A DNA stretch of 64,000 bases from an uncultured Actinomycetes bacterium (GTDB taxonomy: Bacteria; Actinomycetota; Actinomycetes; Nanopelagicales; Nanopelagicaceae). Shown here in pieces: positions 1 through 64,000 of the stretch (positions are counted from its first letter, which is position 1; each line of letters opens with the position of its first letter). The DNA lies in the NCBI GenBank assembly GCA_903836945.1, contig CAILSO010000055.1, positions 1 through 64,000 on the forward strand, written 5' to 3'. The translations under genes and the position numbers were made by a program. The notes beneath the pieces were generated by a model that saw nothing but the letters and a program-made list of their open reading frames with translations, ran no database searches and had not been told where the DNA came from.

Positions 1-47
1 GTCAGCGCATTTCTTGCCGCAGCAAGTGCATTGGTTAGGTCAGCCAT
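1..47 (-). CDS. Partial CDS running off the left edge (N-terminus MADLTNALAAARNAL), translationally coupled to the aldehyde dehydrogenase
   Basis: Reverse-strand ATG at 47-45 overlaps the TAA stop of the upstream gene (TAATG); open to the window edge. Confidence 0.5.
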   Translation of the reverse strand, partial: MADLTNALAAARNAL

Positions 48-1564
48 TAGATCGCATCCTTCGTGATAACTCCATTGACTGTGCGCGCAATCTTCCATGG
101 ATTAGCACTTTGCAGAGCTGGTGAAAGAAGTTCATCAGAGAATCCTTGATGAGCCACAGGGCGCATAAAACGATAAATTGAATCCAGTCCCACTGAAGTT
201 GTGTGACTTGAAGATGATGGCCACTGACCGCCATGTTGCATTGCTGCGGTGACAGCTACCGCTGTTGGGAAACCATTTTGAATAACTCGGCCCGCAATCT
301 CACCAAGGGCATCCACAATTTCTTGCACTTTCTCACCGGCAACTAGGTGAAGGGCGGCGCAGAGCTGGCCTTCCATTGATTTAGCAACCTTTGCAAAGTC
401 AGCAAAATCAGCGCGAATTATTACTGTGGTGGGACCAAAGTGTTCTTCGAGTAATTCACCATTTGCCTTGGCCCAATCAACAACAAAGACGGTGGGTGTA
501 ACACCAAAGCCAGAGCTATTAGCTTGGCCTGCAAAAACTCCTAGCTCACCGCTCCTTGAGAGATTTGAAATCGCAGCGGAATAACGATCGGCGATACCCT
601 TATTTAAAAGAGGCGCCACTGCAAGAGTTGCCAAGTACTTTTCAACTTCAACAATAAAGGCATCGCCTTCGATGCCATTTGGCACAACCAAGATTCCAGG
701 TTTGGTACAGAACTGACCTGAACCAAGCGTTGCTGAATCTAGCGCAGCCTTAGCTTGATCGACTGCTTTATCTTTAAGTGATCCAGGAGTAAAGAAGACT
801 GGATTTAATGAACCCATTTCGGCAAATACTGGAATAGGAATTTCGCGCTTTGCGGCAATTTCAACTAACAACTTTCCAACCATTCCAGAACCGGTGAAAC
901 CGATTGCAGTAACTGATGGGTGTTTGGCAATCACATGGGTGATCTCTGGATTTAAACCTTGAACCATTGAGAATATTTCAGCCGGCATGCCTTCTGCCAC
1001 TAAACCAGCTACTACTGCCTCATGCATAATCTTGCAGGTATTTGGATGTGATGGATGTGCTTTAACAATTACCGGACATCCAGCAGCTAATGCGGATGCA
1101 CTATCGCCACCGATTACCGAGAAAGCAAATGGGAAATTGCTGGCCGCAAAAACACCAACTAGGCCAAGTGGTTGGTTTGCTTTGCGAATATCAGGACGCG
1201 CAGCTGGCACCCAATTTGCATCTGGGAGATCGATAATTGCTTGGTAATGAACACCTGACTCCACCAACTTGGCAAATTGTTCAAGTTGGAAAACCGTTCG
1301 AGATAGCTCGCCAGTCAAACGACCATTTGGTAGCGCCGTCTCTTTCATGGTTACTTCAATTAGTGCCTCGCGCTTTGCTTCTACCTGCTTTGCAATACTG
1401 CGCAAGATTGCCGCGCGCTTTTCTGGGGATGTGGCACCGAAGGTTGCTTTTGTAGCTGCTGCCTTTTCGATGATCGAATTAATTTCACCAGTGGTGTGCT
1501 CAGTGAAGTTATCTCCGAATGGGGTGCCAGTTGTTGGGTCAATTCCTTGGAAAGTTGCGCTCAT
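47..1564 (-). CDS. Aldehyde dehydrogenase, 2,5-dioxovalerate (alpha-ketoglutarate semialdehyde) dehydrogenase-like
   Basis: 505 aa ALDH fold; FAASNFPFAFSVIGGD, GFTGSGMVG, and GSGQFCTKPG catalytic Cys region. Confidence 0.8.
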   Translation of the reverse strand: MSATFQGIDPTTGTPFGDNFTEHTTGEINSIIEKAAATKATFGATSPEKRAAILRSIAKQVEAKREALIEVTMKETALPNGRLTGELSRTVFQLEQFAKLVESGVHYQAIIDLPDANWVPAARPDIRKANQPLGLVGVFAASNFPFAFSVIGGDSASALAAGCPVIVKAHPSHPNTCKIMHEAVVAGLVAEGMPAEIFSMVQGLNPEITHVIAKHPSVTAIGFTGSGMVGKLLVEIAAKREIPIPVFAEMGSLNPVFFTPGSLKDKAVDQAKAALDSATLGSGQFCTKPGILVVPNGIEGDAFIVEVEKYLATLAVAPLLNKGIADRYSAAISNLSRSGELGVFAGQANSSGFGVTPTVFVVDWAKANGELLEEHFGPTTVIIRADFADFAKVAKSMEGQLCAALHLVAGEKVQEIVDALGEIAGRVIQNGFPTAVAVTAAMQHGGQWPSSSSHTTSVGLDSIYRFMRPVAHQGFSDELLSPALQSANPWKIARTVNGVITKDAI

Positions 1565-1606
1565 GCCTAAAGCCTACAACCCGACCTTGGATCCTGTTTC
1601 AAATTT

Positions 1607-3574
1607 CTATTCGATAGCTGAAGCAAATTGCGATGCATACAGGTTGAAGTAGAAGCCCTTCTTGGCCATCAGTTCTTCGTGGGAACCCTGCTCGATCAGC
1701 GAACCTTTATCCATAACCAGAATTGTGTCGGCATCTCGAATAGTCGAAAGACGATGGGCAATAACAAACGAGGTTCGCCCGACGCGCAATTTAGCCATGG
1801 CTTGTTGCACCAAAACTTCGGTCCGCGTATCAACCGACGATGTGGCTTCATCAAGAATTAAGATGGCAGGGTCAGCCATGAAGGCGCGGGCAATTGTTAG
1901 AAGCTGGCGTTCGCCGTTTGAAATGGTTGCATTGTCGTCGGTAAGCAAAGAGTCGTATCCATTTGGCAAAGCGCGCAAGAAGTGATCAATATTTGCTGCT
2001 TTTGCTGCTTCAACCACTTTCTCGTGAGAAGGATCAACGCTTCCAAATTCAATATTTTCACGCATGCTTCCAGTAAATAGCCAGGTATCTTGCAGAACCA
2101 TTCCAAATTGACGACGAAGGTTATCTCTATTTAGGTCACGGGTATCGATTCCATCTAAAGTTATTCGTCCACCATTGATTTCATAAAAACGCATAATCAA
2201 ATTAACAAGCGTTGTCTTTCCGGCTCCGGTTGGTCCGACTATCGCCACGGTCTGCCCTGGCATCACAATTAAATTGAAATTTTCAATGAGCGGTTGATCG
2301 GCAACGTACCTAAATGAGACATCTTCGAAGGCAATCGCGCCGGTGGAACGACCAATCGTTTTACAATCGACTTTATCGGCAGATTCTTCAGGGGCATCGA
2401 GTAATTCAAAGAGGCGCTCAGCAGAGGCGACGCCAGATTGGATCGTATTCATTAACCCTGCAATCTGTGCAAGTGGCATTCCAAACTGGCGCGAGTATTG
2501 GATAAATGCTTGGACATCTCCAAGTGACATCGTCCCGGTAGCAACTCGATACCCGCCCAATACAGAAATTCCAACATAAATTAGATTTGAGATTAACTGT
2601 GTCGATGGTTGGATAATTCCTGACATAAATTGTGCGTTGAAGCTCGATTCATAAAGATTCTGATTTAACTTATTAAAATCGGTAACCGCTTGTTTTCTGC
2701 GGCCGAATACTTTAACCAATGAGTGACCGGTGTGCATCTCATCAACGTGGCCATTTAACTTGCCAGTCCAATCCCATTGGGCAATAAATTGCTTTTGCGA
2801 AGCCTTGGCAATACGAATCGACGCAAACATAGAAAGCGGAATTGCAATCACTGAAATTAGTGCTAATTCCGGACTGATCCAGACCATCATTATCAGAACA
2901 GAGATGATGGTCAAGAAGGAGTTTAAGATTTGAGATAGTCCTTGCTGCATTGAGTTAGAGATATTGTCGATGTCATTAGTAACACGACTCAATAAGTCTC
3001 CACGCGATTGGGTGTCAAAATAACTAAGCGGAAGTCGTCCTATTTTCTCTTCGGCTAGACGACGCAATCGATAGACAGTCTTCTGTGTTACCCCAGCCAT
3101 CAGATAAGCCTGCGCCCACATGAATAAGGCAGAAACCACATAAAGTGCTAAAGCTAAAATCAAAATTTTACTAATTGCTTGAAAATTAATTCCATGTCCA
3201 GGAACAACCGAACTCTTGTTTAACATATCGGCTAAGCGACCTTCACCGCGGGCTCGCAGCCCTGCGATCGCCTGTGCTTTCGTGACATTTTCTGGAATTT
3301 GTCGACCAAGAAAACCGTAGAAAATGTAATTAGTAGCTCGACCTAGAATTTTTGGACCAAATGCACCTATGGTGACGCTGGATGTGATCAAAATAAAAAC
3401 TAAAACGAGGGACTTACGTTCCTCGCCAACTTCTTTCAATAGTCGACGAAATGAACCACGGAAATCTTTTGACTTAGTGGGGGGCGCCCCAAACATTCCA
3501 CGCATTGGGCCACCACCTGGAGCTGCAGAAGCTGGCCGGCCAATTCCACCACTACCTGGACGCATGGTGCTCAT
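1607..3574 (-). CDS. ABC transporter, fused permease/ATPase (MdlB-like half of a heterodimeric exporter)
   Basis: Walker A GPTGAGKTT, Walker B AILILDEATSSVD, six-TM type ABC exporter N-terminus. Confidence 0.9.
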   Translation of the reverse strand: MSTMRPGSGGIGRPASAAPGGGPMRGMFGAPPTKSKDFRGSFRRLLKEVGEERKSLVLVFILITSSVTIGAFGPKILGRATNYIFYGFLGRQIPENVTKAQAIAGLRARGEGRLADMLNKSSVVPGHGINFQAISKILILALALYVVSALFMWAQAYLMAGVTQKTVYRLRRLAEEKIGRLPLSYFDTQSRGDLLSRVTNDIDNISNSMQQGLSQILNSFLTIISVLIMMVWISPELALISVIAIPLSMFASIRIAKASQKQFIAQWDWTGKLNGHVDEMHTGHSLVKVFGRRKQAVTDFNKLNQNLYESSFNAQFMSGIIQPSTQLISNLIYVGISVLGGYRVATGTMSLGDVQAFIQYSRQFGMPLAQIAGLMNTIQSGVASAERLFELLDAPEESADKVDCKTIGRSTGAIAFEDVSFRYVADQPLIENFNLIVMPGQTVAIVGPTGAGKTTLVNLIMRFYEINGGRITLDGIDTRDLNRDNLRRQFGMVLQDTWLFTGSMRENIEFGSVDPSHEKVVEAAKAANIDHFLRALPNGYDSLLTDDNATISNGERQLLTIARAFMADPAILILDEATSSVDTRTEVLVQQAMAKLRVGRTSFVIAHRLSTIRDADTILVMDKGSLIEQGSHEELMAKKGFYFNLYASQFASAIE

Positions 3575-5304
3575 GCTGCCTCCTCTGGACTCAACTGCGA
3601 AAGCACGATTTCCTTATATGTTTGGCAGGTTTCCATTAGTTCATGGTGCTTACCGATGCCAGCAATCTTTCCGGCGTCCAAGACAATTATCTGATCAGCT
3701 TCCAAAATCGTACTTACCCGTTGGGCAACCACGATTAAAGTCGAATGGGCAGATGCATTCTGCAAACTAGCTCTCAGTTTTGAATCAGTTGTGTAATCAA
3801 GTGCAGAAAAACTGTCATCCAACAAATAGATCTGTGGATTTTTAACGATGGCGCGAGCAATTGATAACCGTTGTCGTTGTCCACCAGAGAAGTTGGTTCC
3901 ACCTTGCGCAACAGCGGCCTCTAACTTGTCTGTTCCATTTCCTACAAAATCAATGGCCTGTGCAATTGTTAGCGCACGATTCATTTCTTCTTCCGAAGCA
4001 TCCGCCTTCCCATATTTCAAATTAGAGGCGATGCTTCCACCAAATAGAAAGGCCCTCTGTGGGACCAGGCCAATTTCCGACCAAATACTTTCAAGCGACT
4101 GTTCCTTTACGTCTATTCCATCCATAAGGACTTCGCCACTCGTGACATCGATAAATCTCGGAATTAGATTGAGCAAGGTTGTCTTACCACTGCCAGTACT
4201 TCCTATGATCGCAGTAAATTGTCCCGGCATTGCTGTGAAGGTAATTCCTGAGAGGATGGGGTGCTCGGCTCCCGGATAGCGAAACTCAACATCCTTGAAT
4301 TCAATTACGCCGGTCCGCTTGGCCGGAACCTTTGGTGAAGTCGTATCGATAACTGAAGACTTTGTATTCAATACTTCCTGAACTCGCTCGGCGCTTGCTT
4401 GAGCTCTCGGAATCATCAACGACATCATCACTGCCATCATTACGCTACTTAAGATAAGCATTATGTAGGAGAGAAAGGCTGTGAGATTCCCGATAGGCAT
4501 GGATCCGGAATCAATCAATTTGCCGCCAAACCATAGAACCGCAACACTAGTTAGGTTAAGGATCATCATCAAGAGCGGGAACATAATTGCGAAGGTTCTG
4601 GTAACCGAAAGAGTAGTCTTCATCAAATCTGTACTTGCTTCCGCGAATCGTTCTTCCTCGTAACTCGTTTTCACAAAAGCCCTAACTACACGAACCCCGG
4701 CGATTTGTTCACGAAGTACTAAATTGATGCGATCGATTTTTTCTTGCATCACTTTAAATAATGGAACCACCCGACGAAGTAAAAGGTAGATAATGCCGCC
4801 CATTAATGGAACTACAACTATTAGCAACTCTGAGAGCTTCGTATTAGTGCGAAGGGCCATAATCACGGCACCGATAGCCGTGATTGGAGCTGAGACCATC
4901 ATGGTCAATCCCATAAACAACACCATTTGAATTTGTTGAACATCATTAGTATTTCGGGTAATTAAAGATGGTGCCCCGAATTGATTGAGTTCTCTAGCCG
5001 AAAAATTCTCAACGGTTGAAAATACTGCGCTACGTAAGTCACGACCAAAAGCCATAGAAACTCTTGCTGCAAAAAAAGCGAGCAAAACCGAGGCTCCCAT
5101 TACGAGAGCGGATGAAGCCAGCATTATTTGGCCGATATGCCATATATAAGAGACATTACCTTTGGCGACGCCACCATTAATTAAATCGGCATTGAGGTTT
5201 GGAAGATACAGGTTAAAGATCGCTTGAATTAAGAGCAAAAGCATTACAAATAAAACCTGGGCTCGATATGGCTTTAAATACTTACGCAATATAAGTGTCA
5301 GCAA
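3571..5304 (-). CDS. ABC transporter, fused permease/ATPase (MdlA-like half)
   Basis: Walker A GSTGSGKTT, signature SGGQRQR; 4-nt overlap with the partner gene. Confidence 0.9.
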   Translation of the reverse strand: MLTLILRKYLKPYRAQVLFVMLLLLIQAIFNLYLPNLNADLINGGVAKGNVSYIWHIGQIMLASSALVMGASVLLAFFAARVSMAFGRDLRSAVFSTVENFSARELNQFGAPSLITRNTNDVQQIQMVLFMGLTMMVSAPITAIGAVIMALRTNTKLSELLIVVVPLMGGIIYLLLRRVVPLFKVMQEKIDRINLVLREQIAGVRVVRAFVKTSYEEERFAEASTDLMKTTLSVTRTFAIMFPLLMMILNLTSVAVLWFGGKLIDSGSMPIGNLTAFLSYIMLILSSVMMAVMMSLMIPRAQASAERVQEVLNTKSSVIDTTSPKVPAKRTGVIEFKDVEFRYPGAEHPILSGITFTAMPGQFTAIIGSTGSGKTTLLNLIPRFIDVTSGEVLMDGIDVKEQSLESIWSEIGLVPQRAFLFGGSIASNLKYGKADASEEEMNRALTIAQAIDFVGNGTDKLEAAVAQGGTNFSGGQRQRLSIARAIVKNPQIYLLDDSFSALDYTTDSKLRASLQNASAHSTLIVVAQRVSTILEADQIIVLDAGKIAGIGKHHELMETCQTYKEIVLSQLSPEEAA

Positions 5305-5376
5305 TTTTCATTTCCCTTCATCCAATAAGACTACTCCTCAATCATCATTCCACTTGCAGATGGGGCTACTTCAAAA

Positions 5377-6222
5377 CTATTTACGCCTTGCAGTAGTAAA
5401 ACGAGGCCGATCGGTTAAATCTTTATGAAGGGCAATTGATTCAAAATCTTTGCTCAGTTCTGAAGCAATTAGCGGGCCCTGCAATTCATTGTGCTCGATA
5501 GCAAAAAATCCACCACTCTTCAAAAGTCGGCTTGCGGCTTCAATAAATTCAAGTGGAATCGCCATGCCATTTACTGGCCCACCAAAGAGTGCCTCGGCCG
5601 GTTCAAAGATTAATTCTTGTGGAATATTTGCACCATCAGGTAAGTACGGTGGGTTAGCGACAACGACATCGCACTTAATTCCTATTAAAGCGCTCTTTGC
5701 ATCAGAGTGAAGGATGCGAATATTTTGATCATGCTTTTCGATATTGCGCTTTAGCCAAATCAAAGCATCTTCGGATTTCTCAACGGCAATAACATGAACT
5801 TCTTTTTTACCAATGGTTTCGCTAGCAATCGATATAGCAATGGCGCCAGTTCCAGAACCTAGATCAACCACACTTATTGGTTCAGCGAAGGTACCTAATT
5901 GATGCAGAACTTCATCAACCAAGATTTCAGTCTCGGGCCGCGGGATTAGAACCCCAGGACCGACCTCATATTCCAAATATCTAAACGGCGCATTTCCCAC
6001 AATATATTGCGTTGGTTTTCCAGAGAGTCTTTCGGCAATTGCTTTTGTAAAAAGTTCTTTGATTTCGATCTCTTGATCCGTTTCAATTTCAATTACACGT
6101 GAATGTAACTCCATCCGATTAATTCCAAGGATATTTGCCAAGAGAAGTTCGGCATCAACCGCCCCAATATTCTTGGTGGCTAATTGTTCCTTGCCAAATA
6201 TGAGAAGTTCTTTAGCCAGCAC
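5377..6222 (-). CDS. prmC: Peptide chain release factor N5-glutamine methyltransferase
   Basis: NPPYLP motif, SAM-binding [13 protein letters not shown], adjacent to prfA. Confidence 0.95.
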
Positions 6223-7300
6223 TTTGCGATAGCTTTGCTAGCTTGTCAGCTTCAAGGAGTGCATCAATTACTGGATCTAACTCCCCATTTAGCACGGCAT
6301 CTAAATTGCTAGATTTGAAGTTAACTCGGTGATCGCTGAGGCGATTTTCTGGAAAGTTGTAAGTACGAATACGTTCAGATCGATCAACGGTACGAACCTG
6401 TTGCTTTCGTGCGGCAGCTGCTTCAGCATCTGCTTGCTCTTGCGCATGGGCTAGGAGTCTGGCCCGCAAGATACGCATCGCGGAATCTTTGTTTTGCAAT
6501 TGTGATTTCTCGTTCTGGCAGGAGACAACTACTCCGGTTGGAAGGTGAGTAATTCGAACCGCAGAGTCAGTGGTGTTAACAGATTGACCTCCGGGGCCCG
6601 AAGAGCGATAAACATCAATGCGTAAATCTTGTTGGCGAATTTCGACATCAACTTCATCGGCTTCGGCAAGAATCAGTACGCCTGCCGCTGATGTATGAAT
6701 ACGTCCTTGGCTCTCGGTCTCTGGAACACGTTGTACGCGGTGGACGCCACCTTCGAATTTCAGTTTTGCATATGGTGATTGGCCTGGTTCGGCAACGCCC
6801 TTTGATTTAACCGCCATCGAAATTTCTTTATAGCCGCCCATTTCTGATTCGGCATAGTCAATAATTTCGCATTTCCAATTATGTTTTTCGGCATAGCGTT
6901 GATACATACGAAGTAGATCGCCGGCAAATAGCGCCGATTCATCGCCACCAACACCGGCTTTAATTTCCAAAATAACATCGCGATCATCATTTGGATCACG
7001 CGGAAGTAACAATTCTTCTAACTTTGTTTCAGTCTCAGCTAACTTATTTTCAAGAGCTGGAATCTCACTTGCAAAATCAGGATCATCGGCGGCCATCTCT
7101 TTACCGGCAGCTAAATCATCTTGGGCAGATTTCCAGGCGCGATAGCCAGCAATAATCGGTCCCAGGGCGGCATAACGCTTACCAAGTTGGCGGGCCTTGC
7201 CTTGATCTGCGTGAATGGCGGGATCGGCCATCTGCTTTTCAAGTTCTTCGTACTCAGATAGCAGCGCTGGCACTTTTGGGAAACGATCTTCTGTTGCCAT
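6212..7300 (-). CDS. prfA: Peptide chain release factor 1
   Basis: [24 protein letters not shown] motif. Confidence 0.97.
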
Positions 7301-7355
7301 TGCTACTCCTCTCGTTGAATCTCTTAATCTAGAAAGTTCTTAATATCAAAATAAA

Positions 7356-7399
7356 AAGACCGCACCTAGCTCGCGCATAGCGAACTGGGTACGGTCTTT
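7356..7399 (-). terminator. Rho-independent terminator downstream of rpmE
   Basis: Minus strand AAAGACCGTACCCAGTTCGC-TATGC-GCGAGCTAGGTGCGGTCTTT, about 20 bp stem with G-U wobbles favouring the minus strand, followed by TTATTTTG. Confidence 0.75.
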
Positions 7400-7406
7400 A
7401 AAAAAG

Positions 7407-7622
7407 CTAGTTAGCGGTCTTCTTGCCGAAACGCTCTTCGAACTTCGCTACGCGGCCACCAGTATCGAGGATACGTTGCTTGCCGGTGTAGAACGGATGG
7501 CAGACAGAACAAACTTCAACATAAATTGAGCCAGATTCTTTTGTGCTGCGGGTTTGGAAAACTTCACCGCAACCACAAGTAACTGTGGTCTCTACATAAT
7601 TTGGGTGGATCTCTGACTTCAT
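7407..7622 (-). CDS. rpmE: 50S ribosomal protein L31, zinc-binding (Cys-containing) form
   Basis: [28 protein letters not shown]...[13 protein letters not shown]. Confidence 0.95.
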
Positions 7623-7719
7623 TTTTATCTCCTTGTAATGACTGGGTCGGCTTTCGACGTGAACCAGTCCTTCTTTGCTCGGATCGGAAGTTTAACCCGT
7701 ACGGGCTAAATTAAGAAAA

Positions 7720-9360
7720 TTAGCCTTCTTTTGTGCTTGGAGCTGCAGCGGATAGGCCACCTTCAGCGTTAGTTGTCTTCTGGATCTGCATCAAGAATTC
7801 AACATTCGACTTAGTGCCCTTCATGCGCTCAAGCAATAGTTCGAGTGCTTGTTGTGGCTCAAGTGCGTGCAATACGCGACGAAGACGCCAAACAATTGAA
7901 AGCTCTTCCGTTCCCATAAGGATTTCTTCCTTACGAGTACCAGATGCAACAACATCAACAGCTGGGAAGATGCGCTTATCTGCGAACTTACGGTTGAGGA
8001 TAAGTTCCATATTTCCAGTTCCCTTGAACTCTTCAAAGATAACTTCATCCATCTTTGAACCAGTATCAACAAGAGCTGTTGCAAGAATTGTTAAAGAGCC
8101 ACCGTTCTCAACGTTACGGGCGGCACCGAAGAATTTCTTTGGTGGATAGAGCGCTGCGGAATCAACACCACCAGAAAGAATTCGACCAGATGCTGGGGCG
8201 GCGATGTTGTAAGCACGACCGAGACGAGTAATTGAGTCAAGAAGAACAACAACGTCATGACCTAGCTCTACTAAACGCTTAGCGCGTTCGATCGCGAGCT
8301 CGGCTACAGAAGTGTGGTCATCTGCTGGGCGATCGAAAGTTGAAGCAATAACTTCACCCTTAATCGAACGCTGCATATCGGTAACTTCTTCTGGACGTTC
8401 ATCAACTAGAACAACCATCAAGTGACACTCTGGATTGTTAGTTGTGATCGCGTTAGCGATTGATTGCAAGACCATGGTCTTACCGGCTTTAGGTGGCGAA
8501 ACAATAAGTCCGCGTTGACCCTTACCGATTGGTGAGATCAGATCAATTACACGAGTTGTCAGAATGTTTGGTTCAGTTTCAAGTCGCAAACGCTCTTGCG
8601 GATAGAGCGGAACCAACTTGGCAAATTCAATGCGCTCCTTTGAGGTCTCAGGATCTGCGCCATTTACTGTCTCAACGCGGACTAGTGCGTTGAACTTTTC
8701 TTTGCGTTCGCCTTCGCGAGGTTGGCGTACCGAGCCTGTGATGACATCGCCTTTACGTAGGCCATATCGACGAACTTGTTGAAGCGAGACATAAACATCG
8801 TTAGGGCTTGGCAGGTAACCACCAGTGCGAATAAATGCGTAGTTCTCGAGAATATCTAGCAATCCACCAACAGGTAGCAAGACATCATCTTCAGAAATTT
8901 GAATTTCGCGTTCTTCCCGATTTCCGCGATCACGGAAACGATTATTGCGATCTCCCCGGTCACCACGGTCACGTCGGTTATGACGATCACTGCGGCCGCC
9001 TCGATCATTACGATCTGAATTATTGCCAACCCATTCCTTCTTATTTACATCAGCATCTGATGCATCATTTGGATTTGAGCCTTGGTTCTCGCCATCATCA
9101 TCGCCATCTTGATCTGATTGCGAATTGGATTTATTTGAATTCTTATTGCCACCCTTGCGACGGGCATCTCTCTCAGCGCGCTTTGCTTCGCGTTCAGCCT
9201 TTGCAGCTTCGCGATTTGCGGCTTGGAGATCGGCGATTGCACTTACTAGGTCGCCCTTTTTCATAGTTGCGGCATCTTCAATTCCCAATTGCCCTGCAAC
9301 CTTCTTCAACTCTGGAAGAAGCATCGCGGAAAGTTCGCCGTTATCTTTTGCTGTTGCCAT
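7720..9360 (-). CDS. rho: Transcription termination factor Rho with extended low-complexity N-terminal insert
   Basis: Rho core GQRGLIVSPPKAGKT, VDERPEEVTDM; long D/N/R/G-rich insert. Confidence 0.95.
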   Translation of the reverse strand: MATAKDNGELSAMLLPELKKVAGQLGIEDAATMKKGDLVSAIADLQAANREAAKAEREAKRAERDARRKGGNKNSNKSNSQSDQDGDDDGENQGSNPNDASDADVNKKEWVGNNSDRNDRGGRSDRHNRRDRGDRGDRNNRFRDRGNREEREIQISEDDVLLPVGGLLDILENYAFIRTGGYLPSPNDVYVSLQQVRRYGLRKGDVITGSVRQPREGERKEKFNALVRVETVNGADPETSKERIEFAKLVPLYPQERLRLETEPNILTTRVIDLISPIGKGQRGLIVSPPKAGKTMVLQSIANAITTNNPECHLMVVLVDERPEEVTDMQRSIKGEVIASTFDRPADDHTSVAELAIERAKRLVELGHDVVVLLDSITRLGRAYNIAAPASGRILSGGVDSAALYPPKKFFGAARNVENGGSLTILATALVDTGSKMDEVIFEEFKGTGNMELILNRKFADKRIFPAVDVVASGTRKEEILMGTEELSIVWRLRRVLHALEPQQALELLLERMKGTKSNVEFLMQIQKTTNAEGGLSAAAPSTKEG

Positions 9361-9522
9361 ATTTTTGTCTTTTATCTTTTCTAAATACTCGTTAATTTAC
9401 TTAATTAACAAGGTAATTTGATTTTATATTTTTATGATTATCTGGATTATTTACCGAATATTTCTCGGCTTTCCCGATAGGAGAAACTTAGCATAATCCC
9501 CGAAAAGTTGGCAAAACTAGGC

Positions 9523-10476
9523 TTATTCAACACCGAGTGGCGAAATGGCTACTTTCTGAGCGGTAAATGAGCCAGCCCCAACCTTCATAATCTCTTCTAC
9601 TTCAAGATCATCCATTGTGTGTAGGACTAATACTGATGGACCAGCACCAGAGACCATTGCTGCTACGCCCGCTGCGCGAAGTTTATTAACTAGTGCCAAA
9701 GTCTTAGGCATAGCTTCGGTGCGATACTCCTGATGAAGTAAATCGGTGGTTGCTTCTAATAATAAATCCGGACGTGATTGCAATGCATGCACCAATAACG
9801 CGGTACGCGCCGAATTTAGCGCTGCATCATGATGTGAAATTGTTTCAGGTAATAATTTACGTGCCTTTGAAGTTGCTAGGTGCGCTTCTGGAACAAAGAT
9901 AATCGCCTTAATTCTAGGATCGACTTTGGTCGCAACCGCATGACCAATTTGCGAACCTATTGAATCGGTACTGGTCCAAGCAATCGTCGCACCTCCTAAA
10001 ACCGCTGCTCCGACATTATCTGGATGTCCCTCTAATTCACTTCCGAGTGAGATTAAATCTTCATCGGTCATCAATTGTTCGCCACCAAGGACAAGCGCTC
10101 TTGCTAAGGCTAAACCACCAACAATTGCTGCGGCAGACGAACCAAGACCACGACCGTGAGGAATGATATTCAATTGACGAAGTGCGATTCCACGCGCCTT
10201 ATTGCCGGTGAAATCTTTTGAGCCCATATGCTCAAAGCCGCGTAACATCGCGCGAATAACTAAGTTGTTCTTATCTTTCTTAACATCATCTGCACCTTCA
10301 CCGGAGATATCGATATCAAAGCCCGGTTCATCAAGAATTTGTGCTGCATAGCGATCGCGCATATCAAGGGCTAAACCAAAGCAATCAAAGCCAGGTCCTA
10401 AGTTTGCACTAGTAGCCGGAACGCTGACCTGAACCATGGCAGCTTTAAAATTTAAACGCGCGGTTGGGTTTGCCAT
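9523..10476 (-). CDS. thrB: Homoserine kinase
   Basis: GHMP kinase motif GRGLGSSAAAIVGGL; abuts thrC. Confidence 0.93.
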   Translation of the reverse strand: MANPTARLNFKAAMVQVSVPATSANLGPGFDCFGLALDMRDRYAAQILDEPGFDIDISGEGADDVKKDKNNLVIRAMLRGFEHMGSKDFTGNKARGIALRQLNIIPHGRGLGSSAAAIVGGLALARALVLGGEQLMTDEDLISLGSELEGHPDNVGAAVLGGATIAWTSTDSIGSQIGHAVATKVDPRIKAIIFVPEAHLATSKARKLLPETISHHDAALNSARTALLVHALQSRPDLLLEATTDLLHQEYRTEAMPKTLALVNKLRAAGVAAMVSGAGPSVLVLHTMDDLEVEEIMKVGAGSFTAQKVAISPLGVE

Positions 10477-11556
10477 CTAGATCAATCCGATTGCTCGGGC
10501 CGCACTTTTAACATCAACTGAAATAACGGTTGGGGCTGCGGCGTGATCTAAAATCCAATTAACATCTTTCAAACCATTTCCGGTCACGGTGATAACAATC
10601 TTCTTGCCCTTTGGAAGCTTTCCTTGTGATTGCTTCTTTATTAAGCCCGCAATTCCGGCCGCGCTAGAAGGTTCGACGAAGACGCCTTCCTTTGCTGCAA
10701 CTAAACGGTATGCCGCCAAAATTTCTTCATCAGTAACGCTATCGATTAAGCCACCAGAAGTATCACGTGCTTCAATCGCTTGTTTCCAAGATGCTGGATT
10801 TCCAATTCGGATCGCGGTTGCAATTGTGTCTGGTTCTTTAACAACTTCGCCGAGAACAATTGGCGCAGATCCCGCCGCTTGAAAGCCCCACATCTGTGGC
10901 AACTTTTTCGAAACTTTATCTGCGTAGTACTCCTTGTAACCCTTCCAATATGCGGTGATATTTCCAGCATTGCCCACAGGTAAGACATGGAGATCTGGCG
11001 CATCACCCAACATATCTACGACTTCAAAACTAGCCGTCTTCTGTCCTTCAATTCGAAATGGATTAACTGAGTTAACTAAAGCAACTGGATAGTTATCGGA
11101 AAGTTCGCGCGCCAGAGTTAGGCAGTCATCAAAGTTTCCTTGAACTTGCAGCAAAGTTGCACCATGCGCAATCGCTTGCGCCAATTTACCCATTGCAATC
11201 TTTCCATCTGGCACCAATACAACCGGACGCATCCCAGCCTTTGTTGCATATGCTGCAGCTGATGCTGAGGTATTTCCGGTTGATGCGCAAATAACCGCCT
11301 TGGCCCCATCTTCTAACGCTTTCGACATTGCCATAGTCATTCCGCGATCTTTAAATGATCCGGTTGGGTTAGCGCCTTCGACCTTTAACCAAACTTCGTT
11401 ATCCAACATTTCCGAGAGCACGCAGGCAGCGACTAATGGAGTTCCGCCTTCGCGAAGTGTTACCACGGGAGTCTTTTTAGAGACAGGAAGGCGATCGCGA
11501 TATTCCTCGATCACACCGCGCCATTGAGGTGCGCCCTTCTTCTTAAACAGACTCAT
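10477..11556 (-). CDS. thrC: Threonine synthase
   Basis: PLP fold type [12 protein letters not shown] motif; operon context. Confidence 0.93.
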
Positions 11557-12854
11557 GCGATGGTTCCTTCCACGCGAATCACACTAGTTACATGCTTAAC
11601 CGTATTTAAAACTTCAAGCTGTTTAACAGTTGCCGCCAGCGCTGACTCATTTGCTGGGTGCGTTAGGACTATAAGTTCGGCATCTGGACCGCGACCATCT
11701 TGGCGCACAGTCAAAATCGAAACATCATTTGCCGCAAAGACATTAGCAACCGAAGCAAGTACACCTGGAATATCTTGTACATCCATCCGAATTGAATAGC
11801 GAGTGCGGGTGGCACTAATCGGCGCAATCTTCATATGCGCATAATCTGTTTCAGTAGGTCCGAGGCTTCCTTCATTTCTATTACGAGCAACGGCAACTAA
11901 ATCACCGAGGATTGCAGAAGCGGTTGGGGTACCACCGGCGCCACGGCCGTAAAACATAAGTTCGCCAGCAGATTCACATTCGACGAATACGGCATTAAAG
12001 GCCTCGCGAACAGCGGCAAGTGGATGGGTGCGTGGAATCAGAGTTGGGTGAACTCGAACCGTGATCGTTTCGCCATCTTCATTTGCTTCTGCAATTGCCA
12101 ACAACTTAATGGTGAAGCCCATCTGCTTTGCCACCGAAATATCATCGGCGGTAATTGCGGTAATTCCTTCACGGTAGACATCGACATCGGAAACATCGGT
12201 ATGGAAAGCCAGGCCAGCCAAGATGGCAGCTTTTGCTGCGGCATCAAAGCCTTCGACATCAGCCGTGGGATCTGCTTCGGCATAACCAAGCGCTTGTGCT
12301 TCCTTTAGCGCAGACTCGAAAGTTGCACCAGTTTCATCCATCTTGGTGAGGATGTAATTGGTCGTGCCATTAACAATTCCCATAACGCGTTCGACATGAT
12401 CGCCGACAAGCGACTCAGCCATTGGGCGAAGAATTGGAATTGCCCCGGCAACGGCAGCCTCGTAATACAAATCAACATCGGCTTCATCAGATGCGTGGAA
12501 GAGTTCCCAGCCATGCTTTGCAAGTAGCGCCTTATTTGCAGTCACAACGGCCTTGCCATTTTTCATCGCCGAAAGAATTAGTTGATGAGCTGGATCAATA
12601 CCGCCCATTACTTCAATAACTAAATCGATATTTGGATCTTCAACAACTGATTTGAGGTCGGTGGTAAATAGATCTGATGGAATTCCTGGGCGAACCTTCT
12701 TGGCATCTCGAACGGCGATCTTTACCAACTCTAACTTTGCGCCAGATCGGGCCGATAAATCTTCGGCGTTTGCCACAAGCAGGCGGGCAACTTCACTTCC
12801 GACAATGCCGCAGCCAAGCATTCCTACTCTGAGAGTTTTTCCATTGGCGGCCAT
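11553..12854 (-). CDS. hom: Homoserine dehydrogenase
   Basis: [26 protein letters not shown]-terminal ACT domain. Confidence 0.95.
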
Positions 12855-12906
12855 GGGCCTATTCTCCCCTATTTTTTAGGTGGCTCGCGCCGTATTTCTA
12901 GCGAAA

Positions 12907-14256
12907 CTAGATTTTTCGCGGACTTTCTTTCACATCAAGGGCCAATAAATCATCTTGCGTTTCACGGCGCACGATTACGCGGGCAGTTCCATCAACAACG
13001 GCCACAACAGCAGGACGGGGTACATGGTTGTAGTTGCTGGCCATACTTCGGCCATATGCACCTGTTGCCGGGATTGCTAGTAAATCACCAGGATTTATAT
13101 CTGATGGAAGATCAATTTCGCTTATCAAGATATCGCCGCTCTCACAATGCTTACCAACTAATCTTGAAGAGGTAGAAGTTGCCTTTGATGTGCGGTTGGC
13201 AAGTATCGCAAAATATTGTGCGCCATAAAGCGCTGGTCGAATATTTTCACTCATTCCACCATCGACTGCGATGTAGCGACGGGCGGCACCATTATCTAAT
13301 TCAACGTTCTTGGTGGTACCTACTTCATAAAGTGTTGTTGTGGTTGGGCCTGAAATTGCGCGACCAGGTTCGATTGAAACCATCGGAATTGCAATCTTAT
13401 TCTTTAAGCATTCGGCCTTAACCAGAGCAGCAAGTGCTGACATTGCTAGATCTGGATCGTAGGTAACTTCATCAGGCAAGTAGGCGATTCCATAACCGCC
13501 ACCTAAATCTAATTCCTGAAGTTGTCGATCAAAATGTTGATGATACTTGGCAAGCAATGAAATCAATCTGGTTGCGGCTGCTTCAAAACCTTCAGGATCA
13601 AAAATTTGTGATCCGATATGGCAATGCAGGCCGAGCAATTTGAGATTGGGCGCAGCTTCAATCTCTTCAATCGCCTTCCAGGCAGCACCGCTAGCAAGGG
13701 AAAATCCGAATTTCACATCTTCGTGCGCGGTAGAAATAAATTCATGGGTGTGAGCCTCAATGCCAGGGGTAACTCGAATTAGAACCGATTGCGTCTTTCC
13801 GGCCGACTTGGCTAAACGATTAACGCGTTCGATCTCTTGATGTGAATCAACAACTATTTTGCCAACCCCAACCTCAATTGCCCGCGCAATTTCGGCTTCC
13901 GACTTATTGTTTCCGTGTACTTCAATTTTTTCAGGATCAAAATCTGCCGCAAGTGCGACTGCTAGTTCCCCGCCAGTGCAGACATCGATTCCGATTCCAG
14001 ATTCACTTATCCATTTGGCAACTTCGACTGAGATAAAAGATTTTGATGCGTAATAGACCTGCCCGGCTTGATCACCAAAGTGGCGTACCAAGGCACTGCG
14101 CCAAGTATTGAGTCGAACTTTGAAATCGGCTTCATCGATTACAAATAGTGGAGTTCCAAACTCGGCTACTAAAGAAGTTGCTTTGCAGCCACCAATAACC
14201 AATTCCCCGCCAATTAATTTGGAGTTGATTGAGAAATTTTGAGGCAGAAATGACAT
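12907..14256 (-). CDS. lysA: Diaminopimelate decarboxylase
   Basis: YYASKSF, ELDLGGGYGIAY, VDGGMSENIRPALY motifs. Confidence 0.95.
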   Translation of the reverse strand: MSFLPQNFSINSKLIGGELVIGGCKATSLVAEFGTPLFVIDEADFKVRLNTWRSALVRHFGDQAGQVYYASKSFISVEVAKWISESGIGIDVCTGGELAVALAADFDPEKIEVHGNNKSEAEIARAIEVGVGKIVVDSHQEIERVNRLAKSAGKTQSVLIRVTPGIEAHTHEFISTAHEDVKFGFSLASGAAWKAIEEIEAAPNLKLLGLHCHIGSQIFDPEGFEAAATRLISLLAKYHQHFDRQLQELDLGGGYGIAYLPDEVTYDPDLAMSALAALVKAECLKNKIAIPMVSIEPGRAISGPTTTTLYEVGTTKNVELDNGAARRYIAVDGGMSENIRPALYGAQYFAILANRTSKATSTSSRLVGKHCESGDILISEIDLPSDINPGDLLAIPATGAYGRSMASNYNHVPRPAVVAVVDGTARVIVRRETQDDLLALDVKESPRKI

Positions 14257-14258
14257 CT

Positions 14259-15911
14259 TTACATCTTCTCCGGTGCGCTAACGCCTAGAAGTTCTAGGCC
14301 ATTTGCAATCACTTGTGCGGTTGCCAGACAAAGTGTGGCACGAGCGCTGTGAAGCTCGCTTGGGGTTTCATCACCTAGAGGTAGGACTCGGCAATCGGCA
14401 TAGAAGCGATGATAAACACCGGCAAGTTCTTCAACATATCTAGCAATTCTATGCGGTTCGCGAAGTTCGGCCGCGGTTGCAACAACCTTAGGGAACTCGC
14501 CAAGCGCGCCGATTAATTCGCGTTCGCGTTCGTGGACAAGTAGTTCGGGGTGAATCTCTTGTGCACCGAATTTAATTCCTAAATCACTCGCGTTACGCAA
14601 TACGCCACAGATTCTGGCATGTGCATATTGCACGTAGTAGACCGGATTTTCATTTGTGCGGCTGCGTAAAATATCGACATCCATCACCATCGGCGTATTT
14701 GTTGGGTAGCGAATTAGCGTATATCTGGCGGCATCTACGCCAACCTTCTCTACTAATTCTTCAAGGGTAATAACTGTGCCAGCACGCTTGGAGAGTTTTA
14801 CCTCTTCCCCGCCTTCCATAATCTTTACCATCTGACCAATTAAAACCTCGACGTTGTAATTTGGATCATCGTTGTTGCAGGCAGCAAGCGCCTTCAATCG
14901 TCCGACATATCCATGATGGTCGGCGCCCAACATGTAAATGCAAATATCAAAACCGCGTTCGCGCTTGGAGATGTAATAAGCCGAGTCGGAGGCAAAGTAA
15001 GCCAAGGAGCCATCGGATTTAACCATCACGCGATCTTTATCATCGCCAAAGTCGGTGGTTCGGAGCCAAGTTGCGCCATCGAGTTCAAAGACATGGCCCT
15101 TAGCCTTTAATACATCTTGGCAATGCTGGAAGAAATTTGCTTCATATAAACTTTTTTCAGAGAACCAAACATCAAAATGCGTTCCGAATTTATCTAAAAC
15201 TTCCTGCTGTTGCTTTAACTGCCACTTATATGCCAGATCTAGAAAGGCATCTGCTTGATCGCGGCCACTCAATTGCATAATCTCCGGATTAGTTTTCACA
15301 ATCTCTTTGGCAATATCTTCAATGTAAGCACCGTGATAACCATTTTCAGGTCGCGCTTCTCCCTTAGCGGCAGAGAGAACGGATGCACCAAATAACTCCA
15401 TCTGATTTCCACGATCATTTACATAAAATTCGCGCACGACTTCTGCACCGGCTGCGCTCAAAACTCTGCCAAGCGCATCGCCGACGGCGGCCCATCTTGT
15501 GTGACCTAAGTGCAATGGCCCGGTTGGGTTTGCACTAACAAATTCCAGATTGATTTTTACTCCGGCTAAAACTTTTCCGGTTCCATAACTCTTGCCATTT
15601 GAAATGATCGTTGAGATAACCCCGCCGGCACTTGCTAGGTTCAGAGTTATATTTATAAATCCGGGGCCAGCGATATCAACGGCTTTGATATCAGTGCGTA
15701 GGCGTAATCCAGTTGCAATTATTTCGGCAACCTCGCGCGGGGCCTTGCCCGATGGCTTTGCTAAGGCAAGAGCAATCGACGTCGCATAATCACCATGGTC
15801 CCGATTCTTTGGTCGTTCAAGTTCTAGCGAATCGGGAATGCTGCAATTTAATTCTGTGGCTTGGCGCAAGATCTCCAGGATCGCATTAGCAATGTCTTCC
15901 TGGATGCTCAT
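14259..15911 (-). CDS. argS: Arginyl-tRNA synthetase
   Basis: SANPTGPLHLGHTRWAAVGDAL; KLSKRAGTVITL. Confidence 0.95.
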   Translation of the reverse strand: MSIQEDIANAILEILRQATELNCSIPDSLELERPKNRDHGDYATSIALALAKPSGKAPREVAEIIATGLRLRTDIKAVDIAGPGFINITLNLASAGGVISTIISNGKSYGTGKVLAGVKINLEFVSANPTGPLHLGHTRWAAVGDALGRVLSAAGAEVVREFYVNDRGNQMELFGASVLSAAKGEARPENGYHGAYIEDIAKEIVKTNPEIMQLSGRDQADAFLDLAYKWQLKQQQEVLDKFGTHFDVWFSEKSLYEANFFQHCQDVLKAKGHVFELDGATWLRTTDFGDDKDRVMVKSDGSLAYFASDSAYYISKRERGFDICIYMLGADHHGYVGRLKALAACNNDDPNYNVEVLIGQMVKIMEGGEEVKLSKRAGTVITLEELVEKVGVDAARYTLIRYPTNTPMVMDVDILRSRTNENPVYYVQYAHARICGVLRNASDLGIKFGAQEIHPELLVHERERELIGALGEFPKVVATAAELREPHRIARYVEELAGVYHRFYADCRVLPLGDETPSELHSARATLCLATAQVIANGLELLGVSAPEKM

Positions 15912-15921
15912 CTGGCTAAGG

Positions 15922-17085
15922 TTACAGGCTCATTCCCATCAAGTGCTCAATTGCTAATTGATCAATAGTTTCGTATTGATAGCCACGTGCAGCCAGAGCA
16001 TCGACATCAACATTTACAGTTGTCAGATCCTTCCAACTTTCACCAGCGGCAAGTGTTGGGGTTGCAAGTTCATCGATACGAGAATCCTTGATTGCAGCAG
16101 CTACACGTGGATCGGCGCGGAAGGAAGCGGCGCGTTCTTTCAGGGCTAGATATGTGCGCATATTAGATGTCGCTGAAACCCATACGCCACGATCATCTTC
16201 GGTACGGCCTGGCTTGTAGTCAAAGTGCTTTGGACCTTGATAGTTGTAGCGCTCTAGAAGGTCAACTAGGAAGAAGGCTGATTTCAAATCACCATGTCCG
16301 AATACCAAATCTTGATCGAACTTAGGTCCGTGTTGGCCATTTAGATCGATATGGAATAACTTCTTATGGAAGAGCGCCTGAGCAATTCCGTGCACGAAGT
16401 TTAGGTTTGCCATTTGTTCGTGGCCAACTTCTGGATTTAGACCAACTAATTCTGGGTGCTCTAGTGAATTAATAAAAGCTAGAGCATGGCCAATTGTTGG
16501 GAGGAAGATATCGCCGCGTGGTTCATTTGGCTTTGGTTCAATTGCAAACTTAATGTTGTAACCCTTATCAATTACATATTGCCCCAAAATGTTAAAGCCC
16601 TCGCGGTAACGCTCTAGCGCAACATATGCATCCTTTGCGGCATCAGATTCCGCACCTTCGCGGCCGCCCCAGCAAACATAAGTTTCGGCGCCGAGTTCAA
16701 CAGCTAAATCAATATTGCGCATTACCTTTGAAATTGCATAGCGACGAATATCGCGTTCATTTGCGGTTAGGGCGCCATCTTTGAAAATTGGGTGAGTAAA
16801 TAGATTTGTAGTCGCCATTGGAACTTTCATTCCAGTTTCGGCGAGCGTTTTCTTAAATCGAGAGATGTGAGTTGCGCGATCAGAATCATTGCTGCCAAAT
16901 GGAATCAAGTCATCATCATGGAAAGTGATTCCGTATGCGCCACGATCGGCCAACTCTTTAACTGAACGAATTGGATCCAAAGGCGCTCTTGTTGCATCAC
17001 CAAAGGGATCTCGTGCTTGCCAACCAACGGTCCAAAGTCCGAATGTAAATTTGTCAGCAGGTGTGGGAGTTAGATTTGATGACAC
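15922..17085 (-). CDS. xylA: Xylose isomerase
   Basis: [36 protein letters not shown]; metal-site residues. Confidence 0.95.
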
Positions 17086-17174
17086 GCGCGCTCCTTTAAA
17101 GGTGATGGTTGCCTAAATCTAATAGGCATTTGGCGAATTTGGGCAGGTGCCTTAAAGTTCTCTTACTAACTCCA

Positions 17175-17255
17175 GCGGGAGTGGTGAAATGGCAGACACG
17201 CAGGTCTTAGGAACCTGTGTCTTCGGACGTGTGGGTTCAAGTCCCACCTCCCGCA
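17175..17255 (+). tRNA. tRNA-Leu (anticodon UAG), CCA encoded at 17256-17258
   Basis: Acceptor GCGGGAG/CTCCCGC, anticodon loop CTTAGGA, long class II variable arm, GGTTCAAGTCC T-loop. Confidence 0.95.
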
Positions 17256-17330
17256 CCAGCTTTTCGGGAATATGAATACCTCAATTATAAATAAATGTTA
17301 TAAATGCTGGTTGTAAATTAACGCTTTAAA

Positions 17331-17993
17331 TTAATTTGAAGCAGCAGCGAGCGCTTGTTTAGCCGCTAATAACTGCGCAGTAAATGCCTGGTAAATCTGT
17401 GAGTACTGAGTGTTGTAATCAGCTACTGCTGCAGCCTTCAAAGTCTTATTACTTCCGGCAGCCTTGATTGCTTGATCACGCATCGCCTTTGCATCGGCAA
17501 CAGCGCGATCAAATCCTGCTGATGCATTTGCAGTTGAAATTGCATATGCCGCCTTTGCTGAGGCAATAGCTGCCGCCTTCGCAGCGGCCAGAGCAGATGC
17601 TGATGGATTTGGTGTAGCGGTTGCAGAAGTGGATGCTGAAACTCGCGGAGATGCTGAAACTCGCGGAGATGCTGAAACTCGTGCAGATGCTGAAGTGCTC
17701 GCTGTAGGAGTTACTTTTGTTTCGGAAGATTTAGTTGCACTTGGTGATGCACTTACAACTGGCGCTTTAGTTTCTGGGGCCTTGGTCGCAACGGGTGCGG
17801 GTGATGAAACCGGTGCATGAGTTTCTGGAGCGCGCGAAACAACTGGCGCAGGTGTCGAAACCGGTGCATGAGTTTCTGGAGCACGTGAAACAACTGGCGC
17901 AGGTGATGAAGGTGCGGGCGATGCGGCAAATGCAGGTGTAACTGTTGCTAATAGAATAGCTCCAGTTGTACTTACTACATTTAACTTACGCAT
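17331..17993 (-). CDS. Exported Ala/Ser/Pro-rich repeat protein
   Basis: Signal peptide MRKLNVVSTTGAILLATVTPAFA; repeats of VVSRAPETHAPVSxPAP and RVSASP. Confidence 0.7.
   Translation of the reverse strand: MRKLNVVSTTGAILLATVTPAFAASPAPSSPAPVVSRAPETHAPVSTPAPVVSRAPETHAPVSSPAPVATKAPETKAPVVSASPSATKSSETKVTPTASTSASARVSASPRVSASPRVSASTSATATPNPSASALAAAKAAAIASAKAAYAISTANASAGFDRAVADAKAMRDQAIKAAGSNKTLKAAAVADYNTQYSQIYQAFTAQLLAAKQALAAASN
17632..17685. repeat. 18-bp tandem repeat x3 within CDS (RVSASP)
   Basis: gatgctgaaactcgcgga at 17632, 17650 and 17668 (third copy diverged). Confidence 0.9.
17806..17907. repeat. 51-bp tandem repeat x2 within CDS
   Basis: gaaaccggtgcatgagtttctggagc...ggcgcaggtg starting at 17806 and 17857. 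Confidence 0.9.
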
Positions 17994-18083
17994 CTTGAAC
18001 TCCGATTAATTTAGACTTCTTTAGGAATATAACGTTTTCCTGTGAATCAATTATGGCACAGGTAGATGCTTTAGGCTCCACTA

Positions 18084-19001
18084 ATGGCTCGAGTTAGACC
18101 CGGATCTAAGCGCTACCTTTCAGTAGTCGCGGGAATTCTTGCCTTACTGCTCGTAAATATTTCAGGGATCACCAATTTGGATTTGGCCCAAGGGTCCGAT
18201 CTTGGAAATCTTGCCAAGATTTCTGTCGCTAGCCCCGAGAAGGATTTCCCGGTCCGAACGGTTTATATCTGGACACCGCCGGGAAATTATGACCGTTCCA
18301 CATTGCCAGTGGTTTATCTATTGCATGGTTGGCCAGGAAGTCCGAGTTCAATGATTGCTGGAGTTACAAAGCCATTGATTGCTGCTTTTAATAAAGGTGC
18401 CAAACCATTTATCGCTGTCTTCCCAGATGGAAATGCTAAGACGCACGTAGATTCTGAATGGTCAGATAGTTATGACCAAAAAGCAATGATTGAAACTTGG
18501 TTAACTACAAATGTCATTCAAAGCGTGGAGTCTGATCGGATTCGTTCAAATACAGAGCGGGCGATTGTTGGTTTTTCAATGGGTGGATATGGCGCCGGAA
18601 TAATTGGCCTGCACCATCCAGAACTCTTTACGCAAATTGCCACCATCTCTGGCTATTTCATAATTGATGATCTAACTGGAGCCTTTGGCACGATTGAGAA
18701 GATCAAATATCAAACTCCAAGTAATTTCTTGCCGGTTGCAAATAAATTTAGCTGGTTTGTCTCAGAAGGAAAAAATGATTTCACTCATCCTATTCGTGGA
18801 CAGGCTGTTATTTGGACTTCGAAGTTAAAGTCAGTAAAGGCAAAATATCTCCTAGATCAACCGCCGGGTTACCACGACTTCACCTTTGTCGGAAATGAGA
18901 TTGGTAAAATTGCTAATTGGTTAATCTGGCCAAAGAACGCAGCAGCAGCAGCGCCAAAGCCAAGTGCTAGTGCGAATGCCGATACTTCTACTTCAAATTA
19001 G
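18084..19001 (+). CDS. Exported/membrane-anchored putative esterase (alpha/beta hydrolase, esterase D/antigen 85-like)
   Basis: N-terminal hydrophobic segment; YLLHGWPG; nucleophile elbow GFSMGGYGAG; YHDFTFV. Confidence 0.75.
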   Translation: MARVRPGSKRYLSVVAGILALLLVNISGITNLDLAQGSDLGNLAKISVASPEKDFPVRTVYIWTPPGNYDRSTLPVVYLLHGWPGSPSSMIAGVTKPLIAAFNKGAKPFIAVFPDGNAKTHVDSEWSDSYDQKAMIETWLTTNVIQSVESDRIRSNTERAIVGFSMGGYGAGIIGLHHPELFTQIATISGYFIIDDLTGAFGTIEKIKYQTPSNFLPVANKFSWFVSEGKNDFTHPIRGQAVIWTSKLKSVKAKYLLDQPPGYHDFTFVGNEIGKIANWLIWPKNAAAAAPKPSASANADTSTSN

Positions 19002-19015
19002 ATTCTGGCAATAAC

Positions 19016-19474
19016 CTAAATCGCAGCAATGACTTCTTTTAGTTGTCCTAGGTGAGCAAGTGAGTGCGAACCGGCTTTTTCAATCAATTGCGAAAGGCTT
19101 AACTCGCCGGCTTCTGGATGAATGGAAATTCGTTGCCAATCACCATCTGGGATATTTTTTAAGATATCAAAGATACCTAGTTGAATACCTTCGATTGCAG
19201 CGATGGATGCTTGCGCGCTGCGCTTTTCATAGTTCAATCTGATCGGATAAATATCTTCATTAAATGGTGCCACTGCTGGCTTGTCATCAGCTAAGGCAAA
19301 GAGAAATCTCGTTGAAAAATGCATCTCCGAATCAGCCATATGGTGAATCACAAATGAGGCCGACCATGAGTTTGCATCGGGAGCTAAAGATAATTTTGCC
19401 GCAGGAATCGATTTGGCTAATTCAATAAATGCCTGGCCGTTTTTTTGATAACTCTCGAGAAGTGACTTTGTCAT
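19016..19474 (-). CDS. DinB-like family protein
   Basis: DinB-like four-helix pattern: WSASFVIHHMADSE...SLAHLGQLKE. Confidence 0.65.
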   Translation of the reverse strand: MTKSLLESYQKNGQAFIELAKSIPAAKLSLAPDANSWSASFVIHHMADSEMHFSTRFLFALADDKPAVAPFNEDIYPIRLNYEKRSAQASIAAIEGIQLGIFDILKNIPDGDWQRISIHPEAGELSLSQLIEKAGSHSLAHLGQLKEVIAAI

Positions 19475-19691
19475 GCCACTAGCCTAACTCCAGCCTCCCC
19501 CAACCAGTTCTCACCCGTAACTATGACCTCTCTTTTACCTATATAACACCTAGGGCGGACCAAAGTACGCCTAACGGCTAGGTGGGCGGGTTTTTCGCCG
19601 GCCCGTTGAAACCATAAGATACGACCAGTAACTGCTTTGAGATCCTGATCGATCGCAAGGGCTGCTCAAGGATTGCTCAAGAACTAGGAGT

Positions 19692-20498
19692 ATGAAAATG
19701 GCTGAGAAAAACTTTCGTAACTGGGTTGGCTTTAAAGAAGAAGAGAGCGCTGCCCCAAGTGAGAATGCTGTCGAAAGAATTCGCCATCTCGAGGCACAGT
19801 TAGCAGATCTACGATCTCGCCGTGACATCACAAGTTTGACCAAAGAAGAGTTTGAAATCTTGGCAACCGAAACCGCCATGAGTTTAATTAAGACGGCGCA
19901 ACAGAGAGAATCTCGGGCTCTTGCTTCGGCAGAGCGCACCTTGTCGGAAGCAGCTCGCGTTACCAAAGAAAAATTGGAAGGCGCTGAAGCAAAGGCAAAA
20001 TCAATTCTCTCTGGCGCAGAATCTCGTGGCCGCAAATATTTGGAGGCCGCAGAAGTTGAAGCTGAGGAAGTAAAGAACAAAGCTCTTTCTGCCGCCCAAG
20101 CACTTGCTAATGAGAGCAAGCGCGAGGCAGCAGCTCTTGCATCTGCCGCTCGCAACGAGGCAGAACGCATTATCAACGCCGCAACTGCTGAAATCGGAAA
20201 CTTCCGTGGCTGGCTCACATCGGCAATTACTGAGTCTGAAAGACTTTATCGAATTCAAACTCAATCACTTTCAGCCGCAGAGCGTGCGATTGTTGAGACC
20301 AAGGCTCGCCTTGAGACCGCCTTCGAACGTCTATCTGGTTTGCAAAATGAGATTGATACCAATCTAGATGAGCAAAATCGTCCTGTTAAGCGACGCTTCC
20401 CAACGAGTGATGAGGCAACTCCTGCCAGTAAAAAAACTTCTGCAGTAAAGGCTGTAAAGAAGAGTGCAAAGAAGAGTCCTGCTAAAAAACGTAAGTAA
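19692..20498 (+). CDS. Ala/Glu-rich coiled-coil protein with Lys-rich C-terminal tail (DivIVA-like in style)
   Basis: Long heptad-like A/E/K region; AGGAG-like RBS; C-terminus KKTSAVKAVKKSAKKSPAKKRK. Confidence 0.75.
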   Translation: MKMAEKNFRNWVGFKEEESAAPSENAVERIRHLEAQLADLRSRRDITSLTKEEFEILATETAMSLIKTAQQRESRALASAERTLSEAARVTKEKLEGAEAKAKSILSGAESRGRKYLEAAEVEAEEVKNKALSAAQALANESKREAAALASAARNEAERIINAATAEIGNFRGWLTSAITESERLYRIQTQSLSAAERAIVETKARLETAFERLSGLQNEIDTNLDEQNRPVKRRFPTSDEATPASKKTSAVKAVKKSAKKSPAKKRK

Positions 20499-20503
20499 AA
20501 GTT

Positions 20504-22258
20504 ATGTCTTCCCCGAAGAACCAAACTCGAAGTAATTACATTCCATCAATTGATGGGCTTCGAACTTTGGCAGTTGCCGCAGTCTTGCTCTATCACCTTG
20601 GCGTTAAGTGGATCCCCGGTGGCTTTCTTGGGGTTGACCTGTTCTTTGTAATCTCTGGATATGTAATCACACGTCTAATTTTGGATTCCATCGAAGGAAT
20701 CAATGGTTTGGACTTGAAAGAATTTTATTGGACTAGGGCTCGTCGATTATTTCCCGGTCTTTTAGCAGTTGTAATTGTAAGCATCATTATTTCGGCAATA
20801 TTTGCACCAGATGCAATTCATAGACTTTTAAGTGATGCCCCCTTTGTTTTAACCGGAACAAACAATTGGCACCTCGTTGCGCTCCATCAAGATTACTTTG
20901 CAGCCAATGGGCGACCACCTCTACTTCAGCACACTTGGTCCCTTGCTGTTGAGGCTCAGTTCTATGCAATCTGGCCACTCATTCTCTATTTCATCTGGCG
21001 CAAATATGGCCGAAAAAATGTCGCGAAGGCGGCGCTGCTAATTGCACTCTCATCTGGCCTTGCCCTCTTCTTATTCTCGATTCGGGTAGATAACAACTCT
21101 TCTTCAAAAGTTAGTCACATCTATTTCGGAACAGACACGCACAGCCTGGGGCTCTTCCTTGGTTCAGCACTTGCGGTTAGTTGGATTCCACGCAATCTAA
21201 CGGCCAATATCTCCCAGCGCGCGCAAGATTTTATCGATGGCATCGGACTCGTTGGGCTATTTGGTTTGCTTTGTACTTTCTTATTTATTAATGAGAGCAA
21301 CGCAACGCTCTATCGTCTTGCTTTTCCACTTGCTGGAATTTTTGGTTGCGCCACCATAATTTCATTAGTTCACCCAGCTTCAAGATTTGCACCGATTTTA
21401 AGTAGCAAGCCTATGATTTGGATTGGCGAACGCTCGTATGGAATTTACCTATGGCACTGGGTCATTTTTCAAATCACCCGGCCATCAATTGATCTAGCTG
21501 CCGCTTCGGCATCAGCGCTAAATGCAGCAAGAATTCTTTTGGTTCTAGCTTGCGCGGATATCTCTCTTCGATATTTGGAGATACCAATTCGCCGTCAAGT
21601 AATACAAAATTGGGTTCGAGGAATTAAATATAGAACCAAGCGCACCCAAAAACATCAGAAAATATTTTTAGCCACATGCATCACCTTGATTAGCCTTCTT
21701 ACAGTTTCTTCGGCAAGCGCTGCTTGGTATCGAAATAATCATGCTGCCAAAATCATTAAAAAAGATACGCCGCTGTCAGAGGTCACAATTAGCGCTGCCA
21801 ATAATGGAATTTGGCTAACTGGCGATTCAATTATTCTCGGTGTAAAAACCCGATTGGCGCAGAAGAAGAGTTTGTCCCTTGTAAATGCTCGAGTTGGGCG
21901 GCAGATCGGCGAGCTCATTGATGTGGTTAAGGCTGATGCGCCGCAAGTTCCAAATTCAGTAATTGTTTTAGATGTTGGAAATAACAATGCTCTGGTAAAA
22001 GCTGATTTGGTCACGCTTATGGAGCTTATAAAACATCAACCTAAAATCATCTTGGTCAATACCGCAGTGCCTCGGGCTTGGCGGGAAGAGAATGATCGAT
22101 TAATTCAAGAGGTTGCAGCGAATTATCCGCAGGTTAAATTAATTGATTGGAATTCGATTTCAAATAATCATCCAGAATTTTTTGCACCTGATGGTGTGCA
22201 CTTAAACGAGAATGGCAACAACGTTTACGCTGCTGCCATTCTCGAAGCCTTGGGGTAA
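20504..22258 (+). CDS. Acyltransferase 3 (OafA/YrhL-like) with C-terminal SGNH domain
   Basis: IPSIDGLRTLAVAAVLLYHLG; C-terminal LTGDSI and DGVHLN motifs. Confidence 0.9.
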   Translation: MSSPKNQTRSNYIPSIDGLRTLAVAAVLLYHLGVKWIPGGFLGVDLFFVISGYVITRLILDSIEGINGLDLKEFYWTRARRLFPGLLAVVIVSIIISAIFAPDAIHRLLSDAPFVLTGTNNWHLVALHQDYFAANGRPPLLQHTWSLAVEAQFYAIWPLILYFIWRKYGRKNVAKAALLIALSSGLALFLFSIRVDNNSSSKVSHIYFGTDTHSLGLFLGSALAVSWIPRNLTANISQRAQDFIDGIGLVGLFGLLCTFLFINESNATLYRLAFPLAGIFGCATIISLVHPASRFAPILSSKPMIWIGERSYGIYLWHWVIFQITRPSIDLAAASASALNAARILLVLACADISLRYLEIPIRRQVIQNWVRGIKYRTKRTQKHQKIFLATCITLISLLTVSSASAAWYRNNHAAKIIKKDTPLSEVTISAANNGIWLTGDSIILGVKTRLAQKKSLSLVNARVGRQIGELIDVVKADAPQVPNSVIVLDVGNNNALVKADLVTLMELIKHQPKIILVNTAVPRAWREENDRLIQEVAANYPQVKLIDWNSISNNHPEFFAPDGVHLNENGNNVYAAAILEALG

Positions 22259-22277
22259 TTAGTTAATAATTAGTTAA
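22256..22277. repeat. Perfect 11-bp tandem direct repeat (TAATTAGTTAA x2) between convergent genes
   Basis: 22256-22266 and 22267-22277 identical. Confidence 0.9.
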
Positions 22278-23181
22278 ATTGTCCTGACAGACCGAAGGCT
22301 GACTTATTTAGAACAGTTGTGCCGAGAATTGTTTGTCCATCAGAGTAAACAGCTGAAACTCGGAATGAAGACCAACCTGTTGCAGCACTCTTAGTAACAT
22401 CAATAGAGAGTTGTGATGCTGGAAGGGTTGAAATTAACTTCCAAGCACCGCCATTAACACTGATCTCTACATTGTAATTAGCAATTCCGGTTGAGCTCAT
22501 AGGAGCCTTCCAAGAAATTGTTGCACCGTTGGATGTTAGGTGTGAGTTAATGCTTTGTGGTCCCTCGTGTCCCGCAGTCGCTGCAGATGGGGTACTTGCA
22601 CTGCTAGCCGCTGGTGCTGCAGAAGTTGAAGTTGCTGGTGCCGCAGATGCAGATGTAGATGTAGCGGGTGCTGCTGAGGCAACAGGTGTTGCAGGAGCAG
22701 AGCTCTTTGAGTTTGAAGAGTTACGTGAGACGACGATTAGCGCCAAAATTACTATTCCAACAATAACTGCAAGAACAACACGACTAGATGACTTAGAAGT
22801 CTCCTTTGTCACTTTCGTGGTTTCGGCTGGATTTGTTACGCCAGGCTTTTTTGTCGATGTATTTGTAGATAGCGCTGCTGGTATTGATGCACCAGGAGTG
22901 CGTGAATAAGAATTTGGAACTGGTGGAATAACAATTGAGGCTGTTGAAGATGCTACTTTGGAAGAACGCTTGGCAACTTTCTTCGAAGACTTCTTAACGG
23001 CCTTCTTAGCGCTCTTCTTTACTGCCTTCTTGGCAGTCTTTTTGACACTCTTCTTAGCTGAAGTCTTCTTGGCGGAAGTCTTTTTAGCGCTCTTCTTTAC
23101 TGCCTTCTTGACAGACTTCTTTGCGCTCTTCTTAACAGCTGACTTCTTAGCAACTTTCTTTGCGCTCTTCTTTACTGCCAC
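22270..23181 (-). CDS. Membrane protein with histone-H1-like Lys/Ala N-terminal domain, one TM helix and a C-terminal fibronectin-III-like domain
   Basis: KKSAKK repeats at residues 1-70; TM VVLAVIVGIVILALIVV; FN3-like tail PQSINSHLTSNGATISWKAP...NYNVEISVNGG. Confidence 0.75.
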   Translation of the reverse strand: MAVKKSAKKVAKKSAVKKSAKKSVKKAVKKSAKKTSAKKTSAKKSVKKTAKKAVKKSAKKAVKKSSKKVAKRSSKVASSTASIVIPPVPNSYSRTPGASIPAALSTNTSTKKPGVTNPAETTKVTKETSKSSSRVVLAVIVGIVILALIVVSRNSSNSKSSAPATPVASAAPATSTSASAAPATSTSAAPAASSASTPSAATAGHEGPQSINSHLTSNGATISWKAPMSSTGIANYNVEISVNGGAWKLISTLPASQLSIDVTKSAATGWSSFRVSAVYSDGQTILGTTVLNKSAFGLSGQFN

Positions 23182-23295
23182 GGTTACTCCTTATTTATTA
23201 GCGATCTCGGTCTTGAAAAATAACTATCTGTGCGGCTCGCACAACGGTTTAAGAATAGCGCAGAGATGCGTCGTGGATACCAAACCGAAGCGGCA

Positions 23296-23910
23296 TCAAA
23301 GCAAACGGGTGATCTGCGGGGCGATTTTACGCATCGCCTGCCCACGGTGGCTGATCAAATCCTTAGCTCCATGCGCAAATTGCGCCAAAGTTAACTCTGA
23401 TCCGATTGGTTGAAAAATTGGGTCATAGCCAAACCCGGCGCTTCCTCTCGGGCTTTGCGTGATGAGCCCTTCCAAACTCCCTGACTCTACTAATTCAATT
23501 TCGCCATTTGGGTGGTTCTCTGGGAAGACCAAAGTAACGACACAAACAAATTGCGCACCACGTTTTTCCTCTGGCGTATCTTGAAGTTGCTCCAGTACCT
23601 TATTTATATTGGCTAAATCATCGCCATGTACACCCGCCCACCTAGCCGAAAATATTCCCGGGTCGCCATTTAGTGCATTAATACAAAGTCCACTGTCATC
23701 TGCAATTGCTGGAAGATTTGTAAAGACGCTAACTTCGCGAGATTTCAATAAGGAATTTTCTAAAAAACTCTTACCGGTCTCCTCTACATCAGGGAGATCT
23801 GGAAAATCTGCTAATCCCAGAACTTTTATATCACTTGCATACTCGGCAAGCATTCGTTCGAACTCCGCCACTTTTCCCAGATTGCGAGTAGCTAAAACTA
23901 TTTCTCGCAT
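23296..23910 (-). CDS. rdgB: XTP/dITP diphosphatase (RdgB/HAM1)
   Basis: MREIVLATRNLGKVAEF; ADDSGLCINALNGDPGIFSARWAG; GFGYDPIF. Confidence 0.95.
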   Translation of the reverse strand: MREIVLATRNLGKVAEFERMLAEYASDIKVLGLADFPDLPDVEETGKSFLENSLLKSREVSVFTNLPAIADDSGLCINALNGDPGIFSARWAGVHGDDLANINKVLEQLQDTPEEKRGAQFVCVVTLVFPENHPNGEIELVESGSLEGLITQSPRGSAGFGYDPIFQPIGSELTLAQFAHGAKDLISHRGQAMRKIAPQITRLL

Positions 23911-23945
23911 TTTTAAGTGGCCCTTACTTCTATTTTCTAAAGTGA

Positions 23946-24680
23946 TTACTTTGTGGCTAGCGCAGATTGCTGAAGTTTATTGAGCTCGGCGCACCCCTTG
24001 GTGCCTAAATCCAATAATGAGTTGAGAAGATTACGATCAAATGGCTTGCCTTCAGCGGTGCCCTGAACTTCGACAAAGTTTCCATCTGCGGTACAAACAA
24101 TATTCATATCAGTATCAGCGGTGACATCTTCCTCGTAGCAAAGATCAAGCATGGGTGTACCGTTAATAATTCCAACACTTATTGCCGAAACACCTTGGAT
24201 CAATGGTTGCTTGGCAGGTGAGATATGACCTTGTGCCTTCGCCCAGTTGATGGCATCGACTAAAGCAACGTAGGCACCAGTGATTGATGCGGTTCGGGTT
24301 CCGCCATCGGCTTGCAATACATCGCAATCGATCACAATTGTATTTTCGCCAAGTGCATCCATATCAACGATGGCACGAAGGGAACGACCAACAAGTCTGG
24401 AAATTTCTTGGGTACGGCCACCAAGTTTGCCTTTAACACTCTCGCGATCAGAACGTGAGTGTGTTGCTCTAGGCAACATTGCATATTCCGAAGTCACCCA
24501 GCCTTTTCCTTTACCAGTCAACCAACGTGGCACTCCTGGGGTGAAGGATGCAACACAAAGAACTCGAGTATTTCCAAACTCAACTAATACTGAGCCCTCG
24601 GCATTGTTTAACCAGTTACGAGTGAATTTAACTTCGCGAAGTGAATCTGTTGCGCGAGCGCCAATACGTTCATTGCTCAT
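23946..24680 (-). CDS. rph: Ribonuclease PH
   Basis: [42 protein letters not shown]. Confidence 0.95.
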
Positions 24681-24715
24681 GTTGTTGTTCTTCTCTCTTG
24701 TTTTGGAAATCTAAC

Positions 24716-25531
24716 TTAGGATATTTGCTTTTCAACTTTTACAACTTCGGGACCTAAAAAGCGGCGGGCCAGAGTTGCAAATAATTCACTATCTCCGGTT
24801 GATACGAATTTGTAGGTCGGCTTGTGACCATCGCTTAGAAGATTTTTTTCAACTAGAACGCGATATAAATCTTTTGCGGTCTCCTCCGCGCTTGAAACTA
24901 AAGTCACATCATTTCCCATTACATATGAGATTACGCCAGTTAGCAGTGGGTAGTGGGTACAACCTAAGACCAAGGTATCTATCTTTTTATCAATCAGCGG
25001 TTGCAAATATTGCTTGGTTACTTCGGTAATTTCTCTTCCAGAAGTTTCACCACGTTCGACGAACTCGGTAAGGCGCGGGCAGGCCACTGAGGTGATATCT
25101 AACTGCGGAAGAGCCGCGAAAGCATCTAAGTAGGCACCAGATTCAACTGTTGCAGTTGTTCCGATCACTCCGATTTTTCCGCTGCGGGTGGCAGATACCG
25201 CGCGACGAGCGGCTGGTTGGATCACTTCTATTACTGGAATTTCATATCGTTCACGTGCATCGCGCAACATCGCGGCGCTTGCTGTATTGCAAGCGATCAC
25301 AATTGCTTTACATCCGGCGGCAACCAACTGATCCAAGATTTCGAGGGAGAAGGTTCTAACTTCCGCTAATGGGCGCGGGCCGTAAGGACCTCGGGCGCTA
25401 TCGCCAACATAAAGAATTGATTCACCGGGTAGTTGATCAATAATTGCTCTTGCAACCGTTAGGCCACCAACACCGGAATCAAAAATTCCGATCGGTGATT
25501 GTGCATTAACTACCGGATTACTCACTTGCAA
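24716..25531 (-). CDS. murI: Glutamate racemase
   Basis: [35 protein letters not shown]. Confidence 0.95.
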
Positions 25532-25534
25532 ATT

Positions 25535-26778
<1,244 letters not shown>

Positions 26779-26829
26779 ACCTTTATTATTCTAGATAAGT
26801 GCAATATGTGCCAACTCGAGTGATGTTAA

Positions 26830-27252
26830 CTAAAACTCGCTAATGATTTGAACCGGCTCTTCAGTTACAACCCCATCAATAATTCGATAAGAACGAAATT
26901 CATTCTCAGGTGCAATCTCTTTGCGGGTAGAGACGAGCACGTAATGAGCCCCTGGCTCGGAGGCATAGGCAATATCGGTGCGAGAGGGGTAAGCCTGCGT
27001 TTCCGTATGTGAGTGATAAACAACGACAATCTCTTCATCTAAATCATCAATCTCACGATAAAGGTTTAATAAATCCTTTGAATCAAATTCGTAAAAGGTC
27101 GGTGAGGCAGCAGCATTGATCATCGGCTTGTGGCGGATTGGTTTATCACTGCCAATCGGTCCCAGAATTACCCCACAACATTCATCTGGGTACTCGGCAA
27201 TGGATTGCGCAACTATTGCATCCACATGGCTTTGAAGAATTCGCAATGTCAC
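26830..27252 (-). CDS. mec: JAB1/MPN (JAMM) metalloprotease, Mec-like
   Basis: JAMM motif HSHTETQAYPSRTD; upstream Glu; beside cysO/cysM. Confidence 0.9.
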   Translation of the reverse strand: MTLRILQSHVDAIVAQSIAEYPDECCGVILGPIGSDKPIRHKPMINAAASPTFYEFDSKDLLNLYREIDDLDEEIVVVYHSHTETQAYPSRTDIAYASEPGAHYVLVSTRKEIAPENEFRSYRIIDGVVTEEPVQIISEF

Positions 27253-27282
27253 GATGGAAGTCTAACCCGAAGAGAGATTTCC

Positions 27283-27831
27283 TTATAAATTATCGAGTAA
27301 ATTTCCTTGCAACCAACCAAGCCAGAAATAGACTGCATGAACCGATTTTTCAGGTTCGCTATCTGGCATAAGTTCAAATTTTTCAAAACTACCCTCATTT
27401 ATTTCCAGCCGGACAGAGAGCGCAATGCGCAGATCATTTAGCGCAGTCAACCAAATATCGCCATCGAGGTTTTCGATTATCCCCCCATGATCTCCGTCAA
27501 CCAATATTGCTAGCTCTTCGCGAATAATTCGCAGATTACGCTGCTTACTACTTCTGAGGGCTGGCTCGGTATACCGGCGAAAATCAGAGGCGGCCTCTGG
27601 ATCAGCATAAGCATTAGGTAATAACCGAAGTAACACTGGATCTTCTGGGGTAACAATTTCAGAAGGCATGGCTAGTAATTGGGCAAGTGGATCAGATGTG
27701 TCGTAGTGATGGAAGAAATCGCCTTCACCTAGAAGTTCTAATAGTTGCTCCGCAAGGTTGATCAAAATATGGGCTTCATCCAAGGTTAGCTCTAAGGAAA
27801 ATGAACCTCCTACCTTTTCAAAGTTAGACAT
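27283..27831 (-). CDS. DUF2017 family protein
   Basis: Position between clpS and mec; LRLLPNAYADPEAASDFRRYTE pattern. Confidence 0.85.
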   Translation of the reverse strand: MSNFEKVGGSFSLELTLDEAHILINLAEQLLELLGEGDFFHHYDTSDPLAQLLAMPSEIVTPEDPVLLRLLPNAYADPEAASDFRRYTEPALRSSKQRNLRIIREELAILVDGDHGGIIENLDGDIWLTALNDLRIALSVRLEINEGSFEKFELMPDSEPEKSVHAVYFWLGWLQGNLLDNL

Positions 27832-28130
27832 TAAATTTTGTCATCTCTTTGAAGTGTGGCCCAAAGACCATGCTCGTGAAGGCGTTGCACATCGCGCTCC
27901 ATCTCTTCGCGACTTCCACTAGAGACAACAGCTCGACCCTCAACATGAACTTGCATCATTAATTCGTGAGCTCGCTCTTTTGAAAAACCAAATAACTTTA
28001 TAAAAACATGAGTTACATATCCCATTAAATTAACTGGGTCATCCCAAACAATGGTGACCCATGGACGATCAACCAAATGATCTAGGCTCAAATCACCTTC
28101 GGTGCGAGTGTCGAATTTGGTAGCCATCAT
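27831..28130 (-). CDS. clpS: ATP-dependent Clp protease adaptor ClpS
   Basis: [21 protein letters not shown]...[19 protein letters not shown]. Confidence 0.95.
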
Positions 28131-28132
28131 TC

Positions 28133-29923
28133 CTACCTTATTAGCACGGATAGCGAATCGGTCATCGACTGGCCAAAAGTCGCGTCAGCGCCAGAGCTAA
28201 TTGCTATTTTTATAACTCCCTTAGCACTGGGGGTGTAACTAAACTTAAAGTTGCCGCTGCTATCGCTAGTTGTTGTATTTATTGGATCTGGTAGGCCATT
28301 AATCAAAAGGGTGACGGTACTTCCAGCAGTCTTGGGTTGAAGCGAACCGGTAATGAAATAGGTGCTACCCAACTTCATAGATGTGGGCGCGCTCCAGGAA
28401 ATTAGATGCCCGATGGCTATGTTTTTGAGTTGCGAAAGCCCGGCCAAACGTTCCCATGATGCATCAGAGCTAATTCGTAGTTGTGAATTGTTTCCCAAAA
28501 GTAGTTTTGCAAAGATCGTTCCATCTTGTGCGGTATTAGCTACAAAGGCTGGGCGCCAATCTTGGGCACCATTTTTCACTTCGATTCGAGCTGGAATTCC
28601 AGCAAGCGCACGGCCATCGGGAAGTTTAAGTGTTCCGGTAACTGCAATTGATCTTCCATAGGACTGCGAATCAACATCAGTAACTAAGGTCGCAACCACA
28701 GAATCAGGTGCGATGGTTTTAGCCAAATCACGAATCGCGCTAGTTGCAAGTGGATCTTCCATTCCTAGCGTCCACTGTGCCAAGCCTCCCAATCGATATT
28801 TTGCGACCAGGCTTGCCCGCAATGCAAAAGACTTTTGATCTTGGTACCAAACTGTGCGGCTCGCCGTACAAGTGGTTGCTAAACCTGAAGCAGTATTTCC
28901 GTTATATATTTTTTGATAATTGAAAGTACTTTCACCATAAGTTTCATTAAATGTGGGAGTTGCTCCGTAGCTTGCTGCCAGATTTGTCGCATCGCGCATT
29001 ACAAAGGTAGCCGCCTTCGCTGAAGTCTTTACAATCGCCGCAACATCCACCGGGCAAGTTCCATCAACTTTTGTAACCCAATCGCGGCCATAGCCGGCAA
29101 TGCCAACAAAAACTTTGGAGGCTGGCATTGAAGCCACCGCCCATTTAATTGCATCTTCCGTCCAAGTAATTGGTCCAATTGGTCCGGGCGTAGTCGTCGA
29201 ATAGTCATAGCTCATTATTCGAAGGCGATCGATAAATTGCGCAATATGTGGCCAGTCATACACATAATAGCCCTTCTTCCCGGATGCTGGGTCGAAGGCA
29301 ACTGGAGTTGTTACAGATAAGACTTTTCCTTGTAGATGAAGCGCTGTAGAAAGCTCGCTTATAAAGCGAACCCAATTGGGCGCAGTTGTTGTCCAAGTTG
29401 TATTCCCATCAACAAATGCAAAATTCTCAAAATCTAGATCAATCCCGTTATATGAATTTGTCATCGACAAATTAACAAGTGCACGAACCAGATTTGCCCG
29501 AGCCGAATCTTTTGCGAGTACCGCTGCCAGGACACCTTTATTAGTTCCATCAGTTATGGTTGGAATTATCGTGAAATTCATACTTTGCAAAGTTGCAATC
29601 GGAACAGAGATTGGAACCGATGGATTTGCCGGAGTATATAAATCTGTAATTGTGTTCTCGTCTTTTACGGTGTACCAGAATGGTGAAACATCTCGAATCA
29701 GATCTGAGTTTTGAACCGCAGAAGGAAGCGCGGTCTTCATTCCATAGTACGGAAGCCAGCCCGTTAAAATTTTTCGAGGTGGGTTATCGGCTTTTGCCGT
29801 CAAAGAATAAGAGCTGCTAAAGAAAATTAGAGAGCTAAGGGTAAATACTGATAATAATTTTAAATAATTTTGCCCTCGCGAGAAATTTTGATCTCGATGG
29901 CTACTCTTTTTTGAGGCCGTCAT
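28133..29923 (-). CDS. Exported glycoside hydrolase family 18-like protein with C-terminal Ig-like region
   Basis: Signal-like N-terminus; DxxDxE-type motif [31 protein letters not shown]. Confidence 0.85.
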
Positions 29924-30203
29924 AAATCTTTTTACATGTTGGACAGATCGGAAATTTTTCCGGGTCTCGACTAGGTACCCATTTCTTGCCGCAAAGCGCT
30001 CGGACAGGCTTTCCAGTTACTGCCGATTCAACGATCTTCTCTTTACGAACATAATGGGAAAAACGCTCGTGATCGCCATCTTCTAATTCTTCGCGTACTT
30101 CTTCCTCGGTCTGCTTAGTAAGTAAGTCCGAAAATGGCTCTAGACCTGTATCGGGCAATCCAACACCTGCGCCAGTTGATTCTCTGCGCGTAAAGATTCC
30201 CAT
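29901..30203 (-). CDS. DUF3039 family protein (Cys-containing)
   Basis: [51 protein letters not shown]. Confidence 0.85.
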   Translation of the reverse strand: MGIFTRRESTGAGVGLPDTGLEPFSDLLTKQTEEEVREELEDGDHERFSHYVRKEKIVESAVTGKPVRALCGKKWVPSRDPEKFPICPTCKKIYDGLKKE

Positions 30204-30230
30204 GCATGAGATTCTACCGATAGGTCTTCT

Positions 30231-31217
30231 TTGATGACGGAATTAGCATATTATTTAGAGATGAAAGATCTACTTCGCACTGAACATCTATCGCGTGCCG
30301 ATGTGGATCTACTCCTAGACACTGCCGCAAGTTTTGCCAGCAACCCACTTCGCGAAACGGATGCACTCGCTCATAAGAGCGTTGCTATCTACATGACCAA
30401 ATCTTCAACTCGTACCCGCTTGGCCTCTGAGACCGCAGTTGCACACTTAGGTGGTCATCCGATGTTTCTACGTGGTGATGATCTACAGATTGGTCGCGGT
30501 GAAACAATCGCAGATACCGCCCGAGTTATTAGTGGCTTTGCTAGCGCGCTAATTGTCCGCACCTTTGCACAAAGTGATGTTGACGAACTTGGAAAGTACG
30601 CCAGCATCCCAGTTATTAATGGCTTAACTGATACCGATCACCCAACTCAACTCTTAGCTGATTGGTTAACCATTCGGGAAGTTTTTGGTAAAGATATTGC
30701 CGGAAGAAAATTTACATATATCGGCGATGGCAACAACATGGCACATGCTTGGTTAACAATGGGCGCAATTCTTGGAGCGCATGTTGTGGTTGCTACTCCT
30801 CCTGGAAAATGGGCACCGGCGCACGATGCTGTGGCTGTAGCAAAGAAGATTGCTAAAAATAGTGGGGCAAAAATTGAAGTTCTCACCGATCCGGAGATCG
30901 CAGCAAAAGATGCTTCAGTTTTATATGCAGATGTATGGATGTCCATGGGCGATCCCGAACATCTTCGAGCCGAAAAGTTAGCTGCTCTTGCACCTTACGC
31001 AATTACCCAACAACTTATGGATCTGACCACAAAGGATTCAATTTTTATGCACTGCCTACCAGCGCATCGCGGTGAGGAAGTAAGTGCCGAAGTTATCGAT
31101 GGGCCAAAATCTGTTATTTGGCGGGAAGCCTTTCACCGTCGTAGCACGATTCAAGCAATTCTCTATCACCTTAACCGTAGCGAGCTCCAAGGTAACCCAG
31201 AATTTGGACAAAATTAA
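30231..31217 (+). CDS. argF: Ornithine carbamoyltransferase (start may be ATG at 30261)
   Basis: KSSTRTRLASE; HPTQLLADWLTI; FMHCLPAHRGEEV. Confidence 0.93.
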   Translation: MMTELAYYLEMKDLLRTEHLSRADVDLLLDTAASFASNPLRETDALAHKSVAIYMTKSSTRTRLASETAVAHLGGHPMFLRGDDLQIGRGETIADTARVISGFASALIVRTFAQSDVDELGKYASIPVINGLTDTDHPTQLLADWLTIREVFGKDIAGRKFTYIGDGNNMAHAWLTMGAILGAHVVVATPPGKWAPAHDAVAVAKKIAKNSGAKIEVLTDPEIAAKDASVLYADVWMSMGDPEHLRAEKLAALAPYAITQQLMDLTTKDSIFMHCLPAHRGEEVSAEVIDGPKSVIWREAFHRRSTIQAILYHLNRSELQGNPEFGQN

Positions 31218-31273
31218 GAAAAATCTAAGCGGATTTTGTAGTTAAATTCCCTAACAAGGACTAATCTTTTGAA

Positions 31274-32404
31274 ATGCGAATCGCTGTAGCCAAAGAGATC
31301 AGATCGGGCGAGGCTCGAGTAGCTCTTGTTCCAGATATTATTTCAAAATTAACTAAAGCTGGATTAGAAGTTGTAATTGAATCTGGTGCCGGCACCGCTT
31401 CAGGTTTTACCGACGAGCAATACACCAGCGCTGGCGCGATTGTTAAATCTGGAAATGTAATCTCCGATGCTGATGTTGTTGCATCCGTAACCGCGCTAAC
31501 CCCAGATCAGATAAAAACTTTGAAAAAGGGCGCCTTAACAATCTCCTTCCTTTCACCAACGACCCAAGTTGATTCAATAGAGGCCGCAGCAAATCACGGC
31601 GTCACCGCCCTCTCACTTGAATTAGTACCGCGCATCTCCAGAGCACAATCAATGGATGCCTTAACCTCACAGGCCCTTTGTGCTGGATATCGTGCATCAC
31701 TTGTTGCCGCAGAACTTTCACCCCGGTTCTTTCCATTATTAATGACAGCTGCCGGAACTGTTACGCCAGCTCAAGTAGTTGTCTTGGGCGCTGGAGTAGC
31801 TGGTCTTCAGGCAATCGCAACTGCTAAACGATTGGGTGCGGTTGTAAGTGCATATGACGTGCGCCCTTCATCAGCCGATGAAGTTAAGTCGATGGGCGCA
31901 AAGTTCATCACGCTAGAACTCGAGGCACTTGAAGGCAGCGGTGGTTATGCCCGCGAAATGACAGAAGAACGCGCCGCCAAACAACGAGAACTTCTTACTC
32001 CTTATTTAACTGCGGCAGATGTTGTAATCACTACCGCCGCAGTTCCAGGTCGTCCAGCTCCTAGATTGGTTACCGGCGAGATGCTCTCTGCAATGAGATC
32101 GGGTTCAGTGATCGTTGATTTAGCCGCTGAAACTGGTGGCAATGTCGAAGGCTCAAAGCCTGGCGAAACAATTACTACTGCAAATGGCGTAGTTCTTTGG
32201 GGCGGCAAGGATGTTCCATCCCAATTGCCATTTCACGCTTCGATGCTCTTCTCGCGTAACGTCGTAAATCTTTTATTACTAATGACCAAGAGCGTTGATG
32301 GGAAGCCAACTGGCGATGTAATTCCAGATTTCGCAGATGAAATTATCGATGCAGCAACACTTACATTTAATGGATCACGACGTACTCCGGAGGGTAAGAA
32401 ATGA
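31274..32404 (+). CDS. pntAA: NAD(P) transhydrogenase subunit alpha part 1
   Basis: MRIAVAKEIRSGEARVALVPD; VLGAGVAGLQAIATAKRLGA. Confidence 0.93.
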   Translation: MRIAVAKEIRSGEARVALVPDIISKLTKAGLEVVIESGAGTASGFTDEQYTSAGAIVKSGNVISDADVVASVTALTPDQIKTLKKGALTISFLSPTTQVDSIEAAANHGVTALSLELVPRISRAQSMDALTSQALCAGYRASLVAAELSPRFFPLLMTAAGTVTPAQVVVLGAGVAGLQAIATAKRLGAVVSAYDVRPSSADEVKSMGAKFITLELEALEGSGGYAREMTEERAAKQRELLTPYLTAADVVITTAAVPGRPAPRLVTGEMLSAMRSGSVIVDLAAETGGNVEGSKPGETITTANGVVLWGGKDVPSQLPFHASMLFSRNVVNLLLLMTKSVDGKPTGDVIPDFADEIIDAATLTFNGSRRTPEGKK

Positions 32405-32688
32405 CAACAATGGCTATCTTGACCATCTTTCTTCTCTCGATCTTCGTGGGATTTGAAGTTGTCGCAAAAGTTTCAACAACGCTGCACACTCCCCTGATGT
32501 CTGGTGCGAATGCCATTCACGGAATTATTTTGGTGGGTGCAATTCTCGTTGCCGATAAGGCCACTAGTACTTTAGAGACCACGCTATCGATCTTGGCCGT
32601 TGTACTTGCCACAATAAATATGGTTGGCGGCTTTGTCGTTACCGACCGCATGCTGGAGATGTTCAAAGGCAAAGGCGGTAAGAAATAA
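32401..32688 (+). CDS. pntAB: NAD(P) transhydrogenase subunit alpha part 2
   Basis: FVGFEVVAKVSTTLHTPLMSGANAIHGII. Confidence 0.93.
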   Translation: MTTMAILTIFLLSIFVGFEVVAKVSTTLHTPLMSGANAIHGIILVGAILVADKATSTLETTLSILAVVLATINMVGGFVVTDRMLEMFKGKGGKK

Positions 32689-34076
32689 TGAATTCAAATC
32701 TCTATGCTTTGATTGGTCTTGGGGTTGCCGTCTCATTCATCATGGCCCTCAAAGGTTTATCAGCACCGAAATCTGCTAGGCGCGGAAATCTAATTGGCGC
32801 CACCGGAGCCACAATTGCAACTGTTGTAGTTTTCTTTGATCCAAGTAGCACTAAGCACCACAACACAGGACTGATCTTGGCAGCGATTGCCTTTGGAGTT
32901 TTGGTCGGAGTCCCTGCAGCACGCAAAATTCAGATGACACAAATGCCACAACTTGTCGCCTTATTTAATGGTGTCGGTGGTGGCGCAGCTGCCTTGGTTG
33001 CAACGGTTGAGTATTTAAATCTAAGTTCTGAAGGCAAACCATCTACTGCAAATATTGTTGCAACAGTCTTTACTGTAATTGTTGGTTGTACTTCATTTGC
33101 TGGTTCGGTAATTACCTTCTTAAAACTTCAAGAGTTGATGACAACTCGCCCCGTTATTTTCCCTGGTGGGCGCTTTGTAATCGCAGCAACCTTGGCTGGC
33201 GTGCTTGCTACCGGTGGTTGGACCATTGCTTCTGGTGGAAATACCCCATTGTTAGTAATGGGTGGGCTCTCCCTTCTATTTGGTGTTCTCTTCGTACTTC
33301 CAGTTGGCGGCGCAGATGTTCCGATTGTTATCTCACTTCTAAATGCATTCACCGGTTTAACTGTGGCGGCAAGTGGTTACGTTCTTCAGTCAACGCTGTT
33401 AATTGTTGCCGGAACTTTGGTCGGCGCATCAGGAACTATTCTCACCAGACTTATGGCGCAAGCAATGGGCCGTTCATTATTTGGAACCCTATTTGGAGCC
33501 TTCACCGCAAAGCCACAAGCAGCAGTCGGTGCCAGTGAAGTGCGACCAGTTAAATCTGGATCACCTGATGATGTTGCAATCTTGCTTAACTATGCCTCAC
33601 GAGTTGTGATCGTCCCGGGTTTTGGTTTAGCGGTTGCGCAAGCACAACACACGGTTCGGGAATTAGCTGATTTACTTTCAACTAAAGGCGTGGAGGTTGC
33701 TTATGGCATCCACCCAGTTGCTGGACGTATGCCGGGCCATATGAATGTTTTGCTTGCCGAAGCAAATGTTCCGTACGAACAATTAGTGGAAATGGAAGAG
33801 ATCAACCCAACTTTCCCACAAACCGATGTGGTTCTAGTAGTTGGTGCAAATGACGTGGTCAACCCGGCAGCTAAAACAACGCCAGGCTGTCCTATCTATG
33901 GAATGCCGATTCTTGATGTTGCCAGCGCAGGAAATGTAATTTTTCTAAAGCGTTCGATGCGCCCAGGTTTTGCGGGTATCGAAAATGATCTTCTTTACGA
34001 TGCAAAAACCACGCTTTTGTTTGGTGACGCGAAGGATTCACTTACAAAGGTTGTTAGCGCCCTTAAAAACCTTTGA
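32688..34076 (+). CDS. pntB: NAD(P) transhydrogenase subunit beta
   Basis: HPVAGRMPGHMNVLLAEANVPY; VVGANDVVNPAAKT. Confidence 0.95.
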   Translation: MNSNLYALIGLGVAVSFIMALKGLSAPKSARRGNLIGATGATIATVVVFFDPSSTKHHNTGLILAAIAFGVLVGVPAARKIQMTQMPQLVALFNGVGGGAAALVATVEYLNLSSEGKPSTANIVATVFTVIVGCTSFAGSVITFLKLQELMTTRPVIFPGGRFVIAATLAGVLATGGWTIASGGNTPLLVMGGLSLLFGVLFVLPVGGADVPIVISLLNAFTGLTVAASGYVLQSTLLIVAGTLVGASGTILTRLMAQAMGRSLFGTLFGAFTAKPQAAVGASEVRPVKSGSPDDVAILLNYASRVVIVPGFGLAVAQAQHTVRELADLLSTKGVEVAYGIHPVAGRMPGHMNVLLAEANVPYEQLVEMEEINPTFPQTDVVLVVGANDVVNPAAKTTPGCPIYGMPILDVASAGNVIFLKRSMRPGFAGIENDLLYDAKTTLLFGDAKDSLTKVVSALKNL

Positions 34077-34077
34077 G

Positions 34078-35130
34078 TTAATTTCCTTCAACAACATCGG
34101 TTGGGGCGCCATGAACATTTCGGACATCTCCGCCTAGCTTTGCACCGATGCCACCGCGTTGTAATGGTTTCTTGGCAACTTGATGTTCGGCTGGAACCGT
34201 GCCCAGCAATCCCTTTTGGAAATCATCGAATGCCTTCAAGACTTCTGCCTTGGTATTCATAACGAAGGGCCCCATCCAAGCGACGGTCTCGCGAATTGGT
34301 TCGCCACCTAAAATCAAAACATCCATTTGTGGTGAACGCGATTCTTGGCTTTGATCGGCGCGGATTAGCAAATTATCGCCATCGGTCAGAACAGCTAATT
34401 GTCCGAAGTGAATTGGTTGAGAATTATCACCAATTGTTCCGTGACCATTTAGTGTGTAAACCAGAGCGTTGTAATTTTTCTTCCACGGGATGCGAAGTTC
34501 GGCTCCGGGTGCGATTGTTGCGTGAACCATCGTCATCGGAGTTTGGGTTGAACCTGGTCCAACATGGCCAGCAACTTCACCGGCAATAACTCTAAGCAGC
34601 GCGCCACCATCGTGAGAGGCAAGTAGCGCAACTTCGGATGCTCTTAGATCCTGATAGCCAGGTGTTGCCCATTTCTTAGCTGCTGGCAGGTTTACCCACA
34701 ATTGGAAACCATGAAATAGACCACCACTCATAACCAAATGTTCTGGCGGAGTTTCAATATGCAAAATTCCAGCACCAGCAGTCATCCACTGCGTATCGCC
34801 ATTTGTAATTGTTCCGCCGCCGCCATGATTATCTTTGTGATCGAAGATGCCATCAATAATGTAAGTAACGGTTTCAAAACCTCGGTGTGGGTGCCATGGA
34901 GTTCCCTTTGGTTCACCTGGGGCATATTCAACTTCGCCCATTTGATCTAAGTGAATGAATGGATCGAGATCTGCTAAATCAACTCCGGCAAATGCCCGGC
35001 GAACTGGGAAACCTTCGCCCTCGAAACCTTGTGGCGCAGTAGTAACACTTTTGACGCGGCGAGTCTTGGCCGATGGGTCAGCAACAACCCGAGGAAGGAC
35101 GGTGATATCTGCAACTGTTACTGCTGGCAC
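34078..35130 (-). CDS. Pirin family protein
   Basis: PHRGFETVTYIIDG; TQWMTAGAGILHIE. Confidence 0.92.
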   Translation of the reverse strand: MPAVTVADITVLPRVVADPSAKTRRVKSVTTAPQGFEGEGFPVRRAFAGVDLADLDPFIHLDQMGEVEYAPGEPKGTPWHPHRGFETVTYIIDGIFDHKDNHGGGGTITNGDTQWMTAGAGILHIETPPEHLVMSGGLFHGFQLWVNLPAAKKWATPGYQDLRASEVALLASHDGGALLRVIAGEVAGHVGPGSTQTPMTMVHATIAPGAELRIPWKKNYNALVYTLNGHGTIGDNSQPIHFGQLAVLTDGDNLLIRADQSQESRSPQMDVLILGGEPIRETVAWMGPFVMNTKAEVLKAFDDFQKGLLGTVPAEHQVAKKPLQRGGIGAKLGGDVRNVHGAPTDVVEGN

Positions 35131-35294
35131 TTTTGGCCTCCGGCTCGATCGTGTTAACGGCTAATTCACAGGTCTTCTTGAAGCTAGGTATCAAACAGTA
35201 ATTGACGGTTCAACGACTGTAATCCTAGAACCAAAATATAAGGAAATCTATTCCGCCCCCTAGTTCGCCCCACTTTTCGCAATAGACTTGCAAG

Positions 35295-36158
35295 ATGAAG
35301 ATGGAAGATCTAATCCTTAGCGACGGGCGAAAACTCAACCTACTCGTTGGAAGTGGCACAAGCGATCACGCGGTCATCTTCCATCACGGAACTCCCTCTT
35401 GCGCTGTAGCTTGGATCGAAGAGATTGAGTACTTGGATTCAATCAACGTAAAAGCGATTGCATATTCCAGAGCCGGCTATCACACCAGTGATCGCAAATT
35501 AGGGCGCGGCGTTGTCGATGTAAATCCTGATATCGAGGAAATCCTCAAGAAATTTGCGATCAAAAGTTTTACCGCAATTGGCTGGTCTGGTGGCGGACCT
35601 CACGCACTTGCAAATGGTCTTATGCCTGAGTGTAAAAGCGTAATCGTCTTGGCTGGAGTGGGACCTTACGGAAAATCAGATTTAGATTTCTTAGCAGGTA
35701 TGGGTCAAGATAATCACGAAGAATTTGGTGCCGCTCTTGCCGGATTAGATACATTGGAAAAGTGGATGGATGTTAACGCCGCTGCCCTCAAAACAATCAC
35801 CGGTGAAGATTTGCGAAATACCGATGGCAACCTCTTCTCAACAAATGATCGCAAGCTAATGAAAGATCTGACTTATTCGGAAAATGTGGCAAAAAATTTC
35901 CGTGATTCATTATCGGTCTCATATGATGGCTGGATCGATGATGATCTAGTTTTCATCAAGGATTGGGGCTTTGAGCTAAGTTCGATTAAGAAGCCGGTAA
36001 CAATTTTTCAAGGCGACGAGGACTTGATGGTTCCGGTAGCTCATGGTCAGTGGTTACTTAAGAATTTACCAAGTGCAAAAATCGTACTTCTTCCCGGCTT
36101 TGGCCATATGGGGCTCTTTGGCAGCAACCGCGATGAAATTATGGCCGAGGTTAAATAG
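35295..36158 (+). CDS. Alpha/beta hydrolase
   Basis: HHGTPS; GWSGGGPHALA; FQGDEDLMVP; PGFGHMG. Confidence 0.85.
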   Translation: MKMEDLILSDGRKLNLLVGSGTSDHAVIFHHGTPSCAVAWIEEIEYLDSINVKAIAYSRAGYHTSDRKLGRGVVDVNPDIEEILKKFAIKSFTAIGWSGGGPHALANGLMPECKSVIVLAGVGPYGKSDLDFLAGMGQDNHEEFGAALAGLDTLEKWMDVNAAALKTITGEDLRNTDGNLFSTNDRKLMKDLTYSENVAKNFRDSLSVSYDGWIDDDLVFIKDWGFELSSIKKPVTIFQGDEDLMVPVAHGQWLLKNLPSAKIVLLPGFGHMGLFGSNRDEIMAEVK

Positions 36159-36175
36159 TTGGGGCTAAATAGTTG
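36152..36175. repeat. 14-bp-period duplication of a gene 3' end (taaatagttg at 36152 and 36166)
   Basis: First copy contains the upstream TAG stop; second supplies the TTG start at 36173. Confidence 0.8.
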
Positions 36176-36841
36176 AAATTAAATGGCCAGCATAAGTTTA
36201 AGAAGTTAACAGGTGCGCTGACTCTTCTAGCTCTTCTAACACTTCTTACAAGTTGTGGCCTGCCATCTGGCAATCAAAAACCTGATGATTCAAAGGTTCG
36301 TGATGGCATAAAACTTCTAGTAACGTCATTCGAACGTGGACACACCAAGCTCATAAATTGGAACGATGCGAAAGTAAAAGCCCAAATTAATCGGCCGATT
36401 CCATCTGGTTTTGCAACAGAGGCGGGTTGGAATATTAAGTGGCCCAACTATTCACAAGGTGAATTGCCATATGTGGTTATTCCATGGGCGGTTATAGGTC
36501 AATATCCGACTAAGTACGCATTAGATGGCAGTTTTTATGATGGTGGCAAAATAGTTCCAGCTGCAGTTGGACTACAGATTGCCAAAATCCAACAGGCTAA
36601 CTTCCAAAACGGTGATGAGTTTTTCGCAGCAACTGTCAGGCAACGCTTTTCAAGTAAAGATCCAACCTGGCTGATCTATACATCTGTCCCGTACCTACCT
36701 GTCACCGACAATGCTTATGGCTTTGCTCATATAACAAATGGGGTTTGGAAGATAATGGATTTTGGTACTGCGACTGTTGGATGTGGCCTAGTGCCACAAG
36801 CTGTACAAAGCGAATTTGGATTTACTTGCCCAAGTAACTAA
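36173..36841 (+). CDS. Putative lipoprotein of unknown function
   Basis: Lipobox LLTSCGLPSG after hydrophobic N-terminus. Confidence 0.65.
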   Translation: MKLNGQHKFKKLTGALTLLALLTLLTSCGLPSGNQKPDDSKVRDGIKLLVTSFERGHTKLINWNDAKVKAQINRPIPSGFATEAGWNIKWPNYSQGELPYVVIPWAVIGQYPTKYALDGSFYDGGKIVPAAVGLQIAKIQQANFQNGDEFFAATVRQRFSSKDPTWLIYTSVPYLPVTDNAYGFAHITNGVWKIMDFGTATVGCGLVPQAVQSEFGFTCPSN

Positions 36842-38030
36842 TTGGATCCTTGGCAAAACTATCGCGGCAGCCATCCATACAGAAGTAATACTTTTTTCCT
36901 TCGTATTCATACATAGCAGCGGCGTCAACTTTGCGCACCTGCATACCGCAGACCAAATCCTTGGCAAATTCCGAATCATCTCCACTAATAGAATTCTTTT
37001 TAGAAGTGCGCACTAAGTAGAAAACCACTGCCAGAATAAGCAGCGCCGCTAGATTTAAGATGGTGGTCGCATTTAATCCAATATGACTTGTGACTACCGA
37101 AAGTTTTCCTCGTGCTGGAGACAACTTAAAAAGATTAAAGATAAATTGGGTCACTAGCCCGCTTAGACTCATCACAAACCAAAAAGTTAAAGTCAGGCGA
37201 AGGGCGACCAGGTTTCCATAATATTTACGATAGATAAGTACAAGTGGGAGCGCCACTAAATCTGCAAATATGAAACTCACCGTGCCGCCAAAGCTAATCC
37301 CGTTATGCCAAAGCGCGGCGGCCATAGGGACGTTACCTACCGAGCAGACAAAACTTATGAAGGCTATAAGTGGTGCAATAACCACATTCTCAATTGAAGA
37401 AAATATGCCATGCCCAGTTAGAAAGAGACGTTGCCAAATTGATACGGGTACTAAGGCAGTAGCAAGGCCGGCAATTAAAAATCCAACGATGAGCTCGGTT
37501 CTCATCATCGTGAAATCACCGATTGTGTAACCAGCGGCATCGGCTAGCGATGCTCGGCCCACTTGGCTTTCACTTGAACTTTGAGACTCTTCAACCCTTA
37601 TTGAATTTAGTAATTTCTTTGAGACTAAACGAGGAAGCAAGAACCACAGCAGCAAGATCATAAAGGCGCCACCAATAAATTCTGCCGCTGCAAATTGCCA
37701 CCCAATTAAGATCCAGAGGACTAGACCAAGTTCGATAACCAAATTGGTACTTGCGAATGCGAAAATCATTGAGGTGGTGAAGTCGGCTCCCCTAAAAAAT
37801 AGCGTTTTACCAAGCGCCGTTGCAGCATATGAACAAGATGAGCTGACCATGCCAAAGAATGATGCTTTTGCAACTGACTTAGCAGAATGGTCGCCAAGAG
37901 CATTGCGCATCTGATTTTTTGAAACAAATGCCTGAATTAAGCCAGAAAGAACAAAGCCAAAGACTAGCGCCCAAAAAGTGTCAAAGAACATCCACCAACT
38001 CATCTGCAAACCTGAGAGAAAATTATGCAT
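36822..38030 (-). CDS. Permease (DUF318/ArsP-like) with C-terminal YHS-like metal-binding domain
   Basis: Multi-TM; GMVSSSCSYAATALGKTLF; C-terminal DLVCGMQV...YEYEGKKYYFCMDGCRDSFAKDP. Confidence 0.85.
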   Translation of the reverse strand: MHNFLSGLQMSWWMFFDTFWALVFGFVLSGLIQAFVSKNQMRNALGDHSAKSVAKASFFGMVSSSCSYAATALGKTLFFRGADFTTSMIFAFASTNLVIELGLVLWILIGWQFAAAEFIGGAFMILLLWFLLPRLVSKKLLNSIRVEESQSSSESQVGRASLADAAGYTIGDFTMMRTELIVGFLIAGLATALVPVSIWQRLFLTGHGIFSSIENVVIAPLIAFISFVCSVGNVPMAAALWHNGISFGGTVSFIFADLVALPLVLIYRKYYGNLVALRLTLTFWFVMSLSGLVTQFIFNLFKLSPARGKLSVVTSHIGLNATTILNLAALLILAVVFYLVRTSKKNSISGDDSEFAKDLVCGMQVRKVDAAAMYEYEGKKYYFCMDGCRDSFAKDPISYLGK

Positions 38031-39195
38031 TTGCTAATACCTCTGCACTTACTCGACCATCATGCCACTTCGAAACAAAAGCTATTCCTGCTTGGATCTG
38101 ATTGGGATCTATTTCAAGGGTGCGAAGTATTTGCTCCAAATTTTCAGGATTTACCTCTGTTACTGGCGGGAGTGGTTGGTCCTTATAAAAAACTTCCTCG
38201 ATATGAGTTAAAACCATTCGACCTGCTGCCATAGCTTCTAGGGCGAGTACTCCGGCAACACCTACAAATTGATCGATCACGACATCAGCTTTTGCAATGA
38301 GAGCTGGTACCTCATTATTAGAAACCGACTCGGTATATATTCTTTCGATTGTGCCCTCTTTATGTAATTTATCCAAGATCGGTTCAATAATGTTTGCTGA
38401 TTTAATCCAAGAACTGCTTGGTAGATAAAGGATTCTTAATTTGCTGTTCGAAGTAGTTACTGGATGAGTGGCTGCGATTGAATTAAATTTTGCAAAATCT
38501 ATTACTACAGGTAGCCACTTAGCGCCTGGGGCATCATGAAGTAGATCTGGCGTCGTAACAAAATATGGGATTCCAGCTTCTTTCAGGGCTGGAATGGCGG
38601 CTCGGTTTTGAGCCGACCGAGTGCGTAATTTTTCTAAATCAGCCCCACCATCTTTAAAAGGAGAATACTTATTGGTGGCGATATGAAAATCGACATCACG
38701 GATATCGCTGCCATGAAAAATGGCTCCCACTTTTTTCCCGTATTTCTTAAATTTAGCTAAGTCGGCGACGCCATCAAATGAGGTAAATCCATTATGAGAT
38801 TTAAGTCCGACGATTGGATTTAAAGATTCAAGAAAGATGTCAGAGTACTTTGCGACTACTTCTACGCCGCGAGCCTCTCGTGCCTTATAACCAATCCAAT
38901 TCTTGCGATCCAATTTAATGTCGGCATCAAATAGTTCTGGTCCGCCACTTAAAATTCGCATCGAATCACCAGGGATACCTAAGGACCTGGCTAGCGCTGC
39001 GATCCACCCGGTTGCCTGGCCAGCAGAATTTGTTGGACCAATCAAGAAGTTACGAGGAATGGATTTGGATTTTCTTGCAGAATTCCAAACTTTAAGCGTT
39101 GCTACTTTCTCATCGCGCCAATCCAGGAACTGCTTCTTTTTTTCATACTTCCATCCCATATCCAAAGTATGGCACCGTTGAACTATTACTCTCAT
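38023..39195 (-). CDS. Putative glycosyltransferase (GT-B-like); start uncertain
   Basis: IGPTNSAGQATGWIAALARSLG; IYLPSSSWIKSANIIEPILDKL; VIDQFVGVAGVLALEAMAAGR. Confidence 0.7.
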   Translation of the reverse strand: MRVIVQRCHTLDMGWKYEKKKQFLDWRDEKVATLKVWNSARKSKSIPRNFLIGPTNSAGQATGWIAALARSLGIPGDSMRILSGGPELFDADIKLDRKNWIGYKAREARGVEVVAKYSDIFLESLNPIVGLKSHNGFTSFDGVADLAKFKKYGKKVGAIFHGSDIRDVDFHIATNKYSPFKDGGADLEKLRTRSAQNRAAIPALKEAGIPYFVTTPDLLHDAPGAKWLPVVIDFAKFNSIAATHPVTTSNSKLRILYLPSSSWIKSANIIEPILDKLHKEGTIERIYTESVSNNEVPALIAKADVVIDQFVGVAGVLALEAMAAGRMVLTHIEEVFYKDQPLPPVTEVNPENLEQILRTLEIDPNQIQAGIAFVSKWHDGRVSAEVLANA

Positions 39196-39231
39196 CCCGA
39201 AGTGGGGGAAAAGAGCTAAATAATTTAGCGA

Positions 39232-39561
39232 TTAAGGCTTGCGCAAGCTCTCATGGTCAACATCTTTAGTGCGTTCGTGAATTTTCCTAATTTGAAGTTC
39301 TAGGCTCTTCACTGCAATATCAAATGCGGCAAGGTCATTAAAGGCTGCACCTTCGGATCGCAAAAAAGGGCCGGCGCCGTGGGAGGTAAGAATCACTTCG
39401 TGTGAGCTCTTGCCATGATGTGGATTTTGTTCGTGGAGAACTTCAACTTTAATGCTCTCCAACTTAACGTTAAATCTAGATAGCGCCTTTAATTTCTCTT
39501 CTGTGATTCCACGAAAATCTTCGGCTAAGGTGACATTTCTGGCGTGAATCACAATCTCCAT
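39232..39561 (-). CDS. hpf: Ribosome hibernation promoting factor, short single-domain form
   Basis: MEIVIHARNVTLAEDFRGITEEKL...FNDLAAFDIAVKSLELQIRKIHERTKD; stops after 109 aa. Confidence 0.85.
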   Translation of the reverse strand: MEIVIHARNVTLAEDFRGITEEKLKALSRFNVKLESIKVEVLHEQNPHHGKSSHEVILTSHGAGPFLRSEGAAFNDLAAFDIAVKSLELQIRKIHERTKDVDHESLRKP

Positions 39562-39694
39562 GGCTTTCCTTTCACAGGCTGCCGACTGCAGTTACTTGAT
39601 CTTAATGTTTGGACTGATTAACTTTCAATAGATGGGTTAACCAGCCCAAATCTCATCTTTAGCTAGCTGCTTGCTGGTCTTACTTTCTTAGGTG

Positions 39695-39730
39695 CTTGAT
39701 TGATTTCTTGATTGATTTCTTGATTGATTG
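39695..39730. repeat. 12-bp tandem repeat x3 (cttgattgattt)
   Basis: 39695-39706, 39707-39718, 39719-39730 (last base differs). Confidence 0.9.
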
Positions 39731-39736
39731 ATTGCT

Positions 39737-40048
39737 TTACTTCATTGCCTTTACGCGCATCTTGCGCACGCGCTTCTTTGCTGGGCTCTTCTTGGCGGCC
39801 ACCTTCTTGGTTGTAGCCTTTTTTACTGCAGCCTTCTTAACGGCAGCCTTCTTAGCGGTTGCCTTCTTAGCCGTAGCGCGAACCTTTACAACTTTAACCG
39901 GGGTAGTGCTTGCAGCATTCACGCTATTTGATGTGGCATCTGAACCGGTTGTGGCTGTGCCTGCTGCAAATGCAGTTGTAGGCAAGAATGCAGTTGTAGG
40001 TAAAACCAGTGCAGAGCTAACTGCTGCTGCGATAATAACTTTCTTCAT
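39737..40048 (-). CDS. Predicted exported Lys/Ala-rich H1-like small basic protein
   Basis: Signal peptide MKKVIIAAAVSSALVLPTTAFLPTTAFAA then AKKATAKKAAVKKAAVKKATTKKVAAKKSPAKKRVRKMRVKAMK. Confidence 0.7.
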   Translation of the reverse strand: MKKVIIAAAVSSALVLPTTAFLPTTAFAAGTATTGSDATSNSVNAASTTPVKVVKVRATAKKATAKKAAVKKAAVKKATTKKVAAKKSPAKKRVRKMRVKAMK

Positions 40049-40219
40049 ATTTATATTCCTTTTTCTTTTTGTTGTTTCACGAGGTCAGCATCTCTGCCTA
40101 GTGAAAGTGTTTTACTTTTCGGTAGAACGGGTGGAATATTGCCCGCAAGTGATACATACCCGCCTGACGCGATGGCAAAACTGTGAAATACACAGGCAAT
40201 TAATGGCAGACTTGGCGCC

Positions 40220-41143
40220 ATGACCAGTGCGCCTCAAACTAGCGGTTCCAATAACGCTGGTAAGTCGAGAGATAAGAACGCCTTCGCGCCGCAGATCCAA
40301 GTCTTTGAACCTCATCGCGCTTCTCTGCCGCCTCTTATCCCCTACCTTCGCGAATTCTGGCGCCGCCGGGTCTTTGCAAGTGAGCTTGCAAAATTTACAG
40401 ATAAGGCGGAGTACTTAGACTCTAAATTAGGAAAAGTTTGGTTAGTTCTAAATCCACTACTCCTAGCAATGATCTATTACTTATTAGTTACCGTTCTTAA
40501 GGGTGGCAAGCACAACAATGGCATAACAACCTTGGCTCATATCCTGATCGGTTTATTTACCTTCTATTTTGCCCAAACTTGTATTACATCTGGCGCACAA
40601 TCAATTACCAGTGGTGGTCGCCTTATTTTGAATCAAGCTTTTCCACGAGCACTGCTTCCATATTCAAGTTCCATCTCAGCTTTTCAACAATTCCTTCCAA
40701 CTATCCCGGTTTATATCTTTGTAATAATTATTGGAAAGCTGATGTATCCGGCAACGCAAGTTCCAGGTATAACTTGGCACTTTATTTGGGTTCCATTTAT
40801 CGTGGCGCTAGTTGGTATTACCGGATTTGGTTTGGCGCTGGCCTTTGCGACGATGAATGTTTACTTCCGTGATACCAATAAATTGCTGCAATATTTCATG
40901 CGTATCTGGCTTTACCTATCGCCAATTTTATGGCAACCGGAAATGCTCCATGGTTGGCATCGTGCGGTACTTTATTTAAACCCACTTGGTCCTACGCTCT
41001 CAGCAACAAGTCATATCTGGATCGATGGACTTGCCCCAAATCTTGCAGAGTGGATCGGCATGCTTTCATGGGCGCTACTTTCAATAGTTCTCGGTGGTTA
41101 CTTCTTTATCTCAAGGGAGCGCGACTTTGCGGTCAGAATCTAA
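40220..41143 (+). CDS. ABC-2 type polysaccharide/teichoic acid export permease
   Basis: LGKVWLVLNPLLLAMIYYLLV; followed by ATPase gene. Confidence 0.85.
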   Translation: MTSAPQTSGSNNAGKSRDKNAFAPQIQVFEPHRASLPPLIPYLREFWRRRVFASELAKFTDKAEYLDSKLGKVWLVLNPLLLAMIYYLLVTVLKGGKHNNGITTLAHILIGLFTFYFAQTCITSGAQSITSGGRLILNQAFPRALLPYSSSISAFQQFLPTIPVYIFVIIIGKLMYPATQVPGITWHFIWVPFIVALVGITGFGLALAFATMNVYFRDTNKLLQYFMRIWLYLSPILWQPEMLHGWHRAVLYLNPLGPTLSATSHIWIDGLAPNLAEWIGMLSWALLSIVLGGYFFISRERDFAVRI

Positions 41144-41936
41144 AGCGCCAATTGTTATGCCAGATGATCTGGCTATTCGAATTGAAGATCTTTCAATCAA
41201 ATACAAGATCAATGTCGATACCAAGCGCACCTTAAAGAACGCAGTTATGCGGGCCAGCAAAGGCGAACGTGTGCGGATGCGTACAGTTGAAGCAGTAAAA
41301 CATTTAACTCTCGATGTTCCTCACGGATCAGTTCTTGGAATTGTCGGCGCAAATGGCGCTGGTAAATCAACTTTGATGCGTTCGATCGCCGGAATTTTGC
41401 CCCCTACCGAGGGTCGCATAATTGTGAATGGAAAGATCTCAACGCTACTTGCACTAGGTGTTGGCTTTAACCCAGCCTTATCTGGTCGCGACAATATTAT
41501 TTTAGGTGGCTTGGCTTCTGGCTTGAGCCGTGAAGAAATTGAATCAAAGACCGATCAAATTGCAGAGTTTGCCGATTTGCCGGATGGCTTTATTGATATG
41601 CCAGTTCGCACATATTCCAGCGGTATGTATGGCCGAGTGGCCTTTAGCGTTGCGGTAAATATGACGCCAGATATTTTGCTACTAGATGAAGCGCTCTCTG
41701 CTGGCGATGCCTCCTTTAAAGAGAAATCTTTCACAAGAATGCGCGAGCTCTGCGAAGAGGCCCGGACAATTGTCATTGTTTCGCATGCGCTTGCCACAAT
41801 CAGCGAACTTTGCGACACCGCAATCTGGATGCACAAAGGAAATATGCTGGCGAAAGGTAAACCAGAAGAGATTGTTGATCAATATCTAAAGTTCTTAGAT
41901 GTTGGTACCCTTCCTTCCAACTTTGAGGATATGTAA
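41094..41936 (+). CDS. ABC polysaccharide/teichoic acid export ATPase (TagH/Wzt-like, no C-terminal extension); start possibly 41157
   Basis: GANGAGKSTLMRSIAGILPPTEG; YSSGMYGRVAFSVAV; LLLDEALSAGD. Confidence 0.9.
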   Translation: MVTSLSQGSATLRSESKAPIVMPDDLAIRIEDLSIKYKINVDTKRTLKNAVMRASKGERVRMRTVEAVKHLTLDVPHGSVLGIVGANGAGKSTLMRSIAGILPPTEGRIIVNGKISTLLALGVGFNPALSGRDNIILGGLASGLSREEIESKTDQIAEFADLPDGFIDMPVRTYSSGMYGRVAFSVAVNMTPDILLLDEALSAGDASFKEKSFTRMRELCEEARTIVIVSHALATISELCDTAIWMHKGNMLAKGKPEEIVDQYLKFLDVGTLPSNFEDM

Positions 41937-43035
41937 GTTGGAGCTTCTACGCGGTCATGTAACTATCTTGGCTTCAGCAGATAATGTTTCAGATGGTCGC
42001 CTCCATCGCCTAACCAACGCTCTACTTAAGAATCAACTCACGGTTGATATTTGGGCGCTAGGAAATTCAGGTGATGCCCCGCACGGCGCGACCTTTCATC
42101 GGGCTCCCGGCGGAAAAAGTAAATTTTCAAGAGTGCTACGAGATCTCACCCTTCCCACTAAAGCAACAGGTGAGATTGTTATGGTCATCTCCCCTGATCT
42201 AATCCCGCTTACATATTTAATAACTCGTTTGCGCCGGCAAAGGTTAATTGTTGATGTTTATGAAAACTATCCGCGCCTTCTTAAGGATCGTGCTTGGGCT
42301 AAGGGGCTAATTGGATTCATAGCAAAGGCGATAGCCAAAGCTGCAACCTTCTTTGCCGCACGCGCTGAATTAACAACCGTTGCCGATATCCAAGTTCCCC
42401 CGTTCAAGGCGCGCAATCGATTGGTAATAAAGAATTTGCCAGATAGTTCAATCATCACTCTTTCAGGTGAGTTAGATCAGAAACCGCGAGCGCTCTATGT
42501 GGGCGATGTCAGAAAGAGCCGTGGCCTTCACAAAATGCTCGCTGTTGCGGAAATTGCAACAGATTGGAACTTTGACATCGTTGGTAACGTTTCAAAGTTA
42601 GATTTAGAATTTTTGGAAAATTGGCAGAAAATTAGCCCAGCAAGTAATCGAGTGCATTTCCATGGGCGACTAACACCGATTGAATCGTGGAAATTTGCGA
42701 AGGGTGCTTGGGTGGGTTTAACACTTCTTGAACCAACTCCAGCTTTTATTGAAGCTGTGCCAAGTAAGTTATATGAATATGCAGCTTGTGGCCTTGCCAC
42801 AATTTCGACTTCACTACCAAGATGCATTGAACTTATTGCGGCAAGTGGTGGTGGCGCGATTGCAGATTCCCCTGAAGAGATCGCCCGCCTTTTATCTAAT
42901 TGGCAGGCTGAGCCAAGTGAATTATTGAAAATCCGAGCGAGCGCCTTGAATTGGGCGCAAAATGAATTAAATAGTGAGGCGCAATACGGGCAATTCGTTG
43001 CCGCGGTCAAAAGCCTCACACGCCCCGCAAGGTAG
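41899..43035 (+). CDS. Glycosyltransferase (start probably near 41938)
   Basis: GT-B-like: PRALYVGDVRKSRGLHKML; VPSKLYEYAACGLATISTSLPRCIELI. Confidence 0.8.
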   Translation: MLVPFLPTLRICKLELLRGHVTILASADNVSDGRLHRLTNALLKNQLTVDIWALGNSGDAPHGATFHRAPGGKSKFSRVLRDLTLPTKATGEIVMVISPDLIPLTYLITRLRRQRLIVDVYENYPRLLKDRAWAKGLIGFIAKAIAKAATFFAARAELTTVADIQVPPFKARNRLVIKNLPDSSIITLSGELDQKPRALYVGDVRKSRGLHKMLAVAEIATDWNFDIVGNVSKLDLEFLENWQKISPASNRVHFHGRLTPIESWKFAKGAWVGLTLLEPTPAFIEAVPSKLYEYAACGLATISTSLPRCIELIAASGGGAIADSPEEIARLLSNWQAEPSELLKIRASALNWAQNELNSEAQYGQFVAAVKSLTRPAR

Positions 43036-43044
43036 GCTACGGGG

Positions 43045-43650
43045 GTGTCGCTAGCACCCGTAAAAATTCTAGAGAGCGCAGATGTTGATCCCAGCGCAAA
43101 GATTGGCGGCGGATCCTCGATCTGGCATTTGGCGCAAGTTCGAGACCAAGTGGTGCTCGGTGAGAATTGCATCGTAGGTCGCGGCGCATATATCGGTAGC
43201 GGCGTAGTGGCTGGCAACAACTGCAAGATTCAAAATTATGCCTTGGTCTACGAACCAGCAGTTCTCGGAAATGGCGTCTTTATCGGTCCAGCTGCAGTCC
43301 TAACAAATGATGAATTTCCTCGCGCAATTAATCCTGATGGTTCACTTAAGAGTGGATCTGATTGGGATGCGGTTGGCGTAAGTATCGGTGATGGTGCGGC
43401 AATTGGCGCTCGCGCTGTCTGTATTGCTCCGGTAAAGATTGGCACTTGGGCCTTAGTTGCCGCGGGCGCTGTTGTGACTAAAGATGTGCCAGATTTCGCA
43501 CTAGTTGCAGGAGTCCCGGCAAAAAGAATTCGTTGGGTCGGCAAGACCGGCAAACCACTTGTTGCAATCGGTGATAATCGATTTGAATGCCCAGTGACTG
43601 GTGAAAAATTTAAAGAAATTACTTCAGATAAGTTAGTCGAAGATAACTAG
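43045..43650 (+). CDS. Left-handed beta-helix N-acetyltransferase, WbpD/WlbB-like
   Basis: Hexapeptide repeats; CKIQNYALVYEPAVLGNGVFIGPAAVLTND; VPAKRIRWVGKTGKPL. Confidence 0.85.
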   Translation: MSLAPVKILESADVDPSAKIGGGSSIWHLAQVRDQVVLGENCIVGRGAYIGSGVVAGNNCKIQNYALVYEPAVLGNGVFIGPAAVLTNDEFPRAINPDGSLKSGSDWDAVGVSIGDGAAIGARAVCIAPVKIGTWALVAAGAVVTKDVPDFALVAGVPAKRIRWVGKTGKPLVAIGDNRFECPVTGEKFKEITSDKLVEDN

Positions 43651-43664
43651 AGAGTGGGCGCAAA

Positions 43665-44747
43665 ATGATTCCAGCCGCGAAACCGATAATTGGCGATGAA
43701 GAGCGCGCTGCCGTAGACCGCGTATTGAAATCTGGAATGTTGGCACAGGGGCCAGAAGTTGCTGCCTTCGAAGAAGAATTCTCAAAGCATGTTGGTGGTC
43801 GCCATTGTGTTGCCATGAACTCTGGTACATCGGCGCTTCATCTCGGATTTATTGCAGCCGGAATCGAACGGGGCGATGAAGTCATCGTTCCCTCATTCTC
43901 ATTTGCTGCCACCGCAAACTCCGTAGTGCTTGCTGGGGGCGTACCTGTTTTTGCTGATATCGATCCAAAGACTTTCAACTTAGATCCCGATCATGCCGAA
44001 TCTCTCATCACCAAAAAGACCAAAGCGATCATGCCGGTTCACCTTTATGGACATATCGCAGCAATGGACCGCTTTGCAGAGATCTCAAATAAGCATGGCG
44101 TAAAGATTATTGAAGATGCGGCGCAAGGACATTTAGCTTCATTGAATGGTCGCAACACTGGTGAATTTGGCGTTGTCGCATCGTTCTCCTTCTACCCAAC
44201 AAAGAATATGACCGCTGGTGAAGGTGGCATGGTTGTCACGGAAGATGCGGGAATTGCTCGCATGCTTCGACTCCTTCGTAACCAAGGCCAAGAGATTCGC
44301 TATCAAAATGAAGTTATTGGATTTAACACTCGCATGACGGATATTCATGCTGCGATTGGTCGCGTACAACTCGCCAAGTTGCCAGGTTGGACAGCTACTC
44401 GTCAAGCAAATGCCGCCTACCTTGATGCCAATCTAAAGGGTGTAGTCACTCCGTTTGTGGCACCAAATTCAAAGCATTCATATCACCAATACACAATTCG
44501 AATCCCTGGTGGCGATGCGGCAAAGCGTGATGAGTTCATGAAGCGCATTGGCGAGAAGGGCGTTGGTTCAGGCGTCTATTACCCAACACCTATTCATAGA
44601 TTGCCATCCTTCAAATTAGATTTAAGCCTTCCCGAAACTGAATTAGTAATTAAGGAATGTGTTTCGCTGCCCGTTCATCCTTCGCTAACTCAAAGTGAAT
44701 TAGAAACAATCGTTTCTGTTGTAAACGAAGTGGCGGCATCCCTTTAA
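43665..44747 (+). CDS. DegT/DnrJ/EryC1/StrS aminotransferase, WbpE-like
   Basis: MNSGTSALHLGFIAAGIERGDEVIVPSFSF; FSFYPTKNMTAGEGGMV. Confidence 0.9.
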   Translation: MIPAAKPIIGDEERAAVDRVLKSGMLAQGPEVAAFEEEFSKHVGGRHCVAMNSGTSALHLGFIAAGIERGDEVIVPSFSFAATANSVVLAGGVPVFADIDPKTFNLDPDHAESLITKKTKAIMPVHLYGHIAAMDRFAEISNKHGVKIIEDAAQGHLASLNGRNTGEFGVVASFSFYPTKNMTAGEGGMVVTEDAGIARMLRLLRNQGQEIRYQNEVIGFNTRMTDIHAAIGRVQLAKLPGWTATRQANAAYLDANLKGVVTPFVAPNSKHSYHQYTIRIPGGDAAKRDEFMKRIGEKGVGSGVYYPTPIHRLPSFKLDLSLPETELVIKECVSLPVHPSLTQSELETIVSVVNEVAASL

Positions 44748-44760
44748 TTAGGAAATAAAT

Positions 44761-45795
44761 ATGGCAAATACAACTTCTTCTAATTCTTCTAATTCCTCTC
44801 AAAAGAAACTACGCGCCGGACTCGTAGGACTAGGCATGATGGGACGCCACCACGCGCGTGTCCTTGGTTCGCTAGATGGTGTTGATTTAGTTGCGGTCTC
44901 CGATCCAATGGGTGATCCACACAATGTTGCCGGTGGCCGAGAAGTACTAAAGTCAGTTGATGATCTAATTAAAGTTGGGATCGATTATGCAATGGTTGCC
45001 GCCCCAACCGCATTTCATCAAGAGCTCGCGCTAAAACTTGCAGATGCAGGAATTCACGCACTAATAGAGAAGCCATTAGCCGTTGATACTCCTGCGGCAA
45101 AAGAGATTACCGCTGCTTTTGCCGCGAAAAACTTAGTTGGTGCGGTTGGGCATATCGAACGTTACAACCCAGCCCTTCAACAACTTCGAGCCCGGTTAGA
45201 TGCTGGCGAACTTGGTGCGGTCTATCAAATCACCACTCGTCGCCAAGGCCCATTTCCTGCTCGTATCGCCGATGTGGGAGTGATTAAAGATTTAGCAACA
45301 CATGACATCGATTCAACTGCTTGGGTGGCACGCTCTAAATACATAAGTGTTAGTGCCCGTACTGCTCACAAATCTGGACGTGAACATGAAGATATGGTTG
45401 CCGCAGTTTGCGATTTAGAAAATGGCATCATCTCAAATCACTTAGTTAATTGGCTGACTCCATTTAAAGAACGTCTAACTATTGTTACAGGTGAGCGCGG
45501 CGCCTTTGTTGCCGATACCTTGACCGCCGATTTAACTTTCTATGCAAATGCCTCTGTTGAAACACAATGGGACTCGGTTGCCGCATTTCGTGGTGTGAGT
45601 GAAGGCGACGTTGTTCGTTATGCCTTCGCCAAGCCAGAACCACTTCGCGTCGAACACGAAGCTTTCCGGGATGCAGTACTTGGTCTGCCCGGTGCAAATG
45701 AAAAAATTGTAACTATGGAGCAAGGACTGGCTACCGTTGCTGTTGCCAGTGCGATGCTAGAAAGTGCCAACCGTAAGGAAACCATAAAGCTATGA
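44761..45795 (+). CDS. Gfo/Idh/MocA oxidoreductase (UDP-sugar 3-dehydrogenase candidate, WbpB-like role)
   Basis: GLVGLGMMGRHHARVLG; EKPLA; VGHIERYNPALQQLRARL. Confidence 0.85.
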   Translation: MANTTSSNSSNSSQKKLRAGLVGLGMMGRHHARVLGSLDGVDLVAVSDPMGDPHNVAGGREVLKSVDDLIKVGIDYAMVAAPTAFHQELALKLADAGIHALIEKPLAVDTPAAKEITAAFAAKNLVGAVGHIERYNPALQQLRARLDAGELGAVYQITTRRQGPFPARIADVGVIKDLATHDIDSTAWVARSKYISVSARTAHKSGREHEDMVAAVCDLENGIISNHLVNWLTPFKERLTIVTGERGAFVADTLTADLTFYANASVETQWDSVAAFRGVSEGDVVRYAFAKPEPLRVEHEAFRDAVLGLPGANEKIVTMEQGLATVAVASAMLESANRKETIKL

Positions 45796-47090
45796 AGATT
45801 GCCCTTGTTGCCCTCGGAAAAATAGGTCTGCCCCTGGCAGTTCAATTCGCCATGAAAGGCCATCAGGTAATTGGTTGTGATGTTAATCAGAAGACCGTTG
45901 ATCTGGTTAATGAAGGTACCGAACCATTTCCGGGCGAAACGCACCTTGGCGAATATTTGAAAGATGTGGTTGCAAAGGGTTTATTGACTGCTACTACCGA
46001 TACAACCGCAGCAGTTTCGCAGGTCGATGCCGTTGTAGTAGTTGTGCCTTTATTTGTCGATAACGATGGCGTACCTGATTTTGGTTGGATGGATGATGCG
46101 ACTCAGAAGATTGCCGCCGGCTTAAAGCCCGGAACTTTGGTCTCCTACGAAACAACTCTTCCGGTTGGGACTACCCGAAATCGTTTTGCACCAGCACTGG
46201 AGAAAGTTTCTGGATTAAAAGCGGGCGTAGATTTTGATTTAGTTTTCTCACCAGAACGCGTACTAACCGGTCGAGTCTTTGCCGACCTGCGTAAATATCC
46301 AAAGTTGGTCGGTGGAATAAATGAAAAATCCACAAAGGCTGGCATTGACTTTTATAACGCGGTCTTAGATTTCGATGATCGTCCGGATTTAACCCAGAAA
46401 AATGGCGTCTGGGATCTACTTACCTGTGAAGCAAGTGAAATGGCTAAATTGGCGGAAACAACCTATCGCGACGTAAATATTGCACTTGCAAATCAATTTG
46501 CTATCTTCGCTGAAGGTGCAAATATTGATATTGCAAAGGTGATCGCTGCTTCAAACTCACAGCCTTACAGCCACATCCATCAGCCAGGAATAGCAGTTGG
46601 CGGTCATTGCATCCCAATTTATCCGCGCTTTTATCTTTGGAATGATCCCAAGGCAACTGTGGTTCGCGCTGCCCGTGAAGCAAATGCGGGAATGCCAGAA
46701 CATGCAGTCGGATTATTGGAAAGTGCAATTGGTTCACTTTCTGGAAAGAAGATTGCAGTACTCGGAATCTCATATCGCGGTGGCGTAAAGGAGTCAGCCT
46801 TTTCTGGCGTCTTCCCAACCGTTGATAATTTAAAGAAGGCCGGTGCTACCGTCTTTGTAAATGATCCGATGTATACCGAGGAAGAGATTTCAGCTCTGGG
46901 CTTTAGTTCATATCAAATCGGCGATGCTATCGATGGGGTAATTCTTCAAGCAGATCACAAAGAATACAAAGAACTTACCGCTTCTAACTTCCCTGGTTTG
47001 CAGGCTCTTGTAGATGGTCGCCGCTATTTAAATCCCTCTTCATTTAGCACAGTTAAATTCTTAGTGATTGGATCACCGGCGAATGGCTAA
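45792..47090 (+). CDS. Nucleotide sugar dehydrogenase (UDP-HexNAc 6-dehydrogenase, WbpA/WecC-like)
   Basis: ALGKIGLPLAVQFAMKGHQVIGCD; ETTLPVGTTR; catalytic GGHCIPIYP. Confidence 0.9.
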   Translation: MKIALVALGKIGLPLAVQFAMKGHQVIGCDVNQKTVDLVNEGTEPFPGETHLGEYLKDVVAKGLLTATTDTTAAVSQVDAVVVVVPLFVDNDGVPDFGWMDDATQKIAAGLKPGTLVSYETTLPVGTTRNRFAPALEKVSGLKAGVDFDLVFSPERVLTGRVFADLRKYPKLVGGINEKSTKAGIDFYNAVLDFDDRPDLTQKNGVWDLLTCEASEMAKLAETTYRDVNIALANQFAIFAEGANIDIAKVIAASNSQPYSHIHQPGIAVGGHCIPIYPRFYLWNDPKATVVRAAREANAGMPEHAVGLLESAIGSLSGKKIAVLGISYRGGVKESAFSGVFPTVDNLKKAGATVFVNDPMYTEEEISALGFSSYQIGDAIDGVILQADHKEYKELTASNFPGLQALVDGRRYLNPSSFSTVKFLVIGSPANG

Positions 47091-48435
47091 TAAAAAAGCC
47101 GCAAGCAAAAAACCACGCGCAATTATGATTGTGCTAAACGCCGTAACAAATGATTCTCGAGTTTTAAAGGGCGCTTGGTACCTAGCCGATCATGGCTGGG
47201 AAGTAATGATTCTGGGCATCTCGCCTAATCAAGATATCGATCATCTAAGCGTTGGCCGCGCGCACGTGGTTCGAGTCCTTCGTAAAAAACTTTTCGCCCG
47301 TGGCGATCGCTATATAAATGTAATTAGAAAAGCCTGGCTTGCGACCTTGGCCGAAGTAATTCCTACTCCGAGAGAAGTCACCCTTAAACCTATGGAGGAA
47401 GCTCGCCGCGGTATGGTCCAGGCAGTAATTGATTTCCAGCCAGATTTAATTCATGCCCAAGATTTTTCGGCCATTCCAGTCGCGGTTGAGGCTCAGGAAA
47501 AAATTCGTGCTCAAACCGGTAAAAGTATTCCAATGATTTACGATGCCCATGAATTTCTACCAGGACAAGCAAATATCAAACGACCAATTAGGCGTTCGCT
47601 AGTTTCCATGGAACGCAAAGATATTTCTAAATTCAATCAAATCGTGACAGTAAGCGAAATGATCGCTGACATGTTGCAAGAAAACCATGGCCTCGCTAAG
47701 CGGCCAGTAGTTGTAACTAACGATCCAGTTTTAGGTGCGGCGCGGATTCATAAGAGTAATCTGCGAAAAGATATTGCCCTTGCCAAGAAGGTACCGCTTA
47801 TGGTTTACAGCGGTGGCGTAGCTCCCCAACGTGGAATTATGGTCGCGGTAAAGTCACTTCCATTTCTCCCAGACCATCACCTTGCCATCATGGCACCTGG
47901 TTCAAATGCTCACTTAAAAGAGTTGGAAGCAATGGCGGTAAAACTTGGAGTTGCCGATCGGCTACATGTACTCGGCTTTGTTGATAACGCTGAAGTAACA
48001 AGTTATTTAAAGAGCGCTGATATCGGATTAATTATGAATACCCACCATGTAAATCACGAGCTCTCAACCCCAACAAAATTTAGTGAATACTCACATGCCC
48101 TAGTTCCCATGGTGGTCAGTGACGTTAAATTCCTATCGCAAGAGGTCAATCGACTTGGTATCGGTGAGGTATTCATCTCTGAAGACGTACCTACCTTTGT
48201 TGAAGCCGTTAAGAAAGTTAGCGCCAATCCAAGGAAATATAAGAAGAACTTCACAAAGTCATTCCTAAATGAACGTAGCTGGGAAGCTCAAGCCGCTAAC
48301 TATGTTGACCTATATGAAGAATTGACCGGATTGCAGCCAAAGAAGCTTCGCTCTTCAGTATTTAAAATTGGTGAGGCCACAAAGAAGGCTAGAAATGAAT
48401 CAATCTCTGCTTTTTATAAGCGCGTAATAAAGTAA
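47083..48435 (+). CDS. Glycosyltransferase family 4-like; ATG 47083 preferred over the upstream TTG at 47068
   Basis: IYDAHEFLPGQ; VYSGGVAPQRGIMVAVKSL; 8-nt overlap with upstream gene. Confidence 0.8.
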   Translation: MANKKAASKKPRAIMIVLNAVTNDSRVLKGAWYLADHGWEVMILGISPNQDIDHLSVGRAHVVRVLRKKLFARGDRYINVIRKAWLATLAEVIPTPREVTLKPMEEARRGMVQAVIDFQPDLIHAQDFSAIPVAVEAQEKIRAQTGKSIPMIYDAHEFLPGQANIKRPIRRSLVSMERKDISKFNQIVTVSEMIADMLQENHGLAKRPVVVTNDPVLGAARIHKSNLRKDIALAKKVPLMVYSGGVAPQRGIMVAVKSLPFLPDHHLAIMAPGSNAHLKELEAMAVKLGVADRLHVLGFVDNAEVTSYLKSADIGLIMNTHHVNHELSTPTKFSEYSHALVPMVVSDVKFLSQEVNRLGIGEVFISEDVPTFVEAVKKVSANPRKYKKNFTKSFLNERSWEAQAANYVDLYEELTGLQPKKLRSSVFKIGEATKKARNESISAFYKRVIK

Positions 48436-49512
48436 TTAATTTCCGAACTTAGCTAGCAAAACTTCTGCTACTTTCTCGGCGGCATGGCCATCACCATAAG
48501 GAAATATGGTTTCCTTGCTTGGTTTTGCACGTGCGACATCTTTAGCTAATGATTCGGGCGTAGCCAATACATTCCAACCATCGATTAAAGTTTCCGGCCA
48601 TTCGGTCTCGGTGCGAATTGTGGTGCACGGAGTTGCGAGAATGTAGGCCTCTTTTTGTAAGCCGCCAGAGTCAGTTATTACTCCCCTGGCATTTGTTACT
48701 AGCGAAACCATCTGTGGGTATGAAACCGATTTAACCGAGTGAGTTGAACCGCTTGAAAGAGTGATGCCGAACTGATCAGCCTTTGATTGCAAGCGCGGGT
48801 GGGTTATTAAAATTACGGGAAGCGGCAGGCTCTGCATCGCGGCGATAATTGCCGTAATTCGATCCTGATCATCGGTATTTTCCGCCCGGTGAATCGTTGC
48901 CACGTAATATTGATCTGCGCTCAACTTTTCAGATGCGATCTCCGATGGAAGTTCTGGGGCGCTCTTTAATACTCGCTCTCGTGTGGCTAGACAGACATCA
49001 ACCATCACATCGCCAACCATTATCGACTTTTCGCCAAGGCCCTCAGCGCTTAGGTGCTTCATCGCCTCGTTGGTTGGGGCAAGTAATAGATCTGCGGCGT
49101 GATCGGTCAGAATTCGATTGTGTTCCTCTGGCATAGCGCGATTAAAGGAACGCAGGCCAGCTTCTAGGTGAGCAATTTTGATTTTCAACTTAACTGCAGC
49201 AATTGCTCCTGCCAAAGTTGAATTGGTATCGCCATACAAAAGGACTAGATCTGGTTGATTCTCTTCAAATATTTTTTCCAGCGCGATCATCATGGCACCG
49301 GTCTGCTGTGCATGTGATCCACTACCCACGCCTAGATTGAAGTGAGGGGCCGAGATCTGGAGTTCATCAAAAAAACTTTGGCTCATCTCAGGGTCATAGT
49401 GTTGGCCCGTGTGTGCAATTTGGTGATCTATTCCAGCCTTTGCAAATGCATGATCGATTGGTGCCAATTTAACAAATTGTGGCCTAGCCCCTACGACTGA
49501 AATAACTTTCAC
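48436..49512 (-). CDS. wecB: UDP-N-acetylglucosamine 2-epimerase (non-hydrolysing), WecB/WbpI-like
   Basis: VVGARPQFVKLAPI; VYGDTNSTLAGA-type YGDTNSTLAG; HLEAGLRSFNRAMPEEHNRILTDH. Confidence 0.92.
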   Translation of the reverse strand: MKVISVVGARPQFVKLAPIDHAFAKAGIDHQIAHTGQHYDPEMSQSFFDELQISAPHFNLGVGSGSHAQQTGAMMIALEKIFEENQPDLVLLYGDTNSTLAGAIAAVKLKIKIAHLEAGLRSFNRAMPEEHNRILTDHAADLLLAPTNEAMKHLSAEGLGEKSIMVGDVMVDVCLATRERVLKSAPELPSEIASEKLSADQYYVATIHRAENTDDQDRITAIIAAMQSLPLPVILITHPRLQSKADQFGITLSSGSTHSVKSVSYPQMVSLVTNARGVITDSGGLQKEAYILATPCTTIRTETEWPETLIDGWNVLATPESLAKDVARAKPSKETIFPYGDGHAAEKVAEVLLAKFGN

Positions 49513-49590
49513 ATAGATACCCTACAAGATCACCTCCTTATAAGCGCTGATTGATTCAAAGCCCCATTTGAATATCGATAGGATCAACCA

Positions 49591-51345
49591 ATGCTCTCCC
49601 GCCTGAAGTCGAAAATATTCCACCGAATCAAGGTTGCGGTGCGGGAAGAGATCACCAGCTATTTCCGCTACTTCCGAGCACACGAACGAAAAGTTGTTGC
49701 ACTAGGTTTGTTGGCTATTTTGATAGTAACTGGCTCCTTTTTTGCAGGGCAGAAATCTGTTGACCATTCACAAGATATTTATCAATCATTCCCAAAGCTT
49801 CCGATTTATCCAGAACTAAAGCCGGCTGACCCCCTGACCTATGATTTAAGCCTGACTCAAAATAGCTTTCCCGATGGCGGGAAATTTATAGATTCAAAGT
49901 GTGCGCCTCTTTCAACAAATTGGGTGGCGCAAGAAAATTCAAAGCCTGGTGTTGGCATCACCATGGATGATCTGGCAAAAATGCATGTAACACTTCCTCT
50001 CGGGACTGCCTTTTGGCTAGATAAGACTTCTGCAAGCTGCGGTGACACAGTTGGAATTCACGCATCTTTAATTGATCGAAATAGTCACAAGGCAAGCGAT
50101 GGAAAAAGAACTTTCCAAGTTATTCGAATTGGTTGGTATAACGGCGCAGGTGGCACCGAGGTATGGCGCTCAAATCCAGTCAATCTTCATTATGAAAAGA
50201 TTTTAAAACCTAAAAATGCTTACCGAATGATTGAGACCAAATGGAAGACCAGCACCTCTTTCACGATTGGAAATGATTGGACTCCAGGGTTCTATATGGT
50301 CCTTTCGCGGGCCGAAGATGGAACCATTGAAAGCGCTGCCCCACTTATATTGCGCAGCCAAGTTGGAAGTTCCAAACTTGCTCTAATCAACTCCACTCTT
50401 ACCTGGCAGGCCTATAACAACTTTGGTGGCAGATCTCTCTATCGTGGTCCGGGTGATAGTTCAAGCCAACAATCAAATGAACGAAGTCGAGTAGTCTCTT
50501 TTGATCGACCACTTATTGGCAGTGGAATTCAATTAGTTCAGCGTGATGCAATTCCATTAGTGCAATTTGCCGAGAGTAAAGGCATCAATCTAGATCAATT
50601 TGCAGATACCGATATTCAGGATTCTCCTAAATTGACTTCGAATTATCATGGACTTGTCTTTAGCGGTCATCCCGAATACTTCACGCAAGAGATGTTCCAA
50701 TCATTTCTTGCCGCAAGAAATAACGGCATCAACCTGGCATTCTTCAGTGGAAACACTGCCTATTGGCGCGCCAGGCTCTCGCCTTCTTCCATCGGAGAAA
50801 ATCGCCACGTAACAGTCTTTAGATATTCGACCGAAGATCCGATCCGCGATAATTCACAGAGCACCGTTCGTTTCCAAGGTCCTGTTGCCAATCAACCTGG
50901 TTCACTTCTAACTGGTGAGGAGACTTCAGGTATTGGAGTCGTCGGTGATCTCAACACTGTAAAAATGCCTAGTTGGCTACACCTGCCTTATTGGACCTCA
51001 ATAAAGGGTTTTGGCTCGCTCTCAGAAATTGAAAGCACGATTCCTAATAATCCATCGGCGGCAAAGAATATAAATGTAATCCTTCAAGGAAAATTTAAGT
51101 ATGCGCGCAATCCATCCACTGAGTCAATGGCATATAAGAATAATTCGGTTGCGCAGAGCGTTTGGTATAAGACCCCTTCTAATGCCGTGGTCTTTAACGC
51201 CGGGATAAATTTGTGGTCTTGCAATCTTGAAAAATCATGCCCGCTGGCATCGGTTGATACTCAGTCAAAAGATAATCTGCAGAACATTACTGCTCAGATA
51301 CTTACACTTTGGCAGCAATCTGATCTCGGCGCAGAAATAAAATAA
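49591..51345 (+). CDS. Membrane-anchored extracellular protein with N,N-dimethylformamidase large-subunit-like domain
   Basis: N-terminal TM; SGHPEYFTQEMFQSFLAARNNGINLAFFSGNTAYWRARL; VFNAGINLWS. Confidence 0.6.
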   Translation: MLSRLKSKIFHRIKVAVREEITSYFRYFRAHERKVVALGLLAILIVTGSFFAGQKSVDHSQDIYQSFPKLPIYPELKPADPLTYDLSLTQNSFPDGGKFIDSKCAPLSTNWVAQENSKPGVGITMDDLAKMHVTLPLGTAFWLDKTSASCGDTVGIHASLIDRNSHKASDGKRTFQVIRIGWYNGAGGTEVWRSNPVNLHYEKILKPKNAYRMIETKWKTSTSFTIGNDWTPGFYMVLSRAEDGTIESAAPLILRSQVGSSKLALINSTLTWQAYNNFGGRSLYRGPGDSSSQQSNERSRVVSFDRPLIGSGIQLVQRDAIPLVQFAESKGINLDQFADTDIQDSPKLTSNYHGLVFSGHPEYFTQEMFQSFLAARNNGINLAFFSGNTAYWRARLSPSSIGENRHVTVFRYSTEDPIRDNSQSTVRFQGPVANQPGSLLTGEETSGIGVVGDLNTVKMPSWLHLPYWTSIKGFGSLSEIESTIPNNPSAAKNINVILQGKFKYARNPSTESMAYKNNSVAQSVWYKTPSNAVVFNAGINLWSCNLEKSCPLASVDTQSKDNLQNITAQILTLWQQSDLGAEIK

Positions 51346-51358
51346 CTTTTACTAATTG

Positions 51359-51736
51359 TTAGAGCGGAATAAGTAAAACTAAGCCGGTTATTGCTATTGC
51401 TAGAACAATTGCCTGACTTAAAATCCCCATCGCGGTGGCGCGATCTCTTGCCCGATCTTCTTTGTCGGCAACCTTTGAAAGTTGACCGAGTTTTCCAAAA
51501 TTGAAGGTACCCATGAGTCCAAAGGCTAGACAAAACTTCTTGCGAGATTGAATCCAGCCAACAGAGAAGACCATCGCTGGGATAAATATTCCGACTCTTG
51601 AAGCTCTTGGTGCATGAGTTTTAATTATTGTGACGGCACTAATGATTGTTAGTACCGCGCCTAGAAGTGCCACGATTTGCCTTCTACGAATTTCGCCCGG
51701 GCCAATATTGCAAACTCCTGGTTGATAATTACTCAT
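51359..51736 (-). CDS. Small membrane protein of unknown function (YQPGVCNIGPGEIRRR N-terminus)
   Basis: 125 aa with predicted TM helices. Confidence 0.6.
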   Translation of the reverse strand: MSNYQPGVCNIGPGEIRRRQIVALLGAVLTIISAVTIIKTHAPRASRVGIFIPAMVFSVGWIQSRKKFCLAFGLMGTFNFGKLGQLSKVADKEDRARDRATAMGILSQAIVLAIAITGLVLLIPL

Positions 51737-51773
51737 TTATTTTCCCCTAATCGCAAAAACGGTGAGAAATAAA

Positions 51774-51920
51774 TTAAATTGCATCGGCTTCTTCGTCGGC
51801 GAAGATCTCATGATCATCGTCGCCAGAGCGAGAAACCCAGTTAATAACCGATTTAAGAACGCCAAGTAGAACCGCAAAGAATGCAAATACGGCTAGAACT
51901 CGGCGAATGGCTTTAAGCAT
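51774..51920 (-). CDS. 48-aa predicted small membrane protein with acidic C-terminus (not in ORF track)
   Basis: Hand translation: MLKAIRRVLAVFAFFAVLLGVLKSVINWVSRSGDDDHEIFADEEADAI*. Confidence 0.5.
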   Translation of the reverse strand: MLKAIRRVLAVFAFFAVLLGVLKSVINWVSRSGDDDHEIFADEEADAI

Positions 51921-51970
51921 GGGATAAATGTACCTGAAGCTCCCTGAGAAATTCTTGATAGAAAATGGGT

Positions 51971-52002
51971 GATTTGGGAAATAGTTGATTTGGGAAATAG
52001 TT
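51971..52002. repeat. Perfect 16-bp tandem direct repeat x2
   Basis: gatttgggaaatagtt at 51971-51986 and 51987-52002. Confidence 0.9.
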
Positions 52003-52033
52003 GATGTGAAAATCAGGAAATCGAGTGGGAGAT

Positions 52034-53167
52034 TTACTCGGAAGTGGTGCGTAACGCCTGATCTATATCGGCCCAGAGATCTTCAATATCTTCTATCCCA
52101 ACTGCGATCCGCACTAAGTTGGTGGGGATGGTTGCGCTTTCACTAGACCAGCGATGCCTACGCTCCCATAGAGTCTCAACGCCGCCAAGTGAAGTTGCAA
52201 AAGTGACTAACTTAGATGATTGGCAGGCAAGGTCTGCCGCCTTGACCCCTCCCTTAACATCTATCGAAAGTATTGCGCCAAAGCCCTTCATGAAACTAGC
52301 AGCCCGCTTGTGGTGCGGATCTGAAGTCAATCCTGGGTACCTAACTCGATCTACATTTGGATGATCGGAGAGGCGCTTGGCTAACTCCATGGCGTTCTCT
52401 TGGGCTTTTGCCAACCGCAGACTCAAGGTGCGCATCCCGCGTAGTGCCAACCAACTCTCAAATGGACCTGGGATAGCGCCGCCAAACTTTCGAACATCTT
52501 GCAATTTCAAATAAAGCGCCTCATCCTTTGTCGAAACGCTACCCATCAAAACATCACTGTGTCCGGAGATGAATTTTGTAACCGAGTTCATTGAAAAATC
52601 AGCTCCAAAATTTAGCGGCTTTTGAATAAGCCCGGTTGCAAAGGTGTTATCCACGCCTACTAATAACCCTGCCTTCTTCGCTACGGCAATAACTGTTGGT
52701 AAATCCGCAACTTCCAGCGCCGGGTTGGTTGGCGATTCGATCCAAGCAAATGAAGCACCGGGAATAGCAGCTAGAAACTCATCGGTATTTGAAACATCGA
52801 TATAGCGAACTCTTGCCCGCGATGAACTTTCGAGCTCTCGAAGAATGTTCATGGTACCGGTATATCCATTTTTGGAGGCAATAATCACGCTATCTAAAGG
52901 AAGCAACTTGAAGATTGCATTGATTGCTGACATGCCAGATGGAAAGAGCAGGGTTTGGCCAGCTTCTAGAAATTCAATTGCGCTTTCAAGCGCCGCCCAG
53001 CTTTGATTTCCAAATCTTCCATAACCAATTGTGCCTCCGGCTTGGTAAGTCGAGGTTAATTCAATTGGCGTATTAAGTGCGGCATCTGGAGTTCGCTCTG
53101 GACGTCCAGCTGCAACAACAATTGATTCCTCACTAAGTGATTTAATAAACTCGAAATCATTACCCAT
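52034..53167 (-). CDS. Trans-sulfuration PLP enzyme (cystathionine gamma-synthase/lyase family)
   Basis: TSTYQAGGTIGYGRFGNQSWAALE; VDNTFATGLIQKPL; MNSVTKFISGHSD. Confidence 0.88.
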   Translation of the reverse strand: MGNDFEFIKSLSEESIVVAAGRPERTPDAALNTPIELTSTYQAGGTIGYGRFGNQSWAALESAIEFLEAGQTLLFPSGMSAINAIFKLLPLDSVIIASKNGYTGTMNILRELESSSRARVRYIDVSNTDEFLAAIPGASFAWIESPTNPALEVADLPTVIAVAKKAGLLVGVDNTFATGLIQKPLNFGADFSMNSVTKFISGHSDVLMGSVSTKDEALYLKLQDVRKFGGAIPGPFESWLALRGMRTLSLRLAKAQENAMELAKRLSDHPNVDRVRYPGLTSDPHHKRAASFMKGFGAILSIDVKGGVKAADLACQSSKLVTFATSLGGVETLWERRHRWSSESATIPTNLVRIAVGIEDIEDLWADIDQALRTTSE

Positions 53168-54719
53168 TTAAGATCTCCAAAACTGCTTTAGCTGCATTAT
53201 GACCTGGAATTCCACTAACGCCACCGCCGCGAATTGCACCCGCGCCGCAGAGAAATAGATTTGAAATCTTGGTTTCAACGCCCCAACTTGGAAGTGTGTC
53301 ATCTTCCCTAAATGGCATAGATAGATCTTTGTGGAAGATATTTCCACGTGGAAGCGCGATCTCTTTTTCGATATCTAATGGGCTCTTGACCTCAATACAG
53401 AGCGAGCCATCACTGTTCTTAGCTAAGCATTCTTCAATTGGATCTACCAAGTATTCATTTAATTGGGCAAGGAGTTTTTCCTTAACTTCCAGCTTTACCG
53501 CCTCAGCATTTTTATCAAAGAGCGATGCGGGTAAGTGAATTCCAAATAGCGTTAAGGTCTGCATTCCCTGGGCCACCAATTCTGGTGACAAAATTGAGGT
53601 ATCAGAAAGAGTGTGGCAATACATTTCCGCCGGGATCCGATCCGGGACTTTGCCTGCCTTGGCCTGTTTGTAAGCTAATTGCAGATCTGAATAACTCTCA
53701 TCTATGTGGAACGTTCCGGCAAAGGCCTGCTTTGAATCAATCCCGGATTTCAATCTGGGCAATTTCTCCAACAACATATTTATTTTAATCTGACTTCCAT
53801 CAAGACTTTCTGGCGATGGTGTCCCAGCGATTCTTGCCAGTACTTGTGGTGCACAATTTGCAAGAACGAAATCAGATGCAAATTCCATATCGCCATGTTG
53901 CCCATTTGTAACTGATACTTTAAATCCATCGGCCGAAGAAGTGAGCTTTGTAACTTTTGAATCGGTCAAGATCGCTACCCCATTTGATGTGGCTAATGCG
54001 CGCAACTCATTAATCAACGCCCCCATGCCCCCAACTGGAACCTTCCACTCACCAGTGCCATTACCGATTAAGTGATAGAGAAAGCAGATGTTGGCATACA
54101 TTTCATGCGCATCCGTGAATGTTCCGATCAATCCATCGGTCAGGACTACACCGCGGACTAAATCATTTGAAAACCTTGCCTCTAAGCTCTCGCCTAGTGG
54201 TTGTTCCATTATCTGATCCCAAATTGGGTGGTTTACCTTTGAACGCAACTCGCTGCGGGTAGGTAATTTTTCAAGAAGGGTTGGCGAAATAGCTTCGGCA
54301 AGCTTAGAAACATCTTCGTAGAACTGCTTCCAGTTTGCAAACTCTGCATCACTACCTGTGATGTCGCGGAAATGCTGAGCGCTCTCGCCACTTAAATCAG
54401 TATTAACCAAGAGGCCAAGATTTTTGCCACTTGAATTATCCGGGGTGAATGATGCTACCGATCGCGAGATGGTTTTAAAATTTAAGCCAAGATCCTTAAC
54501 GATTTGTTCTGGGAGCAATGAAACCAAGTAGGAGTAGCGCGATAGCCTCGCATCGTATTCCGCAAAGACCCTTTGACTTACGCTAGCGCCACCGATCTCA
54601 GGATTAGCCTCAAGAATGGCAACACTTACGCCGGCCTTTGCCAAGTAACAGGCCGCTACCAAACCGTTATGGCCAGCCCCGATAATTACAACTTGGTACT
54701 TATTTTGACCCAATGACAA
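53160..54719 (-). CDS. FAD-dependent oxidoreductase, phytoene-desaturase/PYROXD2-like
   Basis: VVIIGAGHNGLVAACYLAKAG; C-terminal LFLCGAGAIRGGGVSGIPGHNAAKAVL. Confidence 0.88.
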   Translation of the reverse strand: MSLGQNKYQVVIIGAGHNGLVAACYLAKAGVSVAILEANPEIGGASVSQRVFAEYDARLSRYSYLVSLLPEQIVKDLGLNFKTISRSVASFTPDNSSGKNLGLLVNTDLSGESAQHFRDITGSDAEFANWKQFYEDVSKLAEAISPTLLEKLPTRSELRSKVNHPIWDQIMEQPLGESLEARFSNDLVRGVVLTDGLIGTFTDAHEMYANICFLYHLIGNGTGEWKVPVGGMGALINELRALATSNGVAILTDSKVTKLTSSADGFKVSVTNGQHGDMEFASDFVLANCAPQVLARIAGTPSPESLDGSQIKINMLLEKLPRLKSGIDSKQAFAGTFHIDESYSDLQLAYKQAKAGKVPDRIPAEMYCHTLSDTSILSPELVAQGMQTLTLFGIHLPASLFDKNAEAVKLEVKEKLLAQLNEYLVDPIEECLAKNSDGSLCIEVKSPLDIEKEIALPRGNIFHKDLSMPFREDDTLPSWGVETKISNLFLCGAGAIRGGGVSGIPGHNAAKAVLEILNG

Positions 54720-55842
54720 TCCGATCTACGGCTTCTGAAATTATCTTCTTACTTGTTGCAAAATTTAATCTAACAAACTGGCCCGAATTCGGTCCAAAAG
54801 TTATTCCGGAGTTGAAAGCCACTTTGCCACGTTCCAGCAATGCCTTAGCTGGATCCTCTCCTAGATTAAGAGCCGAGAGATCAAGCCAGCCAAGGTAGGT
54901 GCAATTAGGAATTCGATAACCAATTTCTGGCAATTTACTCGCTAACTCTTGCGCTAAGAACTTTCGATTTCTATCGAGGGTTTGTAAGGTCGCATCTAAC
55001 CAATCTTCACACTCAAAGGCCTTTGCTGCGGCGAGGGCGCCAAAAAGTGAAGCGCGATAATGAATCGCCATTGGCATCGACTTTGCTCGCTCTATTAGTT
55101 TTTCACCCTGCACAATGATCATTGCGCATTTAAGACCGGCTAAATTCCAGCTCTTGCTTGCGGCAGTGACACAGACACCAACTTCGCGAGCTGTTTCACT
55201 TACCGCCAGAAATGGAACGAACTTACTTTCGCTATAGACCAAGGGAGCATGGATCTCATCACTCATGACGGTTACATCATATTTTTTAGCGAGTTCTGCG
55301 AGCTGGGAAAGTTCTTCTTTGGTAAAAACTGTTCCAACTGGATTGTGAGGATTGCAGAGGAAATGTGCCTTGACCCCTGCCTGATACCCCTTCTCAATTG
55401 CTGCAAAATCTAAGGTGTAATGCAGACCATCTTTCTTTAACGGTGCATCATATGGTTCGGTCTTTAATTCATTAATCCAATTTAAAATGTTGTGATAAAC
55501 CGGGGTGTTATACATGACCTTATCGCCAGGCTTTAGAAATGTTCGAGAGAACTCAACCATTCCGACGCCAACATCCGTTGCGATAAATAGCTGATCAGAA
55601 TTTAGCGCCCAGCCCCACCTGCGAGAGGCGAAGGCGGCAAAATTGATCGCCAACTCTGGAACCGGTCCTAGATAACCGGTATCTGACTTTTTAATCATCT
55701 CGGAGAGAAGTTTGCGAATTGGTTTTGCGATCTCAAAATCCATCTCGGCAACCGGAAGAGGCAAGATTGAGGTATCAAATTCCCGCCATTTTGCACTCTT
55801 GCGACTCTGGAGCTTTGTTAAAGCGAGTCCATCAATTTTCAT
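54700..55842 (-). CDS. MalY/PatB-type PLP aminotransferase/cystathionine beta-lyase
   Basis: PLPVAEMDFEIAKPI; NPHNPVGTVFTKEEL; TAASKSWNLAGLKCAM. Confidence 0.9.
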   Translation of the reverse strand: MKIDGLALTKLQSRKSAKWREFDTSILPLPVAEMDFEIAKPIRKLLSEMIKKSDTGYLGPVPELAINFAAFASRRWGWALNSDQLFIATDVGVGMVEFSRTFLKPGDKVMYNTPVYHNILNWINELKTEPYDAPLKKDGLHYTLDFAAIEKGYQAGVKAHFLCNPHNPVGTVFTKEELSQLAELAKKYDVTVMSDEIHAPLVYSESKFVPFLAVSETAREVGVCVTAASKSWNLAGLKCAMIIVQGEKLIERAKSMPMAIHYRASLFGALAAAKAFECEDWLDATLQTLDRNRKFLAQELASKLPEIGYRIPNCTYLGWLDLSALNLGEDPAKALLERGKVAFNSGITFGPNSGQFVRLNFATSKKIISEAVDRIVIGSK

Positions 55843-55943
55843 AGCGCTGAGTATTGCAGGTTGACTCTCCTATTTCTAGAAAATTACCGACTTCTTTGGC
55901 GCCGAAAGTGGCTTTAATACTTTCCGTGTGAAGCTATTTTGTA

Positions 55944-56020
55944 GCGTGGGTACTTTAATGCGTGGGTACTTTAATGCGTGGGTACTTTAATGCGTGGGTA
56001 CTTTAATGCGTGGGTAATTT
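55944..56020. repeat. 16-bp tandem repeat (GCGTGGGTACTTTAAT), 4 exact copies plus a partial copy overlapping the 3' end of terC
   Basis: 55944, 55960, 55976, 55992 exact; diverged copy from 56008 in the CDS end. Confidence 0.95.
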
Positions 56021-56899
56021 GTGAGTCTTAAATAAACTCAGCACTGTGGTACCCAAAAGAACTCCCACAATTACTCCAAGGCTTACCTGCAAGGATATTG
56101 AAGGTATGTGAATGCCGAAGACTTTATGCCAACCCTGAGCTTCCGCCGCTTCAAAGACCAGTTTGATTCCGATGAAACCGAGAATTATTGAAAGGCCTTC
56201 GGTTAGGTAAATTAACTTCTGCATTAAGCCACCAATTAAGAAATACAACTGGCGCAGACCCATCAGCGCAAAGATATTTGCAGTCACAATAATGTATGGA
56301 TTTCTAGTTAAACCAAAGATTGCCGGGATCGAGTCAAAGGCGAATAGGACATTGGTGGTTGCAATTGCAACTAGAGCCACAACAAATGTCGAGGCTCCTT
56401 TTTTGCGAATAAAAGTAATTAACCGGCCCTCATGCCACTCTTCTTCTTCACTCTCCCTAATTAATGAGATTGCGGTATAAATCAGGAAGGCGCCAAAGAA
56501 GAAAAATATCCAAGAAAATCGGTTAACTACCGCAGATCCAGCGGCAATGAAAATTCCACGTAAGAAGAGTGAAGAAACTATGCCAATTAAGAGAACTAGC
56601 TCTTCCTTCTCCTTTGCCACCTTTAATCTGGCCAAAATTAAAATAAATACAAATAAATTATCGAAAGATAATGAGTACTCCGTAATCCAACCGGCAAAGA
56701 ATTCCTGGCGAGCTTGATGAGTGGACCACTGACCAAGTGAGAATCCAAAGGCAATTGCCATCGCAACATAAAAGAGCGTCCAAAGTATTGCCGATCGCAA
56801 TGAGGTTGTTTTATTCCGATTTTTAAAGGCCAGAACAAAGTCGAATCCAAGAAAAAGTAAGAGTCCGGCGACCGTCAATTCCCAGACCGATGCGCTCAT
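56003..56899 (-). CDS. TerC family integral membrane protein
   Basis: FFAGWITEYSLSFDNLFVFILI; LFAFDSIPAIFGLTRNPYIIVTANIFALMGLRQLYF. Confidence 0.93.
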   Translation of the reverse strand: MSASVWELTVAGLLLFLGFDFVLAFKNRNKTTSLRSAILWTLFYVAMAIAFGFSLGQWSTHQARQEFFAGWITEYSLSFDNLFVFILILARLKVAKEKEELVLLIGIVSSLFLRGIFIAAGSAVVNRFSWIFFFFGAFLIYTAISLIRESEEEEWHEGRLITFIRKKGASTFVVALVAIATTNVLFAFDSIPAIFGLTRNPYIIVTANIFALMGLRQLYFLIGGLMQKLIYLTEGLSIILGFIGIKLVFEAAEAQGWHKVFGIHIPSISLQVSLGVIVGVLLGTTVLSLFKTHKLPTH

Positions 56900-56928
56900 G
56901 GTTCATAAAATACAGTAGTTTTATCACC

Positions 56929-57627
56929 ATGGCCTTCACGACGCATGATGAGATGAAGAAGATAGTACGCAAAATTGCTCGCACTGATCCCGCTTTCGCG
57001 CCAATAATTAAGGCTTCCGCTCTTTGCAATATCGGTCTTGATCCAAAACTTGCCGATGATCTAAATCCTGCTAACCCTGCCAATACAACCAAAGCAAAGA
57101 AGAAATACAGCAGAACTCATTACCAAACTCTGGTGAATTCAATATTGTCACAGCAATTGGCCATTAAAGCTGCGGATACCATCATCGAACGAGTTAAGGT
57201 TCTAAATGGCGGGAAAATTACGCCGCAAACCATGGTGGAGCTATCTGCTAAAGATTTGCGTGTTGCTGGAGTGTCTGGCGCAAAGGCTCGTGCTATCGCA
57301 GAGTTAACCGATGCTGTACTTTTGAAAGATATTGCTTTCCATAAATTTCCTCGCATGAGCAATGATGAGATCAGCACATCTTTAACCAATATCTGGGGCA
57401 TCGGACGTTGGACCGTTGAGATGTTTTTAATCTTTCACTTAGGTCGGTTAGATGTTTGGCCGGTTGGGGATTTAGCAGTGCGCCGAGGTTGGGAGAAACT
57501 CCACAAGTTAAAGGAGCAGATCGAGCCCAAGAAATTGGATTTACTTGGGGAACAATTTGCTGGTTACCAAAGTGTTGTTGCTTGGTATTGCTGGCGCGCA
57601 ACTGAGGGAGACAGCTCTACTTGGTAG
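56929..57627 (+). CDS. DNA-3-methyladenine glycosylase II (HhH-GPD, AlkA-like); ORF extends upstream to 56890
   Basis: ILSQQLAIKAADTI; TNIWGIGRWTVEMFLIFHLGRLDVWPVGDLAVRRG. Confidence 0.9.
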   Translation: MAFTTHDEMKKIVRKIARTDPAFAPIIKASALCNIGLDPKLADDLNPANPANTTKAKKKYSRTHYQTLVNSILSQQLAIKAADTIIERVKVLNGGKITPQTMVELSAKDLRVAGVSGAKARAIAELTDAVLLKDIAFHKFPRMSNDEISTSLTNIWGIGRWTVEMFLIFHLGRLDVWPVGDLAVRRGWEKLHKLKEQIEPKKLDLLGEQFAGYQSVVAWYCWRATEGDSSTW

Positions 57628-57632
57628 CTAAA

Positions 57633-58169
57633 TTAAGAGACCGGAAAAGCAACCCCCGTACTTGAGTGGCAATCATATCCATTTGGGTTTTTCTCCAAAT
57701 ATCTTTGGTGATAATCCTCAGCCGGCCAATAAACATGAGGTATGGCATCTTGGATCTCTGAACAAATTTCACCAAGCCCCTCGGCTGTAAGAGCGATCTG
57801 ATATTTAGCCCTGGATGCGTTGGCTTTAGCCATTTGATCTTGCGAGGTGGTAAAGATTGCACTTCGGTATTGAGTACCGATGTCGCCACCTTGTTGATTT
57901 AGCGAAGTTGGATCATGCATCGTCCAAAATTCCGCAAGTAATCTCTCGTATGAAATTATTTTTGGGTCAAAAATTACTTCAACGGTTTCGGCGTGACCGG
58001 TAACGCCGGTACAAACTTGCTCGTAACTTGGCGATGGACGCGTTCCGCCCATATAACCGACACTCGTTGAAATTACTCCTGGCAAATTCCAGAATCGCCG
58101 TTCTGCGCCCCAGAAGCATCCGGTAGCAAAAAAGGCTCTCTCTTCTTCAGAAATTTGATTCATGGGCAT
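57633..58169 (-). CDS. msrA: Peptide methionine-S-sulfoxide reductase A
   Basis: ATGCFWGAERRFWNLPGVISTSVGYMGG; YHQRYLEKNPNGYDCH. Confidence 0.96.
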   Translation of the reverse strand: MPMNQISEEERAFFATGCFWGAERRFWNLPGVISTSVGYMGGTRPSPSYEQVCTGVTGHAETVEVIFDPKIISYERLLAEFWTMHDPTSLNQQGGDIGTQYRSAIFTTSQDQMAKANASRAKYQIALTAEGLGEICSEIQDAIPHVYWPAEDYHQRYLEKNPNGYDCHSSTGVAFPVS

Positions 58170-58212
58170 ATCTTTGCAGTAACGATAGGCTTACGCTCGC
58201 TAAAACTATCCC

Positions 58213-58284
58213 GCCCCCGTAGCTCAGGGGATAGAGCACTGCCCTCCGGAGGCAGGTGCGCAGGTTCGATTCCTGCCGGGGGCA
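58213..58284 (+). tRNA. tRNA-Arg (anticodon CCG)
   Basis: Acceptor GCCCCCG/CGGGGGC, anticodon loop CTCCGGA, T-arm GCAGGTTCGATTCCTGC. Confidence 0.95.
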
Positions 58285-58287
58285 CTT

Positions 58288-58299
58288 TGATACGTATCA
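58288..58299. promoter_or_regulatory. Perfect 12-bp palindrome TGATACGTATCA (candidate operator) between tRNA-Arg and whiB
   Basis: Self-complementary sequence seen directly. Confidence 0.35.
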
Positions 58300-58401
58300 T
58301 TCGATGCGCTCGGATTAACTCGCAGAAATTTCTAAATCGCGATAATTATCAGTAAATACCAATAAATTTTCGCAAATCACAAAAGTAAATCTCCTACACC
58401 C

Positions 58402-58430
58402 TTGTTATCAGAGCAATATCACGCGATAAT
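58402..58430 (+). promoter_or_regulatory. Candidate sigma-A-type promoter for whiB
   Basis: TTGTTA (58402-58407), 17-nt spacer, GATAAT (58425-58430); start codon at 58470. Confidence 0.55.
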
Positions 58431-58469
58431 TGCGCCTTCCAAAAGATAAAAATTTAAGGAGCATTCCCC

Positions 58470-58739
58470 ATGGACTGGCGCCATCAATCTGCTTGCCGAG
58501 AAGAAGATCCAGAACTCTTCTTCCCTGTCGGCAACACCGGCCCAGCTTTGGCCCAAATTGAAGAAGCAAAAAAGGTTTGCGAACGCTGTCCGGTAAAAGA
58601 ACCTTGCCTGGCTTGGGCTCTAGAGAGTGGTCAGGATGCTGGAGTTTGGGGCGGACTTTCCGAAGATGAACGACGGGCGCTAAAGCGTCGCGCAGCTCGT
58701 AACCGCGCACGCATGATGGAAAGCCAGAATCAGTTTTAA
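58470..58739 (+). CDS. whiB1: WhiB-family Fe-S transcriptional regulator, WhiB1-like by context
   Basis: MDWRHQSACREEDPELFFPVG...CERCPVKEPCLAWAL...GVWGGLSEDERR; beside pdtaS. Confidence 0.9.
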   Translation: MDWRHQSACREEDPELFFPVGNTGPALAQIEEAKKVCERCPVKEPCLAWALESGQDAGVWGGLSEDERRALKRRAARNRARMMESQNQF

Positions 58740-60202
58740 TTAACTACGAAATTTAATCCGGCAACTGTTTCATTTCCACTACGCCTTATCTCAATACTGC
58801 CCTTTAATTCATTTTCGGTAAGAGTTTTAACTATCTGCAACCCCAGATTTGATGACTCCCCCAAGTTAAAGCCCGCCGGCAATCCGACGCCATTGTCTAT
58901 AACTCGCACCTGGACTGTTGAATTTTCGCGCACGACTTCAACCCGCAACTCATCGCCACTTTGATCTAGACCGTGCTCTAAGGCGTTATGAATTAATTCG
59001 GTAATTACTAAAGCAAGTGGTGTGGCAATTTGAGAATCAAATATTCCAAAAGTTCCAACCTTGGAGACTTTTACTGGCCGAGAACTCAGCTCAATTGCAT
59101 TTGGAACAATTCGCTCATAGACCTCATCAAAGGCCACGCTTTCGGCAGAACTTGCGGAAAGTGTTTCATGAACGATGGCGATTGAGGCTACACGCCTAAC
59201 CGCTTCCGAGAGCGCCGCCTGAGCCGCAGGATCTTCAACACGTCTAGATTGCAGCCGAAGTAGCGCCGAGACGGTCTGTAAATTATTTTTAACTCGGTGG
59301 TGAATCTCGCGAATGGTCGCATCCTTGGTTAAAAGCGCGCGATCTCGCCTTCTAAGTTCGGTGACATTGTGAATTAAAACTATCGCCCCGATGTGGTCGC
59401 TACCGGCGATTAATGGCATCGCCAATAAATCAAATATGCCCGCGCTATTTTCAAATTCCTCGCGTCGCACACTCTTGCCACTCATGCGATTTAGCCAAGT
59501 TTCATCAGTTGGCTGCAATTGTTTTGGAATAACAGATTCAATTACTTCGCCCAATTTATGGTTCTCTAACTCACCGCTCCAACCTGCTCTGTTAAATGCC
59601 GATCTAGCATTTGGGCTGGCATATGAAATGGTTCCGGAGGCATCTAACCGAATTAACCCATCCCCAACGCGTGGGGCTGACTGCGAGCGATAAATATTAT
59701 TTTGGATTGGGAAGGTACCTTCTGCAACCATTCGATAAATCTTGTGCGCGATCTCACGATAATTCAATTCAAGCTTTGATGGTGTGCGCATCGATTCCGC
59801 GCTTCGGTGGCGCGAGATAACGGCAATCACTCTTCCTTCATAGGAGACCGGGATGATCTCCTGCTTGATCAAAATATCGCCCACTAATTCTGGTTCGATA
59901 TCACGATCAATCTCGCCCTTTGAAAGTGCCTGATCGATACGAGGATTTGCTCCCCAATTTAATTCATCGCCAATAACATCATTTGCAAAAACCGTGGCAG
60001 CAGTCGTGGGGCGAATATGTGCGAGGGCGATATGACCTTCTGGCCAACTCTGATAATCCTTACGTTTTGGTACCCACAAAATAAGATCTGCAAAAGATAA
60101 ATCCGAAAGCAATTGCCATTCGGCAAGTAGGTCGGCAATCCGCGCCCGGTCAGAATCGCTCAACGCGGTTTGCGTTGCGATCCGTTCCTCGAGCGTTGCC
60201 AT
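58736..60202 (-). CDS. pdtaS: Sensor histidine kinase, PdtaS-like (HisKA_2 type)
   Basis: REIHHRVKNNLQTVSALLRLQSRR; ITELIHNALEHGL; VIDNGVGLPAGF. Confidence 0.9.
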   Translation of the reverse strand: MATLEERIATQTALSDSDRARIADLLAEWQLLSDLSFADLILWVPKRKDYQSWPEGHIALAHIRPTTAATVFANDVIGDELNWGANPRIDQALSKGEIDRDIEPELVGDILIKQEIIPVSYEGRVIAVISRHRSAESMRTPSKLELNYREIAHKIYRMVAEGTFPIQNNIYRSQSAPRVGDGLIRLDASGTISYASPNARSAFNRAGWSGELENHKLGEVIESVIPKQLQPTDETWLNRMSGKSVRREEFENSAGIFDLLAMPLIAGSDHIGAIVLIHNVTELRRRDRALLTKDATIREIHHRVKNNLQTVSALLRLQSRRVEDPAAQAALSEAVRRVASIAIVHETLSASSAESVAFDEVYERIVPNAIELSSRPVKVSKVGTFGIFDSQIATPLALVITELIHNALEHGLDQSGDELRVEVVRENSTVQVRVIDNGVGLPAGFNLGESSNLGLQIVKTLTENELKGSIEIRRSGNETVAGLNFVVN

Positions 60203-60231
60203 AAGTTCTCCGATTTGAGTCTGAGGCTAAA

Positions 60232-61314
60232 TTACTTTAGCTCGGTAACGATCCTACCAATCTCCTTATTGAATGGGGAATTTCGTTTGCTCGGGGCACT
60301 AAAGATGCGATTTACCTTTGAGTCAATTGGTAAGACAAATTTTGCTTCACCACTAACCATCGAAAGAAAGCGCTTCTCCAATGCCCGATCCTCCCTTGTT
60401 GATCCCGATTGGTTTAAGAGATAGATAATCGGCAATTTTCTAATCAGGATTGGAAATTGGCTCATGAAGGCTTCAAGTCGAATAAGGCTTAGGCCAGTAG
60501 ATTTGCAGATATAGATCAATGTTGTTGTTTGTTCTAGGATGGAATTTATAAGTCCGGCCTGCCATCTTCGATCTGTCACAACTTCTTCTAGTGGTGGCAG
60601 TGCTCCAATATCAAAGATATTTAGCTTGGTTGTTAAATTGTGGTCCCTTGCCAGGCTGTTTGGCTTGGCGCTTGGATCAACTCGATGAACACCTAAGTTC
60701 GAATTTCCAATCTCACTTCGCCCTACTAAATATTCAATAGATTGGGATCGAACATCGGCATCGATAATCGAAACACCGCCAAATGCCGCGGCATAGTTGG
60801 CAATATTTAATGCTAAAAGGCTTCGACCTGGCGCCCCGGTAGTGCCGGTAACCGCGATGTTCTTAACCTTTGCAACCTTCTTTGAGTATTGCGAATCCTC
60901 TCTAAAGTGGGAGGAGGATCTTGGGACCGAACCTTCTGTATCACTAAATGTCGGTGTTTGGCCTTGTGCTGATGCTTGGTCCTGAACAATCAATGGCAGT
61001 CGCAATTGTGAGCGGATGTGACTCATTAATAGGTGGGCATTACTTCCAATCCCATCGATATTTATAAGAGTTATCGCCGGCGATTCAAAATTTTGCAAAA
61101 TATCTTTTACCAATCCAGGTAGATCGCTCTTGTAAATCAGAATCGTTCTGGTATTTGCGCCCCGCTCGGTTAAGAAATTACTTAGCCCCTCAAAGTCGAA
61201 GGCGCGAAAAACAATACTCCAACCTTGCGAGAAGAGCAGCTGCGATAAATAATCTTCAGCATCGGCATCAGCGATCGCGGTCACTACTTGAATTTGTGGG
61301 ATTTCAGATTGCAC
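60232..61314 (-). CDS. CpaE/MinD-like P-loop protein with atypical Walker A (GTTGAPGRS)
   Basis: KNIAVTGTTGAPGRSLLALNIANYAAAFGGVSIIDADVRSQS. Confidence 0.75.
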   Translation of the reverse strand: MQSEIPQIQVVTAIADADAEDYLSQLLFSQGWSIVFRAFDFEGLSNFLTERGANTRTILIYKSDLPGLVKDILQNFESPAITLINIDGIGSNAHLLMSHIRSQLRLPLIVQDQASAQGQTPTFSDTEGSVPRSSSHFREDSQYSKKVAKVKNIAVTGTTGAPGRSLLALNIANYAAAFGGVSIIDADVRSQSIEYLVGRSEIGNSNLGVHRVDPSAKPNSLARDHNLTTKLNIFDIGALPPLEEVVTDRRWQAGLINSILEQTTTLIYICKSTGLSLIRLEAFMSQFPILIRKLPIIYLLNQSGSTREDRALEKRFLSMVSGEAKFVLPIDSKVNRIFSAPSKRNSPFNKEIGRIVTELK

Positions 61315-61927
61315 TTCGCACCATCACAATCCGACCTGAGGCGATATTTGCTAGAAGATCTAAGGTTAATTTCGATGGAACTTTCAGAATCACTCCAATA
61401 TCTCCGCCTAAGTCACGGGATTTAATATCGATGCTCTCTACGCTTAATTTCTCGCCAACCAAAGTAGTAGTAACTCCCTTCGAAGAAGCAATACCAGAGG
61501 CTGGCAGAACATATACATCAACGACTTGCCCCTTAGCTAGATCAGCTGGTAAATCGTTCTTGGCAATTTTTAGTGGAACTGAATTTAGATCAGCGCCTTG
61601 CGTATTGCGGCTTAGAGCTGCGGCCGGAATTATCTCCCCGGCTCCGACTTTTCTCACCACCGTGGTGCCGATTAATTTGGCATTGGTCGAAAGATAGAGC
61701 TTTGAATTTTGTGGAAGAAGCACTTTTGTCTTTACTAAATCTGTACTTGCAACTACATCACCTACTGCTAATTCTCCCTTGGTAGACCAAACTAGAACTG
61801 ATCGATTTGCCGCGCTGGTTAAGAGTAGGGCCGATACAAGTGATAGAAGTAGAAGTCCTGCGCCAAATAGCGCCCTCGGATTTCGGCGGCGAATAAAGTT
61901 TGAGTCGATATATTCGGTTAAGTTCAT
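61304..61927 (-). CDS. SAF-domain / CpaB-like membrane protein
   Basis: One TM, then LAVGDVVASTDLVKTKVLLP; 11-nt overlap with the CpaE-like gene. Confidence 0.75.
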   Translation of the reverse strand: MNLTEYIDSNFIRRRNPRALFGAGLLLLSLVSALLLTSAANRSVLVWSTKGELAVGDVVASTDLVKTKVLLPQNSKLYLSTNAKLIGTTVVRKVGAGEIIPAAALSRNTQGADLNSVPLKIAKNDLPADLAKGQVVDVYVLPASGIASSKGVTTTLVGEKLSVESIDIKSRDLGGDIGVILKVPSKLTLDLLANIASGRIVMVRSAI

Positions 61928-62057
61928 GCCCGATTAATACTCGCTTCGGGCAGCTCTAACTTGGGTTAATCCACAGGATTGCCGTGCGTGACCGGCCGCA
62001 GCAAAAGCCATCCTTTCGGATGATTACAGGACCACCTGGGTTCTAGAGGATGCGATC

Positions 62058-62591
62058 ATGGAATTAAAAATTAAAGAAGTTGCGATCAAATCTGCTGCCG
62101 CAAAATCACCATTCGATGACCGCCTATGGGAGCATCCAATGCTTGAGTTATATAAGGCGGAATTAATCGCCGAAGAGGTTCTCTTACCTAGAAAGCTCTA
62201 CCTTGTACCAACGCCGGAATATTACGGTTCAAGCTTCAACGAACTAGTTGATAGCGAATTTGCACCACAGCCATCACCATTAGCAGAGCTCCCCGATTTG
62301 GAGAGCTGGGTAAATCGATTTGTCTTGACCACGGTTGAAATATGGAGTGGTCGAAGAAGTGCGATGCAACTTGCTCGGTACTGCCATCGCCAAGTTCATC
62401 ATCAATTGGTAAATAAATCAGCAGCTATTACTGCTAGTCCAAAAATTAGGAAGCTTTATATAAGTCAACCAATTGAAGGTGTCTGCGAAACTACAGTTAC
62501 CTTGCGAATCGAGGATCGGGTTAGATCGCTCATTCTCAGGTTCGAGGGTGTAGATAAGCGCTGGCTTTGTACTGAATTAGTATTGCTTTAA
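62058..62591 (+). CDS. Rv3235-like family protein
   Basis: ARYCHRQVHHQLVNKSAA; VCETTVTLRIEDRVRSLILRFEGVDKRWLCTELVLL; next to secA. Confidence 0.7.
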   Translation: MELKIKEVAIKSAAAKSPFDDRLWEHPMLELYKAELIAEEVLLPRKLYLVPTPEYYGSSFNELVDSEFAPQPSPLAELPDLESWVNRFVLTTVEIWSGRRSAMQLARYCHRQVHHQLVNKSAAITASPKIRKLYISQPIEGVCETTVTLRIEDRVRSLILRFEGVDKRWLCTELVLL

Positions 62592-62650
62592 CTTAATTAG
62601 TATTGTTTTAACTTAATTAGTATTGTTTTAACTTAATTAGTATTGTTTTA
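62571..62650. repeat. 20-bp tandem repeat x4; first unit is the 3' end of the CDS, other three are identical
   Basis: actgaattagtattgcttta then acttaattagtattgtttta x3. Confidence 0.95.
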
Positions 62651-62656
62651 AAAGGC

Positions 62657-64000
62657 CTAGCTAGCCCCGTGGCAACGCTTGTACTTCTTGCCTGAACCAC
62701 ATGGGCATGGAGCATTGCGTGATGTTCCGCCTTCAGTATGGACTGAACCATCTTCATCCGCAGCGGTATATCGAAGTTCGGCGGCTGGTGCTACTGGAGG
62801 TGTTAGCCCCTTAGCTTCAACATCGCCTGTTCCTTCTTCAACATTTACTTCGACGTTAAAGAGGAAGCCGACAAGTTCTTCCTTGATCGCATCCATCATC
62901 GCGACGAATAAGTCATAACCCTCTTTTTGATATTCAACAAGTGGGTCGCGTTGGGCCATTGCGCGAAGGCCAATACCTTCTTGCAGGTAATCCATTTCAT
63001 ACAAGTGCTCGCGCCACTTACGATCTAATACTGAAAGTAATACCTTGCGTTCGAGTTCACGCATCACAGGTTCGCTGAGCGTTGCTTCCCTGTTTTCATA
63101 AGCCTTCTCAACATCGGCAAGTACCCGATCCAGCAATAAATCTGAATCGATTGCGCCGTAACTTCCGAGTTCGGCAACTAATCGTTCGGGTGTAAATGAG
63201 ATCGGATAGAGCGCGGTCAGCGCGGTCCAAAGTGTTGCTAGATCCCAATCCTCGGCAAAGCCTTCGGCGGTAGCAGCCTCGACATAGGCACTAACGGTGT
63301 CGGCGATGAATGTTTGAACTTGCTCCTTGATATCTGCACCCTCAAGGACTTCGCGACGCTCGCGATAAACGACTTCGCGTTGGCGGTTCATGACATCGTC
63401 ATACTTCAAAACATTCTTTCGCATCTCAAAGTTGAGTGATTCAACTTGGGTCTGTGCTGATCGAATCGCATTTGAAACCATCTTTGATTCGATTGGCACA
63501 TCATCGGCAATTCCAGCTGCGCCGAGGAATCTCTCGACTAATCCAGAGTTAAAGCGACGCATTAGATCATCCTGCAAAGATAGGTAGAAACGTGATTCAC
63601 CCGGATCGCCTTGGCGACCAGAACGTCCGCGAAGCTGATTATCAATACGACGCGACTCGTGGCGTTCGGTTCCAAGAACGTACAAACCACCAAGACCAAT
63701 CACGACTTCATGTTCCTTAGCCACGGCCGCTTTTTGTTTAGCAATTTCTGCCGGCCATGCCGCTTCGTACTCTTCGGCATTTTCTACCGGGCTTAAGCCA
63801 CGACGTTGTAATTCAAAATCTGCCATAAATTCTGGGTTGCCGCCGAGCATGATGTCGGTACCGCGACCGGCCATATTTGTTGCAACGGTTACGGCGCCAA
63901 CCGTTCCGGCGCGAGCAATAATTGCAGCCTCACGTTCGTGTTGCTTTGCATTAAGTACTTCATGTGGAATGCCACGCTTTTTAAGAAGTGATGAAAGCTC
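62657..64000 (-). CDS. secA: Preprotein translocase subunit SecA, C-terminal part (continues past right edge)
   Basis: Frame stays open upstream of the tracked Met at 63874 ([39 protein letters not shown]); C-terminal [17 protein letters not shown]. Confidence 0.97.

Follow-up and report, generated by a model that had tools for sequence, protein, structure and literature searches.

Stop-codon VNTRs are already described. In Yersinia pestis, 10 VNTRs overlap a stop codon and 6 a start codon, with units mostly of 8-19 bp, and the authors note that those overlapping a stop have a smaller effect on the protein than those overlapping a start (PMC3689786). The array analyzed here is similar to the stop-codon VNTRs of Y. 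pestis, being an array of short units with the gene's stop inside and with changes in copy number that are mostly neutral for the protein. It differs in that the orthologues give the direction of growth (from gene to spacer), which is clearer here than usual, and in that the host is an actinobacterium with a compact genome; moreover, copy-number variation was measured in Y. pestis, whereas the present array is known from one genome. Bacterial minisatellites and VNTRs in general, which are attributed to slipped-strand mispairing and unequal recombination, also have a locus-specific unit of 9-60 bp and near-identical noncoding copies; unlike these in general, the array considered here, from a single genome, is anchored on a coding end. 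Mycobacterial interspersed repetitive units (MIRUs) are a dispersed repeat family of shared sequence at gene junctions in Actinomycetota, and MIRU-like elements are known to overlap stop codons in actinobacteria. The likeness lies in the position at an Actinomycetota gene junction and in the overlap with a stop codon, and the difference in that the present unit is confined to a single site. Tandem repeats at gene boundaries are also reported from mitochondria, for example from the Orseolia oryzae mitogenome (PMC4520695), a genome that is compact like the present one and, unlike it, belongs to an organelle.

Anatomy of the array and of the gene junction

TRF detected a tandem array at 62571-62651 of the window (the whole stretch of DNA that was analyzed, 64,000 nt), with a period of 20, 4.1 copies, 96% matches and a score of 148, whereas 60 surrogates generated from the window by an order-1 Markov model, which have the same dinucleotide steps, scored 65 at most. 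The 20-bp tandem repeat reported in the first-pass annotation is thus real and, with head-to-tail units in the 9-60 bp range and a score far above chance (148 versus 65 at most), is a minisatellite. Three identical copies behind a first unit with two mismatches had also been described, and units 2-4 (62591-62650) are indeed identical and differ from unit 1 (62571-62590) at two positions (Table 1). Unit 1 had been equated with the last 20 nt of the gene, which is right as to the 3' end, although the quoted sequence stops at TTTA, one base short of the full TAA, the final A of which is at 62591. As 62651 is also A, the phase of the array can be slid by one base, and unit 1 may just as well be placed at 62572-62591, where its end is the TAA. 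The whole gap up to the secA stop was said to be filled, which has to be corrected, as five nucleotides (AAGGC, 62652-62656) are left over before the stop at 62657. As in the Y. pestis VNTRs, the stop codon of the gene (TAA, 62589-62591) lies inside the repeat, and the in-frame stops noticed within the units are present as well, the next stop in the frame of the gene being TAG at 62598-62600, in unit 2. With up to 3 mismatches allowed, the 20-bp unit was found at these four places and no further copy was found in the genome assembly (G000).

Table 1 Position, strand and basis of the features at the junction and of the second stop-anchored array in the window.
Feature	Position	Strand	Basis
DUF6459 (Rv3235-like) gene, 177 aa; last 20-21 nt = unit 1	62058..62591	+	ORF; PF20060 E=1e-22; orthologues
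Repeat unit 1, coding (T-E-L-V-L-L-stop)	62571..62590	+	TRF and unit search of assembly
Repeat unit 2, noncoding	62591..62610	+	TRF and unit search of assembly
Repeat unit 3, exactly as unit 2	62611..62630	+	TRF and unit search of assembly
Repeat unit 4, exactly as unit 2; 62651 is one base of a fifth unit	62631..62650	+	TRF and unit search
AAGGC, sole spacer outside the array, 5 nt	62652..62656	.	Sequence
secA 3' part, convergent; SecA_SW and SEC-C domains; leaves the window	62657..64000	-	ORF and domain matches
Second stop-anchored array of the window, 16 bp x 4.8	55944..56020	-	TRF and gene calls

Orthologues of the DUF6459 gene adjoin secA in many relatives. Actinobacterial MAGs of the freshwater type, among them Candidatus Planktophila / Nanopelagicales, make up the related records. 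At the 56 orthologous junctions, defined as loci where the DUF6459 gene and secA were both found, the gap between the two genes ranges from -6 to +32 bp with a median of 3, compared with 65 bp here; the genes overlap at 20 of the 56, are separated by 0-6 bp at another 26, and are never further apart than 32 bp.

Direction of growth and origin of the array

Units 2-4 differ from unit 1 by a G to T change (GAA to TAA) and by a C to T change (CTT to TTT). The orthologues have Glu at the GAA codon in 34 of 54 cases and a stop in none, while at the CTT codon they have Leu in 46 of 54 and Ile in the remainder. Since the family keeps the coding state at both differing positions, the repeat derives from the gene, and unit 1, the coding copy, holds the ancestral state at both. 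The tail of the same gene has also given rise to an array elsewhere. At locus L036 (= G017:C4), an 11-bp array of TTCTTTTATAA x 3 starts in the DUF6459 gene tail, TAA included, and its sister L041 has the same tail without extra copies; this array arose independently of the 20-bp one. The gap at L095 (G018), which is one of nine gaps tested for a decayed tail repeat, resembles such a repeat with a period of about 12 (21/30 matches, shuffle p=0.0005, 1 in 2,001). The proposal of the first-pass annotation, a repeat grown out of the 3' end of the gene, is therefore supported by the junction gaps, by the polarity of both unit differences, by the independent array at the DUF6459 tail in another species, and by two other stop-anchored arrays of this genome, described below, with tails that are conserved in about 20 species.

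We consider it very likely that the array is a stop-anchored minisatellite that grew from the DUF6459 gene tail by ordinary duplication and slippage, with no function needed. In the ancestor, the ends of the DUF6459 gene and of secA, which converge, would have lain almost back to back, and an error of replication or repair may have doubled the final 20 bp of the DUF6459 gene, stop codon included. The protein would not have been altered, the first copy retaining the stop, and the noncoding copy, free from coding constraint, would have acquired the two substitutions, in the direction shown by the orthologues. Slippage or unequal recombination may then have turned the mutated copy into three, to judge from their identity. 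It should be considered that this order of steps (duplication, mutation, expansion) is drawn from one array. With almost no gap between convergent genes, any 10-20 bp duplicated at the junction must include gene sequence, and while the protein would be spared by a duplication that takes in the stop at a gene end, one at a gene start could alter translation or its signals. The junction would be a permissive spot where duplications survive, being tolerated since the proteins of both neighbouring genes stay intact, in a genome carrying many such arrays. Ordinary duplication, slippage and a protein-neutral filter account for everything seen, and the array is a clean, polarised example of the birth of intergenic sequence in a compact bacterial genome from the tail of a neighbour gene, with the stop codon protecting. 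The expansion of units 2-4, regarded as recent in the first-pass annotation, is plausibly so. For metagenomes, the array offers a candidate strain marker. Copy number was also expected to change without altering the protein, which does not always hold, as a crossover between units 1 and 2 could import unit-2 letters: it could place TAA at the GAA codon, with a protein 5 residues shorter, or Phe in place of the last Leu.

A different reading is that the array is kept for a function, as a spacer, a bidirectional transcription end, a readthrough guard or a protein-binding array. It is AT-rich, it lies exactly between convergent 3' ends and it places extra in-frame stops behind the TAA, as might be expected from such roles. 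However, on neither strand does its fold energy depart from that of shuffles (z 0.22 and 0.71), and no terminator-like site was found in the array when we looked for an intrinsic terminator (a G+C-rich hairpin with a T run, stabler than shuffles). A median gap of 3 bp suffices at the orthologous junctions and the 20-bp unit has no copy elsewhere in the genome, and we thus consider a function to be improbable. An origin of the array, or of its copy number, in short-read metagenome assembly is more doubtful still, as an array of 80 bp fits inside ordinary reads, as neither the orthologue-based polarity nor the two substitutions are expected from a k-mer artefact, and as similar arrays are present in other assemblies, single-contig genomes included. 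One should nonetheless bear in mind that the genome is a 56-contig draft and that two of its contigs, C18 and C28, start in arrays sharing one unit, so that assembly does struggle with arrays. Insertion at the stop codon of a mobile or dispersed MIRU-like repeat that replaced the gene's tail, an idea that comes from the stop-codon overlap of such elements in actinobacteria, is scarcely credible, as the unit is confined to this array in G000 rather than lying at several unlinked sites as in the MIRU-like class, as each array examined has its own unit, bar the one common to the two contig ends that look adjacent, and as the tail of the DUF6459 gene is the conserved tail of its family.

Arrays and tail copies across the genome

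The array census covered about 573 kb sampled from the genome, window included, in which TRF found 21 noncoding minisatellites (3.7 per 100 kb). This is about 5 times the density in nine congeners, with 6 noncoding arrays in 890 kb, and the ratio is 5.8 (P=0.0002) when the window and the L036 place are left out. Arrays inside genes, in contrast, do not differ from the congeners (23 vs 26, P=0.31). Two other genera (G029 and G035, single- or few-contig genomes) carry 5-6 noncoding arrays per 100 kb and, therefore, the density of the source genome is not unique. The excess over the congeners provides a natural comparison for the drivers of minisatellite growth. The loss of a repair function as its cause, examined for PolA and NucS, was rejected: the PolA 5'-3' exonuclease domain is present, as in relatives, and NucS has no match in the source genome, which is not distinctive within the genus. 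No full-length NucS match was found in the genus, where 6/27 genomes gave weak partial matches, while the Corynebacterium glutamicum control has NucS. A literature search for Nanopelagicales and tandem repeats gave no matching paper.

For tail copies, each gene's tail was compared with its own spacer, with gaps permuted among genes as the control. Copies of the gene's own tail with a score of at least 7 were present in 22 of 255 3' spacers against 8.4 expected (P=7e-5), 16 of the 22 falling outside the window, compared with 15 against 12.3 expected in the 3' spacers of the congeners. The 5' spacers of the source genome gave 15 against 9.5 expected, which is not significant (P=0.06) and should be read with the gene finder in mind, as it was a simple one in which stops are exact and starts may be off, blurring the 5' control. 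The 5' spacers of some other genera show an excess at top scores (9 vs 2.3 at a score of at least 8), and the 3' bias is, therefore, not universal. We tentatively suggest, as a possibility rather than a probability, that new spacer DNA in this streamlined lineage arises repeatedly from stop-anchored tail duplication, whereby tails would be copied outward beyond the stop, amplified and then eroded into intergenic sequence of ordinary appearance, with the start-side mirror being removed by selection.

A scan for repeats overlapping stop codons against random placement had been proposed in the first-pass annotation. Six of the 21 arrays contain a stop and none a start, where 2.5 and 2.1, respectively, are expected if one unit is placed uniformly, so that stop-anchoring is enriched, if just marginally (P=0.03), with two of the six coming from the window that prompted the analysis. 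The array at L122 (12 bp x 6.7) starts in a gene tail ending RIA-stop (RRTRIA-stop or RRTRLA-stop in nearly all) and that at L121 (16 bp x 6.1) in the conserved tail KGLG-stop (KGIG-stop in many); both tails are conserved in about 20 species without the array. The orthologue of the L122 gene (L122:11722-13218) has an 11-bp stop-containing tandem duplication in G009 and G020 (loci L253 and L257), which is absent from G014 (locus L251). The second stop-anchored array of the window has, inside its first unit, the stop of a minus-strand gene (56003-56899) with a tail that is not conserved in orthologues, so the direction of growth is unreadable. The spacer there is 160 bp, and in most orthologues the next gene is close behind.

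Contigs C18 and C28 start in arrays (L121:6-103 and L131:1-34) with a common 16-bp unit, one array on each strand, and the two contigs are probably neighbours split by an array too long for assembly. Shortly after the window ends, its contig carries five strong arrays in 7 kb (L103:12693-19430), with units of 11-19 bp and up to 8.7 copies. Degenerate CTTCTT-rich repeats of lysine/alanine-type coding on the minus strand are found at 22985-23179 and 39788-39871, within the called genes 22270-23181 and 39737-40048.
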